From an uncultured Verrucomicrobia subdivision 3 bacterium (lineage in GTDB: Bacteria > Verrucomicrobiota > Verrucomicrobiia > Limisphaerales > UBA11358): 39,882 bases of DNA. Below the pieces are notes generated by a model. The model ran no database searches. It was not told the DNA's origin and was given only the letters and a program-made list of their open reading frames with translations. Shown piece by piece: positions 1 to 39,882 of the stretch (position 1 is the first letter of the stretch; each line of letters opens with the position of its first letter). The DNA is taken from positions 1 through 39,882 of the forward strand of contig CAIPKV010000086.1 in NCBI GenBank assembly GCA_903865745.1, in the 5' to 3' direction. A program made the translations under genes and the position numbers.

Positions 1-178
1 ATCCGCAGACCCGGTTTTTTACCTGCACCCGTTGGATTCGCCGTTTTTTGTTGGTTGGACATAGATGAAAGCCTTTGTTTATGCGGCTTCAGTGTAAGTC
101 AATAACATCAGCTTGTGAAGCTTATTTGGGAAATATGGGTTAAACACTTGGAAGAGGACGATTGCTAGCATCCTCAGC
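1..178. other. Non-coding start of window upstream of the first gene
   Basis: No convincing gene lies here. The stretch is more AT-rich than the coding DNA and is the probable promoter and leader region of the secreted protein that starts at 179. A purine-rich GAAGAGGA occurs near 151-158, about 20 bases before the GTG start, which is too far for a standard ribosome binding site. No clear -35/-10 pair could be fixed. Confidence 0.4.
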
Positions 179-1900
179 GTGTATACCACCCGATTGGGTC
201 AAATTTGCAATCTATTGCTGCGGGTTCTTCCATGTGCAGTTGCCCTGCTGTTAGGAATATTGGTCGGGTCACCCGCACGAGCGACCGAACTCGCCGGGTG
301 GGATGTGCTTGGCCAGTATTATTGCGGCGACTCCCCGCTCGCGCCCTCGAACAGTGCGCCCCACCTGACGATTGGCGGGCTCACTCGGGGCAGTGGTGTA
401 TCGGTGACTTCCAGTGCCTCCGCCAATGCGTGGGGCGGGGTCGGGCTGACGAGTACCAGCGAGGCCGCTGCCATCACGGCGAATAAATTTGTAACATTCA
501 GTCTCACGGCCAATACCGGGAGCACGATTTCTTGCACAACCATTCCGGCCTATAACATTCGGCGGAGCGCTTCCGGTGCCACCACCGGCATCTGGGGCTA
601 TCAGGTCGGCACCGGGGCATTCACCGATATTGGCTCGGCCATTACGTGGGGAACCAGAACTGATTCAACTGGTAACTCACAAACGGCAATCAATCTGGCT
701 GGCATCTCTGCGCTCCAAAATGTGGTGGCGGGCAGGACCATTACCTTTAGGCTGGTGTTGTGGGGCGCGAGCGGCGGAACCGGCACATGGTATTTTAACG
801 ACCTGGCAGTCGTCGGCGATGATTTGCAGGTGCAGGGTACGGTTACGACTACGATCACCACGCCCACCATCACGACGGTGCCGACGGCGAACGCGATTAC
901 TTATGGCCAGACCTTGGCGTCGGCTTCTTTGACCGGTGGTGCGGCTTCGGCTCCGGGCAGCTTTGCGTTTACTAGTCCGACACTAAATCCGCCGGTTGGC
1001 ACAACCAGCCAGTCCGTGACGTTCACACCCACTGACCTCACCAGTTATAATCCGGTGGTCTTCAATATCAACGTCACGGTGAATCAGGCTACGCCCGGCT
1101 TGACGTTGGTTTCTTCGGCGACTAACTACGGCTATGGCGCTCCGCTGATTTTTACGGCGACCCTGCCGATGGCTGCGACTGGCTCGGTGATTTTCGCCAC
1201 CACGAACGGAGCTTTTAGCACCAATGCTATCAGCGGCGGAACGGCAATCAGTTCAGCCATCAGCACGTTACCGCGCAGCCCTACGAATATCATCCAAGCC
1301 AGCTATTCTGGCGATGGCAATTACTTACCCGTCACCAACACCTTAATCCAAAGCGTCACTAATCATCCGCCCGTCGCGAACGCCAATATTTATTATCGGA
1401 ATGGCATGAATAATTGGAAGATTGCCACCAGCGATTTGCTGACCAACACCAGCGATGGGGATGGCGACGCCTTGACTTTGATTAGTTTGGGCATCAGCAC
1501 CAATGGCATCACCCTGAACACCACCAGCACGCCCGGCTATGTGCAATACGCCAGTATGAATCATGCGAATGATCAGTTCAGCTATACGGTGGCGGATGGT
1601 TATGGCGGGACGAACACGGCTCCCATCATGCTAGCCTACAGCTCAAATGGTTCGCTGACGGGCACCAGTTCCATCTCTAAAATGGTGTGCGGGAATCCGA
1701 CGACGCTCACGGCCTGCGGCATTGTAAATTTCAACTACATAACCCAACGTTCGACGAACGTGGCCAACCCCGCTGCTTGGGTGAACATCCAGACCAACCT
1801 GGCTACCAATGGCGTGATCGCGATTTCAGATTGTTTTAGTGACCTCAACGGCGTGGCCCCGGCCCAAGTCTATTACCGGATCATGTGGAGTAATAACTAA
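179..1900 (+). CDS. Secreted multidomain protein with Ig-like modules
   Basis: The 573-residue protein begins at a GTG with an export signal: a short polar stretch, a hydrophobic core at about residues 16-30 and an AxA site near residue 35. Residues 40-215 form a Gly/Ser/Thr-rich beta domain resembling the N-terminal domain of many verrucomicrobial surface proteins. Next come an MBG-like unit (residues 225-305, containing ITYGQTLASASLTG), an Ig-like unit (310-395) and a cadherin/Big-like unit starting at HPPVANA. The tail ends in W-x-N-I...D...VYYRI, like two other secreted proteins in the window. Function is unknown; a structural or adhesive surface role is inferred. The start is uncertain because no good ribosome site precedes the GTG, and an in-frame TTG lies five codons downstream. 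Confidence 0.75.
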   Translation: MYTTRLGQICNLLLRVLPCAVALLLGILVGSPARATELAGWDVLGQYYCGDSPLAPSNSAPHLTIGGLTRGSGVSVTSSASANAWGGVGLTSTSEAAAITANKFVTFSLTANTGSTISCTTIPAYNIRRSASGATTGIWGYQVGTGAFTDIGSAITWGTRTDSTGNSQTAINLAGISALQNVVAGRTITFRLVLWGASGGTGTWYFNDLAVVGDDLQVQGTVTTTITTPTITTVPTANAITYGQTLASASLTGGAASAPGSFAFTSPTLNPPVGTTSQSVTFTPTDLTSYNPVVFNINVTVNQATPGLTLVSSATNYGYGAPLIFTATLPMAATGSVIFATTNGAFSTNAISGGTAISSAISTLPRSPTNIIQASYSGDGNYLPVTNTLIQSVTNHPPVANANIYYRNGMNNWKIATSDLLTNTSDGDGDALTLISLGISTNGITLNTTSTPGYVQYASMNHANDQFSYTVADGYGGTNTAPIMLAYSSNGSLTGTSSISKMVCGNPTTLTACGIVNFNYITQRSTNVANPAAWVNIQTNLATNGVIAISDCFSDLNGVAPAQVYYRIMWSNN

Positions 1901-1945
1901 GCGACTCTAAACCATCGGCTTGAAATCGAAGCTGGCGGGAAATAT

Positions 1946-2524
1946 TTAATCGCCCGCTGAATCGACCAGCCGGATATCCGCTGGCGAAAGGGCGCGCCAC
2001 TGGCCGGCGGGTAAATCGCCCAGCCAGAATTTGCCAATACGCACGCGCAGCAGTCGCAAGGTCGGATGACCAATCGCCGCCGTCATCCGCCGTACCTGCC
2101 GGTTCTTGCCTTCGACCAGCTCCAATCCAATCCAACAATCGGGCACGCTTTTGCGAAAACGGATGGGTGGCACACGCGGCGGAATCTGCGGCTGTGGTTC
2201 CAGCAGCCACGCACGGCAGGGCAAAGTCTGGTGGCCTTGAATCACCAAACCTTTGATCAATTTCTCTATACTTTCCGGCGTGGGAATTTTCTCCACTTGT
2301 GCCCAATACTCGCGTTCGTGCGCATGACGCGGATGCAGCAGTCTTTCATTCCAGCGCGGCTCGTCGCTCAAGAGCAGCAGGCCTTCGGAATCCGCATCCA
2401 GCCGGCCGATGGCATAGACATTTTTGGGAAAACCAAACTCCGCCAGCGCGCGGTTGGGTGAGCCGTCGCCGGTGAATTGCGAGAGGACGCCGTAAGGTTT
2501 ATGGAAGGCGATAAGCACCAACAT
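1946..2524 (-). CDS. rluE: 23S rRNA pseudouridine synthase, RluE type
   Basis: The 192-residue product belongs to the RsuA/RluB/E/F pseudouridine synthase family and lacks the N-terminal S4 domain, as RluE does. The catalytic motif GRLDADSEGLLLLSD places the catalytic Asp at residue 43. HKPYGVLSQFT at the N-terminus and EGKNRQVRRMTAAIGHPTLR near residues 138-157 match RluE of E. coli closely. RluE converts a uridine in 23S rRNA (U2457 in E. coli) to pseudouridine; that target is transferred by family. Length is normal. The gene diverges from the HAD-Nudix gene across about 100 bp that carry a short GTTTCAAGTTTCAAG repeat. Confidence 0.88.
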   Translation of the reverse strand: MLVLIAFHKPYGVLSQFTGDGSPNRALAEFGFPKNVYAIGRLDADSEGLLLLSDEPRWNERLLHPRHAHEREYWAQVEKIPTPESIEKLIKGLVIQGHQTLPCRAWLLEPQPQIPPRVPPIRFRKSVPDCWIGLELVEGKNRQVRRMTAAIGHPTLRLLRVRIGKFWLGDLPAGQWRALSPADIRLVDSAGD

Positions 2525-2626
2525 AGTTTCACGGCTCAGGTTTCAAGTTTCAAGTTTTGAAAGCGGAACCGATTTGTTACAAAAACTTTTCGTGTAATTC
2601 TTAGGTTTCGTGGTTAAATCATTAGC
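2525..2626. promoter_or_regulatory. Divergent promoter region with short GTTTCAAG repeats
   Basis: This 102-bp gap separates two divergent genes and must hold promoters for both. Positions 2539-2560 carry GGTTTCAAGTTTCAAGTTTTG, a short direct repeat like the AGTTTTGAG repeats in and before mutY. An AT-rich run TTGTTACAAAAACTTTTCG at about 2573-2591 could hold a -35 element for the plus-strand gene, but no -10 is clear. Confidence 0.4.
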
Positions 2627-3706
2627 GTGATCCGCAACATCATCTTTGATTGGTCGGGGACTCTCGTGGATGACCTGCCCGCTGTGTTGAAGGCGTCCAA
2701 CTACGTGCTCACGCAGTCGGGCAAAACGGCGATGTCGCTGGAACAATTCCGTGCGGAGTTCGAACTGCCTTTCACTAACTTCTATACGCGCCACACGCCC
2801 GGGGTGGCCATGCCCCAATTGGAGGAGTGGTTTCACGGCGAATTCAAGCGCGTGCAGGATTCGGTAATCGAGCTGCCGCACGCGCGGGCGTTTCTGGAAT
2901 TTTGCCGCGAACATAAAATCCGCACCTTCTTGTGTAGCACCGTGCATAACGACCATTTTGTCACGCAATGCCGCGTAACTGGTTTGGATGCTTTTATTGA
3001 CCGGCCATACACAGATGTCTGGGATAAGCGCGAAAAAATCCACGAGATACTTCTGGAAAATGATCTGAAACCCGATGAAACGTTGTTCATCGGCGACATG
3101 GAACATGACATCGAGACGGCGCACCATGGCGGCGTGCATTCCTGCGCGGTCCTAACGGGCTACAACTCGCTGGAACAATTGCGCGCGGCCAAGCCGGATT
3201 TGATTGTGGAACATCTGGGTGAATTGAAGCGCGTGTTCCAGAAAAATAACTTCCGGCTCAAGCCCTTGGAAAGCGAAGAGCATGCCGAGCCGCCGCTGGC
3301 GACCGTCGGCGGGCTAATATTTAATTCCAAAAATGAAGTGCTGATGATCCGCACACACAAGTGGTCCGGCAAATGGGGCATTCCTGGCGGCAAAATCAAG
3401 CGCGGTGAACCATCGCTCGCTGCGTTGCGCCGTGAGTTGAAGGAGGAAACCGGGCTGAACGTCACGGATATCAAATTTATTCTCGTGCAGGATTGCATCA
3501 GCTCGAAGGAATTTTACCGGGACGCACATTTCGTGCTGTTGAATTATACCTGCAAGTGTGTCGCCAAAAATCCGCGCGTGGTATTGAACGCGGAGGCGCA
3601 GGAATTCCAGTGGCTCCCCCTGGTGGCTGCCCGGAAGATTAAGTTAAACAAGCCGACCAAGATATTGTTGGATGCGGTTCTGAAATCCAAGCGGCGCAAA
3701 GCGTAA
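2627..3706 (+). CDS. HAD-family hydrolase fused to a Nudix hydrolase
   Basis: The 359-residue protein has two catalytic domains. Residues 1-205 are a HAD-superfamily phosphatase-like domain: motif I is FDWSGTLVDD with nucleophile Asp8, motif II lies near FLCSTVH (101-107), and motif IV is IGDMEHD (155-161). The residue two after the nucleophile is Ser rather than the usual Asp of phosphatases, so the substrate or chemistry may differ. Residues 222-355 are a Nudix domain with a complete Nudix box at 255-277 (G-x5-E-x7-REL-x-EE-x-GL), expected to cleave a nucleoside diphosphate-X bond. The start is GTG at 2627. folB begins 8 bases after the stop, so the two are probably co-transcribed. A role in pterin-triphosphate or nucleotide processing before folB is possible but only inferred. 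Confidence 0.85.
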   Translation: MIRNIIFDWSGTLVDDLPAVLKASNYVLTQSGKTAMSLEQFRAEFELPFTNFYTRHTPGVAMPQLEEWFHGEFKRVQDSVIELPHARAFLEFCREHKIRTFLCSTVHNDHFVTQCRVTGLDAFIDRPYTDVWDKREKIHEILLENDLKPDETLFIGDMEHDIETAHHGGVHSCAVLTGYNSLEQLRAAKPDLIVEHLGELKRVFQKNNFRLKPLESEEHAEPPLATVGGLIFNSKNEVLMIRTHKWSGKWGIPGGKIKRGEPSLAALRRELKEETGLNVTDIKFILVQDCISSKEFYRDAHFVLLNYTCKCVAKNPRVVLNAEAQEFQWLPLVAARKIKLNKPTKILLDAVLKSKRRKA

Positions 3707-3713
3707 ACCGACT

Positions 3714-4064
3714 ATGGCACAAATCTCCATCGTCGATCTCGAAGTGTTTTACCGCGTTGGCGTGCCGGACGTGGAGCGCGCCCAGCCGCAGCGATTACTG
3801 CTGACGGTTGAAATGGAAGCGGACTTCTCCGAGGCGGCGAAGAGCGACAGCATCGCAGACACCATAGATTATTTTGCAGTTACGCGCTGGCTCTTAAAAT
3901 TTGGCGAAGGCCGGGAGTGGAAGCTGATTGAAAAGCTGGCAGCTGATATCGCCTATAATGTTTTGGCGGATTTCAATCCCCAAGCCATCAAGGTGGAGGT
4001 GAAGAAATTCATCATTCCACAGACGCGGTATGTCTCCGTCACTTTTACAAAGGTGCGGAGCTGA
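3714..4064 (+). CDS. folB: Dihydroneopterin aldolase family protein
   Basis: The 116-residue protein matches the FolB family in length and pattern: the N-terminal strand IVDLEVFYRVGVPDVERAQPQ, a middle DTIDYFAVTRWL, LIEKLAADIA and a final VKKFIIPQTRYVSVTF. FolB cleaves 7,8-dihydroneopterin to 6-hydroxymethyl-dihydropterin and glycolaldehyde in folate synthesis; some relatives are epimerases or act on related pterins. It follows the HAD-Nudix gene at once. Its last 20 bases overlap the end of the convergent ComEC-like gene. pabB and pabC, which make the p-aminobenzoate half of folate, are also in the window but far away. Confidence 0.85.
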   Translation: MAQISIVDLEVFYRVGVPDVERAQPQRLLLTVEMEADFSEAAKSDSIADTIDYFAVTRWLLKFGEGREWKLIEKLAADIAYNVLADFNPQAIKVEVKKFIIPQTRYVSVTFTKVRS

Positions 4065-6477
4065 ATTGCTGGCCGTCCATAGTCGTCACTTTCCAGCCAG
4101 AACTATCGGCAGCAATTTTCACCGCACCTGCAGTGCGCGTGTATAGCACGGGAATTTCTTTCTGACCCAGTCTTTCACGCGGGGCGCGGCTGGCACGGCG
4201 GGTGGCGGGAAAATCCGAATCGGCGACGATGATGAGGCGTGGCTGAATCGCGTCAATGAGCGCATCGCAAAGCGGCTCGCCTTCCGTTGGCAACCCAGCC
4301 ACCACGATGTCGGCGCGCAAACTATTTGTACCCGTAAGCAACTCGCTTTGCCCGGCGCGGCTTAAATCAGAAAGCAGCAATATCTTCGTCCTACGAAAAT
4401 CTCCCAGCAACACCAGCGGTTGGTCATCGGCTTTAGAGGCATTGAATTTTTCGTTGGGAAACAATACCCGCCAGCAACCAGCCGTGTCGCCGCATTTCAG
4501 GATGTGGTGGCGGGAGGGCGAGCTTTCAAATGCGGCGACCGCCGTGTGGTAACTTGCCGAGCGGAATTTCACATCGCTCGTCCACAGTTCGCCGACGGGA
4601 AAAAGTTCATCGAGAAGCGGTGCGCCGCCGGTGCTTTTAAGGTCGCCTTCAGTTAGGACTAGGCGCGGAAGAGTATTTACGCCCTGCGCGCGGAGAAAAT
4701 CTTTGAGCGTGAAATTGACGGCGTTCTCGTTGCCGCAATTGATTAGCCAGTCATTGGCGTGGCCAGCAGCGTCAACGTAAACGGCATGGCTGCCGTTGAG
4801 TGGAAGTACGGTCAAATCGGTTTCATCGCGCGCAGTCTGCCATTTCCAGAAATAAATGCCGCCGATGAAAAATAATACCATCGTTCCAAGAAAAAGCCTT
4901 CTACGAGTCGAAAACCAGCCGCTGAAAATGGCGATGATGACACTGTAATAAATTCCAATTGTGGCAAGCGACGGTTCGGAAACGTAGAAATAGGCGCCCG
5001 GAAGTTTGGCAGCTTCCACGCTGACCCAGGTCATTGCGACCATGAAAAACCATGCGGCTTGGTTGAACAGTTCTGTAAACCACGGCAGCCAGTGGCCGCA
5101 GACGAGTGCGCCTAGATTGGCCATGAGCGCGAAGGTGCCGAGTGGCACGGCGAGGAGATTGGCAAACGTCGAGACGGGGCTGAATAAGTGAAAATATTTG
5201 GCCGCAAGCGGAAGTGAACCAATCCATGCGGCGAAGGAAAGGCCGAAATAGCGCGCAAATTGGCGGGCGAGCCAGCGTCCGGATTTTTTCCAGCGGGGAA
5301 CAAGATCCTCAGGAATCAGCGCGTTTGGTTTTAGCAGTCGGTCGAAAATATTACTCAACTGGGGCAGCATGAGTGCGATCACGAGCATGACGAAAAAGGA
5401 AAGCTGGAAGCTGGCTTCAAATAATTGAAGTGGGTTCCACAGTAGAATCACGAATGCGGCGGCAGCGAGGGAGTTGAGTAAATTGCTGGGTCGTTTGAGC
5501 GCCCAGCCTCCGAGGACGATGGTCATCATCACGGACGCGCGTATGGCGGACGGCTCCCAACCGGTCGCCGCGGTGTAAAACCAGATCATCGGCACCGCCA
5601 GCGCGCCGCACCAAGCGCGCGACATGCGCAACACGCGGAGCAACGCCACGATTATGCCCGAGAGCAAGGCTATCCTTAACCCGTCGATGGCGAACATATG
5701 CATCGTGCCTGCGCGCAGAAATGGTTCGCCAATATCGCCGGTGAACGCTGTACGCCAGCCAAGCGTCATTGCCCAGAGTAGGCGTAGCGGTTCGTCCTCG
5801 TTGGGCAAGCCAAGTGCGAGCGTGTCTTTCGACCAATTAAGAAAACGATCGGTGAGCGGCGGTTTCGTTTGGTTGGGTGCCAGCAGTTGCCAGTCGTTGG
5901 CGGACTCGGTCTTGAGTTGGTAGTAAATGCCGCGCATGGCGAGATAGCTTTGAAAATCAAACAACCCGTCGGCGAGTGGCGGCGGTGGACGCGCGATGAC
6001 GCCGGCAATTTCTACGCGCTGGCCGGCGAAATAATTCGTGCCGGGCCGGCCCGGCGTGGTGACGAGGATTTCACCGGTGACGGGAATAAAACTTTCTGCT
6101 TGCCGGATTTCAGTTACGCGGACGCGGGCGACGTTGCGCCAGGTTTCTACTTCGTCGCGAACGATGATTTTCAGGCGCGGCGTTTCGGCTAGTTCCCCAC
6201 GCACGGTGACGAGCGAAGGTTCATTGCCAAGCAATGTCCGCAAATCATTGGGCGAGACGATGGCGGTGTGGCAGATAAGATTGGTCCAGCCAGCTAGAAC
6301 GAGCAGCGGCCAGAAGAAAAAAGGACGAAGTTTTGTTGCCACCAACATTGTGATTAGGCTGGCGATTAAAAACAAGGTCGTCAGGCTAAGCAACACGACG
6401 GGCGGCAGCTGGAAAAATTGCCCCAGCAGCAGTCCGGCCGCGTAGACCGTGACCGCGCTGGCGAGCGGGCGGCTCAT
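4045..6477 (-). CDS. ComEC/Rec2-family membrane protein with degenerate motifs
   Basis: The 810-residue protein has the ComEC layout: N-terminal membrane segments and a DUF4131-like domain (about 1-190), a polytopic competence domain (about 215-500), further membrane segments (about 495-545) and a C-terminal metallo-beta-lactamase-like domain (about 555-800). ComEC carries one DNA strand through the inner membrane during transformation. Two hallmark sites look altered. The usual '(L)AISGLH' motif reads MFAIDGLRI near residue 265. The usual SHxDxDH metal site reads VLTEGDLKSTGG near residue 615. Residual pieces such as AVYVDAAG remain. DNA-uptake function is therefore doubtful. The ATG at 6477 directly follows the TAG of the VanZ-like gene, so the two are likely translationally coupled. 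Confidence 0.85.
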   Translation of the reverse strand: MSRPLASAVTVYAAGLLLGQFFQLPPVVLLSLTTLFLIASLITMLVATKLRPFFFWPLLVLAGWTNLICHTAIVSPNDLRTLLGNEPSLVTVRGELAETPRLKIIVRDEVETWRNVARVRVTEIRQAESFIPVTGEILVTTPGRPGTNYFAGQRVEIAGVIARPPPPLADGLFDFQSYLAMRGIYYQLKTESANDWQLLAPNQTKPPLTDRFLNWSKDTLALGLPNEDEPLRLLWAMTLGWRTAFTGDIGEPFLRAGTMHMFAIDGLRIALLSGIIVALLRVLRMSRAWCGALAVPMIWFYTAATGWEPSAIRASVMMTIVLGGWALKRPSNLLNSLAAAAFVILLWNPLQLFEASFQLSFFVMLVIALMLPQLSNIFDRLLKPNALIPEDLVPRWKKSGRWLARQFARYFGLSFAAWIGSLPLAAKYFHLFSPVSTFANLLAVPLGTFALMANLGALVCGHWLPWFTELFNQAAWFFMVAMTWVSVEAAKLPGAYFYVSEPSLATIGIYYSVIIAIFSGWFSTRRRLFLGTMVLFFIGGIYFWKWQTARDETDLTVLPLNGSHAVYVDAAGHANDWLINCGNENAVNFTLKDFLRAQGVNTLPRLVLTEGDLKSTGGAPLLDELFPVGELWTSDVKFRSASYHTAVAAFESSPSRHHILKCGDTAGCWRVLFPNEKFNASKADDQPLVLLGDFRRTKILLLSDLSRAGQSELLTGTNSLRADIVVAGLPTEGEPLCDALIDAIQPRLIIVADSDFPATRRASRAPRERLGQKEIPVLYTRTAGAVKIAADSSGWKVTTMDGQQFSSAPL

Positions 6478-7002
6478 CTACCAGTTCTTTAGAATCTTCC
6501 CAAAGGACCAGAGCAGCAGCAGGCCAATCGCGCCGCCGGTAGTGTCAATCAACACATCGGTAATCATTGGCGTGCGTGAGGGAACAAAAATCTGGTGAAA
6601 CTCGTCACTGGCGGCGTAGGCGAAAACGATGGTCAAAGCCCCCCCGGTTTCATCCCAGCGCCACGGGCGGGTGCCGTGGTCGGTTTTTTGGGGCTGCCGG
6701 ATAGCGCGCCAGAGGAGTAGGGCGAGCAGGGCATATTCGGTGAGATGAGCCGTTTTACGGAACAGATGATGCAAAAAATCCATTTGCGCATCCGACAGGT
6801 ATGGGAATAGCCAGTGCAGCACCGGGAAAAATAGAGCGGAGCTATGCTGGTAAGATTTGGTGTCGGCGGACGCGGAGAAAATCAGACACATCCACACCAG
6901 TGGTGGCAGCCAGTATTTGAGCAGGATTCGTAACTTTGGCACGCCTGATGAAAGCTGGATTTTGACGGCGGAGCAATCCGAAATTAAATTGAAACCATTC
7001 AT
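6478..7002 (-). CDS. VanZ-like membrane protein
   Basis: With the ATG at 7002 the protein has 174 residues and four predicted membrane segments: around LKYWLPPLVWMCLIF, LTEYALLALLLW, ALTIVFAYAASDEF and the C-terminal GAIGLLLLWSF. The family hallmark DEFHQIFVPSR...DVLIDTTGG is present. VanZ-like proteins are small membrane proteins named after the teicoplanin-resistance accessory protein; most have unknown roles. A frame open further upstream to 7206 would overlap pdxJ by 140 bases. The ATG at 7002 avoids this and is preceded by AAAGGCGGG, a possible ribosome site. The gene diverges from pdxJ and leads directly into the ComEC-like gene. Confidence 0.8.
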   Translation of the reverse strand: MNGFNLISDCSAVKIQLSSGVPKLRILLKYWLPPLVWMCLIFSASADTKSYQHSSALFFPVLHWLFPYLSDAQMDFLHHLFRKTAHLTEYALLALLLWRAIRQPQKTDHGTRPWRWDETGGALTIVFAYAASDEFHQIFVPSRTPMITDVLIDTTGGAIGLLLLWSFGKILKNW

Positions 7003-7065
7003 CGCCCGCCTTTGCCATTGCCAAGCCGCGCCGGATTTGGCACAGAAAAGCGCCCGTAGAATTTT

Positions 7066-7806
7066 ATGCTTAAGCTTGGAGTCAACATTGACCACGTCGC
7101 CACGGTGCGCGAGGCGCGTTATCGCGGTCGCGGATTTGGCGAACCGGATCCCGTCGCGGCCGCGCGAATTGCCGAGGCGGCTGGCGCGCATGGCATCACC
7201 GCGCACTTACGCGAAGATCGCCGGCACATTCAGGATCGCGATGTCTGGCAATTGCGCGAAGTGGTCAAGACGCGCTTGAATCTGGAAATGGCCAATGCAC
7301 CAGAGATTGTAGAAATCGCCGAGAAGCTGAAACCCGAGATCGTCTGCATCGTGCCGGAGCGCCGGCTCGAAGTGACGACCGAAGGCGGCCTCGACGTGAT
7401 TGCGGCGGAGAAGGCGTTGACGGAAACTCGCCAGAGGATGAGTGACGCTGGTATCGAAGTGAGCCTGTTCATTGCGCCGGATGAAAAACAAATTCAGGCA
7501 AGCGCGCGCACCGGAGCGCAATTCATCGAGTTGCACACCGGAACTTTCGCGGAACATTTTGACGACGAAGCCAAACGCGCCGTCGAGTTAAAGCGTCTGG
7601 TGACAGGCGCGCAATTGGCGCATTCGCTTGGCCTCAAGGTGAATGCCGGTCACGGCTTGAATTACGCGAATCTAGCGACCCTTTTCCAAGTGCCGCATCT
7701 GGTGGAATTAAACATCGGCCACAGCCTCGTTAGCCGCGCGGTGTTTGTCGGGATGGAAACCGCCGTCAAAGAGATGCTGGCGCTGATGAAGAACTATCGC
7801 GGCTGA
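7066..7806 (+). CDS. pdxJ: Pyridoxine 5'-phosphate synthase
   Basis: The 246-residue protein is PdxJ over its full length. It joins 1-deoxy-D-xylulose 5-phosphate and 3-amino-2-oxopropyl phosphate to make pyridoxine 5'-phosphate in the DXP-dependent vitamin B6 pathway. It has the family N-terminus LGVNIDHVATVREAR, the loop GITAHLREDRRHIQDRD, the phosphate-binding strand IVCIVPERR, and the C-terminal NAGHGLNYANL and ELNIGHSLVSRAVF. Length is normal for a cytoplasmic TIM-barrel enzyme of this family. It stands between the divergent VanZ-like gene and the convergent cysteine desulfurase, whose stop lies 2 bases away. PLP is the cofactor of that desulfurase and of pabC, but no regulatory link is visible. 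Confidence 0.95.
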   Translation: MLKLGVNIDHVATVREARYRGRGFGEPDPVAAARIAEAAGAHGITAHLREDRRHIQDRDVWQLREVVKTRLNLEMANAPEIVEIAEKLKPEIVCIVPERRLEVTTEGGLDVIAAEKALTETRQRMSDAGIEVSLFIAPDEKQIQASARTGAQFIELHTGTFAEHFDDEAKRAVELKRLVTGAQLAHSLGLKVNAGHGLNYANLATLFQVPHLVELNIGHSLVSRAVFVGMETAVKEMLALMKNYRG

Positions 7807-7807
7807 C

Positions 7808-8944
7808 TCATGCCTTCGCCTGCATCTCGCCATGGACTTTTACCACAGCCTTGAGCAACGCGTCCCAGTCGTTTTCCGTCGTTTCCCAACCCGCGCTCAT
7901 CCGCACCGCGCGCACAGCGTTGGCGGATTTATAGCCCATCGCCGACAGCACATGCGACGGCTCTTCCTTACCCGTCGTACAGGCTGAACCCGTCGAGACC
8001 GCGAAGCCCGCCTTGTCCAGCCGGATGACCCATTGAAGTTTGCGGTCGCCTTCGGGCATGAGCGCCGAAACAGTATTCCACAGGCGCGGCACATTCGCCC
8101 CGATGATGCTCGCGCCGGGCAAGGCACGCAGGAATTGCGCTTCAAAATTATCGCGCCACAGTTTGCGCAGCAGATGTTCACTGCGGGCAATCTGCCGCTC
8201 GCGCACGTCCAGCGCCGCCAACATCGCGGCGATGATCGCCACGTTTTCCGTGCCCGCGCGCCGACCGCCCTCCTGTTTGCCACCGTGGAGCAGCGGAGTG
8301 ATGGCTTTGCGATGCGGGATTTTCAAGAAGCCCACGCCGCGCGGTCCGCCGAATTTATGCGCCGCGCCGCTGACATAATCGCAATCGCCCAAGCCATGCA
8401 GCGGATGCTTGCCAATGAACTGCACCGCATCAGTAAAGAATGGCACTTCGTAAGCTTTGCAAATCGCGTGGATCTCGCGCCACGGCTGAATAACTCCAGT
8501 TTCGTTATTGGCAGCCATTACGCTGACGAGGCCGGGCCGGGTATCCGCAAGTTCCGCCGTAATCCAATCCACATCCACCACGCCGTCGCGCGTGACGGGA
8601 ATCAGTTTTGCGCGCCTGCCAAAATAATGTTTCGCCGAGTCGTGCACGCACGGATGCTCGATCGCCGAAATCCACACCTCGGCCTTGTCATCCAGCGTCC
8701 GGGCGAAATGGTGCGTGACCATGTTGTTCGCCTCCGTCGCGCCGCTCGTCCAGATGATGTCCAGCGGATGACAGCCGAGATACGCCGCCAGCTTCTCGCG
8801 CGCGTCGGCGAGTGCGATGCTGGCGCGCGTGCCGGCCTGATGCATGGACGACGGATTGCCGCCGGTCTGCTCGGTGATGTTCAGCCAAGCTTCGCGCGCC
8901 TCGCGCATGACGGGCGCGGTGGCGTTGTAATCGAAGTAAATCAT
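7808..8944 (-). CDS. Cysteine desulfurase, NifS/IscS family
   Basis: The 378-residue PLP enzyme carries the family markers: the N-terminal YFDYNATAPV, the cofactor-contact region TSGATEANNM (66-75), HAHKF-type PLP lysine in SGAAHKFGG (Lys197), GGKQEGGRRAGTENV (221-234) and the active-site cysteine in STGSACTTGKEEPSHVL (Cys322). It would take sulfur from cysteine for iron-sulfur clusters or tRNA thiolation. The short Cys loop fits group I (NifS/IscS). No iscU, nifU or mnmA lies nearby. Its ATG overlaps the end of mutY by 4 bases, so the two are translated from one message; MutY itself carries a [4Fe-4S] cluster. Confidence 0.93.
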   Translation of the reverse strand: MIYFDYNATAPVMREAREAWLNITEQTGGNPSSMHQAGTRASIALADAREKLAAYLGCHPLDIIWTSGATEANNMVTHHFARTLDDKAEVWISAIEHPCVHDSAKHYFGRRAKLIPVTRDGVVDVDWITAELADTRPGLVSVMAANNETGVIQPWREIHAICKAYEVPFFTDAVQFIGKHPLHGLGDCDYVSGAAHKFGGPRGVGFLKIPHRKAITPLLHGGKQEGGRRAGTENVAIIAAMLAALDVRERQIARSEHLLRKLWRDNFEAQFLRALPGASIIGANVPRLWNTVSALMPEGDRKLQWVIRLDKAGFAVSTGSACTTGKEEPSHVLSAMGYKSANAVRAVRMSAGWETTENDWDALLKAVVKVHGEMQAKA

Positions 8945-10086
8945 CGGTCGGACAGGATACTTTTAGCGGCGGCGCTGGCGAGTTTTTTGTGGGCGGCGGT
9001 GAAGGCCAGCCGCTGCATCTGCGCTGGAGTTTTCCAAGTGCCGCCAGCTTGCTTTGGGGTGGTGGGCAATGCAACTGCGAATGCCGTCAGCGTAATGCGA
9101 TAGCGCGTAATCGAATGCTTCACGGTGACCAGCGGCTGAAGTTTTAGCGGCGCAAAGCCTAGCAGTTCGATGAAAATCTCCTGCGCATCTGGTTTCTTAC
9201 CGGACACCTCCACGTTCGGAAACTCCCACAACTGCGCGTTCACCACGCCGGCCGGCCGTTGCCGTACTAAAAACTTTCCGTCGCGCTCAATGACAAACGC
9301 CATGAACTGCCGCGCCGTAGCCGCTTCACGTTTGCCGAGATTCGGCAGCTCTTCCGTGCGTCCGGTCTTGAACGCCACGCACAGTTTCTGCACCGGACAA
9401 AGTTCGCACTGCGGATTACGCGGCGTGCAGACTAGCGCGCCCAGTTCCATCAACGACTGGTTGAGGTGTGAGCAGCATGGTTGTGAATTATGAGTTTTGA
9501 GTTTTGAATTCTGAACCAGCTCCCCTGCCAGTTCCCACAGCCGCGCGTTCGTGGCCTTCGCCTTGGGATTCTCCGCGATGCCAAACAGACGCGTCAGCAC
9601 GCGGATGACATTGCCATCGAGAATTGGAACCGCCTGATTGAACGCGATGCTGCCAATCGCACCCGCCGTATAGCGCCCAATTCCCGGCAGCGCCAGTATG
9701 TCGTCATACTTTTCTGGAAATTTCCCGCCATGCTGCGCCACGATAAGTTGCGCGGCCTTTTGCAGATTTCGAACGCGCGTGTAATAGCCCAGCCCCTCCC
9801 ACAGTTTGTGAATCTTGGCCGAAGGCGCATTGGCTGCCGCTTGAATCGTCGGCAGCTCGCGCAGCCAGCGCTCCCAAAAGGGAATCACCGTCTTCACCTG
9901 CGTCTGTTGCAGCATGATTTCCGAGACCCAGATCGCGTAAGGATCGCGCGTGAGCCGCCACGGCAGGTCGCGCGCATGCGTGCTGAACCAGTCGAGCAGT
10001 CGCGGAACCAGTTGCGGCGGTTTTGGGTTTTGAGTTTTGGGTTTTGAGTTCACGCTAGTGGCGGCCAATACTTCGCCCACCCCCAT
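8941..10086 (-). CDS. mutY: A/G-specific adenine DNA glycosylase
   Basis: The 381-residue protein is MutY, which removes adenine paired with 8-oxoguanine. It shows the HhH-GPD domain (LPWRLTRDPYAIWVSEIMLQ, then LPGIGRYTAGAI), the catalytic Asp in VPILDGNVIRVL, the [4Fe-4S] ligands C-x6-C-x2-C-x5-C in CTPRNPQCELCPVQKLC, and a C-terminal Nudix-like 8-oxoG recognition domain. Two oddities come from short repeats. Residues about 12-25 before the catalytic domain are encoded by TTTTGGGTTTTGAG tandem copies. A short extra segment (QNSKLKTHNSQPCC) before the cluster comes from a similar repeat at 9485-9517. The ATG at 10086 also lies in repeat DNA, so a GTG at 10053 is an alternative start. It overlaps the desulfurase gene by 4 bases. 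Confidence 0.92.
   Translation of the reverse strand: MGVGEVLAATSVNSKPKTQNPKPPQLVPRLLDWFSTHARDLPWRLTRDPYAIWVSEIMLQQTQVKTVIPFWERWLRELPTIQAAANAPSAKIHKLWEGLGYYTRVRNLQKAAQLIVAQHGGKFPEKYDDILALPGIGRYTAGAIGSIAFNQAVPILDGNVIRVLTRLFGIAENPKAKATNARLWELAGELVQNSKLKTHNSQPCCSHLNQSLMELGALVCTPRNPQCELCPVQKLCVAFKTGRTEELPNLGKREAATARQFMAFVIERDGKFLVRQRPAGVVNAQLWEFPNVEVSGKKPDAQEIFIELLGFAPLKLQPLVTVKHSITRYRITLTAFAVALPTTPKQAGGTWKTPAQMQRLAFTAAHKKLASAAAKSILSDR
9485..9517. repeat. AGTTTTGAG short repeat inside mutY
   Basis: The plus strand reads GAATTATGAGTTTTGAGTTT and continues to about 9517. It is the same AGTTTTGAG/GGTTTTGAG type as at 10019-10050 and 2539-2560. It is translated within mutY as an extra peptide just before the iron-sulfur cluster region. 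Confidence 0.6.
10019..10050. repeat. Tandem 14-mer repeat at the mutY 5' end
   Basis: Two perfect tandem copies of TTTTGGGTTTTGAG (10021-10034 and 10035-10048) lie at the start of mutY and encode a low-complexity NSKPKTQNPKPPQ peptide. Adjacent DNA at 10081-10113 ends in CGGGGTGAGGG, which resembles one arm of the CCCTCACCC inverted-repeat family seen in pabB. Confidence 0.65.
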
Positions 10087-10179
10087 CGGCGGGGAACGGA
10101 TCGGGGTGAGGGTAAATTGATTTTACCGGCCCGCAAATTCTTTGTGTCTTTTGAGCTTTCACGCAGCTAAGCTTTTTTC

Positions 10180-11142
10180 GTGCCGCCGCCCGTCATCCAC
10201 ACTTGCAAGCTCACCGACGCCCAGGCCACCGCGCTGCTGGCCGCCTTGGAGGCGCGCCATTGGAAGCCGCGCACGGTGCCCTACGCGCGCTTCGCGTTTG
10301 AGTCGGATAAGACGAATATTGTCTTCTACGAGAGCGGCAAACTCGTCGTCCAGGGCAAGGGCACCGGCGAGTTCGTGGAGTTTGTTCTGGAGCCCGAGAT
10401 TCTCAAGCAAGCCAAGGTGGGCTACGAAACCCTCTTGAACCCCGACCTCCTCCTCCCACGCATCGGGGTGGATGAGAGCGGCAAGGGCGACTTCTTCGGC
10501 CCGCTGTGCATCGCCGGTGTGTATGTGAATGAGTCGGTCATCGGCGCGTGGAAGGAAGCCGGTATCCGCGATTCCAAGAATATTTCCAGTGGTAAGAAGA
10601 TTGCCGACCTCGCCAAACTCATCCGCCAGACGCCCGGCTGCGTGGTGGATACCGTGGTCGTCGGCAACGAAGCTTACAACCGGCTTTACACCAAGATGAA
10701 GTCCGTCAACACCCTGCTCGCGTGGGGTCATGCGCGCGTCATCGAGAATCTGATGGGCAAGCGTTACCAGATGAACCCGCCGCCGGTGAAAGCCATCAGC
10801 GACCAATTCGCCGCGAGCAAGAGCGTCATCGAAAAGGCGCTGATGACGCAGGGCAAAGAGATTCAGCTCGTGCAGCGGCACAAGGCGGAAGAGGATATAG
10901 CCGTGGCGGCGGCGTCCATTCTGGCGCGGGACGAATTTGTGAAGGGCATCGCGAAATTGGAGCAGCAATTCGCACAGAAATTCCCGAAGGGTGCGAGCGC
11001 GGCGGTGGATGCAGCCGCGAAACAATTTGTGACCGAACGCGGCGCGGGCGAGTTGTCGAAAGTTTCAAAGCTACATTTCCGGACCGCGCTGCGGGCGCAA
11101 GGCCTGCCCGAGCCGCCGAAGACCGAGTGGCGCAAGCGGTAA
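10180..11142 (+). CDS. rnhC: Ribonuclease HIII
   Basis: The 320-residue protein is RNase HIII, which cuts the RNA strand of RNA-DNA hybrids. An N-terminal TBP-like substrate-binding domain (about 1-90) is followed by the catalytic domain that opens with IGVDESGKGDFFGP; the metal-binding Asp-Glu pair is at 98-99. Further family blocks are RDSKNISSGKKI and HKAEEDIAVAAASILARDEFV. The G-K-G-D form of the motif separates HIII from HII. The start is GTG at 10180; no strong ribosome site is visible. It is an isolated plus-strand gene, with the first 21-bp array about 170 bases downstream. Confidence 0.93.
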   Translation: MPPPVIHTCKLTDAQATALLAALEARHWKPRTVPYARFAFESDKTNIVFYESGKLVVQGKGTGEFVEFVLEPEILKQAKVGYETLLNPDLLLPRIGVDESGKGDFFGPLCIAGVYVNESVIGAWKEAGIRDSKNISSGKKIADLAKLIRQTPGCVVDTVVVGNEAYNRLYTKMKSVNTLLAWGHARVIENLMGKRYQMNPPPVKAISDQFAASKSVIEKALMTQGKEIQLVQRHKAEEDIAVAAASILARDEFVKGIAKLEQQFAQKFPKGASAAVDAAAKQFVTERGAGELSKVSKLHFRTALRAQGLPEPPKTEWRKR

Positions 11143-11315
11143 ACAGAACCTCCTAAGACTGATCGAAGGGTCGGCTGGCAGCTACCCGTTCCGAAGACTC
11201 CCCAGACCCTTACCCGGTGTGAAGCCTGCTGGCACCATCTAGCCAAGTGATTTTGACGTTTGTAGCTGTGGTTAAGCCGCTTGCTGGTGTCGCCAGGGCG
11301 GCTGCCAGGGCGAAA

Positions 11316-11588
11316 ACAGGGGCGTAAACAACGAAATTAGCAGCTGCTAAAATGAAACCCGCAACTGCTAAAACGAAAGTCGCTGCTGCGGAAATGAAAT
11401 TAGCAGCAGCGGATTTGGTAGTCGCAGCTGCTAACACGACATTAGCAGCCGCTAAACTGACAGTCGCAACTGCTGATCTCATAGTCGCCGCTGCTAAAAT
11501 GCCGGTCGCAGCTGCTAGAATGACTTTAGCAGTTGCGGATTTGGTGGACGCAGCGGCGGAAATGAGCCTCGCCGTGGTTATTACCAAA
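11316..11588. repeat. Array A: 13 tandem units of 21 bp
   Basis: From 11337 the DNA divides cleanly into 21-base units beginning TTAGCAGC or GTCGCAGC, such as GTCGCAGCTGCTAACACGAC plus one base at 11421-11441. About twelve units run to 11588, and a weaker one sits at 11316-11336. Most contain GCAGCTGC-like palindromic cores followed by an A/T-rich step (AAAATG). Because 21 is divisible by three, frames stay open and encode Ala-rich heptads on both strands, but neither looks like a real protein. The array lies between rnhC and the small gene at 11665, and ends 76 bases before that start. Confidence 0.85.
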
Positions 11589-11664
11589 ATTTCACGGGAT
11601 AAATTGATACATCCCCCAGCGCTTTTGGTTGTCCGTCGGGTGGGAATGCTTCACAGTGGCGCGC

Positions 11665-11868
11665 ATGATAGACACGATACGTTGGCCGGAAGGGGAATGG
11701 ACGCTGCCCGCCGCGCTGGCACTGAATGCCGGGGTGCCGCAGGCGGAGGTCCGCAAGAAATTGTCCGCCGCGCTCGCCGCCAAGGCGATTATTCAAACCC
11801 AGAAGGGCGATGGCAAAATCCCCGGCAAGTTTGCCACAGTCAAACCCGGGGCCGCGCCCGCCGCCTAG
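11665..11868 (+). CDS. Small hypothetical protein, possible winged-helix fragment
   Basis: With the ATG at 11665 this would be a 67-residue soluble protein: IRWPEGEWTLPAALALNAGV, then QAEVRKKLSAALAAKAIIQ, then a basic QKGDGKIPGKFATVK tail. The middle part could form a small helix-turn-helix, but no family is recognised. An in-frame ATG at 11629 would add 12 residues; no clear ribosome site supports either start. Codon use resembles neighbouring genes, which favours a real gene. Array A lies directly upstream and ilvD follows 172 bases downstream on the same strand. Confidence 0.5.
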   Translation: MIDTIRWPEGEWTLPAALALNAGVPQAEVRKKLSAALAAKAIIQTQKGDGKIPGKFATVKPGAAPAA

Positions 11869-12040
11869 CAGATTAAAGCGGGTGCTGCGGGAGGGAATTA
11901 AAAAACCGGCAAGTGAAGTTGGAAAATGGTCAATCCTTATTTGAACCGAGCCCCTTAGGTTTAGCCCTACCCCGTGCTATGACGATGTAGATCTCCTCCG
12001 GCTTGCCGCCACGTTCGTTTTCCGGCAAAATGGCGCCTCG

Positions 12041-13759
12041 ATGAAAAAGAATAAATCCGCCATTAATCCGCGCCCCTTTTCCAGCATCCTGTTTGACGGC
12101 GACGAACGCGCCGCCGCCCGCGCCATGCTTTATCCGGTCGGCTTCAAGGCCGAAGATTTCGCGAAGCCGCTCATCGGCGTCGCCTCCACCTGGAGCGATG
12201 TCACGCCGTGCAATATGCACATCGACAAGCTCGCGCTCGAATCCGAGAAGGGCGTCAATGCCAATGGCGGCAAGGCCATCATCTTTAATACCATCACCAT
12301 CTCCGATGGTATCTCCATGGGCACGGAAGGCATGAAATATTCGCTCGTCTCCCGCGAAGTCATTGCCGACTCCATCGAGACCGTGGTGGGTTGCGCGGGG
12401 ATGGATGGCTATGTGGCCATCGGTGGTTGCGACAAGAATATGCCCGGCTCGCTCATCGCCATCGCGCGCATGAACCGCCCGGCGGTGTTCGTTTATGGTG
12501 GCACGATCCTGCCCGGCTGCATCACCGGCGATCCGGCAAAGCGCAAGCTCGACGTGGTGTCCGTGTTCGAAGCCATCGGCGCGCATGCGAATCACAAAAT
12601 CACGGACAAAGAATTTCAAGCCGTGGAGCAATGCGCCATTCCCGGCGCGGGTTCCTGCGGCGGCATGTACACGGCCAACACCATGGCCAGTGCCATCGAA
12701 GCGCTTGGCATGAGTTTGCCAAACAGTTCCGCGCAAAATGCTGTTTCACCCGCTAAAATGGATGATTGCCGCCGCGCCGGTGCCGCCGTCGTGAAGATGT
12801 TGTACGCGGGCATCAAGCCCCTCGACATCCTAACCAAGAAAGCTTTTGAGAATGCCATCACTGTGGTCATCGCGCTCGGCGGTTCCACGAATGCGGTGTT
12901 GCACCTGCTCGCCATCGCGCACGCCGCCAAGGTGAAGCTCACCATCGACGACTTTACGCGCATCGGCAAACGCGTGCCGGTGCTCGCCGACCTCAAACCG
13001 AGCGGCAAACATCTCATGTCCGAGCTCGTTGCCATCGGGGGCATCCGCCCCTTGATGAAGATGCTCCTCGACAAAGGCCTGCTGCACGGCGATTGCCTCA
13101 CGGTCACCGGCGAAACCATGGCGGAGACCCTCGCCAGCGTGAAGCCGTACCCCAGTTATCAGACGATCATTCACGGCTTCGATAATCCGATCAAGAAGGA
13201 CAGTCATCTGGTGATCCTGCGCGGCAATCTGGCCAGCGACGGTGCGGTGGCGAAGATCTCCGGCAAGGAAGGTTTGCACTTCGAAGGCAAAGCCATCGTC
13301 TTCAATGGTGAAGAAGCGGCCATGAAAGCCATTCTCAACGGCACGGTCAAGAAAGGCCACGTCATCGTCATCCGCTACGAAGGGCCGAAGGGCGGGCCCG
13401 GCATGCGCGAGATGCTCTCACCCACTTCAGCCATCATGGGCAAAGGGCTGGGCAAAGACGTCGCCCTCATCACCGACGGCCGCTTCAGCGGCGGCAGCCA
13501 CGGTTTCGTGGTCGGCCACATCACACCCGAGGCTTATGTGGGCGGAACGATTGCGCTCGTGAAAAATGGCGACCCCATTCGCATCGACGCCGAGCAACGC
13601 GAGATCACTTTGGTGCTACCCGCGAAAGAACTGGCGGCGCGTCGCAAAGCCTGGAAGAAACCCGCGCCCCGCTACACGCGCGGCGTGCTGGCGAAGTACG
13701 CCGCCCACGTCACCAGCGCCTCCCTCGGCGCCGTCACGGATGACGACTTGAAGTTGTAA
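12041..13759 (+). CDS. ilvD: Dihydroxy-acid dehydratase
   Basis: The 572-residue enzyme is IlvD, which dehydrates 2,3-dihydroxy-3-methylbutanoate and its isoleucine-pathway homologue to the matching 2-oxo acids in branched-chain amino acid synthesis. Cys57 (TPCNMHI), Cys130 (GGCDKNMPG) and Cys206 ([12 protein letters not shown]) are the expected iron-sulfur ligands. The C-terminal blocks [15 protein letters not shown] and [16 protein letters not shown] are typical. Length is normal. No other ilv or leu gene is in the window. The 170-base region before it contains no recognised attenuator. Confidence 0.95.
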
Positions 13760-13810
13760 GCCGCGCAGCCAGCCGCCGACCCGCTTCATCGCTCCGCACT
13801 CGCTGCGGGG

Positions 13811-14173
13811 CTAGGCGGAGGCCATGGTCACCGGCACGTTCAGGCGCACCACGCAACTGCCGCATTCCAATTCCCAGAGACCGTTGCGCGCCACGAGGAA
13901 TTGCGACGGAATCTGGTAACAACTCTTACGTCGGTCGCCATCGGGCGGCCGCACTTTCTCCACGAGCCCAGCCGACAACAGCACGGCGATATGCCGGCAG
14001 ACGCCGTCTTGCGTCATCCGCGTGAGGGGCACAAAATCTTTCACGCACAACGTCACCCCGGCGGCCAGCCGGCGAATCATCGCGAGGCGGGTGGCATTCC
14101 CCAGCGCCTGAAACACATTCGACGGTTGCAAGGTGCGCAGCGAAAGCGGAACGGCGGAAAGTTCTTCGGACAT
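13811..14173 (-). CDS. Small ArsR-like winged-helix regulator (copy 1)
   Basis: The 120-residue protein is an ArsR-type helix-turn-helix regulator: FQALGNATRLAMIRRLAAG, LTRMTQDGVCRHIAVLLSAGLV as the recognition region, and a short wing RPPDGDRRKSCYQI. The C-terminus LECGSCVVRLNVP matches the end of a second regulator at 35097-35438 (VCDFGFCRLQW), so the two look paralogous. No arsenic-type CxC metal site is evident in the helix. A possible promoter, TTGTTA-17-TATGCT, occupies 14179-14207 on this strand and would give an almost leaderless message. A 21-bp array begins 96 bases upstream. The target is unknown. Confidence 0.85.
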   Translation of the reverse strand: MSEELSAVPLSLRTLQPSNVFQALGNATRLAMIRRLAAGVTLCVKDFVPLTRMTQDGVCRHIAVLLSAGLVEKVRPPDGDRRKSCYQIPSQFLVARNGLWELECGSCVVRLNVPVTMASA

Positions 14174-14268
14174 GACGCAGCATAGACATTATCCGGCGCA
14201 ATAACAAATCAACGGCGAACGGCCCGGTCCCAGCCCATTTCCACTCCAAAACTGCGCGCAGCAACATT

Positions 14269-14562
14269 TAGCCGACAAAAAGCCCCTCCTTCTCGCTTCT
14301 GAGTCGCGCCGGCTGACTTCCGAGTCACGGATGGCCGACAAAGAACCACTCCATCTGGTTTCGGAGTGACGTCGGCTGGGTTCGGAGTCGCAGATGGCCG
14401 ACTAAAAGCCACTCCTTCTCACTTCCGAGTCACGTCGGGCGGGTTCGGAAGCGCGCCGCGCGGGTTCGGGGCCACGCCGGATGGTTTCGGAGGAGCGCCG
14501 TGACCAGTTCGAGCGGCGCCGGCTTCATGCCGAAGCCGTCCGGATAGTTTCGAAGGGGGTTT
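14269..14562. repeat. Array B: 14 units of 21 bp with 63-bp superunits
   Basis: The DNA splits into 21-base units from 14269. Units 1, 4 and 7 (14269, 14332, 14395) are alike: TAGCCGACAAAAAGCCCCTC, TGGCCGACAAAGAACCACTC, TGGCCGACTAAAAGCCACTC. Units 2, 5 and 8 are alike, as are 3, 6 and 9, giving three 63-base superunits. Later units (14437-14562) are looser and built round GGTTCGGA. The array lies upstream of the ArsR-like gene and downstream of the M48 peptidase gene, and is followed by an inverted-repeat element. No protein-like reading is credible. Confidence 0.88.
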
Positions 14563-14602
14563 AGGTGGTTTAAAAATTCTGAAGGCGGAATTTGGAGTGG
14601 TT

Positions 14603-14763
14603 GACCGCCCTCATCCTAACCTTCTCCCCCAAGGAGAAGGAACCGGCAGCGTAGGCCGCTCTGTTTCCGGCTGACTCTAAGTCCAATCCCGCCGCTGGTC
14701 ATGCCATTAGCGCGGGGAACGATTCTCCTTCTCCTGGGGGAGAAGGCCGGGATGAGGGCGGTC
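14603..14763. repeat. Inverted-repeat element of the CCCTCATCC family
   Basis: The left arm (14603-14641) and right arm (14726-14763) are near-perfect inverted copies, differing by three bases and one indel over 39. Each arm also folds alone: CCTTCTCC-CCCAA-GGAGAAGG on the left and CCTTCTCC-TGGG-GGAGAAGG on the right. About 84 bases separate the arms, with no ORF for a transposase. It resembles a REP doublet or MITE. A related element sits inside pabB at 21314-21459. Confidence 0.8.
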
Positions 14764-14822
14764 GTGAACCTAATATATATCCCGCACCAGTTTTGCCCGC
14801 CGTCGAAGCCGTCCCGTTACCC

Positions 14823-16796
14823 TCAAATGGCGACCCCGAGCGGGGGCATGGGGCAATCGAGCGTGTCGGCGATGGCGCGCAGCAGTTCGGCCTCCGCCTC
14901 CAGAATCACGCCGTCCGCCCCCACCACATGAACGCTCGCTTCGATGAGATTCTTCTTGATGATAGGCACGGCGAGCACCAACCGGTTCAAAGCGGCGTCC
15001 AACGGCTCCACGCCGCATTGATCGCGACCCAATAATTCCAACGGCACACCGGCGGGCGCCCGCAGATACGGCGCCCCGGCGGCAAAGGCCTTTTGAATCT
15101 CCCCGGCGTCGTTGCTCCCAACGTAAGCGAGCGCGGATAGAATCACGGTGCAATCCGGCACGAGCGGTTTGAGCGTGTAAAACTGCACGGCGGTCGGCGC
15201 GGGCGTGCCAAACTTCGAGGCCAGATGACGTAGGATAATCTTCTGAAGAACGAATTCGAACAATTGAATCTCGCCGTCGCTGTCCACGAGCCATTCGAGC
15301 GTGTCGGCAAAGGTCTTGAACTGTTCGGCGGTCAAATTGCGCAGCGCACCGAGCGCCAGGTTCACGAGCGGCAGCCGGGCGTGATGCGCCACCGCGACGA
15401 CATCCGGATATAAAGCGGCAGTTTGTTCCGATACAGGAACGGCGGCGCGACTGGCAATACCGGCAAGTTGTTCCGCACGCAGTTTTTCGTCAGTCGCAAG
15501 GATGAGCGCGTAGATAAGCGCGGTGGCGGACAGCGGATCGCGCGCGGCGGCTTTGAGATTATCGGGTAAGGCGTCGCGTAACTGTTCGGCGTAGCGCAGA
15601 TGCAGCGTCATGGGCCGGCCAAGATTCGGCATGACGGTATCCGTATGGATGACGGGCGGCGCGGGCCTGCCGCCGGCGATGACGGTACCACCGATGATGC
15701 CGCCCAGAATGTCGGGGAGCGGCGAGCGCGTGTGTTCGAGGTCGGCGATGGCGGCATTTTTTACGGTTTGAATCTGTTCGGCCTTCAACGGCGGGAAGGT
15801 GCCATCCCAGGAAGAGTCGATGGCGCGAATCCGCTCGGGAATGGGCGGATGCGTGGCCATGGCGCCAAAAAGTGCCTCGCCCAGGCCGTTGCCAAAGAAC
15901 ATGTGGCACAGGTCCGGAGCGTGTTCGGATTCGAGTTTAGAGCCGTAGCCGTAACGGCCAATCTTCTGGAGCGCACCCGAAAGCCCGCTGGGATTGCGCG
16001 TAAACTGGACGGATGACGCATCCGCCAGAAATTCGCGCTGCCGACTGACCGCGGCTTGAATAAGGCGGCCGAAGAACACGCCAATGGCCCCGAGGGCGAT
16101 GAGCGCAAGGCCGAGGAGCGGGAGCGGATTCTTGTCGCGACTATTATTGCTCCGGGCGTACAGCAATATCCGCCCGACGGTCGCAATGCAAAGCAGTCCG
16201 AAGATGATGCCAATCAGGCGGAGGTTCAGCCGCATGTCGCCGTTCAGGATATGACTGAATTCGTGGCCGATGACGCCCTGTAATTCATCGCGCGAAAGGG
16301 TTTCGATGCAGCCGCGCGTCACGCCGATGGCGGCATCACCCGTGGTATGACCGGCGGCGAAGGCATTGATGCCGGGTTCGTCGTGCAGCACATACACTTG
16401 GGGCATGGGCACGCCGGCGGCGATGGACATTTCTTCAACGACGTTGAGCAACTTGCGTTCGTTGGGGTCGGTGGTGGTTTGGTTGACGAGCCGACCGCCC
16501 ATCAAAGTGGCCACCGCACTGCCGCCGGCGGCAAGTTCGCTGGTCTTGTAGGCGCTCCCGAGCAAGATGACGGCCAGTACGCCGATGGTGGACCCAAGAA
16601 AAATGGTGGGGTTCCACAACGCGAACGTGACGGGGGCATTATCGTAGTAATGGTGCTGCCGCACTTGCACGCCGCTTAAGATGAGCACCGAGACGAAGTA
16701 AATCGCCACGATGAGGAGCACGACGGCGAGGATGAAGTAGAGGATCAGCCACTTCGTTTTGCGGCGCGCGAGGTCTTGGCGGGCGAAGAAATCCAT
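14823..16796 (-). CDS. M48 family metallopeptidase with TerB-like C-terminus
   Basis: The 657-residue membrane protein has two N-terminal membrane helices (about 17-40 and 65-82), an M48 peptidase domain with the zinc motif HEFSH at 178-182, two more membrane segments at about 190-245, and the third-ligand region SRQREFLADASSVQFTR near 255. After about residue 340 comes a 300-residue extension of alpha-helical character. It contains VDSDGEIQLFEFVLQKI and GADGVILEAEAELLRAIADT, which resemble TerB-type acidic helical repeats. M48 proteins such as HtpX degrade damaged membrane proteins. lemA lies directly upstream, and LemA-M48 pairs are common in bacteria. The gap between them holds a 28-bp inverted repeat. 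No clear ribosome site precedes the ATG. Confidence 0.88.
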   Translation of the reverse strand: MDFFARQDLARRKTKWLILYFILAVVLLIVAIYFVSVLILSGVQVRQHHYYDNAPVTFALWNPTIFLGSTIGVLAVILLGSAYKTSELAAGGSAVATLMGGRLVNQTTTDPNERKLLNVVEEMSIAAGVPMPQVYVLHDEPGINAFAAGHTTGDAAIGVTRGCIETLSRDELQGVIGHEFSHILNGDMRLNLRLIGIIFGLLCIATVGRILLYARSNNSRDKNPLPLLGLALIALGAIGVFFGRLIQAAVSRQREFLADASSVQFTRNPSGLSGALQKIGRYGYGSKLESEHAPDLCHMFFGNGLGEALFGAMATHPPIPERIRAIDSSWDGTFPPLKAEQIQTVKNAAIADLEHTRSPLPDILGGIIGGTVIAGGRPAPPVIHTDTVMPNLGRPMTLHLRYAEQLRDALPDNLKAAARDPLSATALIYALILATDEKLRAEQLAGIASRAAVPVSEQTAALYPDVVAVAHHARLPLVNLALGALRNLTAEQFKTFADTLEWLVDSDGEIQLFEFVLQKIILRHLASKFGTPAPTAVQFYTLKPLVPDCTVILSALAYVGSNDAGEIQKAFAAGAPYLRAPAGVPLELLGRDQCGVEPLDAALNRLVLAVPIIKKNLIEASVHVVGADGVILEAEAELLRAIADTLDCPMPPLGVAI

Positions 16797-16800
16797 TTGG

Positions 16801-16880
16801 ATTTACGATTTTCGATTTACGATTGACGAGCCGCGGGACAATTCATGATGCGCGTAAATCGTATATCGCAAATCGTAAAT
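16801..16880. repeat. 28-bp inverted repeat between lemA and the M48 gene
   Basis: Left arm 16801-16828 begins ATTTACGATTTTCGATTTAC. Right arm 16853-16880 is its inverted copy with 25 of 28 bases paired. Each arm is itself built from the ATTTACGATT decamer. Transcribed with lemA, it would form a strong hairpin just before the M48 start codon. Confidence 0.75.
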
Positions 16881-16913
16881 TGTCAGCCGGTTCGCCATCG
16901 ACTGCCGCTGCGC

Positions 16914-17516
16914 TCACGTAAATGAAACTTTAGGCGCATCCTTCTGCTCGGGCTTATCGACGACGAAGAGTTCCGCCGCCGCGAAGTTGAAGGTGTTGGC
17001 GATGAGGTTGCTCGGGAAAACTTCGCGGTCGGTGTTGTACACCATCACGGAATCGTTGTAAGCCTGGCGCGCGAAGGAGATTTTGTTTTCCGTGGAGGTA
17101 AGTTCCTCGGTGAGCTGCATCATATTCTGATTCGCCTTGAGGTCCGGATATTGTTCGCTGACCACCATGAGGCGGCTGAGCGTCCCGCTGAGGCCGGACT
17201 CGGCGCTGGTCAGATTCTTAATGGCGGTGGCGTCGCCGGGATTGCTGGCGGCCGCTTTCGAAGCGGCGTAGGCGATGTTGCGCGCGGCGGTGACGGCTTC
17301 CAGAGTCTCGCGCTCGTGCTTGATGTAGCCCTTCGCGGTCTCGACAAGGTTCGGAATGAGGTCGTAGCGGCGCTTCAGTTGAACGTCGATTTGCGCATAA
17401 GCGTTTTGGTAGCGGTTCCGCAGCGTCACGAGCTTGTTATACACGCCGATGACCATGGCCGCGACGATGACGACGAGGAGAATGAGGACTCCGAGGGCAA
17501 TCAGGATAGGTAGCAT
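16914..17516 (-). CDS. lemA: LemA family protein
   Basis: The 200-residue protein has one N-terminal membrane helix (about 3-25) and the LemA core: YNKLVTLRNRYQNAYAQIDV, LKRRYDLIPNLVETAKGYI, HERETLEAVTAARNIA, then YPDLKANQNMMQLTEELTST and ENKISFARQAYNDSVMVYN with FPSNLIA. The domain forms a long helical bundle on the outer face of the membrane; its biochemical role is not settled. It leads into the M48 peptidase gene 118 bases downstream on the same strand, the usual partner of LemA. Length is normal. Confidence 0.92.
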   Translation of the reverse strand: MLPILIALGVLILLVVIVAAMVIGVYNKLVTLRNRYQNAYAQIDVQLKRRYDLIPNLVETAKGYIKHERETLEAVTAARNIAYAASKAAASNPGDATAIKNLTSAESGLSGTLSRLMVVSEQYPDLKANQNMMQLTEELTSTENKISFARQAYNDSVMVYNTDREVFPSNLIANTFNFAAAELFVVDKPEQKDAPKVSFT

Positions 17517-17623
17517 AGGATTCTTTTGTTAAGTTCTCTGATAGTTTTACCGAACTACGCCCACGGGCAATGATAATTTGGAGTGATTTTTGGAAGTGCT
17601 TGCGGACGACCAGGATTTTAACT

Positions 17624-18721
17624 TCAGGGCACGACTTCGACGGGCATGCCGATGGCGACGAGTTGGAGGAGATACTCCGCATCCCAGTTCGCCAGCCGGA
17701 AACAGCCATGGGATTCGGTGCGCCCGACCTGCTCCGGCACCGGTGTGCCGTGCATTCCGTAACCGGGCTTGTCGAGGCCGATCCACGCGACGCCGACGGG
17801 ATTGTTCGGGCCGGGCGGCAGGATAAGTTTGTGACCGAGCGCGGCTAATTCGGCGGACTCCGGGAAAAGCGCAGGGTCCACGGTGTAGTTGGGGTGCGGC
17901 GCGACGACGATGACGTGCAGTTCGCCGACGGGGCGCTTCTCCACGCGCGCCGCAATGCTGCACGGACAATGGAGGAGGAGATTCGTCGTCGCGCCGAACG
18001 CCTCCAGATATTTGTCGGACAGATGAATGACGACGAAGCTGGCCGACTCGGACGGGTCGGGGTAATTCGCATCAGGTACTTTCAAGACCGTGCCCGCGAC
18101 GACGTTCGTCCAATCGACAGCGGGGTTGAGTTTTTCAATGAGGAGCGGGTTCGCGTGGGTTTTCTCGGCGACTTCTTCCAAGATGGTTTCGTAATCCAGC
18201 GCGGTCTGCTCGGACTTCGCAAGCCAGGTCTTGCCCATCGGCTGCAAGCGCGCGAGGTCGTTGGTGGTGACGAGGTAATTCGTGAGCAGCGGCGCGTCGA
18301 GCGTAAGCTGCGGGCGGGTGTTCGTGTCGAGCGACGCGGTCTCTGGAAGTTTCTGCGCGCGCTGAAAGGCTGCAATGGCGGCGCGCGTCTGCGAACCAAT
18401 GGCGGCATCCAATGAACCCGGAGAAATCGCGCGTCGCACCAAAGCGACTTGCGCCTCAAAGGCATTTTGCACCGGGCGCGGAAATTCGGCCGGCGACTGC
18501 GGCGGAATGATTAGCGGCTTAGGCTTGGGCTTCTCAACTGGCGGCGCGACGGCGGGGACGAGAGCCACGGCGGGGGATTTGTGATGACGAGATTTTTGAG
18601 GATGCTTTTCGTGCCACCAAAGCCAGAGCGCGCCGCCAATCACTGCTACGAGTAAGGCCACCGCGAGAAGGTCGCCGACCCGATGGCGACGGCGGGCTGA
18701 AGCTTTTTCCAGTATCGGCAC
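17624..18721 (-). CDS. L,D-transpeptidase (YkuD) with peptidoglycan-binding domain
   Basis: The 365-residue protein starts at GTG with a basic N-terminus, one membrane helix (about 19-34) and a Pro/Lys-rich linker. A PG_binding_1-like repeat follows (about 85-135, LDAAIGSQTRAAIAAFQRAQ). A LysM-like segment lies near 175-220, and the YkuD domain at about 230-365 has the catalytic motif MHGTPVPEQVGRTESHGCFR with the nucleophile Cys340. YkuD enzymes make 3-3 peptide cross-links in the cell wall or anchor lipoproteins. It is probably anchored in the inner membrane with the enzyme outside. The next gene on this strand, lemA, starts 108 bases downstream. Confidence 0.92.
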   Translation of the reverse strand: MPILEKASARRRHRVGDLLAVALLVAVIGGALWLWWHEKHPQKSRHHKSPAVALVPAVAPPVEKPKPKPLIIPPQSPAEFPRPVQNAFEAQVALVRRAISPGSLDAAIGSQTRAAIAAFQRAQKLPETASLDTNTRPQLTLDAPLLTNYLVTTNDLARLQPMGKTWLAKSEQTALDYETILEEVAEKTHANPLLIEKLNPAVDWTNVVAGTVLKVPDANYPDPSESASFVVIHLSDKYLEAFGATTNLLLHCPCSIAARVEKRPVGELHVIVVAPHPNYTVDPALFPESAELAALGHKLILPPGPNNPVGVAWIGLDKPGYGMHGTPVPEQVGRTESHGCFRLANWDAEYLLQLVAIGMPVEVVP

Positions 18722-18765
18722 ACCGGCAATTTAGCCAGCGGCTCCGTTCAACCCAAGATTTGATT

Positions 18766-19455
18766 TCAACCCAACCGCAGAACGGCCTCGCCAATGAGGC
18801 GCGCGGTATTGTCGTAGCCCACGCGACTGGTGTTGATGACCAGATGATAGAGCAGCGGGTCATCTATGTCGGCGTTGTAGTACGTTTTGAGGTAGCGGGT
18901 GCGCGCCGCTTCTTCTTCGAGACAAAACTTGTGCGCTTCCGTCGGCGACTTGCGATCGTCGCGGCAGATGCGCTCAATGCGGTCGTCCAGCGTCGCAATC
19001 AAGCGCACATGCAGAACGCGCGGGAGCTTCGCCGTCACGATGTTGCCGGCGCGACCGACAATGATAACGCTGCCGAGTTCGGCAAATTTGAGAATCGTTT
19101 CCGCCGTCTGGTGCACCAGCGTCTGCGAGGACGGCCGCACGCTAAAGATATCGGCGAGCGTATCCTCAATGGCTGAGATGCGATCTTCCGGGAGGAACTT
19201 TTCCAGATGCGTGGGGAGGTTATGGTCGGCCAGAACCTTGTTCATTAGATTACGGTCGAACACCGTCCACGGCGGGCTTTGGGTGGGCGAATGTTGTTGC
19301 AGGTAATTCGCGAGTTTGTCGGCAATCTGCACGGCTCCGCAGCCAGCCTGGCGGGAGATGGTTACCGCCCGGCGCACCGCGTGGGCCGCGTGGGCCGTGG
19401 GGGCAGTCTGGCTGTTGATGAAGGAGAGACACCGGTCCAAGTTTGCGTTAATCAT
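18766..19455 (-). CDS. Cytidylate-kinase-like family protein
   Basis: The 229-residue protein belongs to the 'cytidylate kinase-like' P-loop family. The N-terminal AVTISRQAGCGAVQIADKLA stands where the Walker A loop should be but lacks the GKS/T end. VFDRNLMNKVLADH, VIIVGRAGNIV and the R-x3-R lid region RIERICRDDRKSP follow, and RVGYDNTARLI ends the fold. True Cmk phosphorylates CMP; these relatives are uncharacterised and often lack full P-loops, so kinase activity is uncertain. An unusually good ribosome site for this window, GAGGTGA, sits five bases before the ATG at 19455 and fixes the start. Confidence 0.85.
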   Translation of the reverse strand: MINANLDRCLSFINSQTAPTAHAAHAVRRAVTISRQAGCGAVQIADKLANYLQQHSPTQSPPWTVFDRNLMNKVLADHNLPTHLEKFLPEDRISAIEDTLADIFSVRPSSQTLVHQTAETILKFAELGSVIIVGRAGNIVTAKLPRVLHVRLIATLDDRIERICRDDRKSPTEAHKFCLEEEAARTRYLKTYYNADIDDPLLYHLVINTSRVGYDNTARLIGEAVLRLG

Positions 19456-19543
19456 AAATCACCTCGTGGTTATAACGCACGATACGCCCGCAACCGGTAA
19501 GAAAGCAAGAGGCGTAAGACGATTTAAATTTAGCTAATACGCT

Positions 19544-20395
19544 TCAGTAGCTGGCCGATTCACGCATCAGGAGCGCGTGATACGCGGCAGCAAGCTGATC
19601 CACCAGCGGTGAAGGCGCCACCGGCGAGCCGTCGAACGTGGCAATCGGGATGATGCCGAGCGCGCTCTGGGTGACGAAGAGGCCCGCCGCCTTGTGCAAC
19701 TGCGACGGCTTGATGATGCACTTGTTCGTGACGAAGCCGAGCGATTGGCAGATCTCCAGGACGACCGCCCGCGTGATGCCCGGCAGCACACCGCGCCCCG
19801 TCGACACCGTGCAGACTTGATCATGATAGATCCAAAACAGATTGCCGCCCGCCGTCTCCGCGACTTCGCCATTCGTGTTCAGCAGCAGCGCCTCGTCCGC
19901 GCCTTTATCCTCCGCCTCCGCGCGCGCGAGCACGTTCAAGACTTTGCTGGTGGTCTTAAATCCCGCCAGAACATCGCCCGCCGGAATCCTCAAGGACGCC
20001 GTGACCAAGCTCCATTGCAACGGCTCATCCGCGGATTGCGGCGGCACCGGATGCAAGGTTAGCGCGAGCGTGGGCGCGCCGGAATTTTTCGGCGAATAGC
20101 CGCGCGCGCCCGCACCACGGGTCAACGTCACACGCAGCACGGCCTCCGGTAATTCATTTTGCGCAATCAACTGCTCGGCAAATTTCTGCAGTTCACGCGG
20201 CGGGTACGGCAGTTTGATTTTGAGGAACTCCGCGCCCCGGGTGAGCCGTTCCAAGTGCTGGGCGAATCGGAACGGTTTGCCATTCGCCACGCGCAACGTC
20301 TCGAACAGGCCGTCGCCCAATAGAAAACCGCGGTCGTTCAAGGGCACGACCGCGTCGGCTTCCGGCATAAATTTACCGTTGAGAAAGACAACCAT
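19544..20395 (-). CDS. pabC: Class IV aminotransferase, probable aminodeoxychorismate lyase
   Basis: The 283-residue PLP enzyme is a fold-IV aminotransferase/lyase: MVVFLNGKFMPEADAVVPLN, RGFLLGDGLFETLRV, the PLP lysine in GFKTTSKVLNVLARAEA (Lys147), and the cofactor Glu region EVAETAGGNLFWI. The family also covers IlvE and D-amino-acid aminotransferase, which cannot be excluded from sequence alone. The pabB gene lies directly upstream on the same strand (51-base gap), which favours PabC: elimination of pyruvate from aminodeoxychorismate to give p-aminobenzoate for folate. Confidence 0.87.
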   Translation of the reverse strand: MVVFLNGKFMPEADAVVPLNDRGFLLGDGLFETLRVANGKPFRFAQHLERLTRGAEFLKIKLPYPPRELQKFAEQLIAQNELPEAVLRVTLTRGAGARGYSPKNSGAPTLALTLHPVPPQSADEPLQWSLVTASLRIPAGDVLAGFKTTSKVLNVLARAEAEDKGADEALLLNTNGEVAETAGGNLFWIYHDQVCTVSTGRGVLPGITRAVVLEICQSLGFVTNKCIIKPSQLHKAAGLFVTQSALGIIPIATFDGSPVAPSPLVDQLAAAYHALLMRESASY

Positions 20396-20446
20396 AAGAT
20401 TCCCGTCTCCGAATGCCCTTGTGATTAGCCGAAGCGCCGCTGGCGT

Positions 20447-22006
20447 TCAAGCTTTAGCTGGCGCGACTGGCGAAGTCGCAGCCGCGACGGGCGCGGGATG
20501 CTGTTTCAACGCCGCGAGGAAACCCGCCGCCTTCGCAAGCGTCTCCGCGTATTCCGCCGCCGGGTCGGAATCGGCCACGATGCCCGCGCCCACGTTGAAA
20601 TGGATCTGCCCGCCCGCGCAAACGGCCGTGCGGATGGCGATGCTCAACTGACTTTCGCGATTAAATCCGAGATAGCCGATGGCGCCACAATACGGCCCGC
20701 GCGAAACCGTTTCCAATTCGTCAATAATCTCCATCGCGCGGAATTTCGGCGCGCCCGTGATGCTGCCGCCGGGGAACGCCGAGGCGAGCGCCGCGAAATG
20801 CGTGACGTCGCGGCGCAGCCGGCCTTCGACCGTGGACACCAGATGCTGCACGTGGGCAAATTTTTCGAGCCGCGCGAGTTCCGGCACTTGTACCGAGCCG
20901 TATTCGCAGACTTTACCGAGGTCATTGCGCAACAGATCGGTGATCATCACCAGCTCGGCGAGCTCCTTCGCGCTCGTCTGGAGTTCATAGGCAAGCTGCG
21001 CGTCGCGCGTCGCGTCGGTTGCGCGCGGGCGCGTGCCTTTGATGGGGCGCGTGACGATGTGCGAACCGCTCATGCGCAAAAACTGTTCCGGCGACGACGA
21101 AGCGATTTCGAAATCGCCGCAAGCAAGGAACGCCGCGTACGGCGCGGGCGAGACGGCGCTTAACGACTCGAACATTTCCCAGCCGGTGAAATCGCCGGGC
21201 GCCGTGAGCCGGTGCGACAGGTTGACTTGATAGATGTCGCCGCTGCGGATGTATCGCTGCGCGCGGCTGACGGCGGCCATGAACTCGGCAGGCGACAGAG
21301 TGGACACGATGGTCCCCTCACCCCTGCCCTCTCCCCCTCGGCGGGAGCGAGGGAGAAACGGTTTTAGCTGCTCGTGCGAGTCGGTAGCGTTCGGATGCGC
21401 GGGACGCGGAATCGGATTCTGCCTCGCCCTTTCGGAAAGGGAGAGGGCCGGGGTGAGGGTTAACCGCCCTTTCCACTGCTCCAACTGCGTCTGCGCGCGG
21501 ATTTCACTGCGCGAACCGTCAGCGGCGAGGCCGGTTGCGACGACCCAGACTTTGCCCAGCCGATGGTCGAAGACCACCAGGCTGTCGTAGAAGCCGACCT
21601 GGCAGTCGGGCAATTCCAAATCATTCGCCGCGCGCCGCGACAGCTTGGGCTCCGTAAAATTCTTAAGCTCGTAACCCCAATAACCAAACGCGCCGCCGAG
21701 CGGAAAGGGCGAATCAATTTCATCCAGCAGTTCGTAGCGCGCCATCAACGCATCGAGGCTGTGCCACGGGTTGCCGAATTGATGATGCGTGCTGCTGGAT
21801 GCGTGATGCGTGAGTTCGCAGCGCGAACCAAAGGAGCGAAAGGTGAGAAACGGATTCGCCGCCACGAAGGAATACCGCGTCGCCGGCGCATCAAACGAGC
21901 CGCTCCGCAGCAACACACTTTGCCCGTCGCCCGCTGCCCCGCGCAGTTGTGCCACCAACGTTTCCGGAGTGTGCGCAGTCGGGATTTCCTGAATTAACGG
22001 GCGCAT
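20447..22006 (-). CDS. pabB: Aminodeoxychorismate synthase component I with repeat-encoded insert
   Basis: With the ATG at 22006 the protein has 519 residues. It has an N-terminal anthranilate-synthase-I-like domain (about 1-180) and a chorismate-binding domain (about 235-500) with RSGDIYQVNLSHR, RPIKGTRPR, MITDLLRNDLGKV and FPGGSITGAPKFRAM. The PIKGT motif points to PabB rather than TrpE. Between the domains, about 50 residues (RLTLTPALSLSERAR... RSRRGGEGRGEGTI) come from an inverted-repeat element at 21314-21459 read in frame. An upstream extension to 22123 is excluded because it would translate another repeat. It aminates chorismate, normally with a PabA glutaminase, which is not in the window. 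pabC follows. Confidence 0.88.
   Translation of the reverse strand: MRPLIQEIPTAHTPETLVAQLRGAAGDGQSVLLRSGSFDAPATRYSFVAANPFLTFRSFGSRCELTHHASSSTHHQFGNPWHSLDALMARYELLDEIDSPFPLGGAFGYWGYELKNFTEPKLSRRAANDLELPDCQVGFYDSLVVFDHRLGKVWVVATGLAADGSRSEIRAQTQLEQWKGRLTLTPALSLSERARQNPIPRPAHPNATDSHEQLKPFLPRSRRGGEGRGEGTIVSTLSPAEFMAAVSRAQRYIRSGDIYQVNLSHRLTAPGDFTGWEMFESLSAVSPAPYAAFLACGDFEIASSSPEQFLRMSGSHIVTRPIKGTRPRATDATRDAQLAYELQTSAKELAELVMITDLLRNDLGKVCEYGSVQVPELARLEKFAHVQHLVSTVEGRLRRDVTHFAALASAFPGGSITGAPKFRAMEIIDELETVSRGPYCGAIGYLGFNRESQLSIAIRTAVCAGGQIHFNVGAGIVADSDPAAEYAETLAKAAGFLAALKQHPAPVAAATSPVAPAKA
21314..21459. repeat. CCCTCACCC inverted-repeat element inside pabB
   Basis: The left side CCCCTCACCCCTGCCCTCTC (from 21314) and the right side GAGAGGGCCGGGGTGAGGG (ending 21459) are imperfect inverted copies. 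Local hairpins are also present, for example CCCTTTC-G-GAAAGGG at about 21427-21441. Its translation in pabB includes LTLTPALSLSE, a peptide typical of this repeat in other genomes. The same design occurs at 14603-14763 with different arms. Confidence 0.8.
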
Positions 22007-22017
22007 GGAAAGGGAAG

Positions 22018-22150
22018 CCACAGATGAACACAGATGGACACAGATGAAAAAAACTTTTTTTGCACAGCGCGTCGCTCGCGACAGAGGGAACGGATGTTCC
22101 GCTGGCTGCCCCACCTGCTCCATCTGTGCTTATCTGTGTGCATCTGTGGG
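22018..22150. repeat. CACAGATG inverted-repeat element
   Basis: Left arm 22018-22046 contains three CACAGATG copies spaced 10-11 bases apart. Right arm 22121-22150 carries the inverted CATCTGTG copies. About 25 of 30 bases pair. The centre (22047-22120) holds a run of A and T and GGAACGGATGTTCC, itself palindromic. No transposase is encoded. It lies between the LOG-family gene and pabB. Confidence 0.8.
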
Positions 22151-22158
22151 TAAAGACC

Positions 22159-22836
22159 TCAAGCAAACGCGACCGGCAGCGTGCCCGGCGGGCCAACCCG
22201 GCGTTCGTAATCGCGGATGATTTCAATCACCTCGTCCACGTCATCGGTCAGCTTGAGGAGGTCGAGGTCGCCGGGGCTGATCAACGAATCTTTTTCGAGA
22301 CGCGACTTCAGCCACGCGAGCAGACCCTTCCAATGCTCGCTGCCGAAAAGAATCATCGGGAATTGCGGGATGCGCTGCGTCTGCACCAGCGTCAGCACCT
22401 CGAACAATTCATCGAGCGTGCCGAAGCCGCCGGGCATGAACACGAAGCCGAGGCTATATTTCACGAAGCAGACTTTGCGCGCGAAGAAGTAGTGAAAATG
22501 AATCGGGACATTGGCGAATTTATTGCCGGATTGCTCGAAGGGCAGTTCGATATTGAGGCCCACCGATTTGCCGCCCGCGCGTTCCGCGCCTTTGTTCGCC
22601 GCTTCCATGATGCCGGGGCCGCCGCCGGTGACGACGGCGAGGTTATGTTTGGCGAGGCCCTTGCCGATATCCTGGGCGGCGCGGTAATACTTATCCGCCG
22701 GCTTGGTGCGCGCGGAGCCGAAGATGGTGACGGCGGGGCCGACCTGCGACATCGTCTGGAACGAATCCACGAACTCGGACATGATGCGGAAAATCCGCCA
22801 GGGATCTTCGCGAATGAAGTTATTGCCATCGCTCAT
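22159..22836 (-). CDS. LOG/TIGR00730 family Rossmann-fold protein
   Basis: The 225-residue protein has the family motifs: VTIFGSARTKPADKYY, VVTGGGPGIMEAANKGA, VGLNIELPFEQ and PGGFGTLDELFEVLTLVQ. Members cleave nucleoside 5'-monophosphates (cytokinin-type LOG enzymes, or PpnN-like nucleotide nucleosidases). The conserved PGGxGTxxE site is intact, so phosphoribohydrolase activity is plausible. The substrate cannot be told from sequence. The ATG at 22836 was preferred to a TTG 36 bases upstream: a GAAGGAG lies about 20 bases before the ATG but inside the longer frame. pabB follows after the CACAGATG element. Confidence 0.9.
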   Translation of the reverse strand: MSDGNNFIREDPWRIFRIMSEFVDSFQTMSQVGPAVTIFGSARTKPADKYYRAAQDIGKGLAKHNLAVVTGGGPGIMEAANKGAERAGGKSVGLNIELPFEQSGNKFANVPIHFHYFFARKVCFVKYSLGFVFMPGGFGTLDELFEVLTLVQTQRIPQFPMILFGSEHWKGLLAWLKSRLEKDSLISPGDLDLLKLTDDVDEVIEIIRDYERRVGPPGTLPVAFA

Positions 22837-22911
22837 ACTGCAAAACTTAGACCCAACTCCTTCAAGAGACAAGCGAGAGTAACGGGCGGGAACCGTATGT
22901 CTGCTTCTTAG

Positions 22912-23262
22912 CTAATCTGGTTTGGCTTCATGGTCATTCTTTTTAGCAAAGTTTGCCATAAAATGACGAACAAGCAGGATAACACCAGCGGTCCCTAAAA
23001 TGCTAACGACGATATATCCAACTCTGTAAAGCTCTAGAAACGTTCTGTCGTCATCTGCGCTAACGAAACCTCGCGAACGATGGATATGCAATGCGGCTGA
23101 AAGTATGATGCCGAGAAAGCCTCCCCAAATAAAAAGAGCAAACGGCAAGAGACTGGTGCGCTTGTATGCTGGAAACGAAACATAAAGTACAGCAAGGTTG
23201 GTGAAGACTGTAACTACAAAATCTGCCTCACGAAGAAATGATGTAATAGTCATAAAAGCCAT
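22912..23262 (-). CDS. Small membrane protein of unknown function
   Basis: From the ATG at 23262 the protein has 116 residues and three predicted membrane helices: FVVTVFTNLAVLYVSF, LLPFALFIWGGFLGIILSA and VGYIVVSILGTAGVILLV. A charged C-terminus (NFAKKNDHEAKPD) follows. No family is recognised. The gene is more AT-rich and less biased in codon use than its neighbours, which may mean recent acquisition or low expression. An ATG three codons further in is an alternative start. It stands alone between the LOG gene and a nest of palindromes. Confidence 0.65.
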   Translation of the reverse strand: MAFMTITSFLREADFVVTVFTNLAVLYVSFPAYKRTSLLPFALFIWGGFLGIILSAALHIHRSRGFVSADDDRTFLELYRVGYIVVSILGTAGVILLVRHFMANFAKKNDHEAKPD

Positions 23263-23368
23263 GTCGCCGACCAATGTTTCAACCGCTCACTTGAGGTTCA
23301 ACCGGTTTCTAGGTTCGCACCTTAAATCCGCTGACGGTCATTGTCGAGCCGCGTTTTGCCGCTCCCCA

Positions 23369-23515
23369 GCGCCGTCGGCGCGGCATCTTTGTAGCATCCA
23401 AAATCAAAAACATTTTTAGCCCCGTCGGGGCGACATCTCCGCCCGATGTCGCTCCTACGGAGCTGGATGGAATTTGGGACGGATACGTTCTACAAAGATG
23501 CCAGCCCTACGGGCT
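23369..23515. repeat. Nested palindromic element with four 13-nt hairpins
   Basis: Four hairpins of 5-3-5 form occur in order: GCGCC-GTC-GGCGC (23369-23381), GCCCC-GTC-GGGGC (23419-23431), GCTCC-TAC-GGAGC (23451-23463) and AGCCC-TAC-GGGCT (23503-23515). The outer pair is joined by GGCATCTTTGTAG (23382-23394), which pairs perfectly with CTACAAAGATGCC (23490-23502). The inner pair is joined by CGACATC (23431-23437) and GATGTCG (23445-23451). The whole is a nested symmetric structure without a gene. It fills most of the 359-base gap between two minus-strand genes. Confidence 0.85.
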
Positions 23516-23556
23516 TTGCTCCCGCCACCGCCCACCGCATCGCCTGTTCTTCCCGC

Positions 23557-23600
23557 AAAAAAATAACCCCGCCAGTGGCTAAACAAAACCACCGGCGGGG
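23557..23600 (-). terminator. Rho-independent terminator after the fibronectin-type gene
   Basis: Arms 23567-23578 (CCCCGCCAGTGG) and 23589-23600 (CCACCGGCGGGG) pair at 11 of 12 positions round a 10-base loop. Read on the minus strand, the stem is followed by TTATTTTTTT (23557-23566). It sits 21 bases after the stop of the gene at 23622-24260. Confidence 0.85.
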
Positions 23601-23621
23601 CGTTCCCCTAACACCAAAAGT

Positions 23622-24260
23622 TTAGGTGCTCATGTGGCTCACCGGGTCGCTCCATTCGCTGAACAGTTTGCCGCCGTTGCCCGCGCGGCCCTGCACGATA
23701 TACACCGTGCCCGGCAGGAGGTCCGGCAACACGATATTGCGCAGCGAGGTGCTGGTGGCACACAACACCCACGTCTTACCATCCACCGAGATGCGGAATT
23801 CCAAGAGCTTGAATTTGCTGGCGCAGGTCGCCGTCACGCCCAGCTTGGTGGACGCGAGGTTGAAAAGGCCCGTGATGACCGGCACAGCGGGCACCGTGGG
23901 CGTATGGGTGGACGGGGTGAGGAGTTTGAAATTGGAAGTCGCGGCGATGGCCGCAGTGATGCCGAGGAGTTCTTCAATGTAGAGCGCGAGGGCGCGGAGT
24001 TTGAGAACGAGGTCTTTGTGCGCGGCAGTTTTGGCCTCAACCGCTGCGTGGCCGCCGTTTTTGACGGTGCCGCTGGTCTTGGTGAACAGCAGTAGCGCGG
24101 CCTGAAAGATGGGCATGCTGACGGGTGGCGTGGCGAAGGCGAGGTTGCCATTCATGCCGTCATAAACGCCGCCGGCGAAATCCGAGAGCGGGCCAGTGGC
24201 CAATCTGGCGAACGCGCGGGAGATTTGAACGACTTCGGCGGGGAGTGGTGTGTTTTCCAT
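23622..24260 (-). CDS. Hypothetical protein with C-terminal fibronectin type III-like domain
   Basis: From the ATG at 24260 the protein has 212 residues and no signal peptide. The N-terminal half is helical (SRAFARLATGPLSDFAGG; then AAVEAKTAAHKDLVLKLRAL, ALYIEELLG). The C-terminal part (about 115-212) reads as a fibronectin-like sandwich: FKLLEFRISVDGKTWVLCAT, VLPDLLPGTVYIVQGRAGNG and a final FSEWSDP. Similar helix-plus-FN3 proteins of this size occur in Verrucomicrobiota and Bacteroidota without a known role. Earlier in-frame ATGs at 24299 and 24335 exist, but none has a clear ribosome site. A strong terminator follows. An AT-rich stretch and array C lie upstream. Confidence 0.72.
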   Translation of the reverse strand: MENTPLPAEVVQISRAFARLATGPLSDFAGGVYDGMNGNLAFATPPVSMPIFQAALLLFTKTSGTVKNGGHAAVEAKTAAHKDLVLKLRALALYIEELLGITAAIAATSNFKLLTPSTHTPTVPAVPVITGLFNLASTKLGVTATCASKFKLLEFRISVDGKTWVLCATSTSLRNIVLPDLLPGTVYIVQGRAGNGGKLFSEWSDPVSHMST

Positions 24261-24457
24261 GATATTATTGGTATGAATCGATTTACCTGCTGATTGCATC
24301 TCGACAATGCGCCTATTCCGGAAAATATACAACAATTATTATGACTTATTTTTTGTCGCTGTTAATTTAATACTGTTTATTTTACATAAGACTGTCAGCT
24401 AGCAGGTTAGGCCGAATGGCTGGCCGCGCAAACGGGGAGGTAAATAAGCTGCGCTAT
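24261..24457 (-). promoter_or_regulatory. AT-rich upstream region of the fibronectin-type gene
   Basis: Positions 24310-24400 are far richer in A and T than the surroundings, with runs such as AATTATTATGACTTATTTTT and TTAATTTAATACTGTTTATT. This is the likely promoter of the minus-strand gene at 24260 and separates it from array C. No unique -35/-10 pair could be chosen. Confidence 0.45.
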
Positions 24458-24730
24458 GCAGCGGCGGGTTTTGGACGGGTGTTGGGGGTGTTTTTCTGGG
24501 TAGCGAAGCGGTTTTTCTGGGCAGCGAACGGGATTATCTGCCGGTCGCAGACGATTATCTGCGCAGCGAAGACCGTTTTCCATGCAGCGAAGACGATTAG
24601 CTGTCTGTCGAAGACTGTTTTCCACGCAGCGAACGCGATTATCTGGGCAGCGAACGCGATTATCTGTGCAGCGAAGGCGGTTATCTCGCTAGATAATCGT
24701 CCGCGCTGCGTGTCGAAGACGGTTAATCAG
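24458..24730. repeat. Array C: 13 units of 21 bp, one inverted
   Basis: Thirteen 21-base units run from 24458. The clearest are GCAGCGAACGCGATTATCTG plus G at 24626-24646 and the next copy at 24647-24667. Consensus is GCAGCGAA-GACG-ATTATCTGG. The unit at 24689-24709 (CTAGATAATCGTCCGCGCTG plus C) is the reverse complement of the consensus with about 18 of 21 matches, yet starts exactly on the 21-base grid. The array lies between nrdJ (ends 24825) and the gene starting at 24260. Confidence 0.9.
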
Positions 24731-24824
24731 TGGTGAAACCGGCTTGGCAAGGCGTTGCCCCAAAGAAAACCGGCCGGAAAATCGGTGGATTCTCCGGCCG
24801 GGGCGATTGGTTCTTTTGATTCGT

Positions 24825-27800
24825 TTACGAGCAGCCGAGGCTTTCGCCGCAGTTGAGGCACTTGTAGCACGCGCCGTTGCGCACGGTGATCTGCCCGCAG
24901 TTCGGACAGCTCGGCGCGTCGGACTGGTTGGTGATCATCTGTGTGAGGGTCGCGGCGCGGCGGGCATGCTTGTGTCCGCTGTGCGGCTTTAATTCCAGGA
25001 TGTCGGTATCTTCGGTCAACGCGAGGTCGGCGACGGGGCGGTTAACCTTTTTTTTTATCTCTTCGGCCAGCCCGGGCATGACCAGCTCAGGCTGGTTGCG
25101 CGCGGCGGTGATGTTTTCGCGATAGCCGGGGATGAATTGGAACGCCATCCAGCGGAACACGTAGTCGGTGATGGAGGAGGCGTTGCGGATGTCCGGGTTC
25201 TTGGTGAAGCCGCTCGGCTCGAAGCGCTGGTGGGCGAACTTCTTGACGAGGGCTTCGAGCGGCACGCCGTACTGGAGCGCCATGCTGGTCAGGGTGCCAA
25301 TGCTATCCATCAAACCGCCGATGGTGGAACCTTCCTTGGCCATGGTGATGAAGAGTTCGCCGGGCTGGCCATCGTCGAAGAGGCCCACGGTGAGGTAGCC
25401 TTCGTGATCGGCGATGTTGAACTTGTGCGTGACGGCGCTGCGGGTCTCATTGAGGCGGCGGCGGAGCGGCTTGCCGGAGTGTTCTTCCAGGCGAGCCACT
25501 TCGGCTTCGAGCTGCTGGATGCGGGCTTCGAGCGGGGCGGCATCAACGGTGGCAGCGGCGGTTTTGTCGCCGGCTTCGTTGGTTTTCTTGGTATTCAACG
25601 GCTGCGAGCGCTTGGAACCGTCGCGATAGATGGCAACGCACTTTAAGCCCATCTTCCACGCTTGAACGTAGGTGTCGCGAATCTCGGCGACGGTGCATTC
25701 CCGGGGCATGTTGACGGTCTTGGAAATGGCGCCGCTGATGAAGGGCTGGGCGGCGCCCATCATCTTGAGATGCGCCATGTAGCCGATGCTGCGCTGGCCT
25801 TGATGCGGCTTGAACGCGCAATCGAATACGGGCAGATGTTCGGGCTGAAGGCCGCTGGCCACGGTCGCGCCGTTTTCCTGGACGTCTTCGATGGTGTCGT
25901 ATTTCTCGATGTGCGCGATGATCTTGGTGACGGTGGCGGCATCGTAGCCGAGGCGCTTGAGGGCGTCGGGTACGCCGCGATTGACGATCTTCAACATGCC
26001 GCCGCCGGCGAGGAGTTTGTATTTGACGAGGGCGATGTCGGGTTCGACGCCGGTGGTGTCGCAATCCATGAGGAACGCGATGGTGCCGGTGGGGGCGAGC
26101 ACGGTGACTTGGGCGTTGCGATAGCCGTGTTGCTTGCCCTTCGCGAGGGCGCTGTCCCACGTCTTGCGCGCTTCGGTCTTGAGATAATTGAATTCGGCGC
26201 TCGGCTGGATTTGTTCGACGGCTTCGCGGTGGAGTTTGATGACGCCGAGCATGGATTCGACGTTGTCCTTGGCGACGGTCTTCTCGACCCCGGCACAGCG
26301 CGCGTCGCGATAGCCGGCGAAGGCGCCGATATTCGCGGCGATGTCAGCGGATTGCTCGTAGGCGTGACCGGTCATGATGGCGGTGATGGCGCCGGCCAGC
26401 GCGCGACCTTCGTCGGAATCGTACGGCAGGCCGTAGCTCATGCAGAGCGAACCGAGGTTCGCGAAGCCGAGGCCGAGCGTGCGGAAGATGTGGGAGTTCT
26501 CGGCGATGTCCTTGGTGGGATAGCTCGCGTTGTCGACGAGGATTTCCTGCGCGGTAATGTAGATGCGCACGGCGGCTTTGAAGCGTTCGATATCGAACTT
26601 GTCGTCGGCGCGTTTGAACTTCATCAAGTTGAGCGACGCGAGGTTGCACGCGGTGTTATTGATGAAAACGTATTCGCTGCACGGATTGGTGGAGTGAATC
26701 GGCTCGGTGCCTTTGCACGTATGCCATTTCTGGATGGCGCCATCGTATTGGATGCCGGGGTCGCCGCAGATGTGCGTGCCTTCCGCGATTTTGTCGAGCA
26801 GTTTGCTGGCGTCTTTCTTCTGCAGCGGCGTGCCGTCGCGGATGGCGCGCGTCCACCATTCCTTGCCACCAAGGGCGGCTTCAAAGAACTCGTCGCTGGC
26901 GCGGACGGAAAGGTTTTCGTTCTGATACATCACGCTGCCGTAGGCGTCGCCATTGTAGCTGCCGTCGTAGCCTTGCTCGATGAGCGCCCACGCCTTCTTT
27001 TCTTCTTTCTGCTTGGCGTCGATGAACTCTTCGATGTCGCCGTGCCAGTCGCGCAGGGTGTTCATTTTCGCGGCGCGACGGGTCTTGCCGCCGGATTTCA
27101 CGACGTTCGCGACTTGGTCATAGACTTTCAGGAAACTCATCGGACCGCTCGGACGGCCGCCACCGCTGAGCTTCTCGCGGCTGGAACGGATGGGCGTCAA
27201 ATCGGTGCCGGTGCCGGAACCATACTTGAAGAGCATCGCTTCGCTGTAGGCGAGGTGCATGATGGACTCCATGTCGTCCTTGACGCTCTGAATGAAGCAG
27301 GCGCTGCCCTGGGGATATTCGTATTGGGTCTTGGCGCGTTCGGCTTCCTTGGTCTTGCGATTGAAGAACCAGTTGCCTTTGCTGGAATTTTTGCCGACGC
27401 CGTATTCGTGATACAAGCCGACGTTGAACCAGACGGGCGAATTGAAGGCGCCATATTGGTTGAGGCAGAGCCAGGTCAATTCGTCGTAGAAGATTTCGCC
27501 GTCCGCTTTGCTAAAATAACCGTCCGCGATACCCCAGTCCGCGATGGTGCGCGTGATGCGGTGGATGAGTTGGCGCACGGAGGTTTCGCGCTCGGAGGTG
27601 TTCTGCTCGCCGTAAAAGTACTTCGAGACGACGACCTTCGTGGCGAGGACCGACCATGACTTCGGCACCTCGACGTTTTCCTGCTTAAAAATGACTTTGC
27701 CACCATCATCGGTGATTTCAGCGGTGCGCTGATCCCATTCGATCTGGTCAAAGGGTTTGACCTTGGCGTCGCTGAAAACGCGCTCAATGCGCAGCGACTT

Positions 27801-27911
27801 TTTGGCTTCGGATTTGGTTGGTTTCATGGAACGAGTCGCAGAAACTTTGTTGGTACGGCGGGCGTCGGCTTTTGGGGTAGGCGACGAGACTTCCTCACGG
27901 GCATCAATCAT
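24825..27911 (-). CDS. nrdJ: Vitamin B12-dependent ribonucleoside-diphosphate reductase
   Basis: The 1028-residue enzyme is a class II (adenosylcobalamin) ribonucleotide reductase, which makes deoxyribonucleotides with or without oxygen. It has WFNVGLYHEYGVG, SACFIQSVKDDMESIM, GSGTGTDLTPIRSSREKLSG and the active-site NPCSEYVFINNTACNLASLN. The C-terminal part carries TGTIAFLMDCDTTGVEPD, and the protein ends in a zinc-ribbon-like CPNCG...CYKCLNCGESLGCS with redox cysteines. Length fits the long bacterial class II group. A ribosome site GGAG lies 7-8 bases before the ATG at 27911. No nrdA, nrdB or nrdD is in the window. The upstream 290 bases hold palindromes but no recognisable cobalamin riboswitch. 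Confidence 0.95.
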   Translation of the reverse strand: MIDAREEVSSPTPKADARRTNKVSATRSMKPTKSEAKKSLRIERVFSDAKVKPFDQIEWDQRTAEITDDGGKVIFKQENVEVPKSWSVLATKVVVSKYFYGEQNTSERETSVRQLIHRITRTIADWGIADGYFSKADGEIFYDELTWLCLNQYGAFNSPVWFNVGLYHEYGVGKNSSKGNWFFNRKTKEAERAKTQYEYPQGSACFIQSVKDDMESIMHLAYSEAMLFKYGSGTGTDLTPIRSSREKLSGGGRPSGPMSFLKVYDQVANVVKSGGKTRRAAKMNTLRDWHGDIEEFIDAKQKEEKKAWALIEQGYDGSYNGDAYGSVMYQNENLSVRASDEFFEAALGGKEWWTRAIRDGTPLQKKDASKLLDKIAEGTHICGDPGIQYDGAIQKWHTCKGTEPIHSTNPCSEYVFINNTACNLASLNLMKFKRADDKFDIERFKAAVRIYITAQEILVDNASYPTKDIAENSHIFRTLGLGFANLGSLCMSYGLPYDSDEGRALAGAITAIMTGHAYEQSADIAANIGAFAGYRDARCAGVEKTVAKDNVESMLGVIKLHREAVEQIQPSAEFNYLKTEARKTWDSALAKGKQHGYRNAQVTVLAPTGTIAFLMDCDTTGVEPDIALVKYKLLAGGGMLKIVNRGVPDALKRLGYDAATVTKIIAHIEKYDTIEDVQENGATVASGLQPEHLPVFDCAFKPHQGQRSIGYMAHLKMMGAAQPFISGAISKTVNMPRECTVAEIRDTYVQAWKMGLKCVAIYRDGSKRSQPLNTKKTNEAGDKTAAATVDAAPLEARIQQLEAEVARLEEHSGKPLRRRLNETRSAVTHKFNIADHEGYLTVGLFDDGQPGELFITMAKEGSTIGGLMDSIGTLTSMALQYGVPLEALVKKFAHQRFEPSGFTKNPDIRNASSITDYVFRWMAFQFIPGYRENITAARNQPELVMPGLAEEIKKKVNRPVADLALTEDTDILELKPHSGHKHARRAATLTQMITNQSDAPSCPNCGQITVRNGACYKCLNCGESLGCS

Positions 27912-28202
27912 GGTGATCTCCAGGTTAATTTTTCACTTTATCCGGTCAGCTTCAAGCGAGACAGAAACACGCCGGGACTTAAAACCGTCAATTTCCAAGA
28001 AAAACGGGTTTTTCCTCAAAATTGCGCATCCCCAACTAATTGGGGAACGGGTGCCATCATGCTACCACCGGTGGTATCTTTCAAGAAGATTTTACAAAAA
28101 TGTTACGCGAACGTTATTCCCAAATGAATTTGCATAAATCCGCAGGGGCAGCCGGTCAATCCTGAAGTTATTCCCCGGCGGTGGACAACCATTTCCATTA
28201 GT
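27912..28202 (-). promoter_or_regulatory. nrdJ upstream region with two palindromes
   Basis: This 291-base gap separates nrdJ from the end of der. It holds a perfect 14-base palindrome TACCACCGGTGGTA at 28063-28076 and a perfect hairpin CCCCAA-CTAA-TTGGGG at 28030-28045, about 120-165 bases before the nrdJ start. Neither matches an NrdR box as known from other bacteria. The palindrome is a fair operator candidate. Confidence 0.45.
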
Positions 28203-29912
28203 TTACCGTCGGCCTTTGGCACGGTTGCTGCCGCGCGGATGGGACTTTTTGCCGCGATTTTCCCCGCGATTCTTATTAAAAGCGGGTCTGGCACTGCCCG
28301 CAGGCCGAATCGAAGATTTTTCAACCGTTTTGCCGGAGGGACTAACGAATGGTTTCCCGCCGATTTTGCCGCCGGGCTTGCTGGTCGGCCGAATGTAAGG
28401 CCGACGACCAAACTTCCCCGGTGCAATCTCAACCGGCCGAAATTTCCGCTTCGGCACCACGGTTTTCGGACGCGCTTTTGGAACCAGAACAATCGGACAG
28501 CCTTCGTAGCCGAATTTGGCGCGCAGTTCATTCGCGAGACTTTTCTTGTACTGATCAGAAAACAATTCGTCACGATTCACAAACAGCAAAAAAGTCGGCG
28601 GTGCCTGCCGCACTTGCGTGGCGTAATAAAACTTGAGCCGATGACCGGCATCACTGATGGGTTGGCGACGCTCAACCGCGTCATTAATCGTCCGATTCAA
28701 AATCGCCGTCGGAATCTTTTGCTGCAATTGCGCGGCAACATAGCGGACGGCTTCCAGCAGGCGATCCAAATGGAAACCCTTCGTGGCCGAGGTGAAAATC
28801 ACCGGCGCGTAATCCAAGAAAAATAATTTATCCTGCACCCACGCACCGAACTCGCTCAACGTCGTCAGCTTCTTCGCCGTGCCTTCAGTGCGCTGTTTTT
28901 CCTCGCGCCGCACGATTTCCTCTTCGCGCGCCTTGCGGATTTCCTCGGCAAAGAGATCCCACTTATTGATTACGAGAATGCACGCGCGGCGTTGCTCGAC
29001 GATGGTATCCGCGATTTTTTTGTCCTGCTCGGTGACGCCCACTTCCGCGTCAATAACGAGCACAGTGATGTCGCTGCGGGCAATGGATTCGGTGGCGCGC
29101 TGCACGCTGAAAAACTCCACCGAATCGTCCACCTGCCGCGATTTGCGCATACCGGCAGTATCAATAAGAATATATTTTGAGCGCACCCCGTCCGTTTCCA
29201 CCTCGAACGGGACATCCACGGAATCACGCGTCGTCCCGGCAATGGGCGAGACGATAACGCGTTTGGAATTAGTAAGCGCATTGATAATCGACGACTTGCC
29301 AACATTGGGACGGCCAACGATCGCAAGCTTCAAAGGCGCGGCGTGCGGAGCGCGAACGGCGGTATCAGTAGCCGCAACTTCGCCGGTTTCGACCTCTGCA
29401 CTTTGGACGGGCAGATACGCCGCCGCCGCGTTCATCAAATTTAGTATGCCTTCGCCATGAATCGCGCTGACGGGGAAAATCTTCGCGAAACCGAGTTGGG
29501 CAAATTCCATGGCCGACTCTTCCAACCGATGCGTGTCCACCTTGTTGACCGCGACGAGCACAGGCTTGCCGCTCTTGCGCAAACGCTGCGCCACTTCACG
29601 GTCGAGTGGCACGATGCCTTCCTGGACGTTGACGACGAGAATGATGCAGTCCGCCGATTCGATGGCCATGTCAACCTGCTCCACGGCGGCTTTGACGATG
29701 ACGTCGTTGGATTTCTCACCGCGCAGCAGACCGATGCCGCCGGTGTCCATGAGCGAGTAGGGTCGCCCCTGCCATTCGGCCTCGACACTCACGCGGTCGC
29801 GGGTGACGCCCGGTTCGTCGTGTACAATCGCGATGCGCCGCTTGACAATGCGGTTAAACAGCGCGGATTTGCCGACATTGGGACGGCCGACGATGGCGAT
29901 AATTCCTGACAT
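28203..29912 (-). CDS. der: Ribosome-assembly GTPase Der (EngA) with long basic tail
   Basis: The 569-residue protein has two tandem GTPase domains. The first has GRPNVGKSALFNRI and DTGGIG, then NKVD; the second has GRPNVGKSSIINAL, DTAGMRK and NKWD. A KH-like domain follows (about 375-470, ending FGYEGCPIVLV). Der acts in late assembly of the 50S ribosomal subunit. Typical Der is about 440-490 residues. Here some 95 extra residues, rich in Lys, Arg, Pro and Gly (KPRPKTVVPKRKFRPVE... to NRGENRGKKSHPRGSNR), extend the C-terminus and could bind RNA. The linker between the GTPase domains is also acidic and long. The gene diverges from the GT2 gene. Confidence 0.95.
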   Translation of the reverse strand: MSGIIAIVGRPNVGKSALFNRIVKRRIAIVHDEPGVTRDRVSVEAEWQGRPYSLMDTGGIGLLRGEKSNDVIVKAAVEQVDMAIESADCIILVVNVQEGIVPLDREVAQRLRKSGKPVLVAVNKVDTHRLEESAMEFAQLGFAKIFPVSAIHGEGILNLMNAAAAYLPVQSAEVETGEVAATDTAVRAPHAAPLKLAIVGRPNVGKSSIINALTNSKRVIVSPIAGTTRDSVDVPFEVETDGVRSKYILIDTAGMRKSRQVDDSVEFFSVQRATESIARSDITVLVIDAEVGVTEQDKKIADTIVEQRRACILVINKWDLFAEEIRKAREEEIVRREEKQRTEGTAKKLTTLSEFGAWVQDKLFFLDYAPVIFTSATKGFHLDRLLEAVRYVAAQLQQKIPTAILNRTINDAVERRQPISDAGHRLKFYYATQVRQAPPTFLLFVNRDELFSDQYKKSLANELRAKFGYEGCPIVLVPKARPKTVVPKRKFRPVEIAPGKFGRRPYIRPTSKPGGKIGGKPFVSPSGKTVEKSSIRPAGSARPAFNKNRGENRGKKSHPRGSNRAKGRR

Positions 29913-30006
29913 GATGACAGCTTGCTCGATTTTACACGCACGAGAAAGCCAAAACGAACTGTCCGCTTGTTTTCACGTTGGAATTTTCTGACAATCTGCC
30001 CGCCGC

Positions 30007-30738
30007 ATGAATCAGACGCTCATCATCGTTCCGACCTACAATGAACGGGAAAACCTCCCGCGCATGGCGGCAAAGCTGTTGTCTCTCCCGGTTGCGGTGG
30101 ACGTACTGGTGGTGGATGATAATTCGCCCGACGGCACGGGCAAAATCGCCGACGAACTCGCCGCGCAGCATCCGCAAATCCACGTGTTGCATCGCACAGA
30201 GAAAAATGGGCTGGGCCGCGCCTACATCGCCGGATTCAAGTGGGCGCTGGAAAAGAAATACGAATTCATCTTCGAGATGGACTGCGATTTTTCGCATGAC
30301 CCAAATGAGATTCCCAACTTTCTCAAAGCCGCGCAGAATGCCGATCTCGTGCTGGGTTCGCGCTACGAGGGGGGCATCCGCGTCATCAACTGGCCGCTGA
30401 AACGGCTGATGCTCAGCCGGTTTGCCGGCAAGTATGTCAAGACCATTACTGGCATGCCGTTCAGCGACCCGACTGGTGGCTACAAATGTTTTCGCCGCCG
30501 CGCACTGCAAGCCCTCGCGCTCGATAATATCCATTCCAACGGCTATGGCTTCCAAATCGAGCTGACCAACAAGCTGTGGCGGCAGGGCTTTACCGTGGTC
30601 GAAGTCCCCATCATTTTCACAGACCGCACGCTCGGCCAATCCAAGATGGCCGGTGGTATTATCAATGAAGCCTTCTGGCTCGTCCTATGGCTGTGGCTGC
30701 AAAACGGTCTGCGCCGGTCGCCGCGAAAAAAAGTTTAA
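30007..30738 (+). CDS. Polyprenol monophosphomannose synthase-like glycosyltransferase (GT2)
   Basis: The 243-residue family-2 glycosyltransferase resembles dolichol/polyprenol-phosphate mannose synthase: VPTYNERENLPRM, VVDDNSPDGTGKIADEL, RTEKNGLGRAYIAGF, the metal site MDCDFSHDP and DPTGGYKCFRRRAL. It would transfer mannose or another hexose from a nucleotide sugar to polyprenyl phosphate at the membrane. It has no membrane domain of its own, like short bacterial and Dpm1-type enzymes. A peroxiredoxin gene follows 43 bases downstream on the same strand. The GDP-mannose-type epimerase 2.3 kb away makes a shared GDP-mannose pool plausible. Confidence 0.88.
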   Translation: MNQTLIIVPTYNERENLPRMAAKLLSLPVAVDVLVVDDNSPDGTGKIADELAAQHPQIHVLHRTEKNGLGRAYIAGFKWALEKKYEFIFEMDCDFSHDPNEIPNFLKAAQNADLVLGSRYEGGIRVINWPLKRLMLSRFAGKYVKTITGMPFSDPTGGYKCFRRRALQALALDNIHSNGYGFQIELTNKLWRQGFTVVEVPIIFTDRTLGQSKMAGGIINEAFWLVLWLWLQNGLRRSPRKKV

Positions 30739-30781
30739 CCGCCGCTTGCAAAACCATGCCGCTTGGACGATTGATTCTCCC

Positions 30782-31303
30782 ATGAAAATTAAACTGCTCC
30801 TCGCCGCTGCGCTCATCACTACCTCCACCACCATTTTTGCAGCCATACCCAAAGCCGGCGATGTCGCGCCCGCGTTCGCCGCGCCGGATCAAGACGGCAA
30901 GACCATCTCGCTCGCCGACTTTGCCGGCAAGCAGAATGTGCTCCTCTATTTTTACCCGAAGGATTTCACCGGCGGTTGCACCAAGGAGGCCTGCGGCTTC
31001 CGCGACCGCATGGGTGAATTGCAGACGAACAACGTGGCTGTCCTGGGCGTGAGTTACGATCCTGCCGAAAGCCACAAGAAGTTCATCGAGAAATACCATT
31101 TGAACTTCACCTTGCTCGCTGACACCGATGGAAAAATCACCGCCGCCTACGACGTGAAGATGCCGATAGTAAACCTGTCCAAGCGCGTCAGCTTCCTCAT
31201 CGGAACGGATGGGAAAATCATCCACGTCACCGAATCGGGCAATCCGCAGAAGCACTTCGATGAGATGCAGGCGGCCATTGCCGGACTGAAGAAGAACCCG
31301 TGA
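30782..31303 (+). CDS. Exported peroxiredoxin, BCP/AhpC-TSA family
   Basis: From the ATG at 30782 the protein has 173 residues and a signal peptide (KIKLLLAAALITTSTTIFAA, cleavage near residue 20). The thioredoxin-fold domain has YFYPKDFTGGCTKEACGFRD with the peroxidatic Cys66 and a second Cys71 in the C-x4-C spacing of bacterioferritin comigratory protein (atypical two-Cys type). It should reduce peroxides outside the cytoplasmic membrane, needing a periplasmic thiol donor that is not seen here. A longer in-frame start at 30653 overlaps the GT2 gene and would bury the signal peptide, so it is rejected. Confidence 0.9.
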   Translation: MKIKLLLAAALITTSTTIFAAIPKAGDVAPAFAAPDQDGKTISLADFAGKQNVLLYFYPKDFTGGCTKEACGFRDRMGELQTNNVAVLGVSYDPAESHKKFIEKYHLNFTLLADTDGKITAAYDVKMPIVNLSKRVSFLIGTDGKIIHVTESGNPQKHFDEMQAAIAGLKKNP

Positions 31304-31309
31304 AGCGGT

Positions 31310-32128
31310 TTAGAATCCCCGCAGGTCGGTGCTGCTGCGTTTCGGCAGGCCGGGCGCGGGCGTGCGTTTGAGCACGAGGTATTCGATGCCAAGTTCCTGG
31401 CAATATTCGCGCTTACCGCCCTTGTCACCGTCCTCGTTGACGACATAGATATCCGGTTTCAGCCGGCGAATTTCCGGATCGGCGTCCACCCAACCAGAGC
31501 CCGTGGTGACGAGCGCCTGCTTCACATATTTGATCGAGCCGAGCACGTAGCGACGCTCTTGTTCAGACAACAGCGGATGCCCCTCGCCCTTCAGCAGCCG
31601 GACATTCGCGTCGCTGCCGATGCAAACATAAAGATCGCCATAAGCAGAAGCCTCTTCGGTGAAACGAACGTGACCCGAGTGAAACCAGTCATAGCAACCA
31701 GTCGCGATAACTTTCTTTTTGCCGGGCGCAGATGGCATCGGCTGCGGCTCCGGAAACCCTTTTAACTCGTCGGCCGTGAAGATGCGATAGGCAATCTTAT
31801 TTTCGGCGGCAAACTTCTGGCGCGCGGCATTCGTCGTCGCTTCCACATCTGCCCAGAGGTCGATGCGCAGATTTTTTGGCAGCGTATCAAAGCTATTTAC
31901 GCCATCAGCCTCCAGCACACGGCTGACGTAGCGGACGGCTTCGAGGAAATACTTCCGTTCTGCGAGCGGAAACTTCGGTGCCTTCCCGTTAAGCTGTTGA
32001 ATCAAACTGTCTGGCCACAGCCAGACCGTGAGATTGCCGAGCTTCGCCGCCTCTTCGAGGAAACGCAGGTCGCGCGCTCGGATATCGTCGAACCCGCCAG
32101 ATACTATAACTTGCTTAGGTGTACTCAT
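31310..32128 (-). CDS. Duplicated nucleotidyltransferase (HxGH family), first half inactive
   Basis: From the ATG at 32128 the protein has 272 residues and two tandem cytidylyltransferase-like domains. The second (about 138-260) has the catalytic motif in TGCYDWFHSGHVRFTEEA (HSGH at 150-153), IGSDANVRLLKGEG and a typical tail. The first (about 6-75) aligns with it (SGGFDDIRARDLRFLEEAAK; then LAERKYFLEAVRYVSRVLE) but has lost the HxGH. Relatives such as HldE-C or glycerol-3-phosphate cytidylyltransferase link a sugar or polyol phosphate to a nucleotide. The start is one base after the stop of the GHMP-kinase-like gene (TAA-A-ATG), so the two are coupled. Confidence 0.85.
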   Translation of the reverse strand: MSTPKQVIVSGGFDDIRARDLRFLEEAAKLGNLTVWLWPDSLIQQLNGKAPKFPLAERKYFLEAVRYVSRVLEADGVNSFDTLPKNLRIDLWADVEATTNAARQKFAAENKIAYRIFTADELKGFPEPQPMPSAPGKKKVIATGCYDWFHSGHVRFTEEASAYGDLYVCIGSDANVRLLKGEGHPLLSEQERRYVLGSIKYVKQALVTTGSGWVDADPEIRRLKPDIYVVNEDGDKGGKREYCQELGIEYLVLKRTPAPGLPKRSSTDLRGF

Positions 32129-32129
32129 T

Positions 32130-32921
32130 TTATTTGGCAACGCGAACGGTCACTTGAAATGCCCCAGGCACCGGTTTCTCGGATACAACCATCAGGTAAC
32201 CGCCACCGCAGCCTGAATACATCGCGCCGAGATATTGCTTTTGATACGCCTGCAAAATCGGCAGCAGTTCCACGCGCAGCTTCGGATGACGGACCACATG
32301 CGGCAGTAGCGTCTCCCAGCATTTCATCGTCAGGTTCAGCGATGCGCCGAGCGCCTTTGCGTCCATTTTCACAATGGCCTCATAGCAATCCTGACCCGAC
32401 TGGCCGAGTTTGGCGACCCACTTGGGTTCAAGATGCTTGATGCCAAGCGGACTGTAGCCATCCGGGCGCGGCTCGACGGCAATCAAATGCAATACGCTGC
32501 TCAACCAGCGCGCGACCTTGGCGCGATTGCACGATTCAATATGTGACGGAAACACGCCACCATGAATCTTGTAGTCGTAGTCCAGCCGGTTTACGCCCGG
32601 ATAGACCAAACCAATCATATCCTGCGAACCGCTCGGCTCCGCCTTGCCCTGGTTCTCCACTTCGTACAGCTCGCGCGCCAGTTCTTCTGGCGGCCGATTG
32701 GGCAACTTGCCTTTCCAGAGCTTCATCGCGATGTGGCGCGTGCCGCTGGCGATGCCGGAGCGGTCCATCGGGCGGAAATCCGGTTCAATCTGCGCCACCA
32801 CCATCGAGCCGGGTGGCTTCGGGTTGTGCTGGTTGACAAATGGCTGGTCAATCCAGCCGCCTGCGAGCTGCAGCCGGTTGGGAATGGCACCGAAAAATTT
32901 GGCGACGGGTGAAGTTTTCAT
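32130..32921 (-). CDS. GHMP-kinase-like sugar kinase
   Basis: From the ATG at 32921 the protein has 263 residues. The N-terminal PNRLQLAGGWIDQP resembles the substrate motif of GHMP sugar kinases such as HddA or L-fucokinase. SGIASGTRHIA stands in the place of the ATP-binding glycine/serine loop but is degenerate. EPSGSQDMIGLVYPGVNRL resembles the family's third conserved region, and the glycine-rich SGCGGGYLMVV lies near the C-terminus. It is shorter than typical members (about 320-340), so activity is uncertain. It is translationally coupled to the nucleotidyltransferase, which suggests that the two activate a sugar phosphate. A TTG seven codons upstream (32942) is an alternative start. Confidence 0.75.
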   Translation of the reverse strand: MKTSPVAKFFGAIPNRLQLAGGWIDQPFVNQHNPKPPGSMVVAQIEPDFRPMDRSGIASGTRHIAMKLWKGKLPNRPPEELARELYEVENQGKAEPSGSQDMIGLVYPGVNRLDYDYKIHGGVFPSHIESCNRAKVARWLSSVLHLIAVEPRPDGYSPLGIKHLEPKWVAKLGQSGQDCYEAIVKMDAKALGASLNLTMKCWETLLPHVVRHPKLRVELLPILQAYQKQYLGAMYSGCGGGYLMVVSEKPVPGAFQVTVRVAK

Positions 32922-32951
32922 GGCATGGGCGCGTAGCTCCAACGATTCCGC

Positions 32952-32991
32952 AAAAAAGAATTCCCGGTCAGGGCTTTACCTGACCGGGAAT
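32952..32991 (-). terminator. Rho-independent terminator after the epimerase gene
   Basis: ATTCCCGGTCAG (32960-32971) pairs perfectly over 12 bases with CTGACCGGGAAT (32980-32991) round an 8-base loop. On the minus strand the stem is followed by CTTTTTTG (T run at 32952-32957). It lies 11 bases after the epimerase stop and about 30 bases before the kinase start. Confidence 0.88.
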
Positions 32992-33002
32992 CGTGAAGTT
33001 GA

Positions 33003-34052
33003 TCAGCCAATGCCGATGCGCTTGCCCGCCTTGCGGTGATGATACTGCTCGGTGATCCACGCGTAAGTTTCCGCCAGACCTTTGTTCAAGGTCGTGTTCG
33101 GCTCCCACTTGAGAACTTTCTTGATGAAGGTATTGTCCGAGTTGCGACCCGCGACGCCCTGCGGCGCGTTGAGATCATACTTGCGGTTCATCTTCACGCC
33201 GGCGATTTTTTCAATCTTCGTCAGCAGCTCGTTGATGGAAACCAGTTCACTGGAGCCAAGATTAATCGGCGTCGCAATCAGCTCATCGCTGTGCATGATT
33301 TTGTCGATGCCCTGCACACAGTCATCAATATACATGAAGCTGCGCGTCTGCTCGCCGTTACCCCAGATCGTGATGTCCTTCTTGCCGGTGGCAATCGCCT
33401 CAATGACCTTGCGGCAGAGTGCGGCCGGCGCCTTTTCGCGGCCACCATCCCACGTGCCGTGCGGCCCATAGACATTGTGGAAGCGGGCAATCGCCGTCTT
33501 CATCCCGCGTTCGTGCCAGTATTCTTCGCAGAACATTTCGGAAACCAGCTTCTCCCAACCGTAGCCGCGTTCGGCCATCGCGGGATACGCATCGGATTCC
33601 TTGAGCGCGCGCACCTTCGGATCCTTTTGGAGCAAGGTGTTGTAGGCGCAAGCTGAGCTGGAGAAAAAGTAACGGCGGGCACCCGCGCGATAAGCCGCCT
33701 CAACCATGTTTGTGTTGATGAGAATCGAGCGCAGGCATTCGACGCGGAAGCGTTCGATGAAGCCCATGCCGCCCATGTCCGCCGCGAGATTATAGACTTC
33801 CACCGCGCCTTCGCACACGCGATGGCAGTTGGCTTCGATGCTCACATCGAGGCACAGGTTCTGGACGCCGGGGACGTGCAGATACCATTCATATAGCGGC
33901 TTCTTGTCCACCGTGCGGATGTTGGTAAAACCTTTCTTCTTAAAATAAAGGGCGAGGTTGCCGCCGATGAATCCACCCGCGCCAGTGATGACAATCAAAT
34001 CATCTTTCTTCAAGGCCGGGTCCTTTTCTACGATGCGTTTGTGTTCTTTCAT
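33003..34052 (-). CDS. GDP-mannose 3,5-epimerase-like NAD-dependent epimerase
   Basis: The 349-residue short-chain dehydrogenase/reductase-type epimerase has the NAD loop ITGAGGFIGGNLA (22-34), the motif YNLAADMGGMGFI, FFSSSACAY (129-137), and the catalytic pair Tyr164-x3-Lys168. It also has RFHNVYGPHGTWDGGREKAP, ALCRKVIEA and GRNSDNTFI. These blocks match plant GDP-mannose 3,5-epimerase very closely, including the acid/base residues known there as Cys145 and Lys217 (here Cys135 and Lys215). It would convert GDP-mannose to GDP-L-galactose and/or GDP-L-gulose. A terminator follows, then the kinase and nucleotidyltransferase on the same strand. An AraC regulator diverges upstream. Confidence 0.88.
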   Translation of the reverse strand: MKEHKRIVEKDPALKKDDLIVITGAGGFIGGNLALYFKKKGFTNIRTVDKKPLYEWYLHVPGVQNLCLDVSIEANCHRVCEGAVEVYNLAADMGGMGFIERFRVECLRSILINTNMVEAAYRAGARRYFFSSSACAYNTLLQKDPKVRALKESDAYPAMAERGYGWEKLVSEMFCEEYWHERGMKTAIARFHNVYGPHGTWDGGREKAPAALCRKVIEAIATGKKDITIWGNGEQTRSFMYIDDCVQGIDKIMHSDELIATPINLGSSELVSINELLTKIEKIAGVKMNRKYDLNAPQGVAGRNSDNTFIKKVLKWEPNTTLNKGLAETYAWITEQYHHRKAGKRIGIG

Positions 34053-34190
34053 AAATGTATTTTGGGTTACTGGGTATTGGTCAAGCCGTTCATCGGCTTA
34101 ACCAATGTGAACGCTTCCAGAATACTTTCGACAGGTCAAACCGGCAATGGCTATAGTTGGCCAGTGCATGGATATTATTGACCTAGTCCT
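34053..34190. promoter_or_regulatory. Divergent control region with a 31-bp palindrome
   Basis: The gap between the epimerase and AraC genes holds ATTGGTCAAGCCG (34076-34088) and CGGCTTAACCAAT (34094-34106), which pair at 12 of 13 positions round TTCAT. The palindrome lies 24-54 bases before the epimerase ATG. It could be an operator or a leader hairpin. The half nearer the AraC start is AT-rich (GATATTATTG). Confidence 0.55.
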
Positions 34191-35078
34191 ATGAAGCCCC
34201 GGACCCCAGCCGCCACGACCAAGCCCAGCGCCCCGGCGTTCTTCTCCGCCGATGTCGCGAATGCCCGCCGCTTTTATCTCGACCTCAACCCGCCGCGCAA
34301 ACAGCCCCTCGTCGTGGTCTGCGGGGGCCTTGAACACGCCACACCCGATTACGCCATCCGGCGCGAGACCTTCCCCTTTTACTCCATCGAATACGTTGCA
34401 CGCGGCCGTGGCACGGTGAAGCTTAAGGGCAAGAATTATCCGCTCCAGCCGGGCTGCCTCTTCACCTACGGGCCCGGGGTGCCGCACCACATCAGCGGCG
34501 AACCCGATGCCCCGCTCGTTAAATACTTCGTGGACTTCGCCGGCACGCGCGCCAAGGCCTTGCTGCGCACCTGCGACCTGCCACCGGGCAGTGCCTCCGA
34601 GGTTTTTCCCGCCAACGTCCTCCAGCCGCTCTTTGATGAAATCATCCAGACCGGTTTGCTGGCGCGACGCGAACACGCCGGCCTGTGCACCAAACTATTG
34701 GAATGCCTCGCGCTGCGGATTGCCGGGGCGCGCGCGCCGCTCACGGGGGCCGAGACGCTGGCTTTTGCCACCTACCAGCAATGTCGCCGGCACATTGAGC
34801 AGCATCACCTGCGCCTGCGCACGCTTGCACAGATTGCCACGGAATGTCATGCCAGCGGCGCTTACCTCTGCCGCCTGTTCCGACGTTACGACAATCAAAG
34901 TCCTTACCAATACCTGCTCCGACTCAAAATGAATCATGCCGCCGAGCGCCTCCAACAATCCGGTACGCTCGTGAAGCAGGTAGCCGAGGAAGCGGGCTTC
35001 GGCGACCCCTTCCACTTCTCGCGCGTGTTCACCTCGGTATTCGGCATTTCGCCGCAAGCCTTTCGCGGTTTAAGATAA
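34191..35078 (+). CDS. AraC-family transcriptional regulator
   Basis: The 295-residue protein has an N-terminal cupin-type sensor domain (about 50-150: FPFYSIEYVARGRGTVKLKG, LQPGCLFTYGPGVPHHI) and a C-terminal AraC double helix-turn-helix (about 195-292). The latter contains LAQIATECHASGAYLCRLFR, SPYQYLLRLKMNHAAERL and the family signature VAEEAGFGDPFHFSRVF. Many such regulators in this phylum sense sugars, but the ligand cannot be read from sequence. It is divergent from the epimerase gene across a palindrome, so control of that cluster or of itself is possible. Confidence 0.93.
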   Translation: MKPRTPAATTKPSAPAFFSADVANARRFYLDLNPPRKQPLVVVCGGLEHATPDYAIRRETFPFYSIEYVARGRGTVKLKGKNYPLQPGCLFTYGPGVPHHISGEPDAPLVKYFVDFAGTRAKALLRTCDLPPGSASEVFPANVLQPLFDEIIQTGLLARREHAGLCTKLLECLALRIAGARAPLTGAETLAFATYQQCRRHIEQHHLRLRTLAQIATECHASGAYLCRLFRRYDNQSPYQYLLRLKMNHAAERLQQSGTLVKQVAEEAGFGDPFHFSRVFTSVFGISPQAFRGLR

Positions 35079-35096
35079 AAACCGGATTGGCCGTAT

Positions 35097-35438
35097 TCAC
35101 CATTGCAACCGGCAGAAACCAAAATCGCATACCACTTCCGACCCCGTCCGGGTGATCGGCAAGGTCGGCGCGAGCGGATAAAGCATCCGCCGCTGGTCAA
35201 TTGGATCGGGCGTCGTCACTAACAGACCGGCAGCGCGGAGCGAAAAGAGTTGCTTCAACGTCGCATCCAAGCGCCGATGCGCGGCTGAAATCAGCCCCGA
35301 CGCAGGCAGCGCTCCGTTACGGGCCAGCGACCTTAGCAACCGGCGTCGCACTGGGTCGCCGAGCATCGCAAAAACGGTGTCTTCGTTCCACGGGGTGCTA
35401 TTAGGGACCGGTGATAGGGCGGGAATCGGATTAGGCAT
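35097..35438 (-). CDS. Small ArsR-like winged-helix regulator (copy 2)
   Basis: The 113-residue protein has the ArsR-like fold: FAMLGDPVRRRLLRSLARNG, the recognition region AAHRRLDATLKQLFSLRAAG, then LVTTPDPIDQRRMLYPLAPT and a tail ending VVCDFGFCRLQW. That tail matches the end of the regulator at 13811-14173 (CGSCVVRL), so both belong to one verrucomicrobial family. The recognition helix differs, so the DNA target probably differs too. Array D begins 80 bases upstream of the ATG. The gene is convergent with the AraC gene, 18 bases apart. Confidence 0.82.
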   Translation of the reverse strand: MPNPIPALSPVPNSTPWNEDTVFAMLGDPVRRRLLRSLARNGALPASGLISAAHRRLDATLKQLFSLRAAGLLVTTPDPIDQRRMLYPLAPTLPITRTGSEVVCDFGFCRLQW

Positions 35439-35517
35439 GTACCTAGCGTTAGTTTATATTAGCCGCCACCGCAAGCTGGCATTTTCCGACTGCTAAAACT
35501 TCAGCCTCCTCCGATAA

Positions 35518-35895
35518 TGCAAGCCCCGTGGCTCCTTAAACATGAGGTGCAACGGAGGAAGCAAGCCTGAAGGCTCCTTAAAACCAGCCTGCAACGGGGA
35601 ATGCAAGCCTCAATGCTCCTTGAAACTGGGCAGCAACCGATGTTACAAGCCCCAGCACTACTTAAACAGGGACTGCAACGGAGGATGCAAGCCTCCAAGC
35701 ACCTTGAAACCGGACTGCAACCGGGGTTACAAGCCTCAAAGCTCCTTAAAATAGGACCGCGACGGGCAATGCAAGCCTCACGGCTCCTTAAAACAGGGCA
35801 GCAACGGATGTTACAAGCCCCATGACTCCTTAAAATAGCGGTGAATCGGCGGTTCCCCACCTAAAATCTCCTTAAATAGGGGTGTTTTCGGAGAA
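35518..35895. repeat. Array D: nine 42-bp units alternating in an 84-bp pattern
   Basis: Nine 42-base units (2 x 21) run from 35518, each with the form TGCAAGCCTC...GCTCCTTAAAA...TGCAACGG. For example, 35686 starts TGCAAGCCTCCAAGCACCTT. From the third unit on, starts alternate TGC and TAC (35602, 35644, 35686, 35728, 35770, 35812), giving an 84-base superperiod. The last unit (35854) is degenerate. Frames stay open on both strands as Cys-rich 14-residue repeats, but no start or ribosome site supports a gene. The array lies between the ArsR-like gene (start 35438) and the end of the fibronectin protein (36011). Confidence 0.88.
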
Positions 35896-36010
35896 TCCTG
35901 AAGTTTTTCGCCATTTTGACTGGCTTGAAGCTGAAAACCGCCACTCCGGACCGCTAAAACCATCCACTCACACAGCTGAGGCCAACTGGAATGTAGCAAC
36001 CGCAACCAGC

Positions 36011-36532
36011 TCAATGCAGGATGAGCCGGTAAAACCGCGAATTGTACGAGCCGGCGTCGGGGTCGCTGAACTGTTGCCAAACATTGGCTGTGGCAACGGC
36101 GGTTTGCCCGATGGTGGCCCAGTTTTGCATATCGGTCGAAGCTTGGACCTCATACCAATGCCCGGGAGCGACCGGAAAATTCAGCAACATCGGGTCGCTG
36201 GGATGCACCCGTTGGCTGAGTGCCAGCACGCCGGGGGGTAAATAGGTGATTTCCGAGGAAAAAGCGCTTTCGACGCCGTTGGTGGCGACCGTGGTGACGC
36301 TAAAATAGTAAGTGGTCCCGGCGTTTAGGTTGGAAACTGCGGCGGTCGTCACATTGCCGAGGTTAAGTTTGGTCGTGTAATTGCCGCTGTTTGTACCGTA
36401 ATAGAGATTGTAGCTCGCCGTCGCCGAAGGGGCACTCGGATTCCAGCCCAACGTCGCGGTGGCAGCGGTCGAGAGATTTAAACCGCCAAACATCGCAAAC
36501 GTAATTAAGAGCACTTGGAACCGAACGGACAT
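36011..36532 (-). CDS. Secreted fibronectin type III protein with FYRL ending
   Basis: The 173-residue protein has a signal peptide (SVRFQVLLITFAMFGGLNLS, cleaved near TAA at 22-24). One fibronectin type III domain follows (about 25-100: ATLGWNPSAPSATASYNLYY, LNAGTTYYFSVTTVATNGVE). The C-terminal module has WYEVQASTDMQNWATIGQTA and ends SRFYRLILH. The last module is shared with the proteins at 179-1900 and 38808-39776. No enzymatic motif is seen; it is probably an extracellular or outer-membrane protein. The upstream 286 bases contain no other gene. Confidence 0.82.
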   Translation of the reverse strand: MSVRFQVLLITFAMFGGLNLSTAATATLGWNPSAPSATASYNLYYGTNSGNYTTKLNLGNVTTAAVSNLNAGTTYYFSVTTVATNGVESAFSSEITYLPPGVLALSQRVHPSDPMLLNFPVAPGHWYEVQASTDMQNWATIGQTAVATANVWQQFSDPDAGSYNSRFYRLILH

Positions 36533-36818
36533 GCCATGCCTATTGCAGGATGGATGCCAAGTGGATTATTGAGGGATTAGGCAGCGCGACGTTTCGAACG
36601 ACAAGAATTCCCACTAGCGGCGCTGGCCGAAGAAGAACTTTCGCAATGCTTTTGAATTGCGACTTTTATCAAAAACCCGCCGCCAAACTATGAGCCGTTT
36701 TTATCGAACAAACCGGTCACCGATCTCTAAGAATATTGTGTTTGCCCGACAACGGGGCCGAGTCCGTGTCCTGTTTTGGACGGTGCCAAATATATTTTGA
36801 GACAATGCCGTGGTTGGT
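36533..36818. other. Intergenic region between glnS and the fibronectin gene
   Basis: No ORF of credible composition is present on either strand. The DNA is more AT-rich than the flanking genes and carries short runs such as GCTTTTGAATTGCGACTTTT. It should hold the promoter of the minus-strand gene that starts at 36532. No repeat array, tRNA or hairpin terminator was recognised. Confidence 0.4.
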
Positions 36819-38621
36819 TCAACCTTTGTGCGCTTCCTTCGCCCAGGCATCTTTTAGCGTTATAGTCCGATTGAAGACGAGCTGGCCGGGCTTGGAATCC
36901 AAGTCCAAGGCAAAATACGCCAAGCGCTCAAATTGATACCGCGCTTCCGGCTTCGCCTCCTGCAAACTCGGCTCCAGCTTGGCGGTGATGACCTCCAACG
37001 AGTGCGGGTTGAGGACGGATTTGAAATCGCGACCGTCCTTCTCTGGCTCGGCTTCGGTGAAGAGCCGGTCGTAGAGGCGCACTTCGGCGTCCACCGCGTG
37101 CGCAGCGCTCACCCAATGAATCGTGCCCTTGACCTTGCGCGCGGAGGTGGCTCCGCCGGTCTTGCTGTCGAGGTCGGCAGTGCAGCGTAGTTCCACGAGG
37201 TTGCCGGCGGCGTCTTTCACCACTTCTTCGCACTTGATGATGTAAGCGTATTTCAACCGCACTTCGCCGCCCGGCTTTAGCCGGAAAAACTTCGGCGGCG
37301 GTACTTCGGCAAAATCGTCACGTTCGATGAACAGTTCTCGCGCAAACGGTATCTTGCGCTTGCCGGCGTTCTCGTCTTCGGGATTGTTGACGGCGTCGAG
37401 TTCCTCAACTTTGCCTTCGGGATAATTCGTGATGACGACCTTGATGGGGCGCAATACGGCAAGCCGACGCAGGGAGCGCTTATTCAAGTCGTCGCGGATG
37501 GCAAATTCCAAAACGGACACATCGGTGAGCCCATTGTATTTGGTGATGCCGATGTTATACGCAAAGTTGCGCAAGGCTTCAGGCGTAACGCCGCGCCGGC
37601 GGATGCCGCTGATGGTGGGCATGCGCGGATCGTCCCAGCCGGTGACGAGCTGTTCATCCACGAGTTGCATGAGCTTGCGCTTGCTCATGATGGTGTAGCT
37701 AAGCGAGAGGCGCGCGAACTCGTATTGATGCGGCAAGGGGCGCGGTAGGCTGAGGCTTTCGAGAATCCAATCGTAAAGCGGCCGGTGCACCTCGAACTCC
37801 AGCGTGCAGATGCTGTGCGTGATGCCCTCGATATAATCACTCAAACAATGCGCGAAGTCGTACATCGGATAAATGCACCATTTCGCGCCGGTATGATGAT
37901 GGTCGGTCTTCTTGATACGATAGAGCAGCGGGTCGCGCAGCCAGATATTAGCGGCGTCCACGGTGATCTTGGCCCGCAGCACACGCGAGCCATCGGGAAA
38001 TTCGCCCGCCTTCATGCGCTGGAACAGATTCAAATTCTCCGCCGGACTGCGGTCGCGGAAGGGCGAGGCTTTGCCGTTGCGCCGGTATTCGTCGGTCTCT
38101 TCCGGCGTTAAATCGCAGACGAAGGCTTTGCCCTTTTCAATCAACTGCTCGGCGTAATCGTAAATCTGGTCGAAGTAATCGCTGGCGTAGAAAGGCTCAA
38201 GAGCCGTTGCGGGTTGAGCGTTGGGAGTTGAGAGCACGGCGGGCAGATAGAAATCACGCTTACCTTCTTCAGCGATAGTCTCCGGCGTCTTGCCTTTTGG
38301 TTTCAAACCAAGCTTGTCGTCCGCCCACGCGCTGATGAGCCAGTTCACGTCGGCTTGGATGGACTCGACGTATTCGATGTCTTCTTTCGCTGGATTGGTG
38401 TCGTCCATGCGTAGGTTGCAGACGCCGCCGAACTCGCGCGCGATGCCGAAGTTCAGGCAGATGCTCTTGGCGTGGCCGATGTGGAGGTAGCCGTTGGGCT
38501 CCGGCGGAAAGCGGGTGTGGATGCGCGGATATTTATTCTCGGCCACGTGGGCAGCCACGATGTCGCGGATAAAATCAGACGGTGTGGGCGCAGCGGGAAC
38601 TTCTTTGTTTTCCAAGCTCAT
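36819..38621 (-). CDS. glnS: Glutaminyl-tRNA synthetase
   Basis: From the ATG at 38621 the protein has 600 residues. The class I signature [18 protein letters not shown] (HIGH) and the KMSKS-type [13 protein letters not shown] are present, with [18 protein letters not shown] and the GlnRS-specific [20 protein letters not shown]. The C-terminal beta-barrel anticodon domain follows (about 390-600: [20 protein letters not shown]). It charges tRNA-Gln directly, so the organism need not rely on the GatCAB route. A longer frame to 38678 has no good start, and the N-terminal MSLENKE fits the family. It is a single-gene unit. Confidence 0.95.
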
Positions 38622-38807
38622 AAAAAGGTCAGTCAGCGTAACAAAGGACTTTGCCAATGTCCAATGGCTAGCCGACAATGCGCGGCACTAATAAGGAGTA
38701 AGTACTACATAGAAACCATGAATTGCTAAATCCTCTGGCTGTTACCGCGCACGTTCACTGAAACGATTCATTTCCAAGTGAGCAGAAAAATTGAAGCCGA
38801 TGACAGC
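38622..38807. other. Gap between glnS and the truncated MBG gene
   Basis: These 186 bases include the glnS promoter and the 3' flank of the broken surface-protein gene. TCCAATGGC and GCCAATGTCCAATGG-type direct repeats occur near 38653-38670. No gene, terminator or larger repeat could be supported. Confidence 0.35.
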
Positions 38808-39776
38808 TTAGGGTGAATACGCGCGGTAGAAACGGCTCGGATAAGCGGCGGCGTTGGAATCCACCAGCGAGACGATGCCGGTTGTGTCAGCGATGTTCGT
38901 TGAAATGGCCGTCCAGTGTGCCAAATCAATGGAAGCTTCGATGACATACGTTTGTCCGGCCACACCGGATATTTGTGCGGTGACAATGCCATTTACTAAC
39001 GATGGCGCGAGCGACAATTTGCTCGGCGGCGGCGTGGTCACGACGGCAATGCTTTGCGTCAGACTATTTGTGCTGGGGCTGAAATTGCCGGCCGGGTCGG
39101 AATATTCGGCGGTGATGACGGCATTAGTCTGCCCCAGACTCGCGGCCGCAACCGTCATATTTGCCGCACCGCTCGTTACAGAAACTGCGCTGCCAAGCAT
39201 ATTGGTGCCATTACATTTGAATTGAATCACCCCGACCGGCGGGAGCATGGAGGCGGCAAGCGGTTTAACCTGCGCAGCAAACGTGATGTTCTGGTTCGTG
39301 AGCGCGGGATTCAGCGTCGTAGAAATTAGGGCGGCAGTGTTTGCCGGATTCACGGTCAAAAGGCCATTGGTGAAAACAAATTTGTAATTCACCGAGCCGA
39401 GCGAACCTTTGCCAATCGCAATCGGATAAGTCCCAACGTTGCTGTTGGTCTTTGCCGTCGTCGTGAGCAAAGGGGAACCAATCACGTCGCTATTCGTCAT
39501 ACTTTCACCGGCGACAAATCCGTTGAATGTCGCTGTCAAAATGGGATTAGTCACACCGTAATACCGCGACAAACTATTGGCGGTGACGCCCAATGTGGCA
39601 ACGGTGATGTTCGCTGAGGATGTGATATTCGACGACAATAAGGCATAATTGCCCGCATCATTACCTGCGATAGTAAGACCAATAACATTAATCAAAATGT
39701 TTGTCGCAACACTCCCGCTAACGAAGGCGGAGGATGCGTAACTGTCCGTCAACCCGTCACCCTGATTGGGCCCCTC
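38808..39776 (-). pseudogene. 3' part of an MBG-repeat secreted protein, cut by an IS element
   Basis: About 320 residues remain. They show part of one MBG-type unit (VIGLTIAGNDAGNYALLSSN), a full MBG_2 unit (about LGVTANSLSRYYGVTNPILT to FVFTNGLLTVNP), an Ig-like repeat (ALTNQNITFAAQVKPLAASM to AVITAEYSDPAGNFSPSTN), and the C-terminal module YVIEASIDLAHWTAISTN ending SRFYRAYSP. The start and signal peptide are missing. The open frame runs on to 39860 only through IS DNA, whose codons give a meaningless MLRRMMCLLHDGF... N-terminus. The exact junction is uncertain, between about 39735 and 39777. The intact gene would have been a surface or secreted protein like the one at 179-1900. Confidence 0.75.
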
Positions 39777-39882
39777 TGAACTAGGCCATTGAGGATGGGA
39801 TGGTTTTCGGGTAACGAAAAGAAAACCATCATGAAGAAGACACATCATACGACGGAGCAAATCATCCGCATCCTGCGGGAGG
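39777..39882 (+). mobile_element. Left end of an IS3-type insertion sequence (runs off the window)
   Basis: TGAACTAGGCCATTGAGGAT at 39777 looks like a terminal inverted repeat of the IS3 group, which often starts TGA. A perfect 10-base inverted repeat follows (GATGGTTTTC 39799-39808, GAAAACCATC 39821-39830), directly before the transposase ATG at 39831. The right end and target duplication lie outside the window, so the element's limits are not proven. Confidence 0.65.
39831..39882 (+). CDS. Transposase OrfA N-terminus, IS3 family (partial)
   Basis: The first 17 codons read MKKTHHTTEQIIRILREG (the last codon is incomplete). This is the start of the small helix-turn-helix OrfA of IS3-type elements, in which 'ftpEqIi.iLrea' is typical. 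OrfA binds the element ends, and a frameshift product with OrfB carries out transposition. The rest lies beyond the window. The ATG follows the 10-base inverted repeat with no spacer. Confidence 0.75.
   Translation, partial: MKKTHHTTEQIIRILRE

What the first reader, a model, noticed from the sequence alone, without database searches (positions are those of the whole stretch)
24689..24709. An inverted unit that keeps the 21-bp grid
The unit at 24689-24709 is the reverse complement of the array C consensus (about 18 of 21 matches), flanked on both sides by direct units and starting exactly on the grid. Simple replication slippage makes direct copies only. An in-register inversion suggests recombination between units, strand-switching during copying, or a palindromic binding site that tolerates either direction.
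Basis: seen in the sequence. Interest (0 to 1): 0.68.

Follow-up and report, generated by a model that had tools for sequence, protein, structure and literature searches.

The report
Flipped copy in 21-bp repeat array
One copy in a row of 21-letter DNA repeats in a Verrucomicrobia bacterium really is flipped; such rows sit just upstream of two families of small genes, and their letters change while the 21-letter spacing stays.

Summary
In detail: the reverse complement of 24689-24709 matches 18 of 21 consensus bases of the ten direct units (0 of 300,000 random units do). "On the grid" is weak evidence alone, because 21 is odd and one of 21 phases always fits. The telling form, that the flip axis is the array's dyad axis, holds for 23 of 24 units that score better inverted by 5 bits or more.

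Array C belongs to a class: 23 non-coding period-21 arrays in 369 kb of held-out stretches, partly dyad-symmetric, 5 indels against 2,698 mismatches in 43 arrays, inverted copies up to 27 bp in excess of controls.

Array C lies upstream of a small helical-FN3 gene. In this genome 14 of 15 copies of that gene and 7 of 7 of a second family have such an array upstream, against 52 of 549 genes generally. Outside the genus it is 12 of 15, none downstream. Between paralogues with 86-91% identical flanks, arrays are unrelated and differ in length by exactly 21 bp.

Likely: strand-switching inside a lattice held at 21 bp by selection.

The parts
24689..24709 (-). inverted 21-bp unit
   Evidence: 18/21 to the reverse complement of the consensus of 10 direct units, 7/21 direct; 0 of 300,000 random units reach 18
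24490..24725 (.). array C, degenerate non-coding 21-bp tandem array (11 grid units from 24500: ten direct, one inverted), upstream of gene 23622-24260
   Evidence: periodicity scan, wraparound alignment without indel, TRF
24668..24709 (.). imperfect hairpin formed by the last direct unit before the inverted unit and the inverted unit
   Evidence: 24660-24715 +: DNA fold -14.5 kcal/mol, z -4.0; RNA fold -25.7 kcal/mol, z -4.1
23622..24260 (-). family-1 gene (212 aa, N-terminal part of unknown type, C-terminal fibronectin-III-like); array C ends about 230 bp upstream of its start
   Evidence: 15 matches in the own genome and matches in 19 of 48 other genomes of the genus; profile of 13 members matches fibronectin structures over its C-terminal part, best E 5e-9; Pfam fn3 for member L273 E 8e-7
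24416..24736 (+). 106-aa open frame across the array; judged not a gene
   Evidence: codon log-odds 0.7; no Pfam match of note (best E 0.35); no codon-position signal (p 0.29)
24825..27911 (-). class II ribonucleotide reductase, conserved neighbour
   Evidence: PF02867 E 8e-126, PF08471 E 1e-18
22159..22872 (-). LOG/lysine-decarboxylase-like gene, conserved neighbour
   Evidence: PF03641 E 5e-31; within 90 bp of the reductase in 10 of 24 related stretches that hold both, 1.95 kb away here
11330..11609 (.). array A, 21-bp period, GCAGCTGC dyad
   Evidence: dyad p 0.003; limits
14281..14600 (.). array B, 21-bp period, with an inverted unit at 14575
35511..35876 (.). array D, alternating 21-bp units (42-bp period)

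Best explanation
24689-24709 is a real inverted copy inside an array that is the upstream element of a small helical-FN3 gene (23622-24260). SHOWN: such arrays lie upstream of two dispersed small-gene families, one of them across the order; they share a 21-bp lattice with partial dyad symmetry but not a sequence; between paralogous copies the array content is replaced while the flanks and the lattice stay; inverted copies lie on the lattice. INFERRED: array content turns over by copying between units, and a nascent strand primed by a palindromic arm sometimes switches to the other strand and back, leaving an inverted unit that is in register by geometry. INFERRED, less sure: selection holds the spacing because the lattice (two helical turns per unit) is read by a homodimeric or polymerising DNA-binding protein that controls, or moves, the downstream gene and reads either direction.
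For: Inversion. Class: 20 arrays in 416 kb, 23 in 369 kb held out. Upstream link: family 1, 14 of 15 own copies with an array within 662 bp upstream and none of 15 with one within 800 bp downstream; 7 of 10 relatives; 8 of 12 in the genus (three of the 12 also) and 12 of 15 outside it, downstream 0 of 29; family 2, 7 of 7; background 52 of 549 genes, binomial p 6e-14 for 14 of 15. Turnover: L286/L288 flanks 86% over 412 bp and 91% over 773 bp, arrays of 280 and 301 bp unrelated (best consensus match 9/21, chance 9.9); in C61/C8 84% homology starts at the base after the array. Spacing: 5 indels, 2,698 mismatches. Dyad: 10 of 21 and 11 of 23 arrays at p below 0.05 (Fisher 5e-15 and 5e-14). Inverted exact runs of 10 bp or more: 38 against 18.2 and 38 against 12.2 held out, 70 of 76 on the dyad axis, 6 one base off. 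Array consensuses of C4 and C52 agree at 18 of 21 in opposite orientation. Template switching between inverted arms inverts the segment between them (PMC8604942, passages).
Against: Only 7 of the 43 arrays are next to the two families; others sampled stand beside assorted genes, with little upstream bias overall (52 genes have an array upstream, 35 downstream). Array C's dyad without the flipped unit is not significant (p 0.33), and about half of the arrays show none. Complementary positions do not covary. The yeast spacer inversions in PMC8604942 were seen only with arms over 9 bp; the unit's own arms are 4 bp. No binding protein is identified. Some copies lack an array at the threshold (C70a, L279, L289/L273, L299, L306, L296, L304, L316), and L318 has a period of 22. 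The shared composition around the dyad does not correlate significantly between the two sets (r 0.35, p 0.30).
Confidence: 0.5

Rival explanations
1. The cassette (array plus small gene) is a selfish or hitch-hiking element and the array a by-product: a mutational habit makes 21-bp duplications and strand switches, and nothing reads the lattice.
For: Family-1 genes are multicopy. Array C and its gene lie between genes that are within 90 bp of each other in 10 of 24 related stretches. Exact tandem repeats in the genus include many of period 7 and some of 14, a hint of a stepwise mutational habit.
Against: The 21-bp period upstream of family-1 genes recurs in 12 of 15 genomes of other genera, while even paralogous arrays do not share sequence. 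Almost no indels at 27% mismatch; what neutral drift would give is recalled, not measured.
Confidence: 0.3
2. Targeted hypermutation as in diversity-generating retroelements rewrites the arrays.
For: Content changes without indels between conserved flanks.
Against: No reverse transcriptase (PF00078) in the own genome (assembly 97% complete). Transitions and transversions of all kinds occur, not one base class.
Confidence: 0.05
3. Selection for palindromic sites alone, without inverted copying.
For: Dyad profiles without covariation; C-G swaps at the dyad centre fit symmetric reading too.
Against: Exact inverted runs of 27, 21 and 19 bp and excess over column-permuted controls in two samples; 18/21 against 7/21 for the 24689 unit.
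Confidence: 0.08
4. The array codes for a heptad-repeat peptide.
For: Open frame 24416-24736 with ATG on the grid.
Against: No codon-position signal in 20 of the 21 arrays tested (the exception L122 lies in a gene, p 0.04); stops in all six frames in four arrays; codon log-odds 0.7.
Confidence: 0.02
5. The hairpin of direct plus inverted unit is an RNA terminator or leader structure.
For: 24660-24715 and 24590-24735 fold better than shuffles (RNA z -4.1 and -3.1).
Against: No T-run follows; no covariation across arrays; the array part without the inverted unit (24479-24625) folds as shuffles do (DNA z -0.9); any inverted copy folds.
Confidence: 0.04
6. Assembly artefact.
For: Five arrays reach contig ends.
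Against: Array C is inside a contig, its units all differ, and inverted units occur in 16 of 43 arrays.
Confidence: 0.02

Closest known systems
Promoter or intergenic VNTR/minisatellite loci
   Same: degenerate tandem units next to genes, fast-changing
   Different: one 21-bp period kept across genera in arrays of unrelated sequence, almost no indels, dyad-symmetric, in-register inverted copies
REP/BIME elements (PMC2817692, PMC3733652: abstract starts and passages seen)
   Same: extragenic, palindromic, about 20 bp, clusters with both orientations
   Different: no genome-wide consensus (array C recurs at two contig ends, array A at two places); contiguous units at a constant 21 bp
Template-switch spacer inversion (PMC8604942: abstract and passages seen)
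   Same: segment between inverted arms is flipped in place
   Different: there 2-5 bp changes in yeast genes with arms over 9 bp; here whole units in bacterial arrays
Diversity-generating retroelements (PMC10907252: start of abstract and passages seen)
   Same: targeted variation linked to gene families
   Different: no reverse transcriptase found; variation in a non-coding upstream array
Iteron arrays of plasmid origins (recalled)
   Same: direct repeats about two helical turns long, bound in phase
   Different: many arrays of different sequence in one genome, upstream of small genes

Membership tests
Minisatellite (VNTR) | tandem head-to-tail units | tested here: met
Minisatellite (VNTR) | copy number differs between strains | tested here: inconclusive
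   no second strain; paralogous arrays L286/L288 differ by one unit length
REP/BIME | extragenic palindromic repeats | tested here: inconclusive
   38 of 44 arrays overlap gene calls by under 25%; dyad signal in about half
REP/BIME | one consensus at many sites | tested here: not met
REP/BIME | RAYT transposase | tested here: inconclusive
   two PF01797 genes in the genome; link to arrays not tested
Diversity-generating retroelement | reverse transcriptase | tested here: not met
   no PF00078 match in the own genome, 3 of 14 control genomes positive
CRISPR | repeats separated by unique spacers | tested here: not met
   units contiguous; no Rfam match in the window; cas genes not searched
Coding heptad repeats | codon-position bias and open frame | tested here: not met
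   (first 21 arrays only; held-out arrays not tested)
Template-switch spacer inversion | segment flipped in place between inverted arms | tested here: inconclusive
   flips share the dyad axis; no before-and-after pair

The most novel reading that the evidence does not exclude
An order-wide two-part system in which a small helical-FN3 gene is paired with an upstream DNA lattice whose 21-bp dyad spacing is inherited and read while its letters are freely and rapidly replaced, unit by unit and in either direction, so that each copy of the gene carries its own array identity.
Probability: 0.25. Interest if true: 0.87.

Novelty: categorically new. Interest (0 to 1): 0.8.

Why it matters
Known repeat systems (as recalled) keep a sequence and let spacing or number vary. 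Here spacing is kept, across genera and between paralogues, while sequence is not, next to two small-gene families of unknown function. If confirmed it separates lattice from sequence as the inherited feature, asks what measures two helical turns, and offers natural records of strand-switch inversion in bacteria. 'Categorically new' rests on my searches and recall only.

Tried and rejected
Modulo-21 offset test as proposed: circular, because the phase is free; replaced by the dyad-axis test. Coding peptide. Maintained hairpins: no covariation (combined z -2.3 and +0.9 over 21 own arrays, +1.1 and +0.4 over 16 others; a few single arrays, such as L120, L121 and L056, reach p below 0.05). Bending at half period: nothing at lags 10-11. 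Worn triple heptamer: no similarity at lags 7 or 14. Reverse transcriptase: none. Structure of the window's family-1 protein alone: useless model (mean pLDDT 38). Phage relatives: none at E 0.01. Defence library: 1 of 13 members at E 8e-4 to PDC-S29. Phage-tail profiles match mainly the FN3 part (phrog_6977, best E 1e-8, where the match reaches further). NCBIfam: none for 6 members.

Limits: per-array p-values are invalid where the longest run is under 8 bp; only the pooled tests are used. L122 (in a gene) was left out of the pooled inverted-run tests; array D was added by hand. In one search the scored window unit 24681 is out of phase with 24689, so part of the flipped unit stayed in its training set; one search has the clean version. 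Swap counts are over pairs of units and not independent. Relatives' arrays gave a weaker dyad signal (Fisher 5e-4 over 16, two of them heptamer repeats). The array-upstream background was measured in the own genome only.

That led to and raised interest, novelty and the novel case.

Full report
OBSERVATION. The reverse complement of 24689-24709 matches the consensus of ten direct grid units at 18 of 21, direct reading at 7. Single direct units match the flipped unit at 10-16, and each other at 13.6 on average (range 9-20), so it is an ordinary family member turned round. Random units of the same composition never reached 18 in 300,000 draws. It scores 21.9 bits where the best site outside the family in 416 kb scores 15.7.

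GRID. 'Exactly on the grid' is true but weak: moving unit borders by r changes the offset by -2r modulo 21, and because 21 is odd one phase always gives zero. The real facts are the 42-bp spacing of the flanking direct units and that the flip axis is the best dyad axis of the other ten units; for array C alone the latter is a 1-in-21 coincidence (dyad p 0.33 without the unit).

CLASS. Named relatives by the reductase gene are mostly Verrucomicrobia subdivision 3 / Limisphaerales MAGs. In the own genome (3.63 Mb, 87 contigs) a first sample gave 20 period-21 arrays in 416 kb; it includes the window, four stretches picked because they matched arrays A or C, and stretches of contigs with weak matches. 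A second sample of 20 further stretches gave 23 in 369 kb, which extrapolates to about 226 per genome. Periods 21, 42 and 63 dominate in both. In 20 other genomes (1,163 kb, some sampled by only 9-20 kb) the scan at threshold 0.50 gave 14, against 22 in the 416 kb of the own genome; a few of the 14 are heptamer or low-complexity repeats. In 80 named loci there were 3 in 1.31 Mb.

NON-CODING, STRICTLY SPACED. 38 of 44 arrays overlap gene calls by under 25% in DNA that is 84% coding (my own simple gene caller). In the first 21 arrays only L122, inside a gene, shows codon-position bias, and four have stops in all six frames. A gapped alignment found 5 single-base indels in 43 arrays (11,043 bp), 39 having none, with 2,698 of 10,113 core bases off consensus; the array scan favours gap-free stretches, but the alignment could extend 150 bp past gaps.

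DYAD AND INVERTED COPIES. Unit profiles are more self-complementary than permuted ones in 10 of 21 arrays (Fisher 5e-15) and 11 of 23 held out (5e-14). Complementary positions do not covary. Exact inverted runs of 10 bp or more: 38 in the first set (18.2 expected, 0 of 300 permutations as high; 32 on axis, 6 one base off), 38 in the held-out set (12.2 expected, 0 of 200; 38 on axis). On-axis placement is partly expected in palindromic arrays; the excess is the evidence for copying. Longest: 27 bp in L116, 21 and 19 bp in L254. Of 461 units, 24 score at least 5 bits better inverted, in 16 of 43 arrays; 23 flip about the axis of the other units. Between similar units 139 of 205 differences at the exact dyad centre are C-G swaps, complementary swaps being 19-38% elsewhere; flipping or symmetric reading would both do this. 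The centre is GC-rich and positions 3-5 AT-rich across arrays (z 3.4; -3.6, -1.5, -2.5), though the whole profile does not correlate significantly between sets.

THE PARTNER GENE. Array C ends about 230 bp upstream of gene 23622-24260. None of 100 stretches around the reductase gene holds a homologue (E 1e-20), but genome-wide it is multicopy: 15 matches in the own genome, matches in 19 of 48 other genomes of the genus. Its C-terminal part is fibronectin-III-like (profile of 13 members; Pfam fn3 at E below 1e-4 in 2 of 6 members scanned); the N-terminal part has no match of note and looks helical only in a poor model. Of the 15 own copies 14 have a period-21 array upstream, the nearest array edge 52-662 bp from the match; C70a has none; none has one within 800 bp downstream. 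In ten copies from relatives 7 have one; one of the three without has only about 150 bp of contig. From an order-wide search (53 of 293 genomes with a match) I examined the 29 loci returned from other genomes: with enough upstream room, 8 of 12 in the genus (three of the 12 also counted) and 12 of 15 in other genera have one; downstream 0 of 29; among periods 14-31 the best upstream was 21 in 14 of the 15 outside the genus; L318 in the genus has 22 instead. Background in the own genome: 52 of 549 genes with an array within 700 bp upstream, 35 downstream; 14 of 15 has binomial p 6e-14.

A SECOND FAMILY. Clustering proteins beside arrays gave a second set (L110, L245, L251). The own genome has 7 matches to its L251 member, and 7 of 7 have an array upstream. 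The three proteins scanned have no Pfam or PHROG match of note. Still, only 7 of the 43 arrays are next to either family (4 and 3); of the others I scanned six neighbours: PfkB, HlyD, an SMC-like ATPase, DUF748, a sigma-54 regulator, and one without a match.

TURNOVER. Paralogous cassettes show what changes. L286 and L288 (family 2): left flanks 86% over 412 bp, right flanks 91% over 773 bp; between them 280 and 301 bp, a difference of exactly 21, with unrelated units (best cyclic consensus match 9 of 21, chance 9.9; anchored identity 0.33 and 0.36). C61 and C8: 84% over 871 bp starting at the base after the array end of C61; arrays unrelated. C4 and C59a: flanking blocks mostly 82-92%, array edge 74%, array middle 50-62%. 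C4 and C52, whose genes gave no DNA match to each other, have array consensuses that agree at 18 of 21 in opposite orientation. So array content changes far faster than its surroundings, and in either direction, on a kept lattice.

MECHANISM. Template switching between inverted arms inverts the segment between them (PMC8604942, passages). On a shared dyad lattice any strand switch or recombination primed by one arm on another lands in register. In array C all six exact inverted matches of 8 bp or more share one axis modulo 21, the longest 11 bp. This explains register and, with spread of unit types, turnover; it does not explain the number 21. I prefer two helical turns and a dimeric or polymerising reader; a 7-nt mutational step is an alternative (exact repeats of period 7, 9, 14 and 21: own 6, 6, 5, 3; relatives 22, 4, 3, 6).

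CONTEXT. Array C and its gene lie in the 1.95 kb between the reductase and a LOG-like gene; in related stretches holding both, the gap is 90 bp or less in 10 of 24 (8 of 19 after removing five duplicates), and gaps up to 3.9 kb occur. That the short gap is ancestral is inference.

VERDICT. Inversion: near certain. Lattice class and its upstream link to family 1: strong. Strand-switch origin: more likely than not. Lattice reader: plausible, untested.

Noticed in passing
sampled stretches (e.g. L255 6012-6075, L220 8902-8995, window 10020-10050): Exact tandem repeats: period 7 stands out in relatives (22 in 1,163 kb; periods 8 and 9: 4 each), less so in the own genome (6, as many as period 9); 14 and 21 also occur, periods 15-20 and 22-30 at 0 or 1.
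   Followed up: partly
L107 12712-12937, L108 10436-10546, L118 1-153, L244 1-128, L247 1-265: Five arrays lie at contig ends, three of them with near-identical units (L107, L108, L244), so the assembly breaks in arrays and true arrays may be longer.
   Followed up: no
22873-24824: The space between reductase and LOG-like genes is long in several relatives too (L025, L027, L029, L064); its content there was not examined.
   Followed up: partly
L254 281-542: Units look like mosaics of interchangeable half-units of about 10 bp in both orientations.
   Followed up: no
C4 (L264) and C52 (L271) arrays: Two arrays before different family-1 genes share a unit (18 of 21) in opposite orientation, as if whole arrays or unit types move between loci.
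   Followed up: partly
L318 (G056): A family-1 gene with an upstream repeat of period 22 instead of 21 (score 0.69).
   Followed up: no
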